Below, piece after piece: positions 1 to 59,875 of a stretch of 59,875 nucleotides of DNA (position 1 is the first letter of the stretch; each line of letters begins with the position of its first letter). The translations under genes and the position numbers were made by a program. Under the pieces are notes generated by a model, which worked only from the letters and a program-made list of their open reading frames with translations, was not told the DNA's origin and searched no databases. This DNA comes from Nitrospira sp. CR1.2 (GTDB taxonomy: Bacteria; Nitrospirota; Nitrospiria; Nitrospirales; Nitrospiraceae): contig WIAG01000019.1 of assembly GCA_014055495.1 (NCBI GenBank), positions 1 through 59,875 on the forward strand. Direction: 5' to 3'.

Positions 1-2
1 CC

Positions 3-383
3 ATGGCCCTAAATGCGCTTGAACGCAAAGATTTTGGTACGACAGTCCCAGACAAATATGGTTCAATTCAGTTGCAGTTCGCCGGAGAAGCGGGTAAAGA
101 TTATCGCTTAACGTCATTGGATGGCTGTAACCATATGCCGATACGAGTCCTTGTCCCTGGCGAAGAACACGGCGACCAGCATGTGGGAGGGGTCCACAAG
201 CGGCCGCCGATCCCTGATGGCTCCCTTAAGGCCGAATGTCCCAAATTCATGAGTCACGGCCCATGCGGTGGCGTCCGCAGAGGTGGGTTTTGCGAAGTCT
301 ACCCGGACATGACCTGTCCGTGGGTGACGCTGTTCCACAAACTTCAAGACCTGGGCCAACTGGAATGGATGAAACAAGTCTAA
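3..383 (+). CDS. MTHFR C-terminal (zinc-binding, MetV-like) domain protein, possibly 5'-truncated by the window
   Basis: The C-terminal half carries the Cys-rich signature of the methylenetetrahydrofolate reductase C-terminal domain family: CPKFMSHGPCGG, then GGFCEVYPDMTCPW. In acetogens this domain (MetV) partners the MetF flavoprotein and binds metal or Fe-S through its cysteines. An ATG lies at base 3, but only two bases precede it, so the true start may be upstream and the 126 residues may be the tail of a longer protein. It is followed 28 bp later by queF on the same strand. A stand-alone metF-like gene sits at 12171-13061. I infer a C1-metabolism role; the family call is fairly secure, the partner is not. 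Confidence 0.7.
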   Translation: MALNALERKDFGTTVPDKYGSIQLQFAGEAGKDYRLTSLDGCNHMPIRVLVPGEEHGDQHVGGVHKRPPIPDGSLKAECPKFMSHGPCGGVRRGGFCEVYPDMTCPWVTLFHKLQDLGQLEWMKQV

Positions 384-411
384 TGTTGCTGGACGACGAA
401 GGAGTGACGGT

Positions 412-834
412 GTGAGGGGAACGGGCGCGAAGAAGCGAAAGGGCACGACCACCAAACTCGGCTACAACGAGCGTCATGCCAAAAGTGGAATTTCCACCGT
501 ACTGCCTGACATCGAAACGTTCCCCAATCAATACAAGGGATACGAGATCACGATCGTCATTCCGGAATACACGGCCATCTGCCCCAAGACCAATCTACCG
601 GACTTCGGCACGATTACCCTTCACTACAAGCCGAACAAGGCCTGTCTCGAGCTCAAGGCGCTCAAAATGTATATCCACGCCTATCGAAACATCGGCATTT
701 TTTACGAAAATGCCGTGAACCGCATCCTTCACGACGTTGTAACTTCCTGCCGACCGGTCTGGGCAAAAGTCACGGGAGAATTCGCTGCTCGTGGCGGACT
801 ACGAAGCGTCATCGAGGCCAGATACCCCGAGTAG
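412..834 (+). CDS. queF: NADPH-dependent 7-cyano-7-deazaguanine (preQ0) reductase, unimodular type
   Basis: QueF reduces preQ0 to preQ1 in queuosine tRNA modification, a cytosolic T-fold enzyme. The 140-aa length fits the short, unimodular QueF class. The catalytic region EYTAICPKTNLPDFG holds the thioimide-forming Cys57 and the proton-donor Asp64. The QueF motif ELKALKMY (residues 80-87) that binds NADPH follows. The start is a GTG preceded by GAAGGAG seven bases upstream (398-404), which supports this start over downstream ATGs. Other queuosine genes are not in the window. Confidence is high. Confidence 0.93.
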   Translation: MRGTGAKKRKGTTTKLGYNERHAKSGISTVLPDIETFPNQYKGYEITIVIPEYTAICPKTNLPDFGTITLHYKPNKACLELKALKMYIHAYRNIGIFYENAVNRILHDVVTSCRPVWAKVTGEFAARGGLRSVIEARYPE

Positions 835-1075
835 ATCGCCCCCCCCAGCCCAAAAGAGACGAGCCAATCCAGTAACCCGAAGGGCTCCTTGTCATCACCA
901 CGTCCCCCAGTCCTGAGCCCCAACACCTCGCTGCGTGCGTAACGCCCCTGGCTCTATACCTCAAGTCTTGCGCCCAATCCGCCGATATCGGACTGTCGAG
1001 ATGCATGACCACCAGGCCTAGGGTCCGTCCGCGTTGTCCCGTGACCCCACACCACCAGGCAGAGAGGGTGCTGTT

Positions 1076-2455
1076 TTGCGCAAGTCGTCGAGAAAAACGG
1101 CGCTCGTTCGAATAGCCATGACCGTGCTCGCCGTTGTGTCCACCACCTATGCGGTGTCAGTTCCAAACGTAGCGGCTATTCCTGCCTTCGCACGGAAGTA
1201 CACACTGAATTGCACCGCCTGCCATACGGCACCGCCTCGCCTGAATACATTCGGAGAACGGTTCCTGGAAAACGGGTATCAGCTCCCCGGAACAGAAGAT
1301 GGCGGCATCACAGGCAAGCAGACCCTCGGCGACCTGAGTTTGGACGATTTCGCCAACTACACCGGGGTTCGACTCCGAGGCAACGTGCTGCGGGGCCGCC
1401 ACTTCAAGCAGCAGAATCCCTTGACTGCAGAAGCGGGAGTCGTTCAGAACAACATCGAACTCGGGTTCCCGGAGATCTTCAGCCTCTTCACCGCTGGTTC
1501 GCTGACGAAGAATATCGGGTTTTTTGCCGAGCTGGAATCAAACCTCGAAGAGTCGTCAACGGGCATCGAGCGAGCGTTCCTCACGTTCAACAATTTGGGC
1601 GGAACCAATGTCGCCAATATTCGCGTCGGCAGAATCGACCCCTCCGCGACATTCTCTTTTTCCACCCTCCGACAACAACTGGAATTTGTCGGAGACAGCC
1701 TCAACCCCTCGGCCGACACGGTGCAACGCGTGGGACTATTTCCACTCGCGGCCTCTGCCAAGTTCTACGGCCTACGCAACCGATCCGGCACCGCCATTTC
1801 CCCTTACGCACCTTCGCTCTATAACGCTGTCGCGGAAACCGGGGTTGAAGTGCGGGGACGGCCGTTCGGCGATTGGTTCATGTATCAAGTCGGCGTATTG
1901 AACGGGGCCAACGAAGCATTCGGCGACTCCAATAAGGGCAAGGACTTTTATGGAGCCGTGCGGTTCGATTACGCCCGCGCCGCAAACTTTTCAGCGAGTC
2001 TGTCCGGATTTGCCTACCTCGGCAACAGCAATGCAACCATTCTCACGGGAACGGGGCAGACGGACGTGAACTGGCATCGCTACGGCATAGCGGCTCATCT
2101 GCGCTACAACATGTTCGATCTGTACGGACTGTACACCCTTGACAGGATTACCCACGTGCCGACCGCTGCGCTGTCCACTTTTGACACGAGCGCCAGCGGG
2201 CTATCGGTGGCGTTGGATACGTATGTGACCGATCGCACACTCCTCTCCCTTCGGTACGACAGCATGGATGCCGGCGGGGATCTCAGTCAGCGCACATCCC
2301 AAAGTTTCGCCGGCATTCAACTCAAACAATACGTGCGGTCCAATGTCGCCCTGTTTGCACGACATGACCTCAACCTGCGACGAGCAGAAGACGGCAATGC
2401 AGCGGCTCGCAATCTGCGGCATGCCTTCTTCGCAGGAATCGATATCGCATATTAG
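1076..2455 (+). CDS. Mono-heme outer-membrane cytochrome-porin (Cyc2-like architecture)
   Basis: A signal peptide (hydrophobic stretch, residues about 8-33 from the TTG at 1076) is followed by a single heme motif CTACH (C46, C49, H50) in the context PAFARKYTLNCTACH and then PPRLNTFG...GY. About 400 residues of alternating polar/aromatic sequence follow, ending in a C-terminal aromatic (GIDIAY), as expected for an outer-membrane beta-barrel. One N-terminal heme plus a barrel is the layout of Cyc2-type fused cytochrome-porins, which move electrons across the outer membrane in iron oxidizers. The Cyc2 hallmark is usually ARQTG before the heme; here it is ARKYT, so this may be a divergent relative or another heme-tagged barrel. 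I prefer TTG 1076 (GAGAGGG just upstream) over TTG 1034, which would give a longer, less signal-like N-terminus. The diheme cytochrome gene follows 21 bp later. Confidence 0.7.
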   Translation: MRKSSRKTALVRIAMTVLAVVSTTYAVSVPNVAAIPAFARKYTLNCTACHTAPPRLNTFGERFLENGYQLPGTEDGGITGKQTLGDLSLDDFANYTGVRLRGNVLRGRHFKQQNPLTAEAGVVQNNIELGFPEIFSLFTAGSLTKNIGFFAELESNLEESSTGIERAFLTFNNLGGTNVANIRVGRIDPSATFSFSTLRQQLEFVGDSLNPSADTVQRVGLFPLAASAKFYGLRNRSGTAISPYAPSLYNAVAETGVEVRGRPFGDWFMYQVGVLNGANEAFGDSNKGKDFYGAVRFDYARAANFSASLSGFAYLGNSNATILTGTGQTDVNWHRYGIAAHLRYNMFDLYGLYTLDRITHVPTAALSTFDTSASGLSVALDTYVTDRTLLSLRYDSMDAGGDLSQRTSQSFAGIQLKQYVRSNVALFARHDLNLRRAEDGNAAARNLRHAFFAGIDIAY

Positions 2456-2476
2456 TCGCCCGGGATACTGACGCTC

Positions 2477-3250
2477 ATGCACGCCAAGCGCCTAAAATAC
2501 ATCGCCATCCTGATCATAACGGGACTCTGCGCATCGACCGCACAAGCCGTCAAACCCACCACCAACCGGGACTCGCTCAGAGAGGGCCGGCGGATCTATG
2601 AGCAGGCCTGCGCCTGGTGTCACGGCACCGGCGGCGAAGGAGACGGACCGGCCGGGTGGTTCATCGGCCGCTATTCCAGCCCGCGTCCTCGCAACTTCGC
2701 GCAAGACGGGTACAAGTTTCGGAGCACGGGGTCGGGCGACCTTCCCACAGACCAGGATCTCTTCACAACCATCACGCGAGGTATTCCCGGTGTCATGCCG
2801 GCCTACCGCGCACTCAACGAACGGGAGCGATGGCAGGTCATTGCCTATCTCAAATCATGGAACCCGGCATTCGAGGAAGAGAAACCCGTCCCGCTCACCT
2901 TCCCTCAAGCTCCGGCCGCACCAACTGAAGCCGCCATACACAACGGCCGGAATCTCTACGTAAAATACGACTGCCGGGTGTGCCACGGAGATAACGGCGA
3001 GGGAGACGGGCCGGAAGCGACCGCCGGCCACCTGCGCGATGGGAACAATCTTCCGATCAGGGCGACGAATCTCACCGACCCGTCAGCATGGAAAAACGGG
3101 GCATCCGCCCTGGATCTCTTCCGCACCCTCACGACCGGACTGGACGGCACACCGATGCCGTCATACGCCAATGAATTTGCCGGTCGGGAGGAGGCGCTTT
3201 GGGAATTGGTCTGGTACATCCAATCGTTGTCAGACCAACAAAGGAAATGA
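2477..3250 (+). CDS. Diheme cytochrome c, periplasmic
   Basis: A signal peptide (residues 1-24, ending TAQA) precedes two class-I cytochrome c domains. Heme 1 is CAWCH at 45-49 and heme 2 is CRVCH at 166-170. Each is followed by GEGDGP, and likely axial methionines lie in GVMPAY (Met107) and GTPMPSY (Met227). Each domain ends in the usual helix (WQVIAYLKSW; ELVWYIQSL). The protein should shuttle electrons in the periplasm. It sits directly after the cytochrome-porin gene and before the cupredoxin-like gene, so it is a natural acceptor or donor for the outer-membrane protein; this partnership is inference. The substrate is unknown. Confidence 0.85.
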   Translation: MHAKRLKYIAILIITGLCASTAQAVKPTTNRDSLREGRRIYEQACAWCHGTGGEGDGPAGWFIGRYSSPRPRNFAQDGYKFRSTGSGDLPTDQDLFTTITRGIPGVMPAYRALNERERWQVIAYLKSWNPAFEEEKPVPLTFPQAPAAPTEAAIHNGRNLYVKYDCRVCHGDNGEGDGPEATAGHLRDGNNLPIRATNLTDPSAWKNGASALDLFRTLTTGLDGTPMPSYANEFAGREEALWELVWYIQSLSDQQRK

Positions 3251-3327
3251 CCCACGACCAGGAGCGGCTCACAACCAGATCGAGCGATGTACTCAGCATA
3301 TCCCGCCACAGCGAAGGGAAAGATTTC

Positions 3328-4047
3328 ATGAAAGGGGTACTTTTTCTTGCACTCGCGTTGTCGGCGGTTCAAGGCATCTCGCCCTTGCACGCGGAAACGC
3401 CGACCGGAACGTTGGTCGGCCGTATTCTGTATGTCGGACCGGCCATCCCCGACCAGGTGTTCGAGGTCACTCGAGACTCGGGATTTTGCGGCGCACAGGC
3501 CACGATTCGCACGGTGACTATTCATCCAAAAACGCGAGGCCTCGAAGGTGCCGTCGTCAGCATCGACGGAGTTGCAGTTCCCCTATCCGACCCTGCCGCC
3601 CCAGCACTTGTCTTGACGAATACGCGCTGCGCCTTCACTCCTCGCCTCGCCACCGGCGTCGTTGGACAACAGGTGGAGATCCGCAACGACGACCCTGTCA
3701 TGCATAACACCCATATCTCGATGGGGTCGCGCACCCTCGTGAATGTCGCGATGATTCCTGCAAGCCGACCGGTCTGGAAACCCCTCAAACAGTCCGGGAT
3801 CTACACAGTCAAATGCGACGCGCACAAATTCATGCAGGCGCACATCCTCGCGTTCACGCACCCCTTTTTTAGTATCACGGACGAGACGGGCGCATTCCGT
3901 ATCCCCAGTCTTCCTCCAGGCGAACATCAGGTGACCATCTGGCATGACACATTGGGCACGGTCCACCAGTCAGTGACCATTGCCGCAACGGGGGACACTC
4001 ACGTCACGCTCGAATATCCGAACCATGCGGACGCCAGGAAACAATAA
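3328..4047 (+). CDS. Secreted cupredoxin-like protein with carboxypeptidase-regulatory-like domain
   Basis: The 239-residue product starts at ATG 3328, which has GAAGGGA eight bases upstream; an in-frame extension to 3199 lacks a signal-like start and overlaps the cytochrome gene. A signal peptide (1-22) is followed by a domain carrying copper-ligand-like residues: MHNTHI (H126, H129) and VKCDAHKFM (C163, H166, M169). This spacing resembles plastocyanin-like proteins of the VKCxxHxxM type. The last 60 residues ([18 protein letters not shown] onward) look like a carboxypeptidase-regulatory beta-sandwich. An extra Cys pair (C54, C101) could form a disulfide. It probably carries electrons or binds copper in the periplasm. 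Its 3' end overlaps the next kinase gene by 23 bp. Confidence 0.65.
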
Positions 4048-6964
4048 GAGGCATTGGCTCAGCGGCCCTTGGGCCATGTGGCAAGGGAGTCTCCGTCTCC
4101 GTCTCAGCATTGGGATGGCGGTGATCATTACTCTCGGCATGACCCTCGTTGCAACCTACCGGCTGATGGAAATCCGTCGTTCCGTCGAGGATGCCGCACA
4201 GGCCCGTGCGCTGGCGGTCAGTCGCACCTTCGCCATGATGGGCGCGGCGGCTGTGCTGGATAATCTCTTCCGCATTCAAGAGGCGCTGAGTCGTTATGCC
4301 CAGGACGCCGACATCGTCAGTATCGTCCTCGTCGATCCTGACCAGATGGTCGTGGCGGCAACCGACCCTGGCACAATCGGTCGACAGCTCACGGATTCCA
4401 CGCTGTCATATGCTCAGGCTAAGGGAACGGAAATTCTCGCTCGCGACCTGCGGCCGGACGGAACACCAACGCTGGTGGTCGCCACGCCGTTGTTCAACGA
4501 ACAGACGATCGCGGCCTGGGTTCGACTTGAGTTCTCGCTTTCATCGATGAAGCAGGAGGTGGCACGGGAGTTTCGTCAGTTACTCCTGCTTTCCGCCTTG
4601 CTGATGGCGATCACCATCGTCGTCAGCCAATTGGGGCTCCGGCGCATGTCGACGCTCTTTCGAGACACAGCCGGAAAACTGCAGCGCACACTTCAGGCGC
4701 TTCATCACGCCGCGGGGCAGGAAGAGCACGGAGATGAGGCGCCCATCGCGTCCAACACGGACATCACCAGCACGGCGCATGCGGGCGAGCTCGAGCAAAT
4801 GGTGTCGCTTGTCGACACCACGGCCACCCTGCTCACCGTTCAAGCCGAACGACTCCAATCATTTACGCATTCTTTGGAGGATGCCGTGCGGGAACGAACG
4901 GCCGAGCTTCGCCAGGCCAAGGAAACCGCGGAGACGGCCAATCGGGCGAAGTCCCAATTCCTCGCGAATATGAGTCACGAGATCCGGACGCCGATGAACG
5001 GCGTCTTGGGCATGGCCGAACTGCTGTTGACGACCGCACTGACGCCCAAACAACGCTCACTTGCGGAAACCCTGCATCGCTCCGGAACCGGCCTCTTGGA
5101 CATCATCAACGAAATCCTGGATTTCTCCAAGATCGAAGCGGGCAAACTGCAGCTCGAACAGATTGAATTCGGTTTGCGACAGACCGTCGAAGATGCCGTC
5201 GACCTGTTGGCGGAATCGGCAAATCGCAAGCATTTGGAGCTGACCTGCTTCGTGCCGGACGCGATTCCGGATGCCGTGATCGGAGACCCTGTGCGACTCC
5301 GCCAGATTGTCCTGAACCTGGTCGGCAACGCCATCAAGTTTACGCAGACCGGCGAGGTCTCGGTGGCCCTCGCGCTCATGGCGCAGGAGGCCGGCAGCGT
5401 CAGACTGAAATGTTCCGTTCGCGACACCGGCGTCGGCATTTCCGACACCTCACGCGCACGACTTTTTCAGGCATTCACCCAGGCAGACGGTTCCACCACC
5501 CGACAGTTCGGCGGCACCGGCCTCGGCTTGGCGATCGTCAAACAATTGGCGCAGTTGATGGGGGGCGAGGTGGGGGTCGACAGCGTGCCCGGACAAGGTT
5601 CGACCTTCTGGTTCACCGTAGCGCTGGGAACCGCCGTCGCTACCGGCCACGCATCGGCCGCGGCACCAGCTACGTTGGCCGGCATACCCGTCCTCATCGT
5701 GGACGACAATCCGACGAATCGGCAGATTCTCGAAGCCCATTTGACCGGCTGGGGCGCCATTGTACGATCTGCGGCGTCGGCCCGAGAGGCCTTGCTCCTG
5801 CTTGACGAACGGAAGGCCTCCCATACGAAGGTGCGGCTGGCGGTACTGGACATCCATATGCCGGACATGGACGGCATCGATCTCGCCCGGGCCATCAGGA
5901 ACCCCGCGGGACCGCATGATCTGCTGTTGGTGGCGTTAAGCTCCGTCGGACAACCGGAGCAGGATCCTCGCCTCACCCCCGCGCTGTTCGATGCCTGGTT
6001 GAGGAAGCCGGTCCACCAATCGTTACTCAAGGACTGCCTGACACGCCTCTGCCGGAAAGCGCCGGATGATGCGGCTCCGGCAATGATCCAGCCCCAGGAT
6101 CAGACGCAGACGTTTGTCGGCCATGTCCTGCTGGCGGAAGACAATCCTGTCAATCGCGAGGTGGCCTGCAGCATGCTGGAACTCCTCGGCTGCACCACCG
6201 CCGTCGCGGAAAACGGCAAGGAAGCGGTGGCCGCCGTCAAAAACGGTTCGTTTGATCTGGTCCTCATGGATTGTCATATGCCGGAGATGGACGGCCTGAC
6301 CGCCACAGGAATAATTCGTACCCATGAAGGACGACGAGAGCATCCCCGCCATACCACCATCGTCGCCCTGACAGCCAATGCACTGGAGGAGGACCGCCAA
6401 CGATGTCTTGCCGCCGGCATGGACGACTACCTGACGAAGCCATTTACCTTGGCGCAGCTCAAGACGATGCTCCGGCGCTGGCTTTCTGCCACATCCGTCG
6501 CCGCTCCAACGACGGCTCCTCCCCGGCCGCAGCCATCGAACGCCGATCTTTCCGAGGGAGTACCAGCCCCCATCATGCGCACACCGGTCGCTGCCGACGA
6601 CCACCTGGACCTCAGCGCCTGGCAGGCCATCCGTGCCCGTCAGAGGCCGGGGCAGAAGGACTTCCTGCGCAAAGCCCTCTCACTCTATATTCCCCACGCC
6701 GAGGCCCAGCTGAGCAAGCTCGAGCACTACATATCCAGTGGCGATATCCACGCCATCACGACCATCGCCCATACGTTGAAGTCCTCGTCGGCACAACTTG
6801 GAGCGCACCGTCTGGCCGGCCTGTATGCGGAAGTGGAAGCGGCCGGTCGCGCGGGGAAGACCGACGCGCTATCTGAACTTTCCCAACGCCTTCGTCCGGA
6901 ACACCACGCCGTCTGCGCACTGATGCAGGAAGAGCTCGACCACCCCGAACAGTCCGCAGCATGA
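4025..6964 (+). CDS. Membrane hybrid histidine kinase, sensor-HisKA-HATPase-REC-REC-HPt
   Basis: The protein has 979 residues from ATG 4025. TM1 (about 27-46) and TM2 (about 185-205) flank an extracytoplasmic sensor domain of about 140 residues. A coiled coil and HisKA follow with phospho-accepting His318 in [12 protein letters not shown], then HATPase_c (GGTGLGLAI), REC1 (D609 in [13 protein letters not shown]), REC2 (D749 in [13 protein letters not shown]) and a C-terminal HPt (H916 in [12 protein letters not shown]). This is a complete His-Asp-His relay of the BarA/ArcB kind. The start overlaps the cupredoxin-like gene by 23 bp and no clear SD precedes it, so it is probably translationally coupled. 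A further upstream ATG-like start at 3980 is possible. The ligand is unknown; the neighbours suggest a redox or respiratory signal. Confidence 0.88.
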
Positions 6965-6977
6965 GAGAACGCCTATC

Positions 6978-9950
6978 GTGAGCATCCGCCGGATTTTCCA
7001 GCATGTGTGGCCATTCCCGCTGCGGCGCGGACAACGCGAGCGGGCGCACGTCGACGCTGACACCGGACAGGCCATCGCACGGCAGCAGTACGAGTCGAGT
7101 CTTCGCGAAAGCGAAGAAAAATTCCGACGGCTCTTCGAGTCATCACGCGACGCCATCATGATTTTGTACCCACCTCAGTGGAACTTTATCGCCTGCAACC
7201 CTGCCACGGTGAAATTGTTCGGGGCACGGGACGAGGCACACTTCACGTCACTCGGTCCCGGAGATGTGTCTCCCGAATATCAGCCGGACGGCGAGTTATC
7301 CATGGTCAAAGCACCAAAGGCCATCGAAACCGCTATGCGGGAAGGTTTCCACCTGTTCGAATGGATGCACAAACGAGTGGGCGGACCAGATTTTCTCGCA
7401 ACAGTCCAATTGACCCGTATCACCCTCCAAGGCGTCAAGGGGCTGCAGGCGACCGTGCGCGACATTACCGAAGAACGTCGGGCCGAAACCGAACTGCGCG
7501 CCTACGCGACGTTTCAGCGGGCGATACTGGACAATGCCGGCTACGCGATCATTTCCTGCCGACCCGATGGGATAATTCAACTCTTCAATCCGGCGGCGGA
7601 AGCGCTGCTCGGATACACAGCCGACGAAATGATCGGCCTTCAACACCCTGGCATTTTTCACGTCCCCGAAGAAGTCGTCGCGCGAGCCAGGCAACTCTCC
7701 GAGGAATTCGGCATCACGATGGTGCCTGGATTCGACGTCTTCGTAGAAAAATGCCGGCGCAATTTGCCCAATGAGCATGAATGGACCTACATTCGAAAAG
7801 ATGGCACGAGAAGGACCGTACTCCTGAACGTCACGGCACTGCGGGAGGCGGACGGCAGGATCACGGGGTATCTGGGCGTCGCGTCCGACATCACCCCGCT
7901 CAAACGAACCGCACAGGAATTGCTGCTGGCAAAGGAAGCTGCGGAGGCTGCCAGCCGAACCAAGTCACAATTTCTCGCCAACATGAGCCATGAGATCCGG
8001 ACACCGATGAACGGCGTCCTTGGCATGACCGAGCTCTTACTCTCAACCGCACTGGATACCCGCCAACGCCATCTGACCCATACCATTCAACAATCAGGCG
8101 AAGCCCTTCTGGCCATCATTAACGACATTCTCGACTTCTCCAAAATCGAAGCAGGCAAACTCCAACTGGAACAACTCGACTTCGATCTTCTGGATACGGT
8201 CGAAAACGCCGTGGAGCTCTTTGCCTCCCCGGCCCAACGCAAGGGGCTGGAACTCACCTGCCGCATACCAAGCTCGGTACCGCGCGCACTCCGCGGCGAC
8301 CCGATCAGGCTGCGACAGGCGCTGCTGAACCTCATCAGCAACGCGCTGAAGTTCACCGCGACCGGGCAAGTGAATGTGCGCATCGACGGGGTTCGCGAGA
8401 CGGGAACCACCGTCACCCTGCGATTCGCCGTGAACGATACCGGCGTTGGTATTCCTGCCGAGGCCCACCAGCGAATCTTTGAAGCCTTCTCACAGGCCGA
8501 CAGCACCACCACCCGCCGTTTCGGCGGAACAGGCCTTGGACTCACCATCGTCAAAGAACTCGTGGCACTCATGCAGGGACAGATCGGCGTGGAGAGTCAG
8601 CTGGGCCATGGCTCCACCTTTTGGTTCACCGCCGTATTTGAGCGGCAACCGCCAACCGCCCAGGAGCAACATCCGGAACATGCCCTCCTTCAACGACGGA
8701 TTCTCGTCGTCGATGACACCACTGCCAATCGCGAGATTTTGGATGATCATCTTCGCTCCTGGGGCGCGATCCCAGTACTGGCCCCGTCCGCCGATGACGC
8801 GCTTGTACACCTTCGAGCCGCCGCCGCCGCACACCAGCCCTTCGAATTGGGTATTCTGGACTTCCAGATGCCGGACATGGACGGCATGCAACTGGCCCAA
8901 GCGATCCGGGCTGACCCACAACTGGCCACTCTGCCTCTACTGATGCTCACATCCGTGGGGTACGACGCCGGGGCGCCAGGCGTACCAGCCGTGGACGGCT
9001 GGGTCACCAAACCGGTGCGGAAAACCTTGTTGCACCAGGCCGTCCTCGGCCTGTTCCGGACAGGACACCGTGCACCCGCCTGCCAGTCGAATCCTGTGGC
9101 CTCGGCGCCGGTCACGACCGCCGTCAACTCCGCCCGACTCCTCCTGGTTGAGGACACGCCGGTGAACCGGGAGGTGGCCACCGGAATGCTGGACATCCTG
9201 GGGTACTCCGTGCAGGCAGTCGAGAACGGGCGCCTTGCCCTTGAGGCCATTACGCGTGAACGGTTCGATCTCATTCTGATGGATTGCCAGATGCCGGAAA
9301 TGGATGGCTTCACCGCCACCGCCGCCATCAGGCAACGGGAGAGTCAGTCGGGAGGTCGTCACCGGGTGCCGATCATCGCCCTGACAGCGAATGCGATGGA
9401 AGGCGATCGCACGCGCTGTCTCACCGCCGGCATGGACGATTATCTGGCCAAGCCGTTTACCGCGGCACAACTCAGCGCGATCCTCAGGCATTGGCTGACA
9501 CCGACCATGGCCGATATCACAGGTCCGTCCTTATCCCCGCAGACGGCACCGCATGAATCGATGCACGAGACACATCGATCTGCCTCAGAAACGGAGATCG
9601 ATAAGACGGCATGGAACGCGATACGGGCGCTCCAACGCCCGGGGCGCCCCGATATTCTCGCGAAAGTACTGTCGGCCTATCTTGAGGATTCCAGGCTGCT
9701 AGTGGAGGACATTCGTACCGCGGTACAGACCCAAGACCCCGACGCGCTCGCCAAGGCGGCGCATCGCCTGAAATCCAGCAGCGCCCAGCTCGGCGCGCTG
9801 GCCACCGCAGCCTACTGCAAGGAACTGGAACGACTCGGCCGCCTCGCTCGCCTCGATGGTGCCGCACAGTTGTTGACACAACTCACCGACGCCCACCACG
9901 TTGCCTGCGCGACCATCATCATCGAGCTCCAGCAGCGATCCGCGACCTGA
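6978..9950 (+). CDS. Soluble PAS-PAS hybrid histidine kinase with REC-REC-HPt
   Basis: This 990-aa protein shows no convincing membrane segment. PAS1 covers about residues 45-165 and PAS2 about 175-315. HisKA follows with His338 ([12 protein letters not shown]), HATPase_c (GGTGLGLTI), REC1 (D628 in [13 protein letters not shown]), REC2 (D769 in [13 protein letters not shown]) and HPt (H929 in [12 protein letters not shown]). It begins at GTG 6978, 13 bp after the preceding kinase stop, so the two are almost certainly co-transcribed. From HisKA onward it parallels that kinase closely, which suggests duplication with a swap of the input module. PAS sensing is cytoplasmic. No DNA-binding output is fused. 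Confidence 0.88.
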
Positions 9951-10014
9951 CTCGTCTCGCGCACCCGACTTCCTGACTTGCCAACCGCCTCAAGCCACGC
10001 TAGTCTTGCCGGCC

Positions 10015-10851
10015 ATGGCGACCTACGCAATCGGCGACGTGCAGGGCTGCTACGCATCCCTTACGGCACTGACCAAGACGCTGCGGTTCAACCCGAACCA
10101 GGATCAACTCTGGTTTGTCGGCGACCTCGTCAACCGGGGCCCCGACTCGCTCCATGTCCTCCGTTACATCCGGAGCCTCGGGTCCGCCGCCGTCACCGTC
10201 CTGGGCAATCACGACCTCTTCCTGCTCGCGGTGGCAGCCGGGATCACGCCCGTTCGCCCGAGTGATACCCTGACCCAGGTCTTGGATGCACCGGATCGCA
10301 ATGACCTGATATCCTGGCTACGGCAACAACCGCTGCTCTACCGGAAAGAATCGTTCCTGCTGGTGCATGCGGGGCTGCTGCCTGACTGGACGATGGAACA
10401 GGCCGAGCATCTGGCTTTCGAGGCCCAGGCGGCGCTGCGGGGCGATCAGTTCATCCCGACCCTGCGCGCGCTCCATCCCAGTGGCCACCTGCAATGGAAT
10501 CCCGATCTCTCCGGCCCGACCCGCCTAGCCACCATCATCAAGGTACTCACCCGCATCAGGACCTGTTCCACAGCGGGAGTCATGGAATCATCCTTTTCCG
10601 GGCCACCGGAGCTGACGCCGGAAGGCTTCCATCCCTGGTTCGACATCCCCAACCGGCGCAGCGCATCCTCAACCGTGGTCTTTGGACACTGGGCGGCCAT
10701 GGGCCTGAAGGTCACCAAGAATTTGCTGGCCTTGGATAGCGGCTGCGTGTACGGGCGCCACCTGACCGCGATACGACTGGAAGATCGCAAGGTGTTTCAG
10801 GCGCACTGCGAGGCCGCAGACCGCGGAGAACCAGCCGCTCGCCATGGCTGA
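10015..10851 (+). CDS. apaH: Symmetrical bis(5'-nucleosyl)-tetraphosphatase
   Basis: ApaH hydrolyses diadenosine tetraphosphate to two ADP and is a metallophosphoesterase. The metal-binding signatures are all present: IGDVQGC at the N-terminus, FVGDLVNRGPDS, and VLGNHDLFLL, with VHAGLLPDW and FGHWAAMG further on. From ATG 10015 the length (278 aa) matches the E. coli family. An in-frame extension to 9901 would overlap the kinase gene and adds low-complexity Ser-rich sequence, so I rejected it. The 3' end overlaps the following DUF309 gene by 8 bp. Ap4A is linked to stress and to mRNA capping; no regulatory site is visible. Confidence 0.93.
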   Translation: MATYAIGDVQGCYASLTALTKTLRFNPNQDQLWFVGDLVNRGPDSLHVLRYIRSLGSAAVTVLGNHDLFLLAVAAGITPVRPSDTLTQVLDAPDRNDLISWLRQQPLLYRKESFLLVHAGLLPDWTMEQAEHLAFEAQAALRGDQFIPTLRALHPSGHLQWNPDLSGPTRLATIIKVLTRIRTCSTAGVMESSFSGPPELTPEGFHPWFDIPNRRSASSTVVFGHWAAMGLKVTKNLLALDSGCVYGRHLTAIRLEDRKVFQAHCEAADRGEPAARHG

Positions 10852-11353
10852 GTGGCCGAAATACAGCACCAGGGTATTTCCCGCCTATCGCTTCCTTCCA
10901 GGACACACCCCTCATCCTCGTCACAATCCGGAAGGCCATTCGTTCGAAAAACCGGAGCCTCGCCCACGCCCGTTCGAGCAGGGACTCTGGATGACCTCTG
11001 ATGACTATCTGTACGGCGTCGATCTCTACAACCGGGCCTATTGGTGGGAGGCGCACGAAGTGTTTGAGGGATTCTGGCACGCCTATGGTCGCACGACCGA
11101 AGCGGGCAACTTCTTCCAGGCACTCATTCAATGCGCGGCCGCCAATCTCAAGCGTGAACTCGGCCATGAGCCGGCGACCCGCAAACTTGTTGCAAGCGGC
11201 CTCGCCCGTCTGCGGCAGACGCCCACTCACTACATGGGTATGCACACCGCCGCATTCGCCGAAGCGCTCACGCAATGGCTGAACGAGCGCCGGCCGGCTG
11301 TCCGAATCCAACTGGAATTTCCGGGGGATGGGAAGGTGACTCGAGTGCCGTGA
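10844..11353 (+). CDS. DUF309 domain-containing protein
   Basis: The 169-residue product has an N-terminal segment PGHTPHPRHNPEGHSF that recurs in DUF309 proteins, which supports the start at 10844 rather than the internal ATG near 10991. The helical DUF309 core follows (about 57-140), with the hallmark YWWEAHEVFEGFW (His71, Glu72) and NFFQALIQ. The function of DUF309 is unknown; the conserved His/Glu face resembles a metal or ligand site but that is conjecture. It overlaps apaH by 8 bp and is convergent with panB, whose stop is 30 bp away. Confidence 0.8.
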   Translation: MAEWPKYSTRVFPAYRFLPGHTPHPRHNPEGHSFEKPEPRPRPFEQGLWMTSDDYLYGVDLYNRAYWWEAHEVFEGFWHAYGRTTEAGNFFQALIQCAAANLKRELGHEPATRKLVASGLARLRQTPTHYMGMHTAAFAEALTQWLNERRPAVRIQLEFPGDGKVTRVP

Positions 11354-11382
11354 TTACTGATCGCAGGCGCCGTGCTCCTGAC

Positions 11383-12171
11383 CTAGTGGTAGCTTTCGGA
11401 GTCCGAAGGAAAGGCGCCCTGCTCGACTTCATCCTTATAGCGGCGGAGTGCGTGGAGCGCGTCGGCCTTGAGATGGCCGTAGGGTTTCACGAATTTCGGC
11501 ACGAACTCATCAAACAGGCCCAGCAGATCATAGATCACCAGCACCTGCCCGTCACAATGCGGACCGGCGCCGATCCCGATTGTCGGAATGGGCAGGGCCT
11601 CACTGACCGCCTTCGCTACTCCGGCAGGAATCGCCTCGAGCACAATGGCGGAGGCACCCGCCGCCGCTAACGCCTGTGCATCATCGAGCAGTTGCTGTGC
11701 CCGATCCCGCCCTTTCCCTTGTACTTTGTAGCCGCCAAATTGCTGGACCGATTGGGGCGTCATGCCGAGATGGCCGATCACCGGGATCCCAATCCTTGTC
11801 ATCGCCGCCACGCGATCAGCCACCGCCGCGCCCCCTTCGACTTTCACCGCATGCGCCCCGACTTGCAGGAACCGCCCAGCGTTTCGGACGGCCTCCTCCT
11901 GACTGACCTGATACGATAAAAAGGGCATATCGCCGATCACCAAGGAACGCTGGACCGCCCCGGCGACCAGCTTGGTGTGGTACAGCATCTCCTCCATCGT
12001 CACCGACAGCGTGTTCCGCTTCCCTTGCACGACCACGCCCAGAGAGTCGCCTACCAGGATCACCTCGACACCGGCCTGTTCGACGATCCGTGCGAACAAC
12101 GCATCGTACGCCGTCACGACCACGATCTTCCGTCCGTCACGCTTGCACTTCTGCAAGTCCGGGACCGTCAT
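11383..12171 (-). CDS. panB: 3-methyl-2-oxobutanoate hydroxymethyltransferase (ketopantoate hydroxymethyltransferase)
   Basis: PanB transfers a hydroxymethyl group from 5,10-methylene-THF to 2-oxoisovalerate, the first step of pantothenate synthesis. The family residues are in place: VGDSLG (D42, metal), GDMPF (D81, metal), VKVEGG (K110, E112) and VLEAIP (E179, catalytic). The length, 262 aa, is typical. Its ATG overlaps the stop of the upstream metF-like gene by one base (TGATG), so translation is coupled. Grouping with folD and metF makes sense because all three use methylene-THF. Confidence 0.95.
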   Translation of the reverse strand: MTVPDLQKCKRDGRKIVVVTAYDALFARIVEQAGVEVILVGDSLGVVVQGKRNTLSVTMEEMLYHTKLVAGAVQRSLVIGDMPFLSYQVSQEEAVRNAGRFLQVGAHAVKVEGGAAVADRVAAMTRIGIPVIGHLGMTPQSVQQFGGYKVQGKGRDRAQQLLDDAQALAAAGASAIVLEAIPAGVAKAVSEALPIPTIGIGAGPHCDGQVLVIYDLLGLFDEFVPKFVKPYGHLKADALHALRRYKDEVEQGAFPSDSESYH

Positions 12172-13061
12172 CAGCCCAGCTCAGCTTTCGTCAGAATTTC
12201 CGGCAAGCGCTCCGTGGACTTGATCGCCATGATGTGGACGCCGTCGCAGTAGGGCCGCACCGCCTTGATCGTCCGAACTGCGATCTCCACACCGGCATCC
12301 AGCGCACGCTTGTCGCCGGCCGCGCGCATCTCATCGATCATGTCCTGAGGGACGCAGACACCGGGGATATTGGCGTTCATGAATTCCGCCATCTTGGCAT
12401 TGCGCAACAAGAGAATCCCGGCCAGCACCTTAACCTTGAACGGGCGTACCGCCTCCATGAATTTCTTGAACTGCTCCGGCTGGTAGATCGCCTGGGTCTG
12501 GAAAAACTCTGCGCCGGCCCGCACCTTGACCTCAAACTTGACCAGCATGGGCCCAAGCGGGTCCGCCTCCGGAGTGACGGCGCCGCCGATCGTGAAGGCG
12601 GTGGACCCATCAAGCTTGTTCCCCGCGTAATCCTTGCCGTTGTTCAGCCCCGTCACCAGTTGCATGACCTGGACGGAGTCGAGGTCGTACACGGGTTTCG
12701 CATCCTTATGATCGCCGACCGTGGGATAGTCTCCGGTCAGGCAGAGGATGTTGCGAATGCCAAGGATATGGGCCCCCATGAGGTCGGACTGCATCGCGAT
12801 GCGGTTGCGGTCACGGCAGGTCAGCTGCATGACCGGATCATGGCCCAGTTCATATAAGACCCGGCACACCGGCAGTGAGCCGGCCCGCACGATCGCCGCG
12901 GTATTGTCCGTGACGTTGACCCCGTGTACCCGGCCCACCAGCGACTTGGCGCTGTCGACCACATGGGTGAGATTCGTGCCCTTCGGCGGGTTATATTCCA
13001 CCGTTACGGCAAACTGCCCCTGCGCCAATACGTCTCGTAACCGCCTCGGCTCCCGGCTCAT
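12171..13061 (-). CDS. metF: Methylenetetrahydrofolate reductase (MetF family)
   Basis: The 296-residue product fits the single-domain FAD-dependent MetF TIM barrel. VTVEYNPPKGTN near the N-terminus holds the catalytic-type Glu, and NILCLTGDYP, FFQTQAIY and AGILLL match later family blocks. It interconverts methylene-THF and methyl-THF. The start chosen is the ATG at 13061 (MSREPRRL); an extension to 13181 would run into the inverted repeat and is Arg-rich non-family sequence. An upstream stem-loop separates it from folD. A separate MTHFR C-terminal-domain gene lies at the left edge of the window and could be a partner, as MetV is for MetF in acetogens. Confidence 0.88.
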   Translation of the reverse strand: MSREPRRLRDVLAQGQFAVTVEYNPPKGTNLTHVVDSAKSLVGRVHGVNVTDNTAAIVRAGSLPVCRVLYELGHDPVMQLTCRDRNRIAMQSDLMGAHILGIRNILCLTGDYPTVGDHKDAKPVYDLDSVQVMQLVTGLNNGKDYAGNKLDGSTAFTIGGAVTPEADPLGPMLVKFEVKVRAGAEFFQTQAIYQPEQFKKFMEAVRPFKVKVLAGILLLRNAKMAEFMNANIPGVCVPQDMIDEMRAAGDKRALDAGVEIAVRTIKAVRPYCDGVHIMAIKSTERLPEILTKAELG

Positions 13062-13109
13062 CAGCGTCTCCTCAGTTCGATCACTCTCTCCCACCTGTAC
13101 ATGAACATG

Positions 13110-13203
13110 GCGGGCAGTTCGCCTACTCCTCAGTGCGCGCGTCCAACGAGGGCCTTCCCAGGCCGCGCGCTGCGCGAGCACGAGGAGTAGGCGGAGTGCC
13201 CGC
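13110..13203. repeat. Imperfect long inverted repeat (stem-loop) between folD and metF
   Basis: Arms at 13110-13131 and 13182-13203 are complementary over about 22 bp with three mismatches; the core GCCTACTCCTC / GAGGAGTAGGC is a perfect 11-bp match. A second GC-rich arm pair lies inside (GTGCGCGCG and GCGCGCTGC). The outer arm abuts the folD stop codon. It could be an intercistronic RNA stabiliser, an attenuator or a REP-like element. No T-run follows, so a simple intrinsic terminator is unlikely. Confidence 0.7.
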
Positions 13204-14063
13204 TATTTCATCCCTGCCATTCTCTTAGCAGATTCAACGGTATTGTCGAGCAACATCGCAATCGTCATCGGCCCGACGCCACCCGGCACCGGGCTGATCC
13301 ACCCGGCTTTCTGGCTGACCGGCTCGAAATCCACGTCGCCGCAGAGCTTCCCGTCCGGCCCTTTGTTGGTGCCCACATCGATGACCACCGCCCCCTCTCG
13401 AACCATATCCGCCGTCACAAACTTGGCCTTCCCGATCGCGACCAGCAGGAGATCGGCCTCACGGCAGACGGCCGCAAGATCTTTGGTTTTGGAATGGCAG
13501 ATCGTGACGGTGGCATTCCGCTGGAGCAACATCAACGCCAGCGGCTTACCGACGATATTGCTCCGCCCGACGACCACGGCGCGTTTACCTTCGATGGAGA
13601 CGCCGGCCGATTCGATCATCTTGATGACCCCCTTCGGCGTACAGGCTTCGAAGACCGGATTGCCTTCGACCAACCGACCAAAATTGTAGGGATGAAACCC
13701 GTCGGCATCTTTGTTCGGCGACACCGCCTCGAGCACCACACGGCTTTCGATGTGTTTGGGCAGCGGAAGCTGAACCAGGATGCCGTGAATCTTCGGATCG
13801 GCATTTTTCTTCTCGATCAACGCCAGCAGCTCTGCTTGCGAGGTGCTGGCCGGCAGCTTGTGATCATCCACATAAATACCTGCCAATTCGCAGGCCTTTT
13901 GTTTGTTCTTGACGTAGACGTGCGACGCAGGATCGTCCCCCACGAGAATGGTCGCCAGTCCGGGCTTGACTCCTGTTTTGGCCAGCACCGCGGCCGACTC
14001 CACGGCCAGCCGTTCCCGAACCTGCTGTGCCAACGCTTTTCCATCAATAATCCGTGCAGCCAC
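13203..14063 (-). CDS. folD: Bifunctional methylene-THF dehydrogenase / methenyl-THF cyclohydrolase
   Basis: FolD converts methylene-THF to formyl-THF through two steps. Tyr50 and Lys54 (HVYVKNK) match the E. coli active-site pair, and GRSNIVGKP plus PVPGGVGPMT are the NADP and C-terminal signatures. I place the start at GTG 14063 because AGGGAGGA (14068-14075) lies four bases upstream; the in-frame ATGs further up (to 14117) have no SD and lie over the predicted promoter. This gives 286 aa, the family norm. It leads the folD-metF-panB operon. Confidence 0.94.
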   Translation of the reverse strand: MAARIIDGKALAQQVRERLAVESAAVLAKTGVKPGLATILVGDDPASHVYVKNKQKACELAGIYVDDHKLPASTSQAELLALIEKKNADPKIHGILVQLPLPKHIESRVVLEAVSPNKDADGFHPYNFGRLVEGNPVFEACTPKGVIKMIESAGVSIEGKRAVVVGRSNIVGKPLALMLLQRNATVTICHSKTKDLAAVCREADLLLVAIGKAKFVTADMVREGAVVIDVGTNKGPDGKLCGDVDFEPVSQKAGWISPVPGGVGPMTIAMLLDNTVESAKRMAGMK

Positions 14064-14067
14064 AATA

Positions 14068-14075
14068 TCCTCCCT
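14068..14075 (-). promoter_or_regulatory. Ribosome binding site deciding the folD GTG start
   Basis: AGGGAGGA on the minus strand, four bases before GTG 14063. It is the only strong SD near the N-terminus and argues against the longer ATG-initiated reading. Confidence 0.7.
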
Positions 14076-14103
14076 GGCCTGAATAACAGCAATACGAGCG
14101 GGC

Positions 14104-14133
14104 ACCATAGCAGGCAATTTTTCATCAAGTCAA
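14104..14133 (-). promoter_or_regulatory. Sigma-70-type promoter for folD operon
   Basis: Minus strand: -35 TTGACT (14128-14133), 18-bp spacer, -10 TATGGT (14104-14109). Transcription would start near 14097, giving a leader of about 35 nt before the folD GTG. Located by eye; no experimental support. Confidence 0.55.
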
Positions 14134-14187
14134 CGCTGCGAGGCACGCGGCGGCCACACCCCACACCACGATCGTTCCATCGCTTCC

Positions 14188-14217
14188 TTGACAGTCTTCC
14201 AGACCCTTGGCTACGAT
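14188..14217 (+). promoter_or_regulatory. Sigma-70-type promoter for the beta-propeller gene
   Basis: Plus strand: -35 TTGACA (14188-14193, perfect), 18-bp spacer, -10 TACGAT (14212-14217). It points toward the gene at 14268 and is divergent from the folD promoter 55 bp away, so a shared regulator could act on both. Confidence 0.5.
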
Positions 14218-14267
14218 GCAGCAACAGTATCCTCTGTCCGACACCTTCGCTGATGAGATCCACCACC

Positions 14268-15278
14268 ATGCGTCACCGTGTCTCGTCCAGGCCGTTCCGC
14301 CGCCTGGGGTTGGCGTTCACTTGGGCCACCGGTGCGCTCTTGACCAGTTCAGTGGCCTGGGCCCTGCAAGTAAGCGGGTTGGAATCGCCGCATAGCTTTT
14401 TGGCCGATCCTGCATCACGGTCGTACTTTATTTCGAATATTAATGGTGAGCCGGACGCGCGGGACAACAACGGTTTCATCACCAAACTCAGTGACGATGG
14501 ACGCATCGTCGCCTTCAAATTCATCGAGGGCGGCCAGGGGAACGTAACCCTCCACGCCCCAAAGGGGATGGCCGTCGTGGACCAGGTCCTGTACGTCACG
14601 GACCTGGATTCCTTGCGGGCCTTCGACAAGACGAGCGGAAAACCGCTCGCAACCTTGGCGCTCCCTCGCCCGACCGATGGGAAGATCGCCCAGTCGCTCG
14701 TCGGCGTCGCTCCCGACGGCCATGGCCATCTCTACCTGGCCGACCAGGGTGGCAATGCGATTTACCGGGTCGATCTCACGCCGACGCCCACCCTCACGCT
14801 GTACCTGTCAGGGGCTCACTTGGCGGGACCCTCGGGAGTCGCCGTGAATCCCAAAACCGGACATCTGGCGGTCGTCAGTTATGACTCCGGCAAGATCTTC
14901 GACATCACGCCCGAAGGCACCCTCAGCGAACTCGCCTCGAACGGATTTTTTACCGGGCGGTTCCAAAACTTGAGCGGCGTAGATTTCGACCGATGGGGTA
15001 GCATGTATGTCTCGGACGTTACGAAGGGGAAAATCTGGCGGATGCTGCCGAACAACAAGTTTCAAGTCATCGCGGAGTATCTCCCGGGCCCCTCGGACAT
15101 CGGTATCGACCGTGTCAATCATCTGATTCTCGTCCCCTACCAGGACTCGAACGCGGCCGAAGTCAACGGCCTCGAATCGCCCACCGCGGCGACGGGCGAC
15201 CGCACCAAACGCACGCTGGCCGACTACGGATTCGTGGAGCCGAAAAAGGCTGAGAAGGAAGGATCATCCCGCAAATGA
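14268..15278 (+). CDS. Secreted NHL/SMP-30-like beta-propeller protein
   Basis: From ATG 14268 the product is 336 aa with a signal peptide (Arg-rich n-region, hydrophobic core, ending SVAWA). The rest is a run of about 40-residue beta-sheet repeats with propeller-type motifs such as VTDLDSLRAFDKTSG, LYLADQGGNAIYRVD, GPSGVAVNPKTGHLAV and MYVSDVTKGKIWRM. This fits the SMP-30/gluconolactonase/NHL fold, but no clear catalytic metal set was identified, so an enzymatic role is unproven. Alternative starts are ATG 14253 or a much longer ORF from 13494 that is antisense to folD and rejected. The last four bases overlap the next gene (ATGA). Confidence 0.75.
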   Translation: MRHRVSSRPFRRLGLAFTWATGALLTSSVAWALQVSGLESPHSFLADPASRSYFISNINGEPDARDNNGFITKLSDDGRIVAFKFIEGGQGNVTLHAPKGMAVVDQVLYVTDLDSLRAFDKTSGKPLATLALPRPTDGKIAQSLVGVAPDGHGHLYLADQGGNAIYRVDLTPTPTLTLYLSGAHLAGPSGVAVNPKTGHLAVVSYDSGKIFDITPEGTLSELASNGFFTGRFQNLSGVDFDRWGSMYVSDVTKGKIWRMLPNNKFQVIAEYLPGPSDIGIDRVNHLILVPYQDSNAAEVNGLESPTAATGDRTKRTLADYGFVEPKKAEKEGSSRK

Positions 15279-15976
15279 GCCGATGTGTGTATTGCAACCA
15301 GCGCAAGGGAAAACGCTCCTGCCCCGCACTGACCGGCTTAATCTGCAGCCAATGTTGCGGGGAGCATCGCCTCACGCGCATCACCTGCCCGCCCGACTGC
15401 GACTATCTCGATACCGGAAGCGATTATCAGCAACAACGTCTGGGAGAACAGTTCGCCCCGGTCCGTCGTGAACTCTATCGCCAACTCAGCGTGGCGGGAG
15501 GCGAGAAGGCTGCGGCCCTGTTCAATTTGATCGAAGTCGTCACCTTCGGCTACTTCCACGACCGTCGTGACGGCCAGGACGCTGAAGTGTTTGCCGCTAT
15601 CCAGGCCCTGCGCCGCACCTTAAGCCCGCTCCACATTCCGTCCGCGCCCATGCCCGTGTTTGCCGAGCGCCTCAAGAAGGAATACGACACCTTCGTGAAA
15701 CAGCAACCGCAACAGATCGCCGACGCCGGCTCGGCCCCGGAAGTTCTTGATCGCGCGCTGGCTTTGCTGACCGAATTCTCCGGCCAGGACTTTCAGTCGC
15801 GCCGCTTCCTGAACGGAATGATCGGGTATGTCAAAGCCTTCCACCCTGAGATTGCCGAACATCTGACCAAACAGCACGAAGCAGGCCGGATTGTGCTCCC
15901 CGGACAGTTGACCCCGCCGCCACAAGAACCAGCCCCCCACGTCCATGGCCCTGAGTGCCACCACCATCACCACTAG
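15275..15976 (+). CDS. Cys-rich N-terminus, His-rich C-terminus protein of unknown function
   Basis: I do not recognise a named family. The first 42 residues contain eight cysteines (4, 7, 16, 24, 27, 28, 38, 42), including CVYC and CSQCC, like a zinc-ribbon or treble-clef knuckle. Residues about 50-200 are predicted helical. The C-terminus ends in HVHGPECHHHHH, a native metal-binding tail. There is no signal peptide, so it is cytoplasmic. It overlaps the beta-propeller gene by 4 bp (ATGA), so the two are translationally coupled even though one product is secreted. A metal-handling or adaptor role is a guess. Confidence 0.75.
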   Translation: MSRCVYCNQRKGKRSCPALTGLICSQCCGEHRLTRITCPPDCDYLDTGSDYQQQRLGEQFAPVRRELYRQLSVAGGEKAAALFNLIEVVTFGYFHDRRDGQDAEVFAAIQALRRTLSPLHIPSAPMPVFAERLKKEYDTFVKQQPQQIADAGSAPEVLDRALALLTEFSGQDFQSRRFLNGMIGYVKAFHPEIAEHLTKQHEAGRIVLPGQLTPPPQEPAPHVHGPECHHHHH

Positions 15977-16216
15977 CCCGGGTTATTCATGCATGCCGTC
16001 GCGAGGCCTGTGAGCCCGACGCCTGCCGAGGCTTCTTGCCTGTGAGGTCGAGGCAGGGAGACTGGCAGTCCGTCGAGGGCGCTCGGCGCAATGACGAAAG
16101 AGCGCCACGTCTGTGCGCGCCGCCGAGCCGATGAGGCGGCCGGGCGGTCAAGCGAGAAACACCCCGCCGGGCGAGAGGATCAGACGACGCAGCGGGCGGT
16201 CATGACTAGTCCGGGC
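15976..16216. repeat. Non-coding element with imperfect terminal inverted repeats
   Basis: GCCCGGGTTATTCATG at 15976-15991 and the reverse complement of CATGACTAGTCCGGGC at 16201-16216 match at 13 of 16 positions. The roughly 240 bp between contain no convincing gene and many GC-rich self-complementary segments. This looks like a small non-autonomous (MITE- or REP-like) element. Only one copy is seen in this window, so the repeat nature across the genome is unverified. Confidence 0.4.
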
Positions 16217-16494
16217 CAGACCCGAATCCTCTCCCCGCCACGGGTTTCAGCCACGAGGCACACCATCCCCAGCCGCCTACTGGCGTCCGCCCCCAATCAT
16301 CGCGGTTCCGCTCCTTTAGTTACCTGTCATTTCTGCCGATACAGTCGAGCCACATTCTGCACGCGGGACGGGATGGAGGCGGGGGGCTTACCTCATAACC
16401 CACTGAAACTTATGGGCACGTGCCTCAACGGTCTGCTCCGACTCTCGCTACACCACCCACGCCGACGGCACTGCCGCAGGGACAACATGGCAAA
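16217..16494. other. Intergenic stretch, no gene seen
   Basis: Together with the element to its left this forms a gap of about 590 bp between the Cys/His-rich gene and the FIST gene. Open frames here have poor composition and no SD. I see no good sigma-70 or sigma-54 promoter. It probably holds the promoter of the FIST-kinase operon. Confidence 0.5.
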
Positions 16495-16547
16495 GTATCG
16501 GCCACGGCACCACGCCCCTCGTCGACGAGGCACTACCGGGCCGATAC
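16495..16547 (+). promoter_or_regulatory. Nested stem-loop in the leader of the FIST gene
   Basis: GTATCGGCC (16495-16503) pairs perfectly with GGCCGATAC (16539-16547). Inside lies the perfect 14-bp palindrome CCTCGTCGACGAGG (16517-16530). The structure ends five bases before the strong SD (AAGGAGGAG, 16552-16560) of the FIST gene. It could gate translation or be an operator for a dimeric regulator. Confidence 0.5.
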
Positions 16548-16568
16548 CGTTAAGGAGGAGGATCATCC

Positions 16569-17717
16569 ATGCAAGTCACGACGACCCGTCTACGAGCCGA
16601 TCAGGCCTGTTCTCCGGCACCATTGTCACAGCTCGACTCCGACTCCACCCTCCTGCTCTTGTTTGGCGCACCCGGTCTGATCGACAAACCGGAACGTCTC
16701 CACCAGGTGCTCGACGCCTGCCCTCGGAGTGCTGTGCTGGGCTGCTCCACTGCTGGGGAAATTCACGGGTCTGAGATTTCGGATGACAGTCTGGTCGTAG
16801 CAGCCGTGCGCTTTGGCCAGACCACACTCCGTACCGCCCAAGCGGCGGTGCAGACGCCCACCGACTCCTATGCGGCCGGATGCGCCATCGCCGGGCACCT
16901 CAAAGAGTCGACGCTTCGAGGTGTACTCGTGCTCTCGGACGGCCTGAACGTCAACGGCAGCGAACTCGTAAAAGGCCTCAACGATACCTTGTGTGGGGAC
17001 GTCGTGGTGACCGGTGGTCTGGCCGGGGACGGCACCGACTTCAGGCGAACCTGGGTGCTCAAAGACCGAATACCGGTCGGCGGCTACGTCACGGCAATCG
17101 GGTTGTATGGCGACCACATCAAGCTGGGACACGGCTCCAAGGGCGGATGGGATAAGTTCGGGCCGGAGCGACTGGTGACAAAGTCAAAGGGAAATGTGCT
17201 GTACGAGTTGGATGGCCGTCCAGCCTTGCAGCTCTACAAGGAATACTTGGGCGATCGTGCCGCCGGCCTTCCGGCCACGGGCCTCCTCTTCCCCCTCGCC
17301 ATTCGAACCTCTACCACCGACGGAAAGGTCTTGGTGCGCACCATCTTGGCGGTCGACGAACGTGCGCAGTCCATGACCTTCGCGGGGGACATGCCGGAAG
17401 GCGTCCTGGCACAGTTGATGCGCGCCAACTTCGACCGATTGGTGCAAGGCGCATCCGAAGCGGCGACCCTTGCCGTCAACACCCAAGACGACGCAGCCGC
17501 ACCGTCTCCGACCCTCTCCATCGCCATCAGCTGCGTCGGGCGACGGTTGGTCCTCGGGGAACGGACAGAGGAAGAGATCGAAGCCACGCTGGACATTCTG
17601 CCCAAAGGCAGCAGCCAAGTCGGCTTCTACTCCTACGGCGAAATTTCGCCGTATGCAAGCGGAGCCTGCGATCTCCACAATCAAACCATGACCTTGACCA
17701 CCATCTCCGAACACTAA
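16569..17717 (+). CDS. FIST domain (FIST_N + FIST_C) signal-input protein
   Basis: The 382-aa product matches the FIST sensory family. FIST_N covers about residues 30-225 (AVLGCSTAGEIHG, GGLAGDGTDF) and FIST_C about 225-360, ending with VGFYSYGEISPYASG. FIST proteins are soluble input modules thought to bind small ligands, perhaps amino acids, and are often next to kinases or chemotaxis genes. Here it lies 5 bp before a 1210-aa hybrid kinase, so it likely feeds that kinase. A strong SD precedes ATG 16569. No transmembrane segment is seen. Confidence 0.88.
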   Translation: MQVTTTRLRADQACSPAPLSQLDSDSTLLLLFGAPGLIDKPERLHQVLDACPRSAVLGCSTAGEIHGSEISDDSLVVAAVRFGQTTLRTAQAAVQTPTDSYAAGCAIAGHLKESTLRGVLVLSDGLNVNGSELVKGLNDTLCGDVVVTGGLAGDGTDFRRTWVLKDRIPVGGYVTAIGLYGDHIKLGHGSKGGWDKFGPERLVTKSKGNVLYELDGRPALQLYKEYLGDRAAGLPATGLLFPLAIRTSTTDGKVLVRTILAVDERAQSMTFAGDMPEGVLAQLMRANFDRLVQGASEAATLAVNTQDDAAAPSPTLSIAISCVGRRLVLGERTEEEIEATLDILPKGSSQVGFYSYGEISPYASGACDLHNQTMTLTTISEH

Positions 17718-17722
17718 CGCCG

Positions 17723-20700
17723 ATGCATCCCCTGCTGAAACGGCAACTGAAGCGACTCGGGCTGGATGATGCCACGCCCCCTTCATCGCTCGAGGTCTGG
17801 CAACAGCTGCTCGAACGGATGAGCCGGAGCTATCTGGAATCCGACCAGGGACGCGAGCTCCTCGAACGCTCCATCGCGCTCTCCGCTTCGGAAATGCAGG
17901 CGTTGAACGAACAGCTTCGCCGCACCTCCGAGAGCCGGCTTACCGAGGAACGGGATAAACTCCAAACCGTGCTGCGCTCGATGGGCGACGGGCTCTGCGT
18001 GGTGGGCGAGAATTGGGACATCGTGCTGCTTAATCCCGAGGCCGAACGACTTTGGGGGCTCAGCGAACAGGAAGTGGTTGGCCGACGGCTTCAAGACATC
18101 ATTTCGTTGTCGGTCGCCGCGAACACCGACAAGACACTTCTCCCCGAAACTCTCCAGAGCGCGCCGACGCAGGAACAATCCTTCCGGACCGACGACGGAC
18201 TGCTGACCTCGATCACCGGGCGATCGTTTCCCGTCTCCTGCGTGCTGGCGCCCATCGTGCGGGACGATCACACCGTTGGCGCCGTCCTGGTCTTTCGCGA
18301 CATCACCGAACGAAAGCACATCGAGGGCCGCCGCCGCAATACCGAGCACCTGCTCCGGGAACAACAAACCGCACTGCTCGAATTGACCAGCAACAGCGTA
18401 ATCCAGAGCGGCGTGCTGGACCCGGCCCTTCGCGAGATCACCCGCGTCGCGGCCGCCACGTTACACGTGCCCCGCTGCAGCATCTGGTTGCTCAGCGAGG
18501 ACCATACCTCGCTACGATGCAAAGCACTGTATGATTCCGTGGCAGACACCCATTCTTCAGGACTAGAGCTCCTCGCGAGCGACTTTCCCAACTATTTCTG
18601 GGAGCTCCTCTCCGAACGGGTCATCGATGCCGCCGATGCGCAGCAGGATGCTCGCACCTCCGAATTTACTCCGACCTACCTCGCGCCCCTCGGGATCACC
18701 GCAATGCTCGACATTCCGATCCGCTTCAAAGGAAAACTGGTCGGGGTGCTATGCCATGAACATGTCGGTGCTCCGCGATCCTGGATGCTGGAGGAACAGC
18801 AGTTCGGTCATGCGATCGCCTCGCTCGTCTCGCTGGCGCTCGAAGCCGTTGAGCGTCTTCATGCCGAAGGCGCGTTGCGCAAGAGCGAGGGCCGAACCAG
18901 ACTGATCATCGATACCGCGCTGAGCGCGGTGATCAGCATGGACGACAAGGGACGGATCACGGCGTGGAATACCCAAGCCGAGCAGACGTTCGGATGGACC
19001 CGCCAGGAAGCCATCGGCCGCTCCATCGCGGAAACCATTATTCCCCCTACCCACCGTGAGGCCCACCAGCGAGGACTCGACCATTTCCTCAAAACCGGCG
19101 AAGGTCCGATTCTCAACAAACGAATCGAAGTCACCGCGCTGCGCCGCGATGGCACGGAGTTTCCGATCGAAATGTCCCTGACTCCGCTCCGTCTGGAGAA
19201 CGCCTACACCTTTACCGCCTTCGTGGTGGATATTTCAGAACGGAAACAGGCGGAAGAAGCGTTGCGCACCAGCGAAGCTCGGCTCATGATGACGGTCCAG
19301 GGCTCGCATATCGGAATTTGGGACTGGAACCTCACCACTGGCGCCGTCTATTTTTCCACTCAGTGGAAGAGCCAGCTCGGCCACGACGACACCACACTCC
19401 CCAATGTTTTCGACGAATGGCGTCTACGTATTCATCCTGAAGACCAGCCATTCGTGCACAACATCATTCAATCCTGCCTCGATGGTGACCGATCCCACTT
19501 CGAGATCGAACACCGCCTACGACATCGGGACGGCGACTATCGCTGGATCCTCTCGCGCGGCAGCCTCATCCGAGACGTGTATGGCGTGGCGGCGCGCATG
19601 GTCGGCATCCACATCGATACCACCGAACGAAAGCGTAGCGAGGAAGAACTTCGCGCCGCCAAAGAGGTAGCGGAAGCGGCCAGCAAGGCCAAGAGCGAGT
19701 TCCTCGCCAATATGAGTCATGAAATCCGCACCCCCATGAACGGCGTACTGGGCACAACCGAACTCCTGCTCAACAGCGCGTTGACGGACAAACAGCGTCA
19801 TCTGGCATCGACGGTGCACCGGTCTGGGCGCACGCTGCTGGCGATCATCAATGACATTCTGGATTTTTCAAAAATCGAGGCCGGCAAACTCGATTTGGAG
19901 TGTGTCGCCTTCGACCTTGTGCAGGTGCTCGATGAATCCCTTGAATTGTTTATGGAAGCCGGCCGCCGTAAGAAGCTGGCGCTGTCCCAGCAGATCGACG
20001 ACAAGGTTCCACGCTACCTGAAGGGTGACCCGGTGCGGTTCCGTCAGATCCTCATGAATCTTCTTAGCAACGCCATTAAATTCACCGAGAGCGGCGGCAT
20101 CACACTCGTTGCCGAATTCGTGAATGGGACCACCACTCACGCACAGTTGCGATTTGCAGTCGTCGATACCGGGATCGGAATTCCGGCCGCGGCAAAGTTG
20201 CGCATTTTCGACGCCTTTTCCCAGGCAGACGGGTCCACCACCCGGCGATACGGGGGGACCGGACTCGGCCTTTCCATCGCGAAACAGCTGGTCGGACTCA
20301 TGGGCGGATCGATCACGGTCGAGAGCGAGCCAGGGCGCGGGTCCACATTTGCATTTACCGCACAATTCGAGTTGCAGCCGCTCGGCTCGGAATCGGCCAT
20401 AGCCTTCGTACGACATGCGCCACTTCCGAACCCGTATCTCGCCCCCGAGCCTGTCGGGGGCTCGACACATCCGCTCCCCTCACCACCTGAACCTGCCGCC
20501 CACGGACAGCAACAATCAGCTGGGCGCATTCTGCTGGCAGAAGACAGTCCCGTGAACCGTGAGGTGGCTGTCGGCATGCTCGAACAATTGGGGTATCTGG
20601 TCGAGGTCGCGGAGAACGGACGGCAAGCGCTGCTGGCAACTGCACAGAATCGATTTGACCTAGTGCTGATGGATTGTCAGATGCCCGAAATGGACGGACT

Positions 20701-21355
20701 CACTGCGACCGCTGAGATTCGCCGACGCGACAGCGGATCGGAACGAGGAAGACTGCCCATCATTGCACTAACGGCTAATGCCATGCAGGGCGATCGCGAG
20801 CTATGCCTCGCCGCCGGCATGGATGATTACCTGACCAAACCCTATACCCAACTGCAGCTGCGCGACATGGTTCAGAAGTGGATAAGCAAGGAGCCGTCGC
20901 AGCCCCTGATTTCAGCACCGGTGCCCAGCCATGACATGACCGTGGATTCCCAGACATCTCCGATGGGCATGCAACCCGCAGCCGAGGCTTCGACACCAAC
21001 CATCGACCTCAAAGCCCTCGACGCCATTCGTGCCTTACAGCGACCCAACCGTCCGGACGTGCTGGCTTCCGTGCTCAGGAAATACCTGGACAATTCCAGA
21101 GACAGCGTCGAGGCACTGCGCGATGCCCTTCGCGCCAATGACCCTGCGAGGTTGCAAGCCGTCGCCCACCGGCTCAAGTCGAGCAGCGCGCAGCTCGGGG
21201 CGCTTGGCCTGGCCACCCGTTGCAAGGAATTGGAAATGATGGGCGCCAGCAAGAATCTCATCGACGCCGATCGCGTCCTCGTGGAGTTGCAATCGGAATA
21301 TGCCACTGCCTGTACCGTCTTTCGCAATGAGATTGCCAAGGAGAAACAACCATGA
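17723..21355 (+). CDS. Large cytoplasmic hybrid histidine kinase PAS-GAF-PAS-PAS-HisKA-HATPase-REC-HPt
   Basis: This 1210-residue kinase has PAS1 (about 75-195), GAF (about 215-385, LHVPRCSIWLL), PAS2 (about 390-510), PAS3 (about 515-640), HisKA (His666 in [12 protein letters not shown]), HATPase_c (GGTGLGLSI), REC (D984 in [13 protein letters not shown]) and HPt (H1149 in [12 protein letters not shown]). No membrane segment is evident. It follows the FIST gene by 5 bp and overlaps the next kinase by 4 bp (ATGA), so the three form one operon. Four input domains mean several cytoplasmic cues can be integrated. No output domain is fused. Confidence 0.9.
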   Translation: MHPLLKRQLKRLGLDDATPPSSLEVWQQLLERMSRSYLESDQGRELLERSIALSASEMQALNEQLRRTSESRLTEERDKLQTVLRSMGDGLCVVGENWDIVLLNPEAERLWGLSEQEVVGRRLQDIISLSVAANTDKTLLPETLQSAPTQEQSFRTDDGLLTSITGRSFPVSCVLAPIVRDDHTVGAVLVFRDITERKHIEGRRRNTEHLLREQQTALLELTSNSVIQSGVLDPALREITRVAAATLHVPRCSIWLLSEDHTSLRCKALYDSVADTHSSGLELLASDFPNYFWELLSERVIDAADAQQDARTSEFTPTYLAPLGITAMLDIPIRFKGKLVGVLCHEHVGAPRSWMLEEQQFGHAIASLVSLALEAVERLHAEGALRKSEGRTRLIIDTALSAVISMDDKGRITAWNTQAEQTFGWTRQEAIGRSIAETIIPPTHREAHQRGLDHFLKTGEGPILNKRIEVTALRRDGTEFPIEMSLTPLRLENAYTFTAFVVDISERKQAEEALRTSEARLMMTVQGSHIGIWDWNLTTGAVYFSTQWKSQLGHDDTTLPNVFDEWRLRIHPEDQPFVHNIIQSCLDGDRSHFEIEHRLRHRDGDYRWILSRGSLIRDVYGVAARMVGIHIDTTERKRSEEELRAAKEVAEAASKAKSEFLANMSHEIRTPMNGVLGTTELLLNSALTDKQRHLASTVHRSGRTLLAIINDILDFSKIEAGKLDLECVAFDLVQVLDESLELFMEAGRRKKLALSQQIDDKVPRYLKGDPVRFRQILMNLLSNAIKFTESGGITLVAEFVNGTTTHAQLRFAVVDTGIGIPAAAKLRIFDAFSQADGSTTRRYGGTGLGLSIAKQLVGLMGGSITVESEPGRGSTFAFTAQFELQPLGSESAIAFVRHAPLPNPYLAPEPVGGSTHPLPSPPEPAAHGQQQSAGRILLAEDSPVNREVAVGMLEQLGYLVEVAENGRQALLATAQNRFDLVLMDCQMPEMDGLTATAEIRRRDSGSERGRLPIIALTANAMQGDRELCLAAGMDDYLTKPYTQLQLRDMVQKWISKEPSQPLISAPVPSHDMTVDSQTSPMGMQPAAEASTPTIDLKALDAIRALQRPNRPDVLASVLRKYLDNSRDSVEALRDALRANDPARLQAVAHRLKSSSAQLGALGLATRCKELEMMGASKNLIDADRVLVELQSEYATACTVFRNEIAKEKQP

Positions 21356-22599
21356 CATCTCCCATGTCCGGCCGATCGCCCTACGCCTTGGTGACGGATG
21401 ACGACATCATCATCCGGATGTTCGCGCGCGAGGCCCTTGAACAAGTGGGATGGGAGGTGGAGGAAGCGGAAAACGGACGTGAGGCCTGTCTCGCGTTCGA
21501 GAAACGTACACCCGATGTCGTGTTGCTCGATGTGATGATGCCGGAAATGGATGGATTCGCAACCTGTGCGACCTTGCGTCGGTTACCAGGCGGTGAACAT
21601 ACTCCCATACTGATCATGACCGGACTGGACGACTTCGAATCCATTACGAAAGCCTACGACGCCGGCGCGACCGATTTTATCGTGAAACCCCTGAACGCAA
21701 TGCTCCTGACCCACCGTATACGCTACATGGTCCGCGCGAATCAGGTCCTGCAAGAGCTCCGGGCCAGTCAGGCCAGCCTGACCCAGGCTCGCGATGCTGC
21801 CATCGAAGGCACCAGACTCAAATCCGAATTTCTGGCAACCATGAGTCACGAAATCCGTACGCCCATGAATGGTGTGCTCGGCATGACCGACTGGCTCCTG
21901 GAAACAGACCTGACACCCGAACAACTGGAGTGTGCCCAAACGATACGGAGCTCGGGAGATGCCTTGATGGTCATCATCAACGATATTCTGGATTTCTCAA
22001 AAATCGAATCCGGAAAACTGTCGCTCGAGTTGCTGGATTTCGACGTCCCGAAGTTCTTGGATCGTGTCATGGCGTTGTTCGCAGAGCGGGCGCAGCGCAA
22101 AGGGCTCATCCTTAGCTCACGCATTGCCGACGAGGTTCCCCCCGCGCTGTGCGGAGATCCAACACGTTTACAACAGGTCCTCAGCAACTTACTGGCGAAC
22201 GCCATCAAATTCAGCGAACGCGGCACGGTTGCCGTGCACATAGACCTCGATCAGCGACTTCCTGAGCAGCGACTTGAATTTCCTGCCACCAGATACAATG
22301 AGTCCACCGGCAGTCACGCTCACGTCACGCATGTCCGGTTCTCCGTCGTCGACAATGGGATCGGCATTGCTCCCGGAGCCTTCAACACACTGTTTCAGCC
22401 TTTTGTGCAAGCCGACGGCTCGACCACCAGAAAATACGGAGGCACAGGCCTGGGATTGGCGATTTGCAAACAGCTCGTTGAATTGATGGGAGGACACATC
22501 GGAGCGGAGAGCGAACTCGGCGTTGGCTCGGTGTTCCGTTTCACCGTACCACTGCAACTCCCCGAACCCGACATGGAGGAAAAGAGACAAGCAGCCTGA
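21352..22599 (+). CDS. REC-HisKA-HATPase hybrid kinase
   Basis: The 415-aa product begins with a receiver domain (D60 in [13 protein letters not shown]; conserved Lys in DFIVKPLN) and continues into HisKA (His166 in [12 protein letters not shown]) and HATPase_c (GGTGLGLAI). It lacks any PAS, membrane or HPt segment. This REC-first design lets another kinase control it by phosphotransfer; the HPt of the upstream 1210-aa kinase is the obvious donor. The start ATG overlaps that gene's stop by 4 bp. It would phosphorylate an unlinked partner, since no further receiver or DNA-binding protein follows. Confidence 0.88.
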
Positions 22600-22657
22600 A
22601 CGTGTCCGTCGGCCCAACGTTTACCGGTTTTCTTACATTCAACCCAGCCCCTATTGG

Positions 22658-22675
22658 TGTATCCAGCAGGATACA
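22658..22675 (+). terminator. Candidate terminator hairpin after the kinase operon
   Basis: TGTATCC-AGCA-GGATACA forms a perfect 7-bp stem with a tetraloop, followed by a moderately T-rich stretch. It lies 59 bp after the stop of the REC-HisKA kinase. The stem is short, so termination strength is uncertain. Confidence 0.4.
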
Positions 22676-22872
22676 GTTTATTGAATTTCTCGATACAGGC
22701 TTACGATAGCCCCTCCAATGGTTTTCCTATCATATTGATATATTAATGCAAAGCTAATGGCTTACTCTTTGCTTTACTTCGTCGTGCGCTCATAGTATAC
22801 ACAGCACGTCGAAAGGGGCAGTCAGAGTGGACCTCCTCTTCAACATCAAGGTAATAATTCTCGCCCTGGCGG

Positions 22873-22896
22873 CTGTGTAGGCTATATCCTACACAG
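22873..22896 (+). promoter_or_regulatory. Perfect palindrome overlapping the leader of the deacetylase gene
   Basis: CTGTGTAGG, six bases (CTATAT), then CCTACACAG: a perfect 9-bp inverted repeat. It ends directly before the SD (AAGG) of the gene at 22911. It may be an operator or a leader hairpin that hides the ribosome site. Confidence 0.5.
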
Positions 22897-22910
22897 AAGG
22901 AACGCTTCCG

Positions 22911-23804
22911 TTGCATTGCCTCACATTCGACATTGAAGAGCATTTTCAGGTTTCGCGATTTGATTCCCCGATTCGTCGGCGGCATTGGGGGGCATTCGAA
23001 AGCCGCGTCACCGCGAATACCTGCAAAGTGTTGGAGCTGCTCGCCAGACATCAAACCCGAGCCACGTTTTTCATCTTAGGCTGGGTAGCCGAGCGGCATC
23101 CTGGGCTGATTAAGCAGATTGCTGAGTGTGGGCACGAGATTGCGTCCCACGGCTATGGACACGAATTAGTCACTGCTCAAACACCGGAACTGTTCCGTGC
23201 CGACGTCAGAAAATCCAAGCAACTGCTTGAAGACCTCACAGGAACTCCGGTTCAAGGCTATCGCGCGCCAGGTTTCACGATCACACGAGAAACCCTATGG
23301 GCCCTTCCGATCCTTGCAGAGGAAGGGTACACCTATGACTCCAGCCTCGTTCCCATCCGACACGAACACTGCGGACTGCCCGGCTCGGATCCCTGGCATC
23401 ATTTGAAGCAGACTTCATCCGGGCCCCTGTGGGAGGTTCCTCCTTCCACGGTCAATCTTGGCGGGGTGCGAATTCCTATTGCTGGTGGAAGCTATTTCCG
23501 GCTGCTTCCCTTTGCGGCCCTCTGTGGGCTCATGCGGCGCATTGAACGTAAAGGCCGTCCGCTGGTGATGTATTTTCATCCCTGGGAACTCGACCCTCAG
23601 CAACCGCGAATGGAAGGACCCTTCTTTTCGCAACTGGCTCACTACTTGAATCTGGACAAGATGGAGCCTCGAATCACCACCCTGCTGAACACCTTCCGCT
23701 TCGGCCCCATCTCCGAACAGATCGACCTGTCCCCGGTTCTCCCCCTCGAGCCAACTGTGTTTCCTGCCATCCCCCCGGCGGAGATCGCTCAGGACGTGGC
23801 TTGA
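22911..23804 (+). CDS. XrtA-type polysaccharide deacetylase (DUF3473)
   Basis: The 297-aa protein starts at TTG 22911 (SD AAGGA about ten bases upstream). It carries the carbohydrate esterase 4 NodB fold: LTFDIEEHF (metal Asp), ATFFILGWVAERHP, GHEIASHGYGHE (metal His pair) and GYRAPGFTI. The C-terminal part (IAGGSYFRLLP, VMYFHPWELDP) is the DUF3473 extension typical of exosortase XrtA-linked deacetylases. It should de-N-acetylate an exopolysaccharide, although no signal peptide is visible. No exosortase or EPS gene is nearby, so the gene is detached from its usual cluster here. Confidence 0.85.
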   Translation: MHCLTFDIEEHFQVSRFDSPIRRRHWGAFESRVTANTCKVLELLARHQTRATFFILGWVAERHPGLIKQIAECGHEIASHGYGHELVTAQTPELFRADVRKSKQLLEDLTGTPVQGYRAPGFTITRETLWALPILAEEGYTYDSSLVPIRHEHCGLPGSDPWHHLKQTSSGPLWEVPPSTVNLGGVRIPIAGGSYFRLLPFAALCGLMRRIERKGRPLVMYFHPWELDPQQPRMEGPFFSQLAHYLNLDKMEPRITTLLNTFRFGPISEQIDLSPVLPLEPTVFPAIPPAEIAQDVA

Positions 23805-23886
23805 GCCTGTCCTCTCGGAAACCACCAATCGACAATCCGTGAAATGGGAGAAACGGCGATCGATCGGCCTTGCGCCATACCAGGGA

Positions 23887-23915
23887 TTGCACTACTTGGA
23901 CAGTTTCAGTACGGT
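23887..23915 (+). promoter_or_regulatory. Weak sigma-70-type promoter candidate
   Basis: TTGCAC (23887-23892), 17-bp spacer, TACGGT (23910-23915), pointing at the gene at 23961. Both boxes deviate from consensus. Confidence 0.3.
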
Positions 23916-23960
23916 AGGTGTGATCATGTAATGGAACTGCGCGTGGGGTAAGGGAGATTT

Positions 23961-24539
23961 ATGATGGACAAGGCACGGACTCATCAGCAACGACATCGGC
24001 TCCTCACCGCCGGATTGGCCGTATTATCCATGACGCTTCTGCTCTTCCCGAAGCCTGGCTTGAGTCAGACTGTCGAGGACACGGTTCAGTTCATCAACGA
24101 CATGGCCAATACACACGGCTTCGTCCGAGCCCTCAGTTGTCGAAATCCCAAAGCAGGAAAACCAACCAAAATCACTGAGATCTACAGCGTAATTCCCACA
24201 GGCACCAAACTCGGCACCGTCGAACTCAATCATGGGCATGACGAGGTCAATACCGGGTTCACCCACTTCGACCTGCATGACATCGAATCGATCGAATATC
24301 AAGGGCAAGATACTCGGGACAACAACCTGGTCCTCTACGGCGTCCGTCTCACCTGCACCAGTACAGGCCCCTGCATTCTGAAGACCAGCTTCTGCACCGG
24401 CGCAGTGTCTTCGCTTGAGGGACAGTTCGCACAGGATACGATACTGTTCCGTTCAGCGTCCCACGCGGAACGTATGACCAAGGCGCTTACACACCTGCTC
24501 AGCTTAGTACGCGCACAGCATCAGAGTCAGCCATTCTAG
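23961..24539 (+). CDS. Secreted protein of unknown function
   Basis: I do not recognise a family. The 192-aa product has a signal peptide (hydrophobic core around residues 16-30, then GLSQ) and a mature beta-rich region with four cysteines (CRNPK, LTCTST, CILKTSFC) that could form disulfides in the periplasm. TVQFINDMANTHGF follows the cleavage site. An SD (AAGGGAG) precedes two tandem ATGs (23961 and 23964); either could be used. It appears monocistronic and is convergent with the cyclophilin gene. Confidence 0.7.
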   Translation: MMDKARTHQQRHRLLTAGLAVLSMTLLLFPKPGLSQTVEDTVQFINDMANTHGFVRALSCRNPKAGKPTKITEIYSVIPTGTKLGTVELNHGHDEVNTGFTHFDLHDIESIEYQGQDTRDNNLVLYGVRLTCTSTGPCILKTSFCTGAVSSLEGQFAQDTILFRSASHAERMTKALTHLLSLVRAQHQSQPF

Positions 24540-24560
24540 AAACATGATCGTCTACCTGCA

Positions 24561-24591
24561 TGAACCGACCCGTCGTTGAACAGTCGGTTCA
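24561..24591. terminator. Bidirectional terminator-like hairpin between convergent genes
   Basis: TGAACCGAC (24561-24569) pairs perfectly with GTCGGTTCA (24583-24591) across a 13-nt loop. It lies between the stop of the secreted-protein gene (plus) and the stop of the cyclophilin gene (minus). No strong T-run follows on either side. Confidence 0.45.
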
Positions 24592-24608
24592 CTCCGGCTG
24601 ACGTTGCC

Positions 24609-25262
24609 TCATTCGAGAATCGTCACGGTCATCTCCACCCGGTCGATTGGATTGTCACAGGGACCTTTGTCAGGAGGACTCGGTGGACCAGCCTGGCACA
24701 TGACTCTTGGCAAAGCGACAATCTTATCCGCAACCCCAATCCCTTTGACGACCTCCCCAAAGATCGTATATTTCCGATCCAAAAAGCGCGAGTCCTCTAC
24801 CACGATGAAGAACTGGGACCCCGCGCTGTCCGGATCCTGCGCACGCGCCATCGACACCACACCTCGCTTGTGCGGCAGGTCGCTGAACTCCGCCTTGACG
24901 TTATGACCCGGACCACCTTGCCCATAGACGCCCTTTTTCAGCGAGTCCTTGGTATTCGGATCCCCACCCTGGATCATGAATCCTGGGATCACCCGATGAA
25001 AAATCGTGCCGTTGTAGAACCCGGTTTTGGCCAGCTTGATGAAGTTCTCCACATGCTTTGGCGCCATATCAGGCATAAACTTGATCTCAATGTCTCCAAA
25101 CTTCGTCTTGATTACCGCGCGCGCGTTACTCGCATTCGCCACCTCGCTCCCCGAGGGCGAGGCAGGGTCGGCCGCCATGCTGATACCGACCGTAACGACG
25201 GCCATCGCCACACCCATGAATCCAGCAAGTCCCACGCGGCTCCACCAATATCCCTGTGCCAT
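24609..25262 (-). CDS. Periplasmic cyclophilin-type peptidyl-prolyl cis-trans isomerase
   Basis: The mature protein shows cyclophilin blocks FHRVIPGFMIQGGDP (catalytic Arg, Phe, Gln), SMARAQDPDSAGSQFFI and FGEVVKGIGVADKI. A signal peptide (about residues 1-30, ending SMAA) sends it to the periplasm for protein folding. The SD GGAAGGAGG abuts ATG 25265, so the second ATG at 25262 has better spacing and is preferred. It follows rnc by 35 bp as the last gene of the long minus-strand block. Confidence 0.9.
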   Translation of the reverse strand: MAQGYWWSRVGLAGFMGVAMAVVTVGISMAADPASPSGSEVANASNARAVIKTKFGDIEIKFMPDMAPKHVENFIKLAKTGFYNGTIFHRVIPGFMIQGGDPNTKDSLKKGVYGQGGPGHNVKAEFSDLPHKRGVVSMARAQDPDSAGSQFFIVVEDSRFLDRKYTIFGEVVKGIGVADKIVALPRVMCQAGPPSPPDKGPCDNPIDRVEMTVTILE

Positions 25263-25297
25263 CATGCCTCCTTCCTGTCGATCCACATCCGGCAGCG

Positions 25298-26005
25298 CTA
25301 CACGGTTAGCTGTGCCAGCGCAACCTTCGCGGCCATCTGTTCCGCCTCTTTCTTGCTGTGCCCACACCCGATTCCTCGCATCACACCCAAAATCGTCAAC
25401 TCGACCTCAAACACCTTTTCGTGATCGGGACCCGACTCCCTGACCGTCGTATACTGCGGCAAACTCTCAAATCGCTTCTGACATAGTTCCTGTAATTGCG
25501 TTTTGTAGTCTTCCATCCCCGGACGGGCCTGTTCCGCACGGGCTGCCGACAACTCGTCCTCCAACACCCGCAACGTAAACGTCCGGCTGGCCTCAAGTCC
25601 CCCGTCCAGATATACCGCAGCAATCAACGCTTCCAGCGCGTCGGCCAACAACGAGTGCTTCTCGCGCCCCTTCGACAATTCCTCGCCTTTGCCCAAACGT
25701 AAGAGCCGGCCGAGCTTCATCCGTCGAGCGGCCTTCGCCAGCGAGGCTTCACTGACGAGGTGCGCTTTCAGCTTGGACAGGCCGCCTTCATTGCTGCCCG
25801 GGAACTCCGCGGCGAGATATTCGCTCATGACCAACGACAGGACCGCATCGCCGAGAAACTCGAGACGCTCGTTCTGGGTGCGAGCTTTGGTACGTCGCTC
25901 GTTGGAGTAGGACTTGTGGGTCAGTGCTTCTTCCAGGAGACGCGGCTGATGGAACCGGTAGCCCAACAGGCGTTGGACCGCCTCAATTGACGTTGCGGGC
26001 GTCAT
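25298..26005 (-). CDS. rnc: Ribonuclease III
   Basis: RNase III cuts double-stranded RNA in rRNA and mRNA maturation. The catalytic signature NERLEFLGDAVL is at residues 45-56 (E49 and D53), and LLADALEALIAAVYLDGG gives the second acidic pair. A dsRNA-binding domain fills residues about 165-235 (GCGHSKKEAEQMAAKVAL). Length 235 aa is typical. It is downstream of fabF, a linkage seen in many bacteria (acpP-fabF-rnc). Confidence 0.96.
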   Translation of the reverse strand: MTPATSIEAVQRLLGYRFHQPRLLEEALTHKSYSNERRTKARTQNERLEFLGDAVLSLVMSEYLAAEFPGSNEGGLSKLKAHLVSEASLAKAARRMKLGRLLRLGKGEELSKGREKHSLLADALEALIAAVYLDGGLEASRTFTLRVLEDELSAARAEQARPGMEDYKTQLQELCQKRFESLPQYTTVRESGPDHEKVFEVELTILGVMRGIGCGHSKKEAEQMAAKVALAQLTV

Positions 26006-26031
26006 ACCACCTGACTCACACCCTGGAAGGA

Positions 26032-27282
26032 TTACTGATCACACCTGCGAAAGATCAGGCAGGCATTGACCCCGCCGAAACCGAATGAATTCGAAAGGGC
26101 TGCCTGAATCTTGGCTGGACGGGCCTGATTAGGGACGTAATCAAGATCGCAGGCAGGATCGGGATGATCCAGGTTGATGGTAGGAGGCAGGATGCCATGA
26201 TACAAGGCAAGGATGCTGAACACCGCCTCAATCCCACCGGCCGCACCGAGCAAATGCCCTGTCATGGACTTCGTCGAACTGACGGGAATGCGGTAGGCCT
26301 GCTCTCCGAACACGTGTTTGATAGCCTTAGTTTCAATGGCATCCGCCATCGTTGAGGTGCCATGCGCATTGATGTACCCGATGTCGGTTTTCGTAACACC
26401 GGCGTTCTTCAACGCCATCTCCATGCAACGCACGGCGCCTTCGCCTTCTTCCGGCGGCGCGGTAATGTGGTAGGCATCGCTGTTCATCGCGTAGCCGATC
26501 AGCTCGGCATAGATGCGCGCTCCGCGCGCGCGTGCGTGCTCCAATTCTTCGAGCACCACCACCCCGGCGCCTTCGCCCAAGACGAACCCGTCACGGTCCT
26601 TATCGAAAGGCCGGCTGGCTCTAGTGGGTTCGCTGTTTCTGAAGGACAGCGCTTTGGCCGAAGCAAACCCTGCGACACCCAACGGGGTAATCGCCGCTTC
26701 CGCACCACCGGCAATCATCAAATCAGCGTCGTTCCGTTGAATGAGTCGGTAGGCATCACCGATGCAGTGATTCCCCGTCGCACAGGCCGTCACCGCACAG
26801 GAGTTCGGCCCTTTGGCACCAACCCGAATCGCTACTTGCCCTGAGGCCAGGTTGATGATGGTCATTGGAATGAAAAACGGCGACACCCGCCCCGGCCCCT
26901 TCTCCTTCAGCACATCGTGGTAATGTTCGATGGACCCCAAGCCACCGATACCCGACCCGATGTACACACCGACTCTCGTCGCCTCTTCCGGCGACACCAC
27001 GAGATTCGCATCGTCCACCGCAAGCTGGCTGGCGCCAACCGCATAGTGGATAAAGGTGTCCATCTTCTTGATTTCTTTTTTCTCGATGAACTGGGCCGGA
27101 TCGAAGTCTTTGACCTCGCCCGCGATTTGCGCATCATACCCGGTCGGATCGAATCGCGTGATTCGACCGATACCCGACTCCCCGGCGCACAGCGCCTTCC
27201 AGGTCTTGTCTACTCCGGTGCCCAAGGGAGTCACTAGTCCAAGACCGGTTATGACGACACGTCTGACGGGTTGATCCTGCAT
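26032..27282 (-). CDS. fabF: Beta-ketoacyl-ACP synthase II
   Basis: FabF elongates acyl-ACP by condensation with malonyl-ACP. The thiolase-fold Cys-His-His triad is present: C167 in VTACATG, His in YINAHGTST and His in [13 protein letters not shown]. The C-terminal [15 protein letters not shown] block completes the family pattern. Length 416 aa is standard. It starts 12 bp after acpP and is followed by rnc. Confidence 0.96.
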
Positions 27283-27294
27283 AGATGCCGTCTG

Positions 27295-27528
27295 CTACGC
27301 TTTCTCTTTGATGTAATCCAACGCTTTGCCGACCGTGAGGATTTTTTCCGCATCTTCATCGGGAATCTCGATTTCAAACTCCTCCTCAAGCGCCATCACC
27401 AGCTCGACCGTGTCGAGCGAATCCGCGCCCAAGTCCTCGACGAAGTGCGCTTCCGGCGTCACCTCTTCTTCTTCAACCCCCAATTGTTCCGCGATAATCT
27501 TCTTCACCCGTTCATCTACTGTTGCCAT
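27295..27528 (-). CDS. acpP: Acyl carrier protein
   Basis: The 77-aa acidic product carries the phosphopantetheine site [12 protein letters not shown] with Ser37. AAGGAGGTG lies nine bases before ATG 27528, so the longer in-frame ORF up to 27627 is rejected. It shuttles acyl chains among the Fab enzymes encoded on both sides. Confidence 0.97.
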
Positions 27529-27629
27529 GGACTTGCCCACCTCCTTCCCCGATCGTACGTTGCTGCCCCATTCCTCGCCGTGACATCGTGAACCGATTGA
27601 CATCGATCCACCGCCCAGACCCGACAACC

Positions 27630-28373
27630 TTATACCATGAGCATGCCGCCGTTCACGTGCAACACCTGCCCCGTGATGTACGACGCGGCGTCAGACACCA
27701 AAAAGCGCACCGCCGCGGCAATATCGGAGGGAAGCCCCAAGCGTCCTAATGGAATCTGCTTCTGCAAGGCATCCTTGACCTCCGCCGGCAATCCCTGAGT
27801 CATCGCCGTATCGATAAAGCCCGGCGCCACGGCATTGACTGTCACTGCACGACTCGCATATTCACGTGCCACGGTTTTGGTAAACCCCATCACCGCCGCC
27901 TTGGAAGCCGAATAGTTCGCCTGGCCCACATTGCCCATCGCCCCGACGATCGACGCGATGTTCACGATGCGTCCAAACCGCTGCTTCGTCATCGGGAGCA
28001 GCACAGCCTTCGTGCAGTGGAAGGTCCCGTTCAGATTCACTTGCAGGACCAGATTCCAATCCTCTTCCTTCATGCGCAGCAACAAACCGTCCCGCGTAAT
28101 ACCGGCGTTGTTCACCAGGATATCGATCCGCCCCCACTCTTTCATCACCTGATCGGCCATGGCCTTGGCATCGTTCCAATCGGCCACATTGACCTTCACG
28201 CTCAGTGCACGCCGTCCCAATCGTTCAATCGCCGCCACAGCCTCCTGCGAGCGCGCGGGATCAAGATCCGCCACCACAATGTCGGCCCCATCCTCCGCCA
28301 AACCTTCCGCAATGGCGCGTCCGATTCCCTGCGCCCCACCCGTCACAATCGCGACTTTTCCCTGTAATGACAT
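27630..28373 (-). CDS. fabG: 3-oxoacyl-ACP reductase
   Basis: FabG reduces beta-ketoacyl-ACP with NADPH. The product from ATG 28373 is 247 aa, an SDR with TGGAQGIG (11-18), NNAG (88-91) and the Ser141-Tyr154-Lys158 triad. GAGAAGAGG lies just before this ATG; the GTG at 28388 would put the SD inside the gene. It sits between fabD and acpP in classical fab order. Confidence 0.96.
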
Positions 28374-28408
28374 CAACCTCTTCTCCACGGTCTCTCTCGT
28401 CCCTCGCC

Positions 28409-29356
28409 TTACGGCCTCACACCCAACGTCACCAGCGCAGCATCCAATGATTTCGGGTCATGCACGTTCGCCGTCACAGCGCCAGGTACAATCCGCTTCA
28501 CCAATCCGGTCAGGACGGTCCCCGGTCCGATTTCCACGAAGGTGGTGACGCCTAACTGGACCATCTTCTGCACTGATTCTTCCCATCGTACGGACGACGG
28601 GAGTTGGCGGACCAACGATGCCCGAATGTCTTCGGATCGTTGCAATGCGACCGCCTCGGCGTTATTCACCAACGGCACCCGCAGATTGTGCCAGGCAACC
28701 CCACCGAATTCCGCAGCCAAGCGGTCTGCGGCACCCTGCATCAGCGGGGTGTGCACCGGCACACTCACCGGGAGTGGAATCGCTTTCTTGCAACCCTTGC
28801 TCTTGGCGATTTCGATGGCCCGTTCGACCGCGGCCTTTTCCCCTGCAATCACCACCTGCCCGGGAGAATTGAAATTCGCAGCGGCGACTATCCCCGCAGA
28901 GGCGGCCTCCTGACACGCAGCCTTGACGACCTCAGCAGTCAAGCCCAACAATGCCGCAACCAAACCCGTCCCCGGCGGTACGGCCTCGGACATATAGCGG
29001 CCCCGCTTTTGCACCAGCGCCACTGCGTCACGAAACGACACCCCGCCCCCGGCATACAAGGCCGAATACTCGCCCAAACTATGTCCTGCCACCGCCAAGG
29101 GCACCAGCCCCGCCGGTTCCAGCGCTTTCAACGCCGCCGCGCTGCTCACGAACAGCGCCGGCTGGGTGTGTTCAGTCAAATTCAGCCGTTCAGCCGGCCC
29201 CTCAAAGCACAGCTGCGCAATATCGTACCCCAGGATGGAGGACGCCTCGTCGTACAGGGCCTTGACCGGAGGAGACGCGTCATAGAATCCGCGCCCCATG
29301 CCCACCGACTGCGATCCCTGTCCGGGGAACAAAAATCCCATCCCTGAAACTGTCAT
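28409..29356 (-). CDS. fabD: Malonyl-CoA:ACP transacylase
   Basis: FabD loads malonyl units onto ACP. The N-terminal FLFPGQGSQ, the nucleophile elbow GHSLGEYSAL (Ser93) and PVSVPVHTPLM with the catalytic His are present. Start at ATG 29356 gives 315 aa; an ORF extension to 29395 or an internal ATG five codons later are alternatives, and no strong SD distinguishes them. Confidence 0.95.
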   Translation of the reverse strand: MTVSGMGFLFPGQGSQSVGMGRGFYDASPPVKALYDEASSILGYDIAQLCFEGPAERLNLTEHTQPALFVSSAAALKALEPAGLVPLAVAGHSLGEYSALYAGGGVSFRDAVALVQKRGRYMSEAVPPGTGLVAALLGLTAEVVKAACQEAASAGIVAAANFNSPGQVVIAGEKAAVERAIEIAKSKGCKKAIPLPVSVPVHTPLMQGAADRLAAEFGGVAWHNLRVPLVNNAEAVALQRSEDIRASLVRQLPSSVRWEESVQKMVQLGVTTFVEIGPGTVLTGLVKRIVPGAVTANVHDPKSLDAALVTLGVRP

Positions 29357-29465
29357 AGCCGCGTAAGGTATCGTAGAAACCACGCTCAATGTCAACGGGA
29401 AAAAGCTGAACGATCGATGTAGCCCGTACCCATCTCGCCGGTCGTTCCCGCCCGGCCCCTCGCTC

Positions 29466-30443
29466 CTACCAGCGCAGTAACGTCGAGGCCCAAGTGAGCC
29501 CTGCGCCGAACGCCCCGAACATCACCAACTGTCCTTCCTTGACCCGCCCGTCACGCACCGCTTCGTCCAGCGCGATGGGGATCGAGGCGGCGGACGTGTT
29601 GCCGTACCGGTCCATGTTCAAGACGACTTTTTCAAGCGGCAAGCCAAGGCGATCGGCCACCGCCTTGATGATGCGCAGGTTGGCCTGGTGCGGAATATAC
29701 AGGTCCAGATCCTCTACGGAGAGACTATGGGCCGCAAGCGTTTCCCGCGCCACCTCCTCCAGCGTCCGCACCGCGACTTTGAACGTTTCATTGCCCTTCA
29801 TTTTGATGTACTGCGCGCGATCGTTCATCATGGGTTCGGACGGGGGAATCCGCGTCCCGCCGCCCGGCACCACGATCAGGTCGGACAGACTTCCGTCCGA
29901 ATGTAGATGCGTGGAGAGGATTCCTCGATCGCCCTCCGACGCGCTCACGACCGCAGCGCCTGCGCCATCACCGAACAAGATGCAGGTGTTCCGGTCTGTC
30001 CAATCGGTGATCGTCGACATCACCTCCGATCCCACGACCAATACGTGGCGCATCCCGGTCTTGACGTAGGCATCGGCAACCCCCAACGCATAGACAAAGC
30101 CGCAACAGGCCGCAGAAAGATCGCACGCAGCCGCATGCATCGCACCTAATCGATGTTGGAGCAAGCAGGCCGTCGAGGGCAACGGCATGTCCCCCGTGCA
30201 GGTCGCCAGGAGAATCAGGTCCAGTTCCCCGGCAGACACACCCGCCGACTTCAAGGCCCGCTCCGCCGCGATCATCCCCAGATCGGAACAGGCCTGCCCT
30301 TGCGCCGCAATCCGCCGCTCCCGGATGCCGGTGCGTTCGCGAATCCACTCGTCGGACGTCGCGACCAATTGTTCCAGCTCGGCGTTGGTCATCACCCGCT
30401 CGGGAGCATAAGAGCCGGTTCCGGTAATTCGTGCGCGTCTCAC
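29466..30443 (-). CDS. fabH: Beta-ketoacyl-ACP synthase III
   Basis: FabH starts fatty-acid synthesis by condensing acetyl-CoA with malonyl-ACP. The active-site Cys113 lies in LSAACCGFVYAL (the usual Ser after it is Cys here), the His in PHQANLRII and the Asn in YGNTSAASIP. Length 325 aa is typical. Its start overlaps the plsX stop by 4 bp, so the pair is translationally coupled. Confidence 0.96.
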   Translation of the reverse strand: MRRARITGTGSYAPERVMTNAELEQLVATSDEWIRERTGIRERRIAAQGQACSDLGMIAAERALKSAGVSAGELDLILLATCTGDMPLPSTACLLQHRLGAMHAAACDLSAACCGFVYALGVADAYVKTGMRHVLVVGSEVMSTITDWTDRNTCILFGDGAGAAVVSASEGDRGILSTHLHSDGSLSDLIVVPGGGTRIPPSEPMMNDRAQYIKMKGNETFKVAVRTLEEVARETLAAHSLSVEDLDLYIPHQANLRIIKAVADRLGLPLEKVVLNMDRYGNTSAASIPIALDEAVRDGRVKEGQLVMFGAFGAGLTWASTLLRW

Positions 30444-31471
30444 GCCTGCTTTCCTTCCGGCCGATCATCTTGATGCCGCCGCAGACTCTCTTCGATGTCG
30501 CGCTGAATCAACTCATCCAGCCGTGTCTCCGCCAAGCCCTTTGCACGACGAATGGCGTTCTTGATCGCTTTGGCCGAGGATCGACCGTGGCAGATCATCG
30601 TGGTTCCGTTTACGCCTAACAAGGGAGCACCGCCGAACTCGGCATAGTCGATTTTTCGCTTCAGATTCAGCAGTGGTTTCGCGATCAGTGGGTAGGCCAA
30701 GCGCCCCAGCCACGAACCTGAGAGCTCCTTCATCAACAACTTCTTGATGACGTCCGCCACCCCTTCGGAAATCTTCAGGGCCACGTTTCCGATGAACCCG
30801 TCACACACCACCACATCCGCGCTTCCGCTGTAGACCTCTCGCCCCTCGATGTTGCCGATAAAATTCAGCGGGCTGGCCTTCAGCAACTTAAATGCTTCCT
30901 TGGTGACCTCGTTGCCTTTGCTGTCTTCCTCCCCGATACTGAGCAAACCGACCCGCGGGTTGGGTTTGGCATAGGCATGCTTCGCAAACTCGTTGCCCAT
31001 CAACGCAAATTGTTCCAAATGCTGGGCTGTGCAATCGACGTTCGCTCCGACATCCAACATCACGGCGCTGCCCGTCAAGGTGGGGAGCATCGTGGCGATC
31101 GCCGGGCGTTCGACCCCCTTGATCAACCCCAGGACGAAAAACGACGAGACCATGCTGGCACCGGTGTTGCCAGGACTTACCACAGCGTCTGCCTCCCCTG
31201 ACTTGACTAACTCCGTCGCAATCCAGATGGACGAATCCCGCTTTTTGCGCGCCACTGCAGCCGGCGACTCATGCATCTCGACCACCTGCGGCGCATGCTG
31301 GATCGTAATGCGCTCGTCATGACAATTGAGCTTTCGGCAGGCGGCGGAGAGCTCGTCTTCCTTGCCGACCAGAATAATGCCGACACCCAGCTCCTGCGCG
31401 GCCTGCATCGCCCCTTCAATGACCGGGGCCGGCCCGTGGTCTCCGCCCATCGCATCGACGGCTATCTTCAT
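30440..31471 (-). CDS. plsX: Phosphate acyltransferase
   Basis: PlsX makes acyl-phosphate from acyl-ACP, the donor for PlsY in phospholipid synthesis. The family start AVDAMGGDHGPAPVIEGA and later VSPGNTGA and VVCDGFIGNVALK are clear. Length 343 aa is normal. It lies between rpmF and fabH, the standard bacterial arrangement. Confidence 0.95.
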   Translation of the reverse strand: MKIAVDAMGGDHGPAPVIEGAMQAAQELGVGIILVGKEDELSAACRKLNCHDERITIQHAPQVVEMHESPAAVARKKRDSSIWIATELVKSGEADAVVSPGNTGASMVSSFFVLGLIKGVERPAIATMLPTLTGSAVMLDVGANVDCTAQHLEQFALMGNEFAKHAYAKPNPRVGLLSIGEEDSKGNEVTKEAFKLLKASPLNFIGNIEGREVYSGSADVVVCDGFIGNVALKISEGVADVIKKLLMKELSGSWLGRLAYPLIAKPLLNLKRKIDYAEFGGAPLLGVNGTTMICHGRSSAKAIKNAIRRAKGLAETRLDELIQRDIEESLRRHQDDRPEGKQA

Positions 31472-31621
31472 ATGCGGTTAACGGTCCAGGGATAGAGAAG
31501 TGAAGAGTCGTGTAGAGACGCCCTGCCGGCCAGGACCTGAACGGCCTCACGCATGACATGGCGTCGAATCGTGATCACGGTGGACGATCGTACCCGAGTC
31601 ACGTCAGGGAAACACTCTCGG

Positions 31622-31807
31622 CTACGATTCCTCGACGACGATCACCGCCTTGCCCTTGTACGTGCCGCAATTCATGCACGTGTGGTGCGGCAATTTCAAT
31701 TCATGGCACTGCGGGCAGACTGAAAATCCCGGAGGAACCAGCCGCATCTTGGCCGTTCTCCGCATATCTCGGCGTGATCGTGAATGTTTATGTTTTGGAT
31801 TTGGCAT
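31622..31807 (-). CDS. rpmF: 50S ribosomal protein L32
   Basis: The 61-aa basic protein begins MPNPKHKHSRSRRDMRR and holds two zinc-binding pairs, CPQC and CMNC, so it is the C+ (zinc) form of bL32. It is encoded between the DUF177 gene and plsX, as in many genomes. Confidence 0.96.
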   Translation of the reverse strand: MPNPKHKHSRSRRDMRRTAKMRLVPPGFSVCPQCHELKLPHHTCMNCGTYKGKAVIVVEES

Positions 31808-31845
31808 GACGACTCCTTCGACGGGCCCACGGCCCGGTTAATACA

Positions 31846-32451
31846 CTATGCGTTGCCACTCTTGGATTGGCGTCCCCGCAACACTCGGAACGGACTGGGC
31901 GCCTGTTCGGGCGGACAACCACAGCGGCGTTCGTTGAGATTCTGTCCACATCGGGGACAGAGCCCCAGGCACTCCTCTCGGCACAACGGCTGCATCGGAG
32001 CAGCCAGGATCACCTGCTCGCGCAACATTGGGGCCAAATCGAGATGGTCGCCCTGGTACCAATACAGCTCGTCTTCCTCGTCCGCCTGTTCGGTCGGCTC
32101 TACCGGTTGAGCAGCACGTCTCGTGCCCTTCCGGCCCTGCTCCGCCGGAGCTGACTTGGCTGCAGCGCCGGCCTGCGGAAGATACTCTGCATAAAGACTG
32201 ACGTACAGAGGATCGGAATAGTCCGCGAGGCAGCGAACGCATTGCCGGATTGCAGTTCCCTCCAGCGTACCGGTCACAGCAATCGGCCCATCGTGCTGCG
32301 CGAGTTCTACGTGAATTTCCAGCGGCCCCTCGAACTTGTCCTCAGACTCCGACAGACCCAACTGTGCCCCTGTCGCCGAGCACGACAGAGACAAACCTTC
32401 CGGGCCGATATCCACGATCGCTGGATTGAGCGTATCCATAGGCACCGTCAT
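31846..32451 (-). CDS. DUF177 (YceD-like) protein
   Basis: Members of this family are encoded next to rpmF and are tied to 23S rRNA and ribosome assembly. CVRCLADY in the middle and CREECLGLCPRCGQNLN near the C-terminus are the conserved Cys blocks; the C-terminal set likely binds zinc. A low-complexity Ala/Glu-rich linker (about residues 95-130) sits between. The start is uncertain: ATG 32451 or ATG 32439; the longer ORF to 32526 has no SD. Confidence 0.85.
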   Translation of the reverse strand: MTVPMDTLNPAIVDIGPEGLSLSCSATGAQLGLSESEDKFEGPLEIHVELAQHDGPIAVTGTLEGTAIRQCVRCLADYSDPLYVSLYAEYLPQAGAAAKSAPAEQGRKGTRRAAQPVEPTEQADEEDELYWYQGDHLDLAPMLREQVILAAPMQPLCREECLGLCPRCGQNLNERRCGCPPEQAPSPFRVLRGRQSKSGNA

Positions 32452-32535
32452 GAAAGAGGGCACTGCCGCTGAACGGGACGAACAACCGCGTGCTCCGCCG
32501 AATGCGCCAAGACGAACCAACACCAACCCCTTGTG

Positions 32536-32793
32536 TTATCGCTCTTCCGCGAAGCTGACCAAAGCGATATGGCGGGCCCGCTTGACCGCCACCGTCAACA
32601 CGCGTTGGTGCTGCAAGCAATTGCCGGAAATACGGCGAGGCACGATCCGACCCCGCTCTGTGAGAAAATTCCGTAACAGGCCGATATCCTTGAAATCAAT
32701 CGGGGCTTTATCGACGCAAAACCGGCACGGCTTCCGGCGCTGAAAGAACCGACCACCCCCCCCTCCGCTGTTTCCACGATCTCCTCGCTCCAT
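32536..32793 (-). CDS. rpsR: 30S ribosomal protein S18
   Basis: The 85-aa product has a Gly-rich N-terminus, then [25 protein letters not shown] and RRISGNC, all conserved in bS18. The C-x-x-C pair suggests a metal-binding form. It follows ssb by 15 bp in the rpsF-ssb-rpsR order. Confidence 0.96.
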
Positions 32794-32808
32794 GATCGCC
32801 TCCGTCTC

Positions 32809-33204
32809 CTACAACTGTTCGTCTTCGTATGAAGATGGTTCTTCGTGAATACCGCCGCCCTCACCTCCGGCCTCACCACGCTTCGGCAAAAAGGTCACAC
32901 CCTGGGCCACGACTTCGTGTTTGCTTCGCTTCTGGCCGTCTTCCGTCTCCCATCGACGTTGCTGAAGACGCCCGTCGATGATCACTCCGTTCCCCTTGCT
33001 CAAGTATTGCCCGCAATGTTCGGCCTGTTTACCGAACACGACGATGTCGATAAAACAGACTTCTTCTTTCAGCTCATCGCCTTGCTTGAAACGCCGACTC
33101 GTCGCCAAACCGAAGCTGGCGACCGGCGTCCCGCCGGGCGTATACCGCAGCTCAGGGTTCCGGGTCAGATTGCCGACCAGGATGACTTTATTGAACCCCG
33201 CCAA
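32809..33204 (-). CDS. ssb: Single-stranded DNA-binding protein
   Basis: The N-terminal OB fold is clear (NKVILVGNLTRNPELRYTPGG, FIDIVVFGKQAE, YLSKGNGVIIDGRLQ). The start is a TTG at 33204 with AAGGAG seven bases upstream, inside the end of rpsF (17-bp overlap). At 131 aa it is short, and it ends in SSYEDEQL rather than the usual acidic tip DDDIPF that recruits partner proteins. A second, canonical SSB may exist elsewhere; this one may serve a special role or the tip may have diverged. Confidence 0.93.
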   Translation of the reverse strand: MAGFNKVILVGNLTRNPELRYTPGGTPVASFGLATSRRFKQGDELKEEVCFIDIVVFGKQAEHCGQYLSKGNGVIIDGRLQQRRWETEDGQKRSKHEVVAQGVTFLPKRGEAGGEGGGIHEEPSSYEDEQL

Positions 33205-33547
33205 CGGTGGCTCCTTGTGGTGCTGCTGCGGCCACGGGGGTGCCTCTTGGCGGGGCAGGCTCTTGCTCTAATTTCACGGTGAGAAACTTGATGATGGAAT
33301 CTTCAAGCCGGTAGGCCCGCTCCAGTTCCGCGATGGTCGACCCGGGACCTTGGAAATAAAAATACACGTAGGTCCCCTTCCGCTCACGCTTGATCTCATA
33401 GGCGAGCTTCTTGCGGCCCCAATTTTCGGCCCGCACCAGGTTGGCGCCGTGTTTCGTCACGGTGCCCTTCATCTTTTCAATCAGCGCAGTCGTTTCTTCG
33501 TCGCTTAAGGTCGGACGAATGATGAACAGGGACTCGTAGAGCTCCAT
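33188..33547 (-). CDS. rpsF: 30S ribosomal protein S6
   Basis: The 119-aa protein begins MELYESLFIIRP and has the S6 ferredoxin-like fold with AENWGRKKLAYEIK and KGTYVYFYF. The C-terminal 20 residues form an Ala/Pro/Gly-rich tail. A strong SD (CAGGAGGAA) precedes the ATG. It heads the long minus-strand block and overlaps ssb. Confidence 0.96.
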   Translation of the reverse strand: MELYESLFIIRPTLSDEETTALIEKMKGTVTKHGANLVRAENWGRKKLAYEIKRERKGTYVYFYFQGPGSTIAELERAYRLEDSIIKFLTVKLEQEPAPPRGTPVAAAAPQGATVGGVQ

Positions 33548-33601
33548 GCAGATTCCTCCTGAACAATGGCCCCCATTCGCAGATGGGAGCGAGGTGTAGG
33601 C

Positions 33602-33620
33602 ATGCCGGATCAGCCGACAT
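33602..33620 (-). promoter_or_regulatory. Leader hairpin before rpsF, possible S6:S18 autoregulatory site
   Basis: On the minus strand ATGTCGG-CTGAT-CCGGCAT folds into a 7-bp stem (one G-U pair). It lies in the predicted rpsF leader. In several phyla an S6:S18 complex binds a leader stem with CCG-type features. Position fits; the motif match is not verified. Confidence 0.3.
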
Positions 33621-33629
33621 GAGCTGGAG

Positions 33630-33659
33630 AAATTAGCACAGCTATAAAGAATGTGTCAA
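33630..33659 (-). promoter_or_regulatory. Sigma-70-type promoter for the rpsF block
   Basis: Minus strand: -35 TTGACA (33654-33659, perfect), 18-bp spacer, -10 TAATTT (33630-33635). The predicted leader is about 75 nt. It is the best promoter candidate for the genes from rpsF to the cyclophilin. Confidence 0.5.
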
Positions 33660-33789
33660 ATTATCGTCGGTGTTCCGAACCACGCAAACCGGCCATTCGA
33701 TCGACCGCGCACTGCAGAACCGCCGTCGCTTCCTCGCTTCGCAAGCGAGAACCCGGAGCAGATCCCTCCATGCAGACCGCGCCGACCAC

Positions 33790-34206
33790 TCAGTGGCTTT
33801 TTCTAAACCGCGATGGCGTATTGGGAGGTAAGGATGGCCGAGGACCTGGCGAACCAGCCGGTGGACGTGCCACACCGAAACCTCCATATCCGCCATACCA
33901 TCCGAAGCCCGCTGGCCCGTAGGCCCCATACGGAAGCCCATAGTACCCGAACGGATGGCCCCAATACCCTGCACCGTAGCCGATCCCATAGCCTGGGTTA
34001 AACCCCGCCCCAGGCCAGTGGGAATAAGACTGGGCACCGGCATACCCCGGGTCCAACATAAAATCGCGCATCGAGAGCCGCTCCGTCTGATGCACGGATT
34101 CCGCGCAAGCCGACAACGCTCCACCCAGACAGAGCAACAGGGCAACGCGCCCCACGACATCGGCGATTGCCACCCCGACGACGCGGCAGCCATTCGCGTC
34201 ATTCAC
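33790..34206 (-). CDS. Gly/Tyr-rich putative lipoprotein
   Basis: From GTG 34206 the product is 138 aa with a hydrophobic segment followed by the lipobox LSAC (Cys34). The mature part is rich in Gly, Tyr and Pro (GYGIGYGAGYWG, GWYGGYGGFG) and ends in a basic Ser/Pro tail. Such repeats are low complexity and typical of surface or envelope lipoproteins; no function can be assigned. ATG 34284 has a better SD (GAGAGGGG) but would give a 59-residue leader before the Cys. It follows the outer-membrane barrel gene on the same strand. Confidence 0.6.
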   Translation of the reverse strand: MNDANGCRVVGVAIADVVGRVALLLCLGGALSACAESVHQTERLSMRDFMLDPGYAGAQSYSHWPGAGFNPGYGIGYGAGYWGHPFGYYGLPYGAYGPAGFGWYGGYGGFGVARPPAGSPGPRPSLPPNTPSRFRKSH

Positions 34207-34298
34207 GCCAGACCCAATCCAGCGCCTCCAAACGCTCTTCGACAGTGCGGTTGAGCCGACGTTGAGCCACACGCGCAATTGCATTGAGAAAGCCCCTC

Positions 34299-34940
34299 TC
34301 AAAAATGATACGACAGGCCGGTGAAGAGTTGATGGGCGCGATAGGTTCCCTCGAATCCTCCCAGCGGCCCAAGTGCTCCACTGAAACGAAGCGTGGAGTC
34401 GGTATATTTATATTCCGTAAACCATGCCACCCTGGGCGTCACGAATGCCCGAATGCCAACCAGCGCATTCCCACCGAACGACTGTTGCGTATCACGCTCC
34501 GTCTCTGCAGATCGCCCTAACCGCGCCACGAGCAACGCTGGGCCTCCGCCGATATAGGGCTGCCAGGTGACGCCCGGATATCGCAACAACACATTGACTC
34601 CGATCGTTGTCACGGAAAGATGAATGCCAGGCGCATCGTCCAGGTTTTTGATATGCGGATTGCTATGCGTCACGTCCAATTCAAACCCGAATAGTCCATG
34701 ACCGGGAAACACTCCCACCTTGCCGCCGAAGGCTGGGCTGGTTTTCAGGTTAAAGTTGAGGAAATCTTGACCGGTAAGTGCGCCGGTCCCCCTCACATTA
34801 CGAAGGGGATCGACGAAGTTCCAGCCGAACTGACCAGCGACGTACCATTCCGCACGAGAACCGGCAGGGAACACGAGAAGAAACCAACAGAGCAAGAGAC
34901 TAGCAATGAGTCCGAGTGACGCAGACTTTCCGTTCACCAT
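34299..34940 (-). CDS. Outer-membrane beta-barrel protein (OmpA/OmpW-like fold)
   Basis: The 213-aa product from ATG 34940 (GGAG eight bases upstream) has a signal peptide ending GSRA. Alternating hydrophobic strands follow, such as WYVAGQFGWNF, HGLFGFELDVTHS, WQPYIGGGPALLVARLG and WFTEYKYTDSTL. The C-terminus ends GLSYHF, with the terminal Phe expected by the BAM machinery. This fits the small 8-stranded porin-like family. The function is unknown. The in-frame extension to 35123 lacks a signal peptide at its start and is rejected. Confidence 0.8.
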   Translation of the reverse strand: MVNGKSASLGLIASLLLCWFLLVFPAGSRAEWYVAGQFGWNFVDPLRNVRGTGALTGQDFLNFNLKTSPAFGGKVGVFPGHGLFGFELDVTHSNPHIKNLDDAPGIHLSVTTIGVNVLLRYPGVTWQPYIGGGPALLVARLGRSAETERDTQQSFGGNALVGIRAFVTPRVAWFTEYKYTDSTLRFSGALGPLGGFEGTYRAHQLFTGLSYHF

Positions 34941-35206
34941 GGTGCTGACTCCATCGGCGAGGCGCTCATCGATCATAGCAGGCAATCGACCGCACGGACT
35001 GGACAACTTAGCGACCTTGGTCGGGGTGATGTCGAATGCAGTCGAATCCCGCTCAGGAGTCGTCGTTCTTGGGGAGAACTGGGGCGACTCTGTAAGACCG
35101 CCCGTTTGGGTGAGCAATATCAAGCCCAGCCGGAACCGAGAACGCGCTAAGCCCGTCGCGGCAGGGACTCGACCATCGCGGCAGAAGGGCTCACGAATCG
35201 TGCGGG

Positions 35207-35419
35207 CTAGGGTTCGTTTCGTGCCGAGGCATTGTAGAGCCAGTACAGGGCAATACCTCCGATCACAGCGATACCCAGGCCCAGCAAGGCATGGGTATCG
35301 AATCCCAGCGGCCCCACAAACAGCTCCGCCACCCGCGGCACGACCACGGTGGCAATGAGCACCAGAGCCAACGCGATCAGGTGCACTCGCAGATAGATGG
35401 GTTCGCCGGGTTTGCGCAT
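35207..35419 (-). CDS. Small membrane protein of unknown function
   Basis: The 70-aa product has two hydrophobic segments (about 12-33 and 43-63) and a short charged N-terminus. No family recognised. It starts 90 bp after the IDO-family gene on the same strand. Translation could begin at GTG 35422 or ATG 35419. Composition matches coding DNA of the region but size leaves doubt. Confidence 0.55.
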   Translation of the reverse strand: MRKPGEPIYLRVHLIALALVLIATVVVPRVAELFVGPLGFDTHALLGLGIAVIGGIALYWLYNASARNEP

Positions 35420-35509
35420 CACGAGATCAATTGATTCAGCACGCAGTGTACGAACTTTGGCGCCGGCATTCCAGCCCGGAACGGTGGTACGACTCTCGAC
35501 TCCGCAGCG

Positions 35510-36715
35510 TTATTCCTGAATCAGACGTTTCGTGTCTTCCAGATGCTTGGTCAAATAGGGCATGAACGGCGTGCCGCCGGTTCCGACTGCAGTAGGATTG
35601 CCGGCATGCGACTGATGCTGCCGAAAGATATACCGCTCCGCGTAATCCACGTGTATCTGACGGAACTGGGCCAACAGATCCACACAGGCGCAATAGGCCC
35701 GCCAGAGTTCGGGGTGCGTCGACTTCCGGTCGCGGACATACCCGAAGAGCAACGGACGCCCTTCACAGTCCCTACGCGACTCTAGCGCAGCAAGAAACGC
35801 CCGATGCCGTGGGGGCATATACTCTCGCATCTCCACGAGATATTGCGTCAGCGGATCCTCGGCATGGAGCACGCCCAGCCCAGCATCCAAAGCCGGCACG
35901 ATCGAACTTTGCGAACCGGTCTCGCCGCGGAATTGTTGCGGCTGTTCGGCATAGTCAGGCACGCCTTCGTAGATGATGCCGTTGGGTAAAGCCGGGCTAT
36001 TCTTCCAGCCGTGAATGTACGGGCGCACACGACTGTAATACATGTACGGATCGCACCGTTCCGGCATGCGAAGCAGGGTCTCACGCATGGCGTCCTGTGC
36101 CCCGGCGAGCACCCCTAGGCCGGCCAACACCGCGTCCACTCGACCCTCTCGCGCCCCATGATGTGCCTGCACGAGGCCCCGTAGCCCAGGCCCCGCCTTC
36201 GCTTCAATATCGATGTGGATCAGCACAAACCACTCCTCGTCGAGGCCACCCAGGAAATTCTGCAGCAGCACGATATTGCCGAGCTCGATAGGTTTATGGA
36301 GATCCAGACGCCGCCAATTGTGCAACGCGTAGGAGGCGTAGGACAGCACCGGCGGGCGCCCGAGCTGTTGGGCAACCTGACACCACGGACGAGCGAGACT
36401 CGCCGGCAGCCGGGTTGCGGGATGGTCGGGATCCTCCCAGACATAGGCATGACCGAGGAACGACAGGACCCGCATCACGGATCGAAAGACATCCAACCCC
36501 CACTCATCCGCCACAACGCCCATGATGTCCTGGCGATCCTGGATAACCGCACGTACCTGTCGAGCACTGAGCAGCTTGGGCAACTCGGTACCGATCTGAT
36601 TGAGAATTGGTTCCTGGGGCAACCGTTCGAGAGGATCCGTGACGGGAAGAAACCCGCGGTCAGGCGAGAGGTCGAACGCGGAGAGTGACAGCGGAGGAAC
36701 ATCTGAAGTCGCCAT
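35510..36715 (-). CDS. Indoleamine 2,3-dioxygenase family heme protein
   Basis: The 401-aa product aligns by motif with IDO: FVLIHIDIEAKAGPGL, YEGVPDY..FRGETGSQSS (262-271), MPPRHRAFLAALES (300-312) and the C-terminal GTGGTPFMPYL (378-388). His355 in FRQIHVDYAERYI corresponds to the proximal heme ligand (human H346). IDO inserts O2 into the indole ring of tryptophan or related indoles to give N-formylkynurenine. SD AGGAGGG lies five bases before ATG 36715, so the longer ORF to 36928 is rejected. No other kynurenine-pathway gene is in the window, so the physiological substrate is open. It is cytoplasmic, with no signal peptide. Confidence 0.88.
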   Translation of the reverse strand: MATSDVPPLSLSAFDLSPDRGFLPVTDPLERLPQEPILNQIGTELPKLLSARQVRAVIQDRQDIMGVVADEWGLDVFRSVMRVLSFLGHAYVWEDPDHPATRLPASLARPWCQVAQQLGRPPVLSYASYALHNWRRLDLHKPIELGNIVLLQNFLGGLDEEWFVLIHIDIEAKAGPGLRGLVQAHHGAREGRVDAVLAGLGVLAGAQDAMRETLLRMPERCDPYMYYSRVRPYIHGWKNSPALPNGIIYEGVPDYAEQPQQFRGETGSQSSIVPALDAGLGVLHAEDPLTQYLVEMREYMPPRHRAFLAALESRRDCEGRPLLFGYVRDRKSTHPELWRAYCACVDLLAQFRQIHVDYAERYIFRQHQSHAGNPTAVGTGGTPFMPYLTKHLEDTKRLIQE

Positions 36716-36899
36716 GGGCCCTCCTGCGCCGAATGCGAATACGTTACTGTACCACAGGCCGTTTGCCCACTGCTGCCAGACCTCAGCTCGCCTACCGAGA
36801 AGGTGGATGATGTACCATTCGTAACCGGGTACGGAGCAGGATGGATGAGGAGAGTGCCGGAACGTGACTCGAACGGTCAGAAAAATGCTGCACGGAGAA

Positions 36900-37484
36900 C
36901 TAGGTCTCCGCCGGCTTCTCCCGCACATTGAATTGATTCATGGCCGTCGCGACGTCGCGGTTGAGCAGCAATTCGAGAGCGTCCACCGCTCGGTCCAGAC
37001 AAGGTTCATATGCAACCCGCTCCTCCCGGGAGAGCGATTCCAGCACGTAGTCCGCCGTATCTTGTCTCGGCGCCGGACGGCCCACCCCGATCTTCAGTCG
37101 AACGAACTGCGGCGTCCCTAACGCTTCGATCACGGACTTGATGCCGTTATGACCGCCGCTGCCGCCGTCCCGCCTGATGCGCAAACGACCCGGCTCCAGG
37201 TCCAGATCATCATGCACCACTACCAGGGCATCGGGAGTAAGACCGAGCTCGCGAAGGAGACCTTTGAGGGGGGGACCGCTGAGATTCATCCAGTCGAGCG
37301 TACCGGCGAGCTCGACGAGTTTGGAACCGGCGCGACCCGAGCCTCGCTGGGCCGCGCCCTTCCGGGTGAGACGTATCGACCACCGCGCCGCCGCCCGCTC
37401 GATTACCCAGCAACCGATATTATGCCGCGTGTCGGCATATTCGGATCCGGGATTGCCCAAGCCAACGAGCAGGCGCACCGCCAC
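36900..37484 (-). CDS. pth: Peptidyl-tRNA hydrolase
   Basis: Pth frees tRNA from prematurely released peptidyl-tRNA. LVGLGNPGSEYADTRHNIG contains the catalytic His21, and VVHDDLDLEPGRLRIR with GSGGHNGIKS are the other family signatures. Length 194 aa is usual. It abuts rplY and belongs to the common prs-rplY-pth operon. Confidence 0.96.
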   Translation of the reverse strand: MAVRLLVGLGNPGSEYADTRHNIGCWVIERAAARWSIRLTRKGAAQRGSGRAGSKLVELAGTLDWMNLSGPPLKGLLRELGLTPDALVVVHDDLDLEPGRLRIRRDGGSGGHNGIKSVIEALGTPQFVRLKIGVGRPAPRQDTADYVLESLSREERVAYEPCLDRAVDALELLLNRDVATAMNQFNVREKPAET

Positions 37485-38251
37485 TACTTCTTCTTCTCGG
37501 CTTCCTTCTTGGCTGGAGCGGCTCCCGCCTTGGGCGCAGCCGCCCCGGCCTTGGCATCACCCGCCTTGCCTGCCTCAGCTCCGGCCGCGCCTTCAGCCGC
37601 AGCCTTCCCCTTAGCCGCCACTTCCGGCTCCTTGGCCCCTTCGGCACCCGCCGCGCCGGTCGCCAGCAAGGATTCGAGCTTGGCGTCGGTCATTGGAGCC
37701 GCCACACTCACGACCATGTGGTCGGGATCGTCCAGGAAGCGCAAGCCTTCCGTCTTCGGAATATCCTTGAGATGGATACCTTCATTAATCTGGAGCTGCG
37801 AGGCATCGACGGCGATGAAATCCGGCAACACCGACGGGAGACATTCGACATGCAGTTCGCGCAACGCCTGATGCAGCACACCGCCCTCTTTCAGGCCGAT
37901 CGGCTGACCGCCGGTGAGATGGATAGGAACCTTGACGCGAATCGGCTTATCCATGGCGACTTCGAAGAAGTCGGCATGCAGCACGCTGCTCGTAATCGGA
38001 TCCACCTGAAAGTCTCGCAACAATGCCGTGCGATTCGGTTTGCTCTTCGCCCCGTTGACGGTGAGGGAAATGAGCGCCGTGCTCCCTGCTTGGGATCGCA
38101 ACACTTTCACCAACTCATCCGGCTTGACGGAGAGTAACAAACACTCTCCCTGACCGTACAACACCGCCGGAACTCGACCGGCACGACGAAGTTGACGCGC
38201 AGGGCCCTTGCCTCCACCATCTCTGCTCTCAACGGTTAACTCGAATTTCAT
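37484..38251 (-). CDS. rplY: 50S ribosomal protein L25/general stress protein Ctc
   Basis: The 255-aa product is the long TL5/Ctc form: an N-terminal 5S rRNA-binding domain (LTVESRDGGGKGPARQLRRAG, VPAVLYG), a C-terminal beta domain (VPIHLTGG, PKTEGLRFLDDPD), then an Ala/Lys/Glu-rich tail of about 60 residues. ATG 38251 (MKFELTV) is the family start; the ORF extension to 38323 is not. It is between prs and pth. Confidence 0.94.
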   Translation of the reverse strand: MKFELTVESRDGGGKGPARQLRRAGRVPAVLYGQGECLLLSVKPDELVKVLRSQAGSTALISLTVNGAKSKPNRTALLRDFQVDPITSSVLHADFFEVAMDKPIRVKVPIHLTGGQPIGLKEGGVLHQALRELHVECLPSVLPDFIAVDASQLQINEGIHLKDIPKTEGLRFLDDPDHMVVSVAAPMTDAKLESLLATGAAGAEGAKEPEVAAKGKAAAEGAAGAEAGKAGDAKAGAAAPKAGAAPAKKEAEKKK

Positions 38252-38288
38252 GATACTCCTCCTCGACCTGTCGCTCGACGCGGACGGC

Positions 38289-39230
38289 CTACACGAATAA
38301 CGAACTGACTGATTCATCCTCATGGATACGCCTGATGGCCTCGCCGAACAGCGGCGCCACAGACAACAATTTCAACTTCGGGCACTTCAGGTCTTTCCCG
38401 CGCAATGGAATCGAATCGGTCACGATCACTTCTGTCAGACCGGACTGCTGAAGCCGTTCCAGAGCGGGCCCGGACAACACACCATGCGAACAGCCGGCCC
38501 ACACTTCTCGAGCCCCTTTATCGAGACAGGCTTGCGCCCCCTGCACAATGGTGCCAGCGGTATCGATCATATCGTCAAGGAGCAGGGCGCTTTTGCCTTG
38601 CACATCGCCGATAATGTTCATGACTTGCGCCTGGTTGGGCCCCTCACGCCGCTTGTCGATAATGGCAAGATTCGCCTGAAGCCGTTTGGCAAAGGCCCTC
38701 GCCCGCTCCACTCCACCGGCGTCGGGGGACACCACGACCAAATCCTCGATCTTGCGTTTGGTAATGTAATCCAGCAGCACCGGCAACGCGTACAAATTGT
38801 CCACGGGAATATCGAAGAACCCTTGAATCTGGCTGGCGTGCAGGTCCATCGTCAGCACCCGGTCCGCACCGGCCGTGGTAATCAGATCCGCCACCAGCTT
38901 GGCCGAAATGGGCACGCGCGGTTGATCTTTGCGGTCCTGGCGGGCATACCCGAAATAGGGAATCACCGCGGTAATGCGGTTGGCCGACGAACGCTTCAAC
39001 GCATCGATCATGATGAGCATCTCCATGATCGAATCATTGACCGGGGCACAGCAGGACTGAATCAAGAACACATCCGCCCCGCGAACATTTTCTTCTACGC
39101 GAACGCGGATCTCACCATCACTGAACGAAGAGACCGTGGCAGCGCTGATGGGCAAATCGAGATACGTTCCGATCGCGCGCGCAAGCGCAGGATTGGCGTT
39201 GCCCGAAAAGAGCTTCATTTCCCTGTTCAT
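38289..39230 (-). CDS. prs: Ribose-phosphate pyrophosphokinase
   Basis: Prs makes PRPP from ribose 5-phosphate and ATP. The sequence shows [47 protein letters not shown] (metal-binding loop), and the PRPP loop [13 protein letters not shown]. From ATG 39230 (SD AAGGGGTGG) it is 313 aa, the normal length. A promoter candidate lies about 150 bp upstream. It leads prs-rplY-pth. Confidence 0.96.
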
Positions 39231-39537
39231 TCCACCCCTTACGATTCGGTACGTGGCGATACGGCTGCTGTATACGATGCTGGTCGAGTTCGTACAACAC
39301 GGTGGGCACGGACAGGACCCGTAGTCAATCCCGTTGACCTCGTGCACTATCCGAACAAGCGGACGCCTACCGAAGCTCAGCACAATAACGAAAAGGTCCG
39401 GAAGTTGTCAACCAATCGACTAGAAGCGACGTGCCGTGGGCGAGCTGACCGGCCCGCCTACCATGGGGCCATGGCGTGATCGCAAGAGACGATGGAGGCT
39501 CCAGGCGACCGGGCATCCGGAACTGGTGAAGCGCCCC
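39231..39537. other. Intergenic region between ispE and prs
   Basis: This 307-bp gap holds the prs promoter candidate. I looked for the tRNA-Gln found here in some genomes and did not find a cloverleaf. Open frames on the plus strand are shadows extending from antisense prs. Confidence 0.5.
39382..39411 (-). promoter_or_regulatory. Sigma-70-type promoter for prs-rplY-pth
   Basis: Minus strand: -35 TTGACA (39406-39411), 18-bp spacer, -10 TATTGT (39382-39387). Predicted start near 39375, with a leader of about 145 nt before prs. Confidence 0.5.
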
Positions 39538-40437
39538 TCACACCACACTCGCCTCAGGCACACCACCCGCCGGGACGGCGTAGGCCTTCCTCTGTGGATC
39601 GTCACCGCAGACCAGGGCGGCCTGCTTGGCCGTCGCCTCCTCCCTAAATACCCCGAACATCGTGGCACCGCTCCCCGACAGGAGGGCGACTTCGGCCCCC
39701 AGGCTCATGAGTTGATGTTTGATGTGAGCCAGCACTGGATGCTGAGCAAAGACAGGCGCCTCAAAGTCGTTTTCCACCAGGGGCATGATCTCTGCCCAGT
39801 TGAAGGTGGACCGATTCCCTAACTGCAACAACGATTCGGAGAGGGGGCGGACACTCCGGCGAGTAGCGGCGAGTTGCTGGTAGGCCCATTTCGTTTCGAC
39901 AGGAAACCCCGGGTTGACCAGCACGATCCATCTCTGCCCCGTCACCTGTACCGGCCGAACCTGTTCGCCCCGACCGGTCACACGAGCGGCAGGTGCCACG
40001 AAGAAGAACGGCACATCGCTCCCAAGCTGCTGGCCCACCTCGGCCATCTGCTCGACTGACCAGTTCAGTTCAAGCAACCGAGTCAACCCAAGAATCGTCG
40101 CCGCCGCGTCACTGCTTCCTCCGCCCAGTCCGGCCCCCATCGGAATACGCTTGGTCAGACTGATAGAGAGATCAATGGACTGATCCGCTCGGGCCAACAC
40201 AAGTTGCGCAGCACGATAGACGAGATTGCTTTGGTCGACCGCCAACGCGGCATGATCGCAACGCAACGCGATACGCGAGGCATCGGCAGGCTGCATAGTG
40301 AGAGTGATCTCATCGGTCAGTCCGACCGTGTGCATGAGCGACCAGACGGCATGGAACCCGTCGGGGCGCCGTTCGAGCACCCGGAGAATCAAATTCACTT
40401 TGGCAGGAGTCAGAACTCGCAGACTGGTCGCATTCAC
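39538..40437 (-). CDS. ispE: 4-diphosphocytidyl-2-C-methyl-D-erythritol kinase
   Basis: IspE is the GHMP kinase of the non-mevalonate isoprenoid pathway. The N-terminal PAKVNLILRV (catalytic Lys), RPDGFHAV and the ATP loop PMGAGLGGGSSDAAA are diagnostic, with LLSGSGATMFGVF near the C-terminus. Length 299 aa. It lies 21 bp after pilR on the same strand and upstream of prs. Confidence 0.96.
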   Translation of the reverse strand: MNATSLRVLTPAKVNLILRVLERRPDGFHAVWSLMHTVGLTDEITLTMQPADASRIALRCDHAALAVDQSNLVYRAAQLVLARADQSIDLSISLTKRIPMGAGLGGGSSDAAATILGLTRLLELNWSVEQMAEVGQQLGSDVPFFFVAPAARVTGRGEQVRPVQVTGQRWIVLVNPGFPVETKWAYQQLAATRRSVRPLSESLLQLGNRSTFNWAEIMPLVENDFEAPVFAQHPVLAHIKHQLMSLGAEVALLSGSGATMFGVFREEATAKQAALVCGDDPQRKAYAVPAGGVPEASVV

Positions 40438-40458
40438 TCGCAGCGTACTGGGGCGGCG

Positions 40459-41838
40459 CTAATCCCGGCCTCCTTTGATTTCATATTTTTCGAGACGGTA
40501 CCGAAACGACCGGGTATTCAATCGCAAGAGACGCGCGGCGCGCTTCTTGACCCACTGGCTCCGTTCGAGCGCTTTCAACAGCAGGTCTTTCTCGATCGTG
40601 TTGATGAGCCCCTCAAGATCCAGACCGTCCTCCGGCAAATCGGACGGCACCGTCTGCTGATTGGTCACCGGCTTGTGAAGCCACCCGCGAATGTCTGCAT
40701 CCGTCACCGACGATCCCGTTGTGAAGGCCACGACGCGCTCGATCACGTTCTCCAATTCCCGAACGTTTCCCCTCCACTCATGCGCCAGCAGTACGCGCAT
40801 GGCCTCCTGGCTCATCGTCGGCACTGGTTTACCACTTTCCTTGGCAAATTTCTCCAGAAAATGTTGGGTCAACAGGGGAATGTCGCCGCTGCGCATGCGC
40901 AAGGGCGGGAGTTTGATCGGAATGACATCGAGCCGATAATACAGGTCTTCGCGGAACGCCCCTTCGGCGACCGCCCGCTCCAGATCGCGATTCGTCGCCG
41001 CGACGATGCGCACATCGACCTTCACGTCCTGGGTCCCACCCACACGCCGGAACTCGCGCTCCTGGATGACCCGCAACAGCTTGACCTGGATGGCCGGCGT
41101 CGTGTCGCCGATCTCGTCTAGGAAGATCGTCCCCCCGTTGGCCACTTCAAACAATCCGGCCTTATTCGACACTGCTCCCGTGAACGAGCCCTTCATATGG
41201 CCGAACAATTCGCTTTCCAGCAAGGTTTCCGGCACCGCGCTGCAATTCACCGTGACAAACGGCATCGAGGCACGAGCACTGTTGAAATGGATCGCCCGTG
41301 CCACCAGTTCCTTGCCCGTCCCGCTCTCTCCGCCGATCAGGACATTGCTCTTGGAATCGGCTACCTTTTTGATCACATCGTAGACCTTCTGCATCGCCTC
41401 GCTCTGGCCGATGATCTGGGAAAAGGACGACTGGCTGGCCAGTTCCCGCTTGAGCAACATGTTCTCGGTCGACAGCCGACGCCGTTCGATCGCGTTGCGG
41501 ATAATCAGCTGTACCTCATCGATCTGAAACGGCTTGGTGAGATAGTCGTACGCCCCGTGCTTCATCGCTTCGACCGCCGATTCAGCCGACGCGAACGCGG
41601 TAATCACCAATACGACGGTGTCCGGCGAAGACGCCTTCACGGCTTTCAGCACATCCAGGCCGCCGGCTCTGGGCATCTTGAGGTCCGTGATGACGAGATC
41701 GAAAATCTCCTTATGAATCTGCGCGATGGCTTCTTCCCCGTCCGACGCCGCGGTCACGGCATATCCGGCCCGCTTGAGCATGATACTCAGGACATCGCGC
41801 AGTCCCTGTTCGTCATCGACGACTAAAATCTTTTCCAC
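40459..41838 (-). CDS. pilR: Sigma-54-dependent response regulator, PilR-like (NtrC family)
   Basis: REC domain (D52 in LVITDLKMPRAGG), AAA+ domain (GESGTGKE 170-177, GGTIFLDEIG 235-244) and a Fis-type HTH (RAARLLRLNTRSFRYRLEKY). The sigma-54 contact loop reads GSFTGA (217-222) rather than the common GAFTGA. It overlaps the kinase gene by 16 bp and the pilC gene follows upstream, so the kinase-regulator pair is best called PilS-PilR, which activate pilin genes. Other NtrC-type roles cannot be excluded. Confidence 0.85.
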   Translation of the reverse strand: MEKILVVDDEQGLRDVLSIMLKRAGYAVTAASDGEEAIAQIHKEIFDLVITDLKMPRAGGLDVLKAVKASSPDTVVLVITAFASAESAVEAMKHGAYDYLTKPFQIDEVQLIIRNAIERRRLSTENMLLKRELASQSSFSQIIGQSEAMQKVYDVIKKVADSKSNVLIGGESGTGKELVARAIHFNSARASMPFVTVNCSAVPETLLESELFGHMKGSFTGAVSNKAGLFEVANGGTIFLDEIGDTTPAIQVKLLRVIQEREFRRVGGTQDVKVDVRIVAATNRDLERAVAEGAFREDLYYRLDVIPIKLPPLRMRSGDIPLLTQHFLEKFAKESGKPVPTMSQEAMRVLLAHEWRGNVRELENVIERVVAFTTGSSVTDADIRGWLHKPVTNQQTVPSDLPEDGLDLEGLINTIEKDLLLKALERSQWVKKRAARLLRLNTRSFRYRLEKYEIKGGRD

Positions 41839-43544
41839 GGTTCCCTTCCTTCATGCCGCAGCCGGAACCCGGTCTCCGCAGACTGCGGGAGACAGACGAC
41901 GAACCGCGCACCGCTCCCGACTTCGCTTTCCACCTTGATCCACCCCTCATGGAGATCCACGATCCGGTGCACCTGGGCCAAACCCAACCCCGAGCCCTCT
42001 TTTTTTGTCGTAAAAAACGGAAGAAAGATCTTGTCAAAGTTCTGTTTGGGGATGCCTTCTCCGCTGTCCTGGAAGCTGATCTCGATGACATCGGCACGCC
42101 GACCGCCGACCTCCACCCGCCGTAGCCCTGTGGCGATCATCAGCGTCCCTCCGCGGGGCATGGCATCGAAGGCATTGACCGCCAAATTCCAAAACACCTG
42201 CTTCAGCTGGTCTTGATCGACCTCTGCGATCAGGCTTGCCGGTGCCATACGGGAGACGATCGAGATCCTCGTGCGTGACTGCGCCTCATGTTGGATCAGA
42301 TCCAGCGTATCGGCAAGGACTTTGTTCAAATCTTGCTCGGCGATGCGTAAGGCGGGCGGCCGTGCATACTGGAGAAATTCCGTGATGATGTTGTCGAGCC
42401 GCCGGGCCTCCCGAATAGCAATGTCCATCAACCGCTGGCTGGTTTCATCGGAGCCCACGTCCTGCCGTAACATCTGCATGGCCCCGGCAAGCGCGCCCAA
42501 TGGATTGCGTATTTCGTGCGCCATACCCGCCGACATCTCACCCAGATTGGCCAGCCATTCCCGCCGACGCATCTCTTCTTCCAGGTAGCGAATCTGCGTG
42601 AGATCCTTGAAGACTCCCACCAGACCACGCTGCGTCCCCTGCTCCTGGAGCGGTGAGACGGTCATGCCGAGCACGAGACAGCTGCCATTCGCATGAAAAC
42701 AGTCGACCTCAAAGCGCAGAGGCGACAGCGACGTCGGATCTGTCTCCTCCGCCCCTTCCTCAGAGTGCCAATTGAAGACCTCCTGCCACAAGCGACCCTG
42801 TACATCCGAGAAGGCGTAGCCGGTGACTTCATGCGCCGCAGGATTGAACGACGTGATACGCCCCTCTTGGTCCGTGGTAAACACACCGCTGCTGATGCTG
42901 CGGACGATGCTCTCGTGGAACACCTGCAGGCGGGTGAGGCCCTGCTCCTTCTCCCGTAAGGATTGATCGGCGTGCCGAAGCTCGTCGGCCAGCACACCGC
43001 TCAAGAATCCGACGACCAAGAACGCAAGCCCGTACACCTCAAAGGTCTGCAGCGCTTCAGGTCCTTCGAGCTTGCTGGGGGGCAACCAAACGGACGCATT
43101 CAAGAGCCCGAAGTATTGGACCGCCGTGATGGCGCCGAACAGGAACGTACACCCGGCTCCCGTGACAATGCCGACTCGCCGGTGCGGAACCAGACTGGCC
43201 ACCGTCACGGTGATGACATACAACACGGCAAACGGGCTCTCGACTCCCCCGGTCCTTGCGATCAGGACGGTCTCGAGGGCCACATCGACTCCGACCTGCA
43301 CCCAGATGAACGCCGAATGGGCAGCCGCGGTCGTGAGCCGCCTCAACACCACCGCATACACGATCGTAATGGTGTAGGTGAAGACGATTAAGGCGGTAAA
43401 GGTGGGCGCAGATTCGCCGCGTGTCGACTGAAAGGCCAGGGACAACCCCAGCATCAGCGTGACCAGCACCACCCGCAACCCCATCAGCCAATGGAGTCTG
43501 GTCTTAAGTTCAGGAACGGAGCGGTCGCCGGGCGATGTAGACAT
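41823..43544 (-). CDS. pilS: Membrane PAS histidine kinase, PilS-like
   Basis: The product from ATG 43544 (573 aa) has about six membrane segments in the first 190 residues, a PAS domain (FTTDQEGRITSFNPAAHEVTGY), HisKA with His343 (MAHEIRNPLGA) and HATPase_c (GSGLGLAQVHRI). This is the PilS layout. An in-frame ATG at 43631 would add 29 low-complexity residues; neither start has a convincing SD. It lies between pilC and pilR and senses membrane signals, in other bacteria the pilin pool. Confidence 0.85.
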   Translation of the reverse strand: MSTSPGDRSVPELKTRLHWLMGLRVVLVTLMLGLSLAFQSTRGESAPTFTALIVFTYTITIVYAVVLRRLTTAAAHSAFIWVQVGVDVALETVLIARTGGVESPFAVLYVITVTVASLVPHRRVGIVTGAGCTFLFGAITAVQYFGLLNASVWLPPSKLEGPEALQTFEVYGLAFLVVGFLSGVLADELRHADQSLREKEQGLTRLQVFHESIVRSISSGVFTTDQEGRITSFNPAAHEVTGYAFSDVQGRLWQEVFNWHSEEGAEETDPTSLSPLRFEVDCFHANGSCLVLGMTVSPLQEQGTQRGLVGVFKDLTQIRYLEEEMRRREWLANLGEMSAGMAHEIRNPLGALAGAMQMLRQDVGSDETSQRLMDIAIREARRLDNIITEFLQYARPPALRIAEQDLNKVLADTLDLIQHEAQSRTRISIVSRMAPASLIAEVDQDQLKQVFWNLAVNAFDAMPRGGTLMIATGLRRVEVGGRRADVIEISFQDSGEGIPKQNFDKIFLPFFTTKKEGSGLGLAQVHRIVDLHEGWIKVESEVGSGARFVVCLPQSAETGFRLRHEGREPWKRF

Positions 43545-43723
43545 GTGCTCACTCGCCTGCGGAGTCGCTGCCTGGCGGTCGAGGGATGAGGCGGTGCCGT
43601 TGGTCGGATTCGGGCAGGTTGAAGACAGCATGTCGGGCGCATTGCCCTGATGGATGTGCGACGCACGGCCCTCTCGAACGATCGGGCCGTGCGCCGTGAA
43701 GCGAATGCGACTGTGCGGCGGCG

Positions 43724-44941
43724 CTATTGAATGGCTTGCGCCATCGTGAAGATCGGCAGGTACATCGCGATCACGATAAACCCGATGATGGTACCCAGCA
43801 CCACCATCATGATCGGTTCCAGGAGAGACGTGAGCGTTTCGACCGCCTGGTCGACCTCATCCTCATAGAAATCGGCGATCTTGCCGAGCATGGCATCGAG
43901 CGCGCCGGTGGACTCTCCGACAGCGATCATGTGCGTGACCATTTTCGGAAACACGTTGCATTTGGCCAGCGGTTCGGAAATGGTTTTTCCGCCGCTGATG
44001 CTCACCCGGGCATTCATCAGCGCTTCTTCAATCACTTTGTTGCCGGAGGTCTTCGCGCAGATGCTCAATCCTTCCAACAGCGGCACACCGCTGGTGATCA
44101 AGGTACCCAGCGTACGGGTAAATTTTGCCACGGACGCCTTCCTGATCAAGTCTCCCACGATCGGCGTCTTGAGGAGCAGCTTGTCGATCACGACCCGCCC
44201 ATTCACCGTGGCATAGTAGCGTTTGATCGCGATGATCGCGCCCACCACGGCGCCGAACATGGCATACCAGTAGCTTTGGAAGAAATTGCTGACGTTGATG
44301 ACGATCTGCGTCGGGCCAGGAAGTCCGACCTTGCCGCCGGACATTTCCGTGAACATCTGCGCAAACACCGGGATGACCCACACCATCAGCACACTGATAA
44401 TGATCACCGCCACCCCGACGATGGCCGTCGGATACACCATCGCCGACTTGATCTGGCCCTTCAATTTCATGGCCTTTTCAATGTGCTTGGCCAAACGGGT
44501 CAGAATCGTGTCGAGCAGACCGCCCACCTCACCGGCGTGGATCATGTTGACGTACAGATCGTCGAACACTTTGGGGTGGCGTTTTAATGCGTCGGAGAAC
44601 GTGGAGCCGGCCTCCACACTATTTTTGACATCGCCGACCGTTTCGCGCAGGACCTTATTTTCCGACTGGGTGGAGAGAATGTCGAGGCACTGGATCAGCG
44701 GCAATCCGGCATTAATCATTGTCCCGAACTGGCGCGTGAACACGACGAGATCCTTGTCGGTCAGCCCACCCCCGATGTTCAGCTTGAACTTGCCGCCCAT
44801 GCCCGACTTTTCTTCCAGGCTGGTCACGACGACCTGCTGCTTGCGAAGTTGCTCCACCGCCTCGTCCCTGGTCTTGGCGGTGAGCTCGCCTTTCTTCACA
44901 GCCCCCTGGCGGTTTCGGCCGACATAGGCGAATGTACTCAT
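43724..44941 (-). CDS. pilC: Type IV pilus inner-membrane platform protein
   Basis: PilC is the cytoplasmic-membrane platform of the type IV pilus (T2SF domain, duplicated). The N-terminal FAYVGRNRQGAVKKGEL, the two repeats FTRQFGTMINAGLPL and FTRTLGTLITSGVPL, and the C-terminal TSLLEPIMMVVLGTIIGFIVIAMY (membrane helix) are diagnostic. Length 405 aa. The pilB and pilT ATPases usually upstream are not in the window; pgsA precedes it instead after a 379-bp gap. Confidence 0.95.
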   Translation of the reverse strand: MSTFAYVGRNRQGAVKKGELTAKTRDEAVEQLRKQQVVVTSLEEKSGMGGKFKLNIGGGLTDKDLVVFTRQFGTMINAGLPLIQCLDILSTQSENKVLRETVGDVKNSVEAGSTFSDALKRHPKVFDDLYVNMIHAGEVGGLLDTILTRLAKHIEKAMKLKGQIKSAMVYPTAIVGVAVIIISVLMVWVIPVFAQMFTEMSGGKVGLPGPTQIVINVSNFFQSYWYAMFGAVVGAIIAIKRYYATVNGRVVIDKLLLKTPIVGDLIRKASVAKFTRTLGTLITSGVPLLEGLSICAKTSGNKVIEEALMNARVSISGGKTISEPLAKCNVFPKMVTHMIAVGESTGALDAMLGKIADFYEDEVDQAVETLTSLLEPIMMVVLGTIIGFIVIAMYLPIFTMAQAIQ

Positions 44942-45320
44942 GACGCGGTTTCCACTCCTCTAGAACACACAACAGCAGGCAGGACACGTAGGTATGCAGC
45001 GGAAAACTATGATCGAAGTCTATAAGACGACCCACATACTGTCAAACAAATGCACGAAAATGGAACCGTCCGAACGCCGCAATACACGCGTCCCAACAAG
45101 GCGGTCGCAGACGAGCCCCTCAGGCTTCACGAGGGTTGGTCTCGAAACCGGCGAGACCTCGCGAGAGACGGGCACGGAGCCCCTCGAAACCCGGGTATAC
45201 CGGCCGAAGCGACGGAGGAGCGACCCCGGTCCGCAGATATGCCGCTGACGTGCATGCGGGAGTGTCACGGCGGTGCGGCGGCGGATGCAGGAAAACCCTT
45301 CGCGGATATTGTGGGTTCGG
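44942..45320. other. Intergenic region upstream of pilC with GC-rich hairpins
   Basis: Between pilC and the phosphatidyltransferase gene. It holds a weak promoter candidate and several short inverted repeats (for example GGTCTCG-AAACCGG-CGAGACC at 45138-45158 and CCCTC/GAGGG just before). GAGCCCCTC occurs twice. No gene or tRNA is apparent. Confidence 0.5.
45019..45045 (-). promoter_or_regulatory. Weak promoter candidate for pilC
   Basis: Minus strand TTGACA (45040-45045) and TATAGA (45019-45024). The 15-bp spacer is shorter than ideal, so this is tentative. Confidence 0.3.
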
Positions 45321-45863
45321 TTAGGCTTGGCTGGAGGTAATGCGGAAGTACCCTCTGGAGAGATAGTGCAACCCGGACATGAGTGTGACCCCGCCCATCA
45401 GATAGATGAGCGGATCGAGTGAGGCGAGATCGAGTCGCCGCGATGCAAAAAAGACGACGGCGATCAGGGTCGCCAGCTGGATCAGCGTGGTGACTTTTCC
45501 CAGAACGGTCGGCGAGATATCGACCTGCGTCTGGGTGAAATGAGCGACCGCCGCGCCCAACATCAGCATCAGGTCGCGGCTGGCGACCAGAATCGTCAAC
45601 CAGAGGGGAACCAGGTGCATGACGGACAAGGTAATAAACCCCGTCGTCAGCATGAGTTTATCCGCCAGAGGATCCAACACTTCTCCAAGCCTGGTCCGCT
45701 GATTGGCCACACGGGCGATGATGCCGTCGAGGGCATCCGTCACTCCAGCAATGAACAGCGTGACCAAGGCATAGTCGAATTGTTCGTAATTGAGTAGCCC
45801 GACATAAACCGGGATCAACAAGATCCGCAACATCGTCAGGCTGTTCGGAACGTTCATATTCAT
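45321..45863 (-). CDS. pgsA: CDP-alcohol phosphatidyltransferase, probably phosphatidylglycerophosphate synthase
   Basis: The CDP-alcohol motif is complete: D43, D46-G47, A50-R51, G60, D64, D68 (in TDALDGIIAR...GEVLDPLAD). Around it are five or six membrane helices; the product is 180 aa from ATG 45863. It should join CDP-diacylglycerol with glycerol 3-phosphate, though the alcohol acceptor cannot be told from sequence alone. Starts at 45863 or 45857 are equally possible; the extension to 45971 is not membrane-like. Confidence 0.85.
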   Translation of the reverse strand: MNMNVPNSLTMLRILLIPVYVGLLNYEQFDYALVTLFIAGVTDALDGIIARVANQRTRLGEVLDPLADKLMLTTGFITLSVMHLVPLWLTILVASRDLMLMLGAAVAHFTQTQVDISPTVLGKVTTLIQLATLIAVVFFASRRLDLASLDPLIYLMGGVTLMSGLHYLSRGYFRITSSQA

Positions 45864-46030
45864 GACAAAGGATGGTGTGCGACTCGCTGGCGCGGCTACC
45901 TGGCCCCCCCGCAGGAATCGCGCATCATAGAAACCCCGTGGAACCTTGTCAACGACGGTTGCACTCCACAAGGCAGGTCCCTATAATCGGGACCCGTACG
46001 GGCCCTGGCGATGAGCGACGGAGGTTGTGT

Positions 46031-46351
46031 ATGAGCGGACTTCCCCTCCTCTTCAAGAAAGAGGGACTAATCGAACGGCACCAAGTCGAGGGGATCGACC
46101 CCAGTGACCGGTATTTCAACCGGGCCATCCTGGTGAATCGGGTGGCGGCGGGGTATACGGGCAAAGTGACGTATGAGGCCTATGCGGTCGAAGGATCCGC
46201 GCATCCCACCACAAGTGCCGCCGTCAAGGCCGTCGTCGAGAAGCTCCGGAATGTCGGGTTTACTCGGTTGCGCACACGTCTAAATTTCAAGGGCAGCCGC
46301 TACCTCGCCGAGAAAGAAACCTGGACCGATTATCCAGACCTTCCCGCCTAA
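46031..46351 (+). CDS. Small conserved-looking protein of unknown function
   Basis: ATG 46031 has GGAGG seven bases upstream, which selects it over the longer ORF from 45872. The 106-aa soluble product (FKKEGLIERHQVEGIDPSDRY, TSAAVKAVVEKLRNVGF) is alpha/beta by eye with no Cys, membrane or signal segment. I do not recognise a family. Its stop overlaps the convergent hydrolase gene by 4 bp. Confidence 0.7.
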   Translation: MSGLPLLFKKEGLIERHQVEGIDPSDRYFNRAILVNRVAAGYTGKVTYEAYAVEGSAHPTTSAAVKAVVEKLRNVGFTRLRTRLNFKGSRYLAEKETWTDYPDLPA

Positions 46352-47478
46352 GCTTTCGAGAACTCCCGGCAGATCAGATCGTGAATCAAAGGGCGGAAGA
46401 GGCGGATCTGCTCGTTTCGCCTCGTGGGATGAACCCGATTCGAAAGCAACACCACTTCCAGCTCCTTGACCGGATCAATCCACAGAGACGTCCCGGTATA
46501 CCCAAGATGCCCGAACGACTCAGGGGAAAACCGTGTCCCTGAGGAGGACCGGACCGACGGGGTATCCCAGCCCAGCGCCCAACTGGAATGCGGCACGCCC
46601 TGCCTGTTGCTTGTGAAGAGCGCCGCCACCTCGGGCGTCAACAACCCAGGCTTCTTCCGACGACCGTCCAGCCAGGCCTGCGCGATCGCCAATACAGCCC
46701 GGGCCGTGCCGAACAACCCGGCATGGCCGGCTACTCCGCCCAGCGCATAGGCATTTTCATCGTGCACTTCCCCGCGCAAGGTGCGCCCCCGCCAGGCATC
46801 TTCTTCCGTCGGGGCAATCGCGTTCCGCTCGTCAGAACATCCTGCGGTCGCCGGAGTGCACCCGTGGGGAAGATACGCGAGCGGGCTCGCACCGAGCGGC
46901 GTGAAGATCTGGCTGCGACAAAATCCATTCAGCGATTCGCCCGACAGCCGTTCCACCATCAATCCCAGCAGCATGAACCCGAGATCGCTGTACAGGCTGC
47001 GCGTCCCCCGCTCATAGACCAACTCTTCCACAGCGATATAGTCCAACACGGCCGCCCGCGCCGCCGCACTCCCAAGCAATCCAGGTTGCGCGGCTCCGCG
47101 TGACGCAATCCGCTCATAATACGGACGCCAGCCGGGCAATCCGGAACTGTGCGTGAGCAGGTGGCGCACCGTTGCCGCGCCGATGGGACGGCCTCGAAGG
47201 TCCTCCAGAATCCGATCGACCCGATCGTCCAGTTTCAGGAGCCCGCGCTGCGCGAACAGCGCCAGCGCCGTGGTGGTCGCCAAGACCTTCGTCAAGGACG
47301 CGAGATCGTAGCAGGTGTCCACCGTCACCGCCTCTCCCGGAACTTTCTGAGTGAGGAGGCCGGCAGCCCCTTCAAACACCAGCGCCCCGCGCAACCGAAC
47401 GGCCAACACCGCACCCGGAAATGTTCCGTCATCGACCGCTGCTTGCAACGCCGACTGAAGTGGTTGGTGTACGGCCAT
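46348..47478 (-). CDS. Beta-lactamase-fold serine hydrolase (class C/esterase-like)
   Basis: The 376-aa product carries the penicillin-binding triad: S61-L-T-K64 (nucleophile), Y163-S-D165, and GHLGYTGTSLWIDP in place of KTG. This fits beta-lactamase-related esterases and peptidases rather than true AmpC. No signal peptide is obvious from ATG 47478, suggesting a cytoplasmic place or atypical export. Substrate unknown; wall-peptide recycling would fit the adjacent mur/fts genes but is a guess. Confidence 0.85.
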   Translation of the reverse strand: MAVHQPLQSALQAAVDDGTFPGAVLAVRLRGALVFEGAAGLLTQKVPGEAVTVDTCYDLASLTKVLATTTALALFAQRGLLKLDDRVDRILEDLRGRPIGAATVRHLLTHSSGLPGWRPYYERIASRGAAQPGLLGSAAARAAVLDYIAVEELVYERGTRSLYSDLGFMLLGLMVERLSGESLNGFCRSQIFTPLGASPLAYLPHGCTPATAGCSDERNAIAPTEEDAWRGRTLRGEVHDENAYALGGVAGHAGLFGTARAVLAIAQAWLDGRRKKPGLLTPEVAALFTSNRQGVPHSSWALGWDTPSVRSSSGTRFSPESFGHLGYTGTSLWIDPVKELEVVLLSNRVHPTRRNEQIRLFRPLIHDLICREFSKA

Positions 47479-47592
47479 GCCTAGGGGTCTCCGCTCAGCA
47501 GCGAACAGGGAAACAGTGAAGAACGCGCAGCGTCTGCGCGGGGAAGGGCACTTCAAAGAAGACGGAGGGTCGGGCCGAAGAGCACAGGAGTC

Positions 47593-48105
47593 TCACCGGG
47601 CAGGGCTTGATTCGCCGGCCAGTTTCCCTTCGACGGATGAAGTATCCGCCTGATAGGCATCACTTTCTTCGACTTCCAGCATCCGCTCGAAGGAACGCAG
47701 GGTCGAGCGGAACCGTTCCACCATCATCAGACGTTGCTTTTGAAGATCCGCGACACCCCGCTGCATCTCGGTAAGGCTCACCCGGGCCTGCCGGATGATC
47801 TCACCCGCTTTGAGTTCCGCTTCTTTGACGATCAGATCAGCCTCACGCTGCGCCGAGCGTTTCACATCTTCAGCCAGCGCCTGGGCCGACACCAGTGTAT
47901 TGGACAGAGTCGCCTCCGTGCGTCGCAAATCGGTCACCTGCTGCTCGGTCGCGGCGAGCTTCTCGCGGAGCAGACTGTTCTCCCGATTGGCATTCTCCAC
48001 GGTGAGTGCCAACTCCTCGAGGAAGCGGTTTACCTCGTCCCGGTCATACCCCCGGAACTTGACCTGGAAGACCATCTGCTGAATGTCGATAGGAGTGATT
48101 CTCAT
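47593..48105 (-). CDS. divIVA: DivIVA-domain protein
   Basis: The N-terminal DivIVA membrane-curvature module is clear: MRITPIDIQQMVFQVKFRGYDRDEVNRFLEEL in broken form (residues 1-32), followed by a long coiled coil (about 33-145). The 170-aa length fits. DivIVA proteins mark poles and septa in Gram-positives and some diderms. It ends the division cluster that also contains yggT/ylmG and yggS/ylmE. Confidence 0.88.
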   Translation of the reverse strand: MRITPIDIQQMVFQVKFRGYDRDEVNRFLEELALTVENANRENSLLREKLAATEQQVTDLRRTEATLSNTLVSAQALAEDVKRSAQREADLIVKEAELKAGEIIRQARVSLTEMQRGVADLQKQRLMMVERFRSTLRSFERMLEVEESDAYQADTSSVEGKLAGESSPAR

Positions 48106-48126
48106 GCGACACCTCGTGCTCGACCG

Positions 48127-48423
48127 TTAGTGCATCCGCAGGGCGACATCTCTCAACGATTGAACCACGGCATATTGCAAAAAGACAAGGATCAGGATCG
48201 CGATCATCGGCGACAGGTCCATGCCCATCCGCCATCCGATCATGCGACGGATGGGCGTGAGCACCGGTTCCGTCGCCCGCTCCAGGAACTGGACGATAGG
48301 ATTCCACGGATCCGGATTGACCCACGAGATCAACGCGCGAGCGATGATGACCCACATGTAGAGCCACAAGACCGTATCCAGAACCGTGGCCGTACCCTGC
48401 AACACATTGCCTAGGACAAACAT
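48127..48423 (-). CDS. yggT: YggT/YlmG family membrane protein
   Basis: 98 aa with two membrane segments (residues about 12-36 and 70-90) and the loop ISWVNPDPWNPIVQFLERATEPVLTPIRRMI, which defines the family. YlmG-type proteins lie in division clusters and are linked to nucleoid and membrane partition. It abuts the proC stop (one-base overlap). Confidence 0.9.
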   Translation of the reverse strand: MFVLGNVLQGTATVLDTVLWLYMWVIIARALISWVNPDPWNPIVQFLERATEPVLTPIRRMIGWRMGMDLSPMIAILILVFLQYAVVQSLRDVALRMH

Positions 48424-49229
48424 CAGCGTCCCAACTCCTGTGAACGTTTTGTCGCCGCCTCGACGGCTGCCATCAAACAGCCCCTCATGCCCCCGACTTC
48501 CAACTGATGCAACCCGGCGATGGTCGTGCCTCCCGGGGAGGCCACCTGATCCTTCAACCGCGCCGGATGCTCGCCCCGCTCGAGGAGCATGCGGGCCGCG
48601 CCGAGTACCGTCTGGGCCGCCAACAATTGTGCGGTCGCCCTCGGTAGTCCCATCTTTACCCCTCCGTCGGCCAGCGCCTCGATGGCGACAAACACATAGG
48701 CCGGACCGCTTCCGCTCAACCCCGTCACGGCGTCCATGAGCCGCTCTTCGACCGCGACCACCGATCCCACGGCCTCAAACAAACTCCGCACCGCCGAAAC
48801 GTCGTCCGCGGAAAGATCCCGCGGATAGGCCAACGCCGTGACGCCTTCGCGCACCAAGGCAGGCGTATTGGGCATGGCACGGACCATCGCTCGCGGCGGC
48901 GCGACTCGTTCACGGATCCAGGCGACCGTCACCCCGGCAGCGATAGACACGACCAATTTTCCGGAAAGCGCTGGTCCGACGTCACTCAACACGGCCGGCA
49001 TCGCCTGAGGCTTGACCGCCAAGACAATGAGGTCGGCCCCACGAACGGCCGTGCCATTGGCCTCGCTCACCCGAATGCCGAACCGTGATTTGAGGAGGTC
49101 GCGGCGCGCGACCATCGGGTCCGTGGCACAGATCCCGTCTGGGCTGGCCGCCTGTGACGCCACCAAGCCGCCGATCAAGGCCTCAGCCATTTGCCCGCCG
49201 CCGAGAAACGCAATCGACCGGTTCAGCAT
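48423..49229 (-). CDS. proC: Pyrroline-5-carboxylate reductase
   Basis: ProC makes proline from P5C with NAD(P)H. The Rossmann start IAFLGGGQMAEALIGG, ADLIVLAVKPQ and the C-terminal VASPGGTTIAGLHQLE are family marks. From ATG 49229 it is 268 aa. The ATG follows the yggS stop by four bases, inside a coupling-type junction; TTG 49253 is a less likely start. Confidence 0.94.
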   Translation of the reverse strand: MLNRSIAFLGGGQMAEALIGGLVASQAASPDGICATDPMVARRDLLKSRFGIRVSEANGTAVRGADLIVLAVKPQAMPAVLSDVGPALSGKLVVSIAAGVTVAWIRERVAPPRAMVRAMPNTPALVREGVTALAYPRDLSADDVSAVRSLFEAVGSVVAVEERLMDAVTGLSGSGPAYVFVAIEALADGGVKMGLPRATAQLLAAQTVLGAARMLLERGEHPARLKDQVASPGGTTIAGLHQLEVGGMRGCLMAAVEAATKRSQELGR

Positions 49230-49233
49230 CCCG

Positions 49234-49941
49234 CTACTCACCACGCGCTCCAAATAATGCCGTCCCGACCCGTACGTAGGTCGCGCCTTCTTCTACAGCC
49301 ACGGGATAGTCATGCGACATCCCCATCGACAATTCCTGCATATTAATGTTCCGACAACCATGCGCTGTCAATGCCTGAGCGAGTTCCCGCAGTTGCCGAA
49401 AGTACGGACGGGCATCTTCCGCCGTTACCGTGGGCGGAGGAATGGCCATCAGGCCGCGAACGTCCACATGCTCAAGGTCATTCAACGCCGGCAGGATATC
49501 ACCCAGCGCCGGCGGCGCAAATCCACCCTTACTGAGTTCGCCGCCGAGATTCACCTCCAAGAGGACCCGTTGTCTCAGCCCTGCGGCCTTGGCCTGACGA
49601 TCGATCTCTTCCGCCAGGGCAAGGCTGTCGACCGAATGAATCGTTTCGAACCGGCCGACCACCGCCTTCACCTTCCGCCGTTGCAGGGTGCCGATAAAAT
49701 GCCAGACTACCCCGTCACGACCGAGCTGGTCGATTTTAGGAAGCGCTTCCTGAAGCCGGTTTTCGCCCAGATGTCGAACCCCGGCATCCACCGCTTCCCT
49801 CAGCCGTTCGACTGGGACGGTTTTGGACGCAGCGACGAGGCGCACGCTCTCAGGATCGCGCCCTGCTCCCTCGGCAGCTCGGCGAATCTCGGCTAACACC
49901 TGGCGTACTCGGACGGCAATCGTGTCCTGTCCTGCATCCAT
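49234..49941 (-). CDS. yggS: PLP homeostasis protein YggS/YlmE
   Basis: The 235-aa TIM barrel binds pyridoxal phosphate through Lys40 (LVAASKTVP). GVRHLGENRLQEA, WHFIGTLQRRK, LSMGMSHDYPVAVEEGATYVRVG complete the family pattern. It balances PLP levels rather than catalysing a reaction. Its link to proC is widespread among bacteria. Confidence 0.94.
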   Translation of the reverse strand: MDAGQDTIAVRVRQVLAEIRRAAEGAGRDPESVRLVAASKTVPVERLREAVDAGVRHLGENRLQEALPKIDQLGRDGVVWHFIGTLQRRKVKAVVGRFETIHSVDSLALAEEIDRQAKAAGLRQRVLLEVNLGGELSKGGFAPPALGDILPALNDLEHVDVRGLMAIPPPTVTAEDARPYFRQLRELAQALTAHGCRNINMQELSMGMSHDYPVAVEEGATYVRVGTALFGARGE

Positions 49942-50042
49942 GCTGCGCCTTGAAGATTACCGCCGACCCCTGTGTCTCAACAGATCCGTCCGGAATCATG
50001 CTCTGGACCGGTTCAGGGAGCGGACATCATACCTCGACGGGT

Positions 50043-50780
50043 TTACCGGCCCGGCAGGAGGGCGATCCCGCTGACCATCGTGGCTTTCACCACGCCTTCA
50101 CGACGGTAGCTGAAAAATACATCGGGCTGGCAGATCGTGCAGGCATTCACCATGGCGATGCGTTCCGTGTGCAGGCCGTCCGCCAGCGCCTGCCGACGCA
50201 CAAAGGCACGCAGATCGAGATGCGCCTTATTCGCGGCCACCGGCCTCACCACCGCTTCCCAATCGGGACACACCTCGCGCAGTTTCGACAAGACCGGCTC
50301 GTCGACTTCGTAACAACAGGGTCCGGCCGAGGGGCCGATCGCCATGCGTAATCGCTCGACGCTGGCCCCGAACCGATCCACGAGCAACGCCACCGTTTTC
50401 GGCACAATCCCGGCGACCGCCCCCCGCCAGCCCGCATGGATCGCGGCCACCACCCGGCGACCGGGATCGTGTAGGAGCACGGGGACGCAGTCCGCGGTCC
50501 GCACGGTCACCATCACCCCCGGTTGGTCGGTCACCAGCGCATCCCAGCCTCCTTCGAAGGCGGCCCCATGCTCTACGGGCTGATCCACCACCAACGCGTC
50601 CGTGCCATGCACCTGCGTGACGGACACCATGAGGGTAACCGTGACATCGTGATGCCAGGCTTGAAGCGCAGAGACGCGACCCGGCGTCACTGACGGGCCC
50701 GACAGCCGGGTCCCGAAAAAATGCTCCACCCCGTCCGCATCGGTCGCAAACGCGGGAACAGTAATCACCTCAGACGCCAT
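50043..50780 (-). CDS. pgeF: Purine nucleoside phosphorylase/polyphenol oxidase family protein (YlmD/YfiH)
   Basis: The Cys-His-His zinc site is visible: VTQVHG, RTADCVPVLL, AAIHAGWRG. Members act on peptidoglycan precursors as editing enzymes in E. coli (PgeF removes L-Ser misincorporated in UDP-MurNAc) and some act on purine nucleosides. At 245 aa it is the expected size. It follows ftsZ on the same strand, the ylmD position. Confidence 0.88.
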   Translation of the reverse strand: MASEVITVPAFATDADGVEHFFGTRLSGPSVTPGRVSALQAWHHDVTVTLMVSVTQVHGTDALVVDQPVEHGAAFEGGWDALVTDQPGVMVTVRTADCVPVLLHDPGRRVVAAIHAGWRGAVAGIVPKTVALLVDRFGASVERLRMAIGPSAGPCCYEVDEPVLSKLREVCPDWEAVVRPVAANKAHLDLRAFVRRQALADGLHTERIAMVNACTICQPDVFFSYRREGVVKATMVSGIALLPGR

Positions 50781-50821
50781 CGTCCTTTGCGCCCCTCACC
50801 ACACTGCAGATCCGCGACGGC

Positions 50822-52021
50822 TTAGTCGGCCTGTTTCCTCAGGAACGTCGGCACATCCCATTCATCATCGCCGACCACCGCAATCCGCTCAACGGCTTCC
50901 CGCGTCTCACCCAGTCGGCGAAGGAACGTCGGTCGATCGATGTCCTTGATGGGTCGATCCGACGCCGCAGGATGCACACCGGTCAGCACCTGTTGGGCGG
51001 GGCGTCCGTTCGAAGTCCTCGCTGCAGGGCGTTCCGCTGTCGCCGGCCTGGCGGTCGATGGCTCTTCTCGCTCGAACCCTGTCGCAATGACCGTCACGAT
51101 CAAATCGTCGCCGATTTCAGGATTGATAACCTGCCCGACGATGATGTTCGCTTCGGCATCCGCCGCATGTTGCACGATCGACGCCGCTTCCTCAACTTCA
51201 TGCAGCGACATGTTCGGACCGCCGGTGATGTTCAACAAGACTCCGCGAGCGCCTTCCACACTACCCTCTTCCAACAGCGGGCTGCAAATCGCCTTCTGCG
51301 CCGCTTCCTGCGCCCGGTTCGCGCCGCGACCGATGCCCATGCCCATCACCGCACGACCCGTATGCGCCATGATGGTCCGCACGTCGGCGAAATCGACGTT
51401 CACCAGGCCGGTGGTCGTGATCACGTCGGCAATGCCCTGAATGGCTTGCCGTAACACATCGTCCGCCACCTTAAACGCATCCAACAGCGGAGTGGCTTTA
51501 TCCACGATGCCCAGCAACCGTTGATTGGGAATGATGAGGAGCGTATCGACGTGGCGGCCGAGATCGCGGATGCCTTCCTCGGCGTGGCTCATCCGACGAT
51601 GCCCTTCATACTGAAACGGTTTGGTCACGACGGCGACGGTGAGAATCCCCAACTCGCGCGCAATACTCGCCACGATCGGCGCGGCGCCGGTCCCGGTGCC
51701 GCCGCCCATGCCTGCCGTCACGAACACCATGTCGGCACCGATCAGGCTCTCCCGAATCTCATCCTTGCTCTCGAGGGCCGCATCGCGCCCAACTTCCGGC
51801 TTGGCGCCTGCGCCCAGACCTCGTGTGCGTTCCGGGCCGATCTGAATTTTGTATGACGCCTGCGACCGTTCGAGCGCCTGCACGTCCGTATTCGCCGCCA
51901 CGAAGTCGACCCGGCACAGTCCGCCGGTGATCATCGTGTTAACGGCGTTACACCCCGCGCCTCCGACCCCGATCACTTTGATGCGAACGGGCGATTGCGG
52001 CTCCTCTTGAAATGAAAACAT
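50822..52021 (-). CDS. ftsZ: Cell division protein FtsZ
   Basis: FtsZ is the tubulin-like ring GTPase. From ATG 52021 (GGGAGGTG upstream) it is 399 aa, with the tubulin signature GGGTGTG at 106-112 and NVDFADVRT (T7 loop) at 208-216. A variable linker (about 320-358) leads to the C-terminal peptide [11 protein letters not shown] (389-399), which binds FtsA and other partners. A second, near-identical copy, [10 protein letters not shown] (360-369), lies 27 residues before it. The longer ORF to 52240 is rejected. Confidence 0.97.
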
Positions 52022-52073
52022 CGTGGCACCTCCCTTGACGATGGCGCGGATGGTCCGAAGCCGTCCGCAACAG

Positions 52074-53318
52074 TTAGAAAAACTCGAACATCCACGATCG
52101 CATGCGATCGAACACTCTCCCGAGCCCTTTGCCGTGCCGCATGCCGGCAGCCTCCAAGTTGTCGGCATGTTGACGCGCGTGGAGTAACAGCCCGACACCG
52201 GTTGCATGCATCGGATTGCTGACGATATCCCGTAACCCACCGATGCCCGTCGGCGAGCCGCGCCGGGCCGGCAGATTCAACCCCCGCTCTGCCGCATCCG
52301 GCATCCCTTCCAACAGCGAGGTTCCGCCCGTAATCACGACGCCCGCGCCCAGCATCCCTTCATATCCGGCCCGCACGATTTCGCGTTTGACCAGGTCGAA
52401 CATCTCTTCGACGCGCGGCTCCAGAATTTCCGCAATGTCGCGGCGCGTGAATTGCCGCGGCGGCCGGTCGCCGACCGAGGGCACTTCCACCATCTGATGG
52501 CCGTGCACCAATTCGGTGCGGGCAATGCCGTGCTGCACTTTGATTTTTTCGGCGTCGGTTTGCGACGTCAACAGGCCGATGGCTAAATCCTTCGTCAGAT
52601 TCTGCCCGCCGATCGGCAGTACGGCCGTATGCCTGATGCTGCCGTCGAGGAAAATCGCGAGATCGGTCGTGCCGCCGCCCAAGTCCACCATGGCCACGCC
52701 CAGTTCGCGCTCTTCCGCGCTCAAGACCGCTTCGCTTGAGGCGAGCGGCTGGAGAATGATGTCCACCACATCAAGGCCCGCACGATTCACACTCTTAATA
52801 ATGTTTTGCGCCGAGGTCACGGCCCCCGTAATCACGTGGACATTCACCTCCAGCCGGTTACCCGACATGCCCAGCGGCTCGCGAACCCCTTCTTGATCGT
52901 CGACCATGAATTCGCGAGGGAGTACGTGCAGAATGCGCCGTTCATGGGGAATGACGGCGAGCGTGCGCGCGCTCTCCACCGCGCGGCTGATATCGTCACG
53001 GGTCACCTCCTGCTTCTTCAGCGCCACCACACCTTTCAGGTTTTCTCCGGAAATGTGGCTGCCGGCAATGCCCGTATAGACCGAATTGATCTGCACGGCC
53101 GCCATGAGTTCCGCTTCCTCGACCGCTTTTTTGATCGATTCGACCGTGCTTTCGATATTGACGACGACGCCCTTGCGAAGCCCGCGCGAGGGACAGGAGC
53201 CGACGCCGATGATGTTCAGCGGACCCTCCTCCGGCACTTCAGCGACAATCGCGCAAATCTTGGTCGTTCCGATGTCGAGACCGACCAGGATATGATCCCG
53301 CTTAGACACTCGGCTCAC
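52074..53318 (-). CDS. ftsA: Cell division protein FtsA
   Basis: An actin-like ATPase that anchors FtsZ to the membrane. GLDIGTTKI (phosphate 1), [13 protein letters not shown] (phosphate 2) and [13 protein letters not shown] (adenosine) are present. The last residues ([10 protein letters not shown]) make the amphipathic membrane-targeting helix. Length 414 aa. The start overlaps ftsQ by 4 bp. Confidence 0.96.
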
Positions 53319-54184
53319 CCCCTTCCTCGAACAATGACGCGGTCGGCAAAGCGAAGATCGATTTCGTTCGCTCGGGCGCCCTCGCCGTCAAAGGCCACAT
53401 CACGCAATGCCGGCCGCATTTTAAGAAATCGAGACCACTGTTGATCCATGGATGATTCGCTGAACTGAAACGTCACGCCCTGCACGACCACCACAAGGTT
53501 GTTGAGATTCCCCACATTGATATCCGGCCGTCCACCGGTGGTCTGCGCCACCATACGCGCCAAGGCCGCGCCGACTTGCACGGGGCGACGGTCCTCCGCT
53601 TTGCCCTGTGCCAGGCGCCGTCCATCGACCCCCGACAACATCGGCAGCGTCGGGTCATCGCTGGATCCAAGATGCGCCAGCAGCACCCCGTCCGCATCGG
53701 TCAGAAGATTCTCCGCCACCGTCCGAACAACGACCGCCGGCTCACGCTCGACGATGTCGATATGGATCTCGTGCAAGGGCTTCAACACCACGGTCGCGTC
53801 CTTGATCCAGGGATGGGTCTTGACCCGGTCCGCCAACCATGTCGGGTTAATGGAATACAGCGCGGTATCGGGTTTCAGCGCCAGCCGGCCGATCACCTCT
53901 TTTCTGGTGACGTGATGCAAGCCGTTGACGGACACGGACCGCACCAGAAACCATTCCCGTGTGAGCGGCCCCACTTCCCGCGCCAGGACGAACAACCCCG
54001 AACAGCCGCCCACCAACACCGTCACCGTGGCGATCACGCGAAGGGAGATGAGCAGGCCTCGACCCAGTCGTGACCAATACCCGTCTGCTGCCACTCCGCG
54101 GCGGCGATCCTGCCCCGATTCCGACCGGGCATTGGCCCGGGGACTGACTTTGCTCGGTCGCGCCTTGCGCCACCCCAAGGGCAT
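53315..54184 (-). CDS. ftsQ: Cell division protein FtsQ
   Basis: Bitopic division protein with a cytoplasmic basic N-terminus, one membrane helix (about 45-67) and a POTRA domain (VRSVSVNGLHHVTRKEVIGRL, about 80-150), followed by the FtsQ/DivIB domain. From ATG 54184 it is 289 aa; the start lies two bases after the ddl stop with GTGAGG as SD. It links FtsB/L to the divisome. Confidence 0.92.
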   Translation of the reverse strand: MPLGWRKARPSKVSPRANARSESGQDRRRGVAADGYWSRLGRGLLISLRVIATVTVLVGGCSGLFVLAREVGPLTREWFLVRSVSVNGLHHVTRKEVIGRLALKPDTALYSINPTWLADRVKTHPWIKDATVVLKPLHEIHIDIVEREPAVVVRTVAENLLTDADGVLLAHLGSSDDPTLPMLSGVDGRRLAQGKAEDRRPVQVGAALARMVAQTTGGRPDINVGNLNNLVVVVQGVTFQFSESSMDQQWSRFLKMRPALRDVAFDGEGARANEIDLRFADRVIVRGRG

Positions 54185-54186
54185 CA

Positions 54187-55176
54187 CTACCTCACGGCTC
54201 GAAACGTTCCCGCCCCGGCCCGCCGGAGGGCGGATTGAAGGATCCGTTCCGTCAACGCATCGTACGACAAGCCTGCCTTGGCCGCCGCCATCGGCAGCAG
54301 ACTCGTTTCGGTCATCCCCGGCACCGTGTTGATTTCCAACACATAGGGCTTGCCCCTCGGGGTGATGCGAAAATCCACCCGCGCCGCCCCACTGCAGCCC
54401 AACGCGTGATACGTCTGGATGGCCAGCTGCTTGATCTGCCTGGTTACCGCGGCCGAAAGCGGCGCGGGACATACATACTGTGTCCGGCCTTTCTCATACT
54501 TCGCCGAGAAGTCGTAAAATCCATCCGGCGCCACAATCTCCACCGCCGGAAGGGCGGTCACCGTTCCGTGGGCATCACGTAATAGCGACACAGTCACCTC
54601 GTGCCCGGGAATATAGGCTTCCACCATCGCTTCCGCCTCATATCGATGAGCGACCCGCAAAGCCTCTTTCCACTGGCAAGGTTTCCGGACGATGGTCACC
54701 CCGATCGTCGACCCCTGACTCGGTGGCTTTACGACAATCGGCAGCTTCAATGTGCAGCTCGTCAGGATACGGTTCAACGCGGGCGCCGTTCCACGCCTCA
54801 CCACAATGCCGCGCGGAACTGGAATGCCGTGGGCAGCCAATTCCGTCTTGGTCACCACCTTGTGCATGCCGATCGCACTGGCCCGCACACCGGATCCTGT
54901 ATAGGGAATCCCCATAGTTTCCAGGAATCCCTGAATCGCGCCGTCTTCGCCGCCCGGCCCGTGCAACGCCAGAAAAGCAATCTCCACTCCCTGTTCCTGC
55001 AACGTGGACGACAGCGTGGTACCGACATCGATGGCCACCGCGTCGTAGCCGCTGCGCACCAGCGAGCGATAGACGGCTTCGCCGGTTTTCAACGACACGT
55101 CGCGCTCGGACGACTGCCCTCCCATCAACACTCCGATTTTCGAACGAGTCAGCGGCTTCCGTTCCGTCACATCCAC
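54187..55176 (-). CDS. ddl: D-alanine--D-alanine ligase
   Basis: Ddl makes the D-Ala-D-Ala end of the wall precursor. GVLMGGQSSERDVSLKTG at the N-terminus, ALHGPGGEDGAIQGFLE, and ARVDFRITPRGKPYVLEINTVPGMT are ATP-grasp family marks. It lies between murB and ftsQ as in many dcw clusters. Length 329 aa. Confidence 0.96.
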   Translation of the reverse strand: MDVTERKPLTRSKIGVLMGGQSSERDVSLKTGEAVYRSLVRSGYDAVAIDVGTTLSSTLQEQGVEIAFLALHGPGGEDGAIQGFLETMGIPYTGSGVRASAIGMHKVVTKTELAAHGIPVPRGIVVRRGTAPALNRILTSCTLKLPIVVKPPSQGSTIGVTIVRKPCQWKEALRVAHRYEAEAMVEAYIPGHEVTVSLLRDAHGTVTALPAVEIVAPDGFYDFSAKYEKGRTQYVCPAPLSAAVTRQIKQLAIQTYHALGCSGAARVDFRITPRGKPYVLEINTVPGMTETSLLPMAAAKAGLSYDALTERILQSALRRAGAGTFRAVR

Positions 55177-55195
55177 GTCCTTTCACCACCCCACA

Positions 55196-56146
55196 TCAAG
55201 CTTGACCCACGACTTTCAACTCCAATTCCAGCGTGACTCCTGACCGCTTCTTGACCGCCGCACGAACCTTCCGGATCAGTGCCAGGACATCGGCGGCGCG
55301 CGCATGCCCCAAGTTCACCATGAAATTCGCGTGTTTTTCGGACACCTGCGCATCCCCGACTCGAGCCCCCTTGAGACCTGCCGCGTCCACCAGCCGGCCG
55401 GCTGAATCCTGCGACGGATTCTTGAAGACACAACCGGCACTCGGCAATGTCAACGGCTGGGTGTCTTTGCGATACTGAAGATAGTCCTTCACGGTCTTTT
55501 CAATCTGATCGTGCGCCCCGGGCTTCAGTTGCAGCCAGACTCCGGCGACGATGCCGCGCGGCAGATGCGCCTTCCGGTAACTGAATGGAATGTCGGCGGC
55601 CGGAATGTCCACCACTCGCCCACGCGGATCTACCATGCGAACGGCTTTGACCGAATCCTTCATTTCACCTAATCGCGTTCCTGCATTCATCACCACACAA
55701 CCAGCCACCGTGCCGGGAATACCAGCGCCCCATTCCAACCCCGCCAGCGAGCGGCGGATGGCATATCCAATCAACGTCGGCATGCCCACGCCCCCCTCCG
55801 CATAGAGGACAGATCCCGGCTCTTGGCAAATGGCTTTGAGGTTCCGAAGACTGAGTACGAGGCCGCGGATGCCCCCGTCACGAACCAGCAGATTCGTCCC
55901 ACCCACGACGAACACCGGGACGCGTTCGACGCGAGCCTTCGCCACCACGTGGCAGAGGTCGTCCACATCAACCGGCTCCACCAAGACTTCCGCCGGCCCC
56001 CCGATGCGAAATGAGGTGTAGTCTTGCAACGACGCCTGATACGTGACCGTTCCACGGACTCCCTCAAGGATGCGCGCCCAATCGTGCTTCGTTCTGGCCG
56101 GTTGCTTGGTGCGCGCCACACGTGTCCTCGCTTCCCGTCTCACCAC
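55196..56146 (-). CDS. murB: UDP-N-acetylenolpyruvoylglucosamine reductase
   Basis: MurB reduces the enolpyruvyl group to form UDP-MurNAc, using FAD and NADPH. YTSFRIGGPAEVLVEP, VFVVGGTNLLVRDGGIRG, GIPGTVAGCVVMNAG and the catalytic Ser in LPSAGCVFKNP are present. At 316 aa it is of the short (type II) kind. It is followed by ddl and preceded by murC. Confidence 0.96.
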   Translation of the reverse strand: MVRREARTRVARTKQPARTKHDWARILEGVRGTVTYQASLQDYTSFRIGGPAEVLVEPVDVDDLCHVVAKARVERVPVFVVGGTNLLVRDGGIRGLVLSLRNLKAICQEPGSVLYAEGGVGMPTLIGYAIRRSLAGLEWGAGIPGTVAGCVVMNAGTRLGEMKDSVKAVRMVDPRGRVVDIPAADIPFSYRKAHLPRGIVAGVWLQLKPGAHDQIEKTVKDYLQYRKDTQPLTLPSAGCVFKNPSQDSAGRLVDAAGLKGARVGDAQVSEKHANFMVNLGHARAADVLALIRKVRAAVKKRSGVTLELELKVVGQA

Positions 56147-56150
56147 ACCG

Positions 56151-57533
56151 TTACGCAGGCAGCCGGTCGAGGATCGCCAGCCCCGCTTTCCAGATATCGC
56201 CTGCCCCGAGGGTGATCACGAGATCTCCGGCTTTCAAGGTCGGCAACACCTGCTCCGCGATCGCGTCCTTGCGCTCGATAAACGTGGCCGACGGATGCCC
56301 GGCGGCCCGCACGGCTTCAACCAGTTTCGCGCCGGACACGCCGGGAATCGGCTGCTCACCGGCGGCATAAATCTCCGTCATAAAAAGCGCGTCCGCCTGA
56401 TCGAAGGCATGCGAGAACTCCTGAATCAGGTCGCGTGACCGGCTGTAGCGATGCGGCTGGAACAACACGACCACCCGCCGAGACCAGCCTTGTTTTGCAG
56501 CGGCAATCGTGGCTCGGACTTCGGTCGGATGATGACCGTAGTCGTCCACCACCATAATGCCGGCCTTTTCTCCGCGCAGATGAAACCGGCGCTCCACGCC
56601 GCTGAACGCCGCCAGGCCTTTCCGGATGAGATCAACCGGAATATCCAACTCCATGCCGATCGCAATCGCTACCAATGAATTGGACACGTTGTGGATGCCG
56701 GGAATGCTCAGGCGGAACGGGCCCAGGTTGCGGCCGCGAAAGAACACTCGAAACTCCGAACCCCACTGCCGGAGCGCAATGTCGGTCGCGCGAAAATCCG
56801 GCACATGGTCTGGATAGTCGTTCAAACCGAAGGTCTGGTATCGCTTGACCACCCGCGGCAACAAGCTGCGCAACCGCTCATCGTCGGAACAGAGCACCGC
56901 CAACCCGTAAAACGGCACCTTGTTCACAAACTCGAGAAAACAGTCGTTGAGCCGCTCCATGCTGCCGTAGTGGTCGAGATGTTCGCGATCGATATTCGTC
57001 ACCGCGGCGATCGTCGGCGCCAATCGCAGGAAGGACCCGTCGCTTTCGTCCGCCTCGGCAATCAGGAGATCGCCCCGCCCCAGTCGGGCATGGCTTCCCA
57101 ACGCATTCACCTTGCCGCCGATCACCATGGTGGGATCCAGCCCGCCCTGGGCCAGCACATTCGCCACCATCGACGTCGTGGTCGTCTTGCCATGGGCGCC
57201 GGCGATCGCCACGCCGAACTTCAACCGCATCAGTTCTGCCAACATTTCAGCGCGTGGAATGACCGGGATCTGCCGAGCCTTCGCCGCGACCACTTCGGGA
57301 TTCGTCGCCGCCACCGCGGAGGAGATCACCACCACCTGCGCCTCACCGATGTTCGCCTCATGGTGACCGATGGCGATGCGCCCGCCCAATTCTTCGAGCC
57401 GCCGCGTGGTTTCGGACTGGCTCAGATCCGACCCGCTGACCTTGTAGCCCAGCGTCAATAACACCTCGGCGATGCCGCTCATCCCGGATCCGCCGATTCC
57501 CACCAGATGAATATGTTGTGTCTTTCTGAACAT
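56151..57533 (-). CDS. murC: UDP-N-acetylmuramate--L-alanine ligase
   Basis: MurC adds L-Ala to UDP-MurNAc. The N-terminal GIGGSGMSGIAEVL, the ATP loop GAHGKTTTTSM and DDYGHHPTEV are conserved. From ATG 57533 (SD AAGGCGG) the product is 460 aa, the family norm; the extension to 57647 is Arg/Gln-rich and not conserved-looking. Confidence 0.96.
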   Translation of the reverse strand: MFRKTQHIHLVGIGGSGMSGIAEVLLTLGYKVSGSDLSQSETTRRLEELGGRIAIGHHEANIGEAQVVVISSAVAATNPEVVAAKARQIPVIPRAEMLAELMRLKFGVAIAGAHGKTTTTSMVANVLAQGGLDPTMVIGGKVNALGSHARLGRGDLLIAEADESDGSFLRLAPTIAAVTNIDREHLDHYGSMERLNDCFLEFVNKVPFYGLAVLCSDDERLRSLLPRVVKRYQTFGLNDYPDHVPDFRATDIALRQWGSEFRVFFRGRNLGPFRLSIPGIHNVSNSLVAIAIGMELDIPVDLIRKGLAAFSGVERRFHLRGEKAGIMVVDDYGHHPTEVRATIAAAKQGWSRRVVVLFQPHRYSRSRDLIQEFSHAFDQADALFMTEIYAAGEQPIPGVSGAKLVEAVRAAGHPSATFIERKDAIAEQVLPTLKAGDLVITLGAGDIWKAGLAILDRLPA

Positions 57534-57615
57534 CGCTGTCCGCCTTAGCTCTTGTCCACGAAATGATCGCTGTCCGCTGTTCCGACTCTGTTGCTGTCTC
57601 TCCCGCTCTCGTTGT

Positions 57616-58737
57616 TCATAGGGCGCGAGCGCTGTCGCTGGCCTCATGGCGCCTCCTTATGACGTCGTAGCATTCACGCACAATAGCTTCCGCCGCATCG
57701 CTGCGCCGCATCTCCCAACTATGTCGGCTCATCGTTTGCAGACGCTCGGGATTATTGAAGATGCCGGTGATGGCGTTCGCCAGCCCTGCGCCGGTCAACT
57801 CGGCTTGCGGCAGCAATATGGCGCCGCCGGCTTGAGCCATCACCTCCGCGTTCCGCAGCTGATGATTGTAGATGGCCGTCGGAAGCGGGATCAGAATGGC
57901 CGGTTTGCCACACACGGTGAGCTCGGCAATCGTCATCGCCCCGGACCTGGCCACCACCAGGTCCGCTTCGCGCAGCACCGCGGGCATGTCGTAGAGAAAC
58001 GGCACCACTTGCGCGGACATGCCGGCCTGTGCATAGGCCGCGAGCACTCGGGCATGATCGGCTTCACCCGTTTGATGCGTAATCGTCAAGCGCTCCTTCA
58101 CCGCGCCAAGGAGGGGCAAGGCCTCGATGACCGCGGAGTTGATCGCCTTGGCACCCTGGCTGCCGCCGAAGATCAGGAGATGCCGCGCACCTCCCTCCTT
58201 GGCTGAATCGGACGGCGAAGCAGGAGTTTCCAGAAAGGCGCGGCGCACGGGATTACCGACCACACTCACCTTTTGACGATCGAACCATTGCACGGTCGAC
58301 TCGAATGCCAGGAACACGCGCTGAGCCAATGGCGCCACAGCCTTGTTCGCCATGCCCGGATACGCGTTCGGCTCCAATATGACCCCGGGAATGCGGCGCA
58401 GAAACGCCGCCAGCAACATCGCCGGGCTGGTATACCCACCCACTCCAAACACCAAATCCGCCCCCTGTTGTTTGAGCAGCCGCAACGACTGCCACAAACT
58501 GACCGGCAGAGTGGCCAAGGCCTTCAACATCTCTATCGGGCGTTTACCCATCAACGGATTGGCCGTGATGCACTGCAAGGGAAATCCTTCATGGGCCAAT
58601 ACTTTTCGCTCGATTCCGCGTGTCGTCCCGACGAACAGAATGCGGGTCGAGGGATCGCGTCGAATAAACTCCCGCGCCACGGCAACGGCCGGATACAGAT
58701 GCCCGCCCGTTCCACCGGCGGCAATCACAATGGTCAT
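57616..58737 (-). CDS. murG: Undecaprenyl-PP-MurNAc-pentapeptide-UDPGlcNAc GlcNAc transferase
   Basis: MurG makes lipid II from lipid I at the inner membrane face. The N-terminal IAAGGTGGHLYPA, GVGGYTSPAMLLAA and FGGSQGAKAIN are GT28 marks. From ATG 58737 it is 373 aa. The open frame continues upstream to 59736 antiphase with ftsW; that extension is a shadow. It overlaps ftsW by 4 bp. Confidence 0.96.
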   Translation of the reverse strand: MTIVIAAGGTGGHLYPAVAVAREFIRRDPSTRILFVGTTRGIERKVLAHEGFPLQCITANPLMGKRPIEMLKALATLPVSLWQSLRLLKQQGADLVFGVGGYTSPAMLLAAFLRRIPGVILEPNAYPGMANKAVAPLAQRVFLAFESTVQWFDRQKVSVVGNPVRRAFLETPASPSDSAKEGGARHLLIFGGSQGAKAINSAVIEALPLLGAVKERLTITHQTGEADHARVLAAYAQAGMSAQVVPFLYDMPAVLREADLVVARSGAMTIAELTVCGKPAILIPLPTAIYNHQLRNAEVMAQAGGAILLPQAELTGAGLANAITGIFNNPERLQTMSRHSWEMRRSDAAEAIVRECYDVIRRRHEASDSARAL

Positions 58738-59875
58738 TCCGTCACCACCCCGCGCTTCCGCGCAGCACGCGGAGGGCCGCCATCCTTCCCGCCCTGCCGG
58801 TCTCGCGAAATACTCAGCAGCATTCCCACCCCGAACAGGTTGGCCACCAGCGACGACCCGCCGTAACTGACGAACGGCAACGTCAATCCTTTGGTTGGCA
58901 GGAGCCCCGTCACGACACCTGCATTGACCAGCGCCTGCATGCCGATCAACATCGTGATGCCCATTGCCAGATGGCGACCGAACGGGTGCCGCGCACGACC
59001 AGCGACTTGAAAGCCTTTGATGACAAACAGACCGAACAGCAACACGATCGTGGCTGTCCCCAACAACCCCAACTCCTCCCCGACCAGGGCCAGCACAAAA
59101 TCGGTGTGTGCCTCCGGCAGAAAGAACAGCTTCTGCTTGCCCTCTCCTAACCCTACCCCGAACGGACCGCCGCTTCCCAAGGCCAAAAACGACTGGGTGA
59201 TCTGAAAGCCCGCTCCGGACGGATCCTTCGTCGGATCCATGAACATCAGAAACCGCTTCCACCGGTAGGGCGATGTCAGAATGAGGGCGGCCACCCCAAT
59301 CAACGCACCGATGGAAAGGATCGCAAGGTGCTTGAGGCGTGCCCCGGCCAGGAACAACATGGTCGCCACTACGAGCCCCATGACCACCACGGTGCCCAGA
59401 TCCGGCTCCAGCAACATCAACCCGCTGAGCAGGCCGATGACGATCAGCGGCGGCAACAAGCCCCGCGCGAAATGGACGATCTGATCCTGCTTCTTGGTCA
59501 AATAGGCGGCCGCATAGATGACGGCCACGAACTTGGCTATCTCGGCCGGCTGAACGTTGATCGGCCCCAGGTGCAGCCACCGCCGTGCCCCCTTGGCCAC
59601 GTTCCCAAGCGACGGGACGAGCACCAGGACCAGCAACAGCGTCGCCCCGCACAGCAGGGGTATCGCCAGTTTCTTCCAGATCGTGTAGTCGATCCGCGAG
59701 ATGATGTGCATGACCAGCAGACCGACCCCCAACCACGCCACCTGACGCTTGAGAAAATACCAGGGATCGTGAAACCGGTTGCCCGCCACCACGGCGCTGG
59801 CGCTGAAGACCATCACGACCCCGATCAGGGTGAGCACCAGCGTCACGGCCAAGAGCGCCGGATCCACCGGCACAC
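58734..59875 (-). CDS. ftsW: Lipid II polymerase FtsW (5' end at or beyond window edge)
   Basis: A SEDS protein with about ten membrane helices; it polymerises glycan strands at the septum with FtsI. The extracellular YFLKRQ, GARRWLHLGPINVQPAEIAK, EPDLGT and PTKGLTLPFVSYGGSS (with the catalytic-type loop) are diagnostic. The reading frame is open to the right edge; GTG at 59873 could be a start but the gene is probably cut by a few to some tens of codons. It begins the block ftsW-murG-murC-murB-ddl-ftsQ-ftsA-ftsZ. Confidence 0.94.
   Translation of the reverse strand, partial: VPVDPALLAVTLVLTLIGVVMVFSASAVVAGNRFHDPWYFLKRQVAWLGVGLLVMHIISRIDYTIWKKLAIPLLCGATLLLVLVLVPSLGNVAKGARRWLHLGPINVQPAEIAKFVAVIYAAAYLTKKQDQIVHFARGLLPPLIVIGLLSGLMLLEPDLGTVVVMGLVVATMLFLAGARLKHLAILSIGALIGVAALILTSPYRWKRFLMFMDPTKDPSGAGFQITQSFLALGSGGPFGVGLGEGKQKLFFLPEAHTDFVLALVGEELGLLGTATIVLLFGLFVIKGFQVAGRARHPFGRHLAMGITMLIGMQALVNAGVVTGLLPTKGLTLPFVSYGGSSLVANLFGVGMLLSISRDRQGGKDGGPPRAARKRGVVTE

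Follow-up and report, generated by a model that had tools for sequence, protein, structure and literature searches.

An indoleamine 2,3-dioxygenase family gene near-universal in the nitrite-oxidising genus Nitrospira

The 401-residue protein encoded at positions 35510-36715 of the window (the whole 59,875-base stretch of Nitrospira DNA analysed here) is, as judged from its sequence, unambiguously a genuine member of the indoleamine 2,3-dioxygenase (IDO) family and a predicted heme enzyme, and its gene is an old core gene of Nitrospira. We consider this additional member of a known family to be, probably, a stand-alone heme dioxygenase that would act on tryptophan or on an indole amino acid akin to it and would not feed NAD synthesis. 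An earlier note on this DNA had called an IDO at these positions, which are right; it left the strand unstated, and the gene lies on the minus strand (Table 1). The host, which that note took for an autotroph, does belong to a nitrite-oxidiser genus, one that includes Candidatus Nitrospira defluvii (FP929003.1), and Nitrospira-type nitrite oxidisers are autotrophic.

Table 1. Positions of the gene, of codons discussed in the text and of flanking features in the window
Feature	Positions	Strand	Basis or remark
IDO-family gene, 401 aa, ATG at 36715	35510..36715	-	open frame, Pfam, phmmer, homologue alignment
Codon of H355, aligned to the proximal heme ligand H346 of hIDO1	35651..35653	-	alignment
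Codon of E265 (hIDO1 G262 position)	35921..35923	-	alignment
Codon of R231 (hIDO1 R231, pairs with substrate carboxylate)	36023..36025	-	alignment
Codon of H167 (hIDO1 S167 position)	36215..36217	-	alignment
AGGAGG, ribosome-binding-site-like	36720..36725	-	direct sequence reading
TGGTACAGT, putative promoter element of IDO itself, like an extended -10	36746..36754	-	conservation
GGCAGCAGT, partly conserved block found upstream of the putative -10 in genus loci	36769..36777	-	consensus, sequence
pth (peptidyl-tRNA hydrolase), upstream neighbour, not part of the function	36900..37484	-	
71-aa ORF just downstream of IDO	35207..35422	-	no Pfam/NCBIfam match

Reading frame, family and heme pocket

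The minus strand of this interval is a single open frame of 401 codons. Two other readings were set aside: the plus strand of the same interval, which has stops in that frame, and a longer frame from 36928, which overlaps pth and is disfavoured by an alignment of 21 Nitrospirales homologues that supports the start at 36715. Against Pfam-A the sole family matched was PF01231 (IDO), scoring 288.9 bits where the cut-off is 26, with an E-value of 7.3e-86; the match is full-length, residues 11-396 aligning to positions 2-410 of the 412-position profile, and lies far beyond chance. No NCBIfam model matched the 401-aa protein at E-values up to 1, nor, at the same threshold in Pfam, did the tryptophan 2,3-dioxygenase (TDO) family PF03301. 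A phmmer search of the PDB matched IDO2 (5e-57) and human IDO1 (about 1e-40). An AlphaFold2 model based on an input of 21 Nitrospirales sequences, with a mean pLDDT of 78.5 and a pTM of 0.82 (residues 127-156 and 369-382 being of low confidence), had the IDO fold: the 50 best PDB matches listed for it were all IDO2 or IDO1 structures, and its TM-score against human IDO1 and IDO2, normalised by query, was 0.79-0.82.

The diagnostic IDO blocks and the proximal His reported earlier are indeed all there, namely H355 together with Y126, F163, E171, R231 and the GTGG loop at 378-381, the latter five kept relative to human IDO1 in letter and number. The pocket is not identical to that of mammalian IDO1, from which it departs by S167 to His, F226 to Tyr, G262 to Glu (E265) and S263 to Thr (T266), and there are further changes of A264 to Gly (G267) and C129 to Tyr. 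We compared 89 distinct Nitrospirales cores, drawn from 115 sequences in which genomes were contained twice: Y126, F163, H167, Y226, R231, E265, T266 and G267 were invariant in 89/89, and H355 was His in 88, with a gap in the remaining one. The His at position 167 is no Nitrospira speciality; because it occurs in all 41 prokaryotic rows of our wider alignment (L153 among them repeats L124), a mammalian-type pocket is no condition for PF01231 membership.

According to passages of PMC5700043, the tryptophan-holding residues of human IDO1 are R231, Y126, F163 and those of the GTGG loop. The carboxylate of the substrate pairs with R231; G262 helps the GTGG loop to hold the amino-acid end, contacting its ammonium/carboxylate side; and a water links S167 to the indole NH. 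An S167H structure of human IDO1 with tryptophan and cyanide is available, going by its title (PDB 6cxu). If the Nitrospira protein does dioxygenate tryptophan or a similar indole amino acid, a ferrous heme held by H355 would bind O2, the substrate would be held by R231 at its carboxylate and by the GTGG loop at its amino side, and the C2-C3 bond would be opened to give N-formylkynurenine, or its counterpart where the substrate is a relative of tryptophan; H167, in place of S167 of human IDO1, could touch the indole NH directly. The product would not be routed to NAD, and a low-flux use, such as turning over tryptophan or indole or making a small molecule of the kynurenine type, seems likelier than bulk catabolism.

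In the alignment, the Glu at the human IDO1 G262 position is a charge change inside the predicted pocket, and it counts against this main reading. Together with the Thr at the S263 position, likewise present in 89/89 cores, it speaks for a different and more doubtful reading, in which an IDO-fold enzyme would hardly touch tryptophan and would act instead on another indole, in peroxide or superoxide handling, or in NO or nitrite chemistry. Retention of the tryptophan-holding R231, Y126, F163 and GTGG loop argues against such a shift; in its favour, some bacterial IDOs are reported to be poor with tryptophan (PMC4217691). That text describes IDO as having three main branches, with useful tryptophan degradation only in the branch of mammals, fungi, Gemmatimonas aurantiaca and Streptomyces scabiei, and, citing Yuasa 2011, gives the IDOs of Erythrobacter litoralis and Neptuniibacter caesariensis as very slow with tryptophan. 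PMC12921851 places IDO among the heme-dependent aromatic oxygenases, with monooxygenase action possible.

Distribution, descent and surroundings of the gene

Among the 29 genus genomes IDO was found in 28, in single copy each, including all 24 high-quality ones; in one of the 28 (G009) it is split in two pieces, and the genome without it (G019) is an assembly of about 1030 contigs. In our phylum sample IDO occurred in 88/395 genomes and 11/169 genera, all matches falling within the same order. TDO occurred in only 8/395 genomes of this sample, two of them (G282 and G337) included by weak partial matches, and the window's genome had no TDO match. IDO is thus commoner than TDO within the phylum sample, and the earlier statement that it is far rarer than TDO in bacteria fails here. 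Four of the eight TDO genomes (G216, G255, G262 and G301) also have IDO, elsewhere in the genome; these four Nitrospirales genomes go against the mutual exclusion of bacterial IDO and TDO stated in PMC4191572. Outside the phylum, relatives had 50-56% identity in scan segments (among the best 80 of at least 541 confirmed), and IDO occurred in 9/321 genomes of a class sampled around a gammaproteobacterial locus and in 10/72,556 records of a plasmid collection.

The gene is absent or broken in some relatives and is therefore not essential throughout the family, a point that weighs against the main reading. One relative has an internal stop (G063), two have the gene in two pieces (G140 and G340) and four have partial copies (G070, G285, G336 and G096); each of these could be an assembly error. 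IDO-bearing family members also looked larger in genome size than 20 IDO-lacking ones, with 287 further negatives excluded, an observation to which we give no weight. The broken and partial copies are what one could cite for a recent chance acquisition devoid of function, which we regard as most improbable given the presence of IDO in 28/29 genus genomes, the fully supported Nitrospirales clade described below, dN/dS values of 0.07-0.22 (nine pairs) and a gene G+C content of 60.4% against 60.1% for the window.

The phylogeny proposed earlier, against fungal, animal and cyanobacterial IDOs, was run with vertebrate IDO, fungal and cyanobacterial IDOs lying outside the tree rows, as do the tested IDOs of Gemmatimonas aurantiaca, Streptomyces scabiei, Erythrobacter litoralis and Neptuniibacter caesariensis. 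Two trees were made, of 42 rows and then of 41 rows without L158, which has a very long branch; L153 was removed as a copy of L124. In both, the Nitrospirales IDOs formed one clade (support 100/100) inside a wider bacterial IDO set, outside which fell haloarchaeal, Methylocystis and vertebrate IDO; a clade of 31 had support of 99/94 with L158 and 87/92 without it. The earlier note had offered placement with a PLP-free non-dioxygenase clade as grounds for rejection, which is inapplicable because IDO uses no PLP. Vertebrate IDO is farther in the tree from the window protein than are the proteobacterial copies, one of Sphingomonadales among them, and the window protein may therefore belong, contrary to the main reading, to the low-turnover branch of IDOs, for which, we infer, the pair of Sphingobium and gammaproteobacterial copies stands.

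In the window IDO is preceded by pth, rplY and prs and followed by genes for an outer-membrane beta-barrel protein and rpsF, and the genus gene order is ispE-prs-rplY-pth-IDO-71-aa ORF-beta barrel-rpsF-ssb, in which ispE and ssb were identified by eye. The absence of an adjacent kynurenine gene, claimed from the window alone, was thus borne out, and it extends to the Nitrospirales loci compared, where ORF clustering and a family search of selected neighbours found no kynurenine gene near IDO. In other Nitrospira the gene often follows metK and ahcY, with a spacing of about 100-330 bases where measured, and in other phyla the genes around it differ again; no conserved operon partner was found across the loci compared. 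The 71-aa ORF, hydrophobic by eye, adjoins IDO in 11 of 12 loci of the genus type, even where pth has moved away. Elsewhere, six loci have a short ORF, of 126-179 aa in those measured, directly upstream of IDO; five of these loci are titled Fimbriimonadales or Armatimonadota (L120, L122, L125, L126 and L129) and one is from an unclassified bacterium (L119).

A motif of the form TGGTA(C/G/A)AGT, or close to it, lies upstream of IDO in 27/28 genus loci, 25 of them found by pattern and two (L004 and L016) read by eye as TGGTAAAGT, with none in L028; across all 59,875 bases of the window its strict form is seen just once. In most of 26 other-genus loci TGGTAGAGT or a near form lies within 200 bases upstream, despite differing neighbours. 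It is this conservation that leads us to infer an extended -10 promoter of IDO's own, and the GGCAGCAGT block upstream of it could be a -35 or an activator site. A generic sigma-70 promoter scan gave no site near the gene, and an Rfam search, made for an RNA element upstream of IDO, gave no match anywhere in the window. IDO would then apparently be its own transcription unit, not a part of a kynurenine operon.

Kynurenine-pathway genes, NAD and loop type

IDO performs the first step of de novo NAD synthesis in fungi and animals, and the earlier note suggested this role here, together with a genome search for nadB, kynureninase and kynurenine formamidase. The search found nadB (TIGR00551) over its curated cut-off in 28/29 genus genomes, the window's own included, and kynureninase (TIGR01814) over cut-off in 0/29, which together make a NAD route very unlikely; we leave it only the slightest probability. 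Kynureninase over cut-off was equally missing from 26 further IDO-bearing Nitrospirota (0/26) and from those genomes of the gammaproteobacterial class sample that have IDO (0/9). The 3-hydroxyanthranilate dioxygenase family PF06052 was found in 0/29 genus genomes, yet also in 0/14 controls.

Arylformamidase (TIGR03035) over cut-off was likewise found in 0/29 genus genomes, with weaker matches in 26/29. The window's genome does encode an arylformamidase-like protein, at 139 bits against a curated 223, which gives some encouragement to the view that IDO is the entry to ordinary tryptophan breakdown, in which enzymes that went unrecognised would turn kynurenine into kynurenic acid or anthranilate. 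We find this unlikely: a copy of that quality (about 140 bits) is limited to 3/29 genus genomes, the window's included, and so is no general partner of IDO, and the results for kynureninase in the genus (0/29) and in further Nitrospirota (0/26) stand against it as well. A PF04199 "cyclase" was considered as a formamidase partner and rejected, the common-type copy in the window's genome, a 272-aa protein, scoring 84 bits against the arylformamidase model and the better copy being that of the same 3/29. A PF04199 protein is present in 26/29 genus genomes; the one at L144:4206-5024 (G000:C97), of 272 aa with a hydrophobic N-terminus that looks signal-like by eye, is possibly an exported amidohydrolase. 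Kynurenine as an end product is also possible, a conserved second enzyme not having been found in these searches.

Among the Nitrospirales we observed TDO clustered with a kynureninase-like PLP enzyme in four loci, L170 (G262), L171 (G216), L172 (G255) and L174 (G146), IDO being present in 3/4 of these genomes. The kynureninase-like gene adjoining TDO scored 107-152 bits against a cut-off of 246 in G216, G255 and G262 and was identified by eye in G146; in G255 the TDO itself scored 400 against a curated cut-off of 390.7. As this pair is separate from IDO, which sits elsewhere in the genome, the tryptophan-to-kynurenine cluster of these few Nitrospirales is built on TDO, which is a further point against ordinary breakdown starting from IDO. 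That a prokaryotic IDO can serve in such breakdown is suggested by haloarchaeal plasmids, on which IDO adjoins an annotated kynU in 3/3 loci (L150, L151 and L161), with an alpha/beta hydrolase and trpB also present in 2/3; these loci are likely tryptophan-breakdown clusters.

The presence of kynureninase also varied with the loop that includes the human IDO1 G262 and S263 positions. Outside Nitrospirota, kynureninase, either scoring over cut-off or annotated next to IDO, accompanied 5/6 IDOs with the Ser type of loop, that is, Ser at the S263 position with a small or other residue before it, vs 2/21 with the E/Q type (Fisher p 0.0014, the rows not being independent and no correction for descent being made). 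The test counts L154 (E-S-G) with the E type and excludes L134 (S-T-A loop, no kynureninase), G482 (partial IDO), and two Methylocystis plasmids and Sphingobium, whose chromosomes were outside the search. With that qualification, the association favours the idea of an enzyme that hardly touches tryptophan; against it, two E-type genomes, G410 and G414, have kynureninase. More specifically, and tentatively, we speculate that there may be a stand-alone E-T-G-loop class of IDO with a distal His, common to Nitrospira and scattered bacteria, whose natural substrate and role are other than tryptophan breakdown and which nitrite oxidisers keep as a core, separately transcribed gene.

Relation to known systems

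Open-licence literature on Nitrospira or nitrite oxidisers and indoleamine or tryptophan dioxygenase yielded nothing on this protein; a paper retrieved in this way deals, in the passages at hand, with IDO of Candida and with a homogentisate dioxygenase of Nitrospira, and the accessible part of PMC5350241 makes no mention of Nitrospira. Being near-universal, single-copy, apparently self-transcribed and unaccompanied by kynureninase, the IDO of this well-studied nitrifier group offers a clean test case for the role of bacterial IDO.

Human IDO1 and IDO2, respectively 29% and 35% identical to the window protein where the sequences align, share with it the family, the fold, the proximal His, R231, F163, the GTGG loop and E171. 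They differ from it in having S167 or T167, F226 and C129 where it has H167, Y226 and Y129, in having G262-S263-A264 where it has E265-T266-G267, and in that no kynureninase stands behind the window-type IDO in its genus (0/29). The haloarchaeal plasmid IDOs (Haladaptatus, Halomicrococcus and Natronosalvus) are of the same family and also have His at the S167 position, but are only 34-37% identical, adjoin kynU and carry an A/G-S-G loop. Those of Fimbriimonadales, Chloroflexota, Bdellovibrionales and Proteobacteria are closer, mostly 40-55% identical and in most cases with the same pocket signature; they have other neighbours, and kynureninase is over cut-off in 4/18 such genomes. TDO (PF03301) belongs to the same reaction class with no sequence match to the window protein, and its distal-pocket His55 presumably resembles H167.
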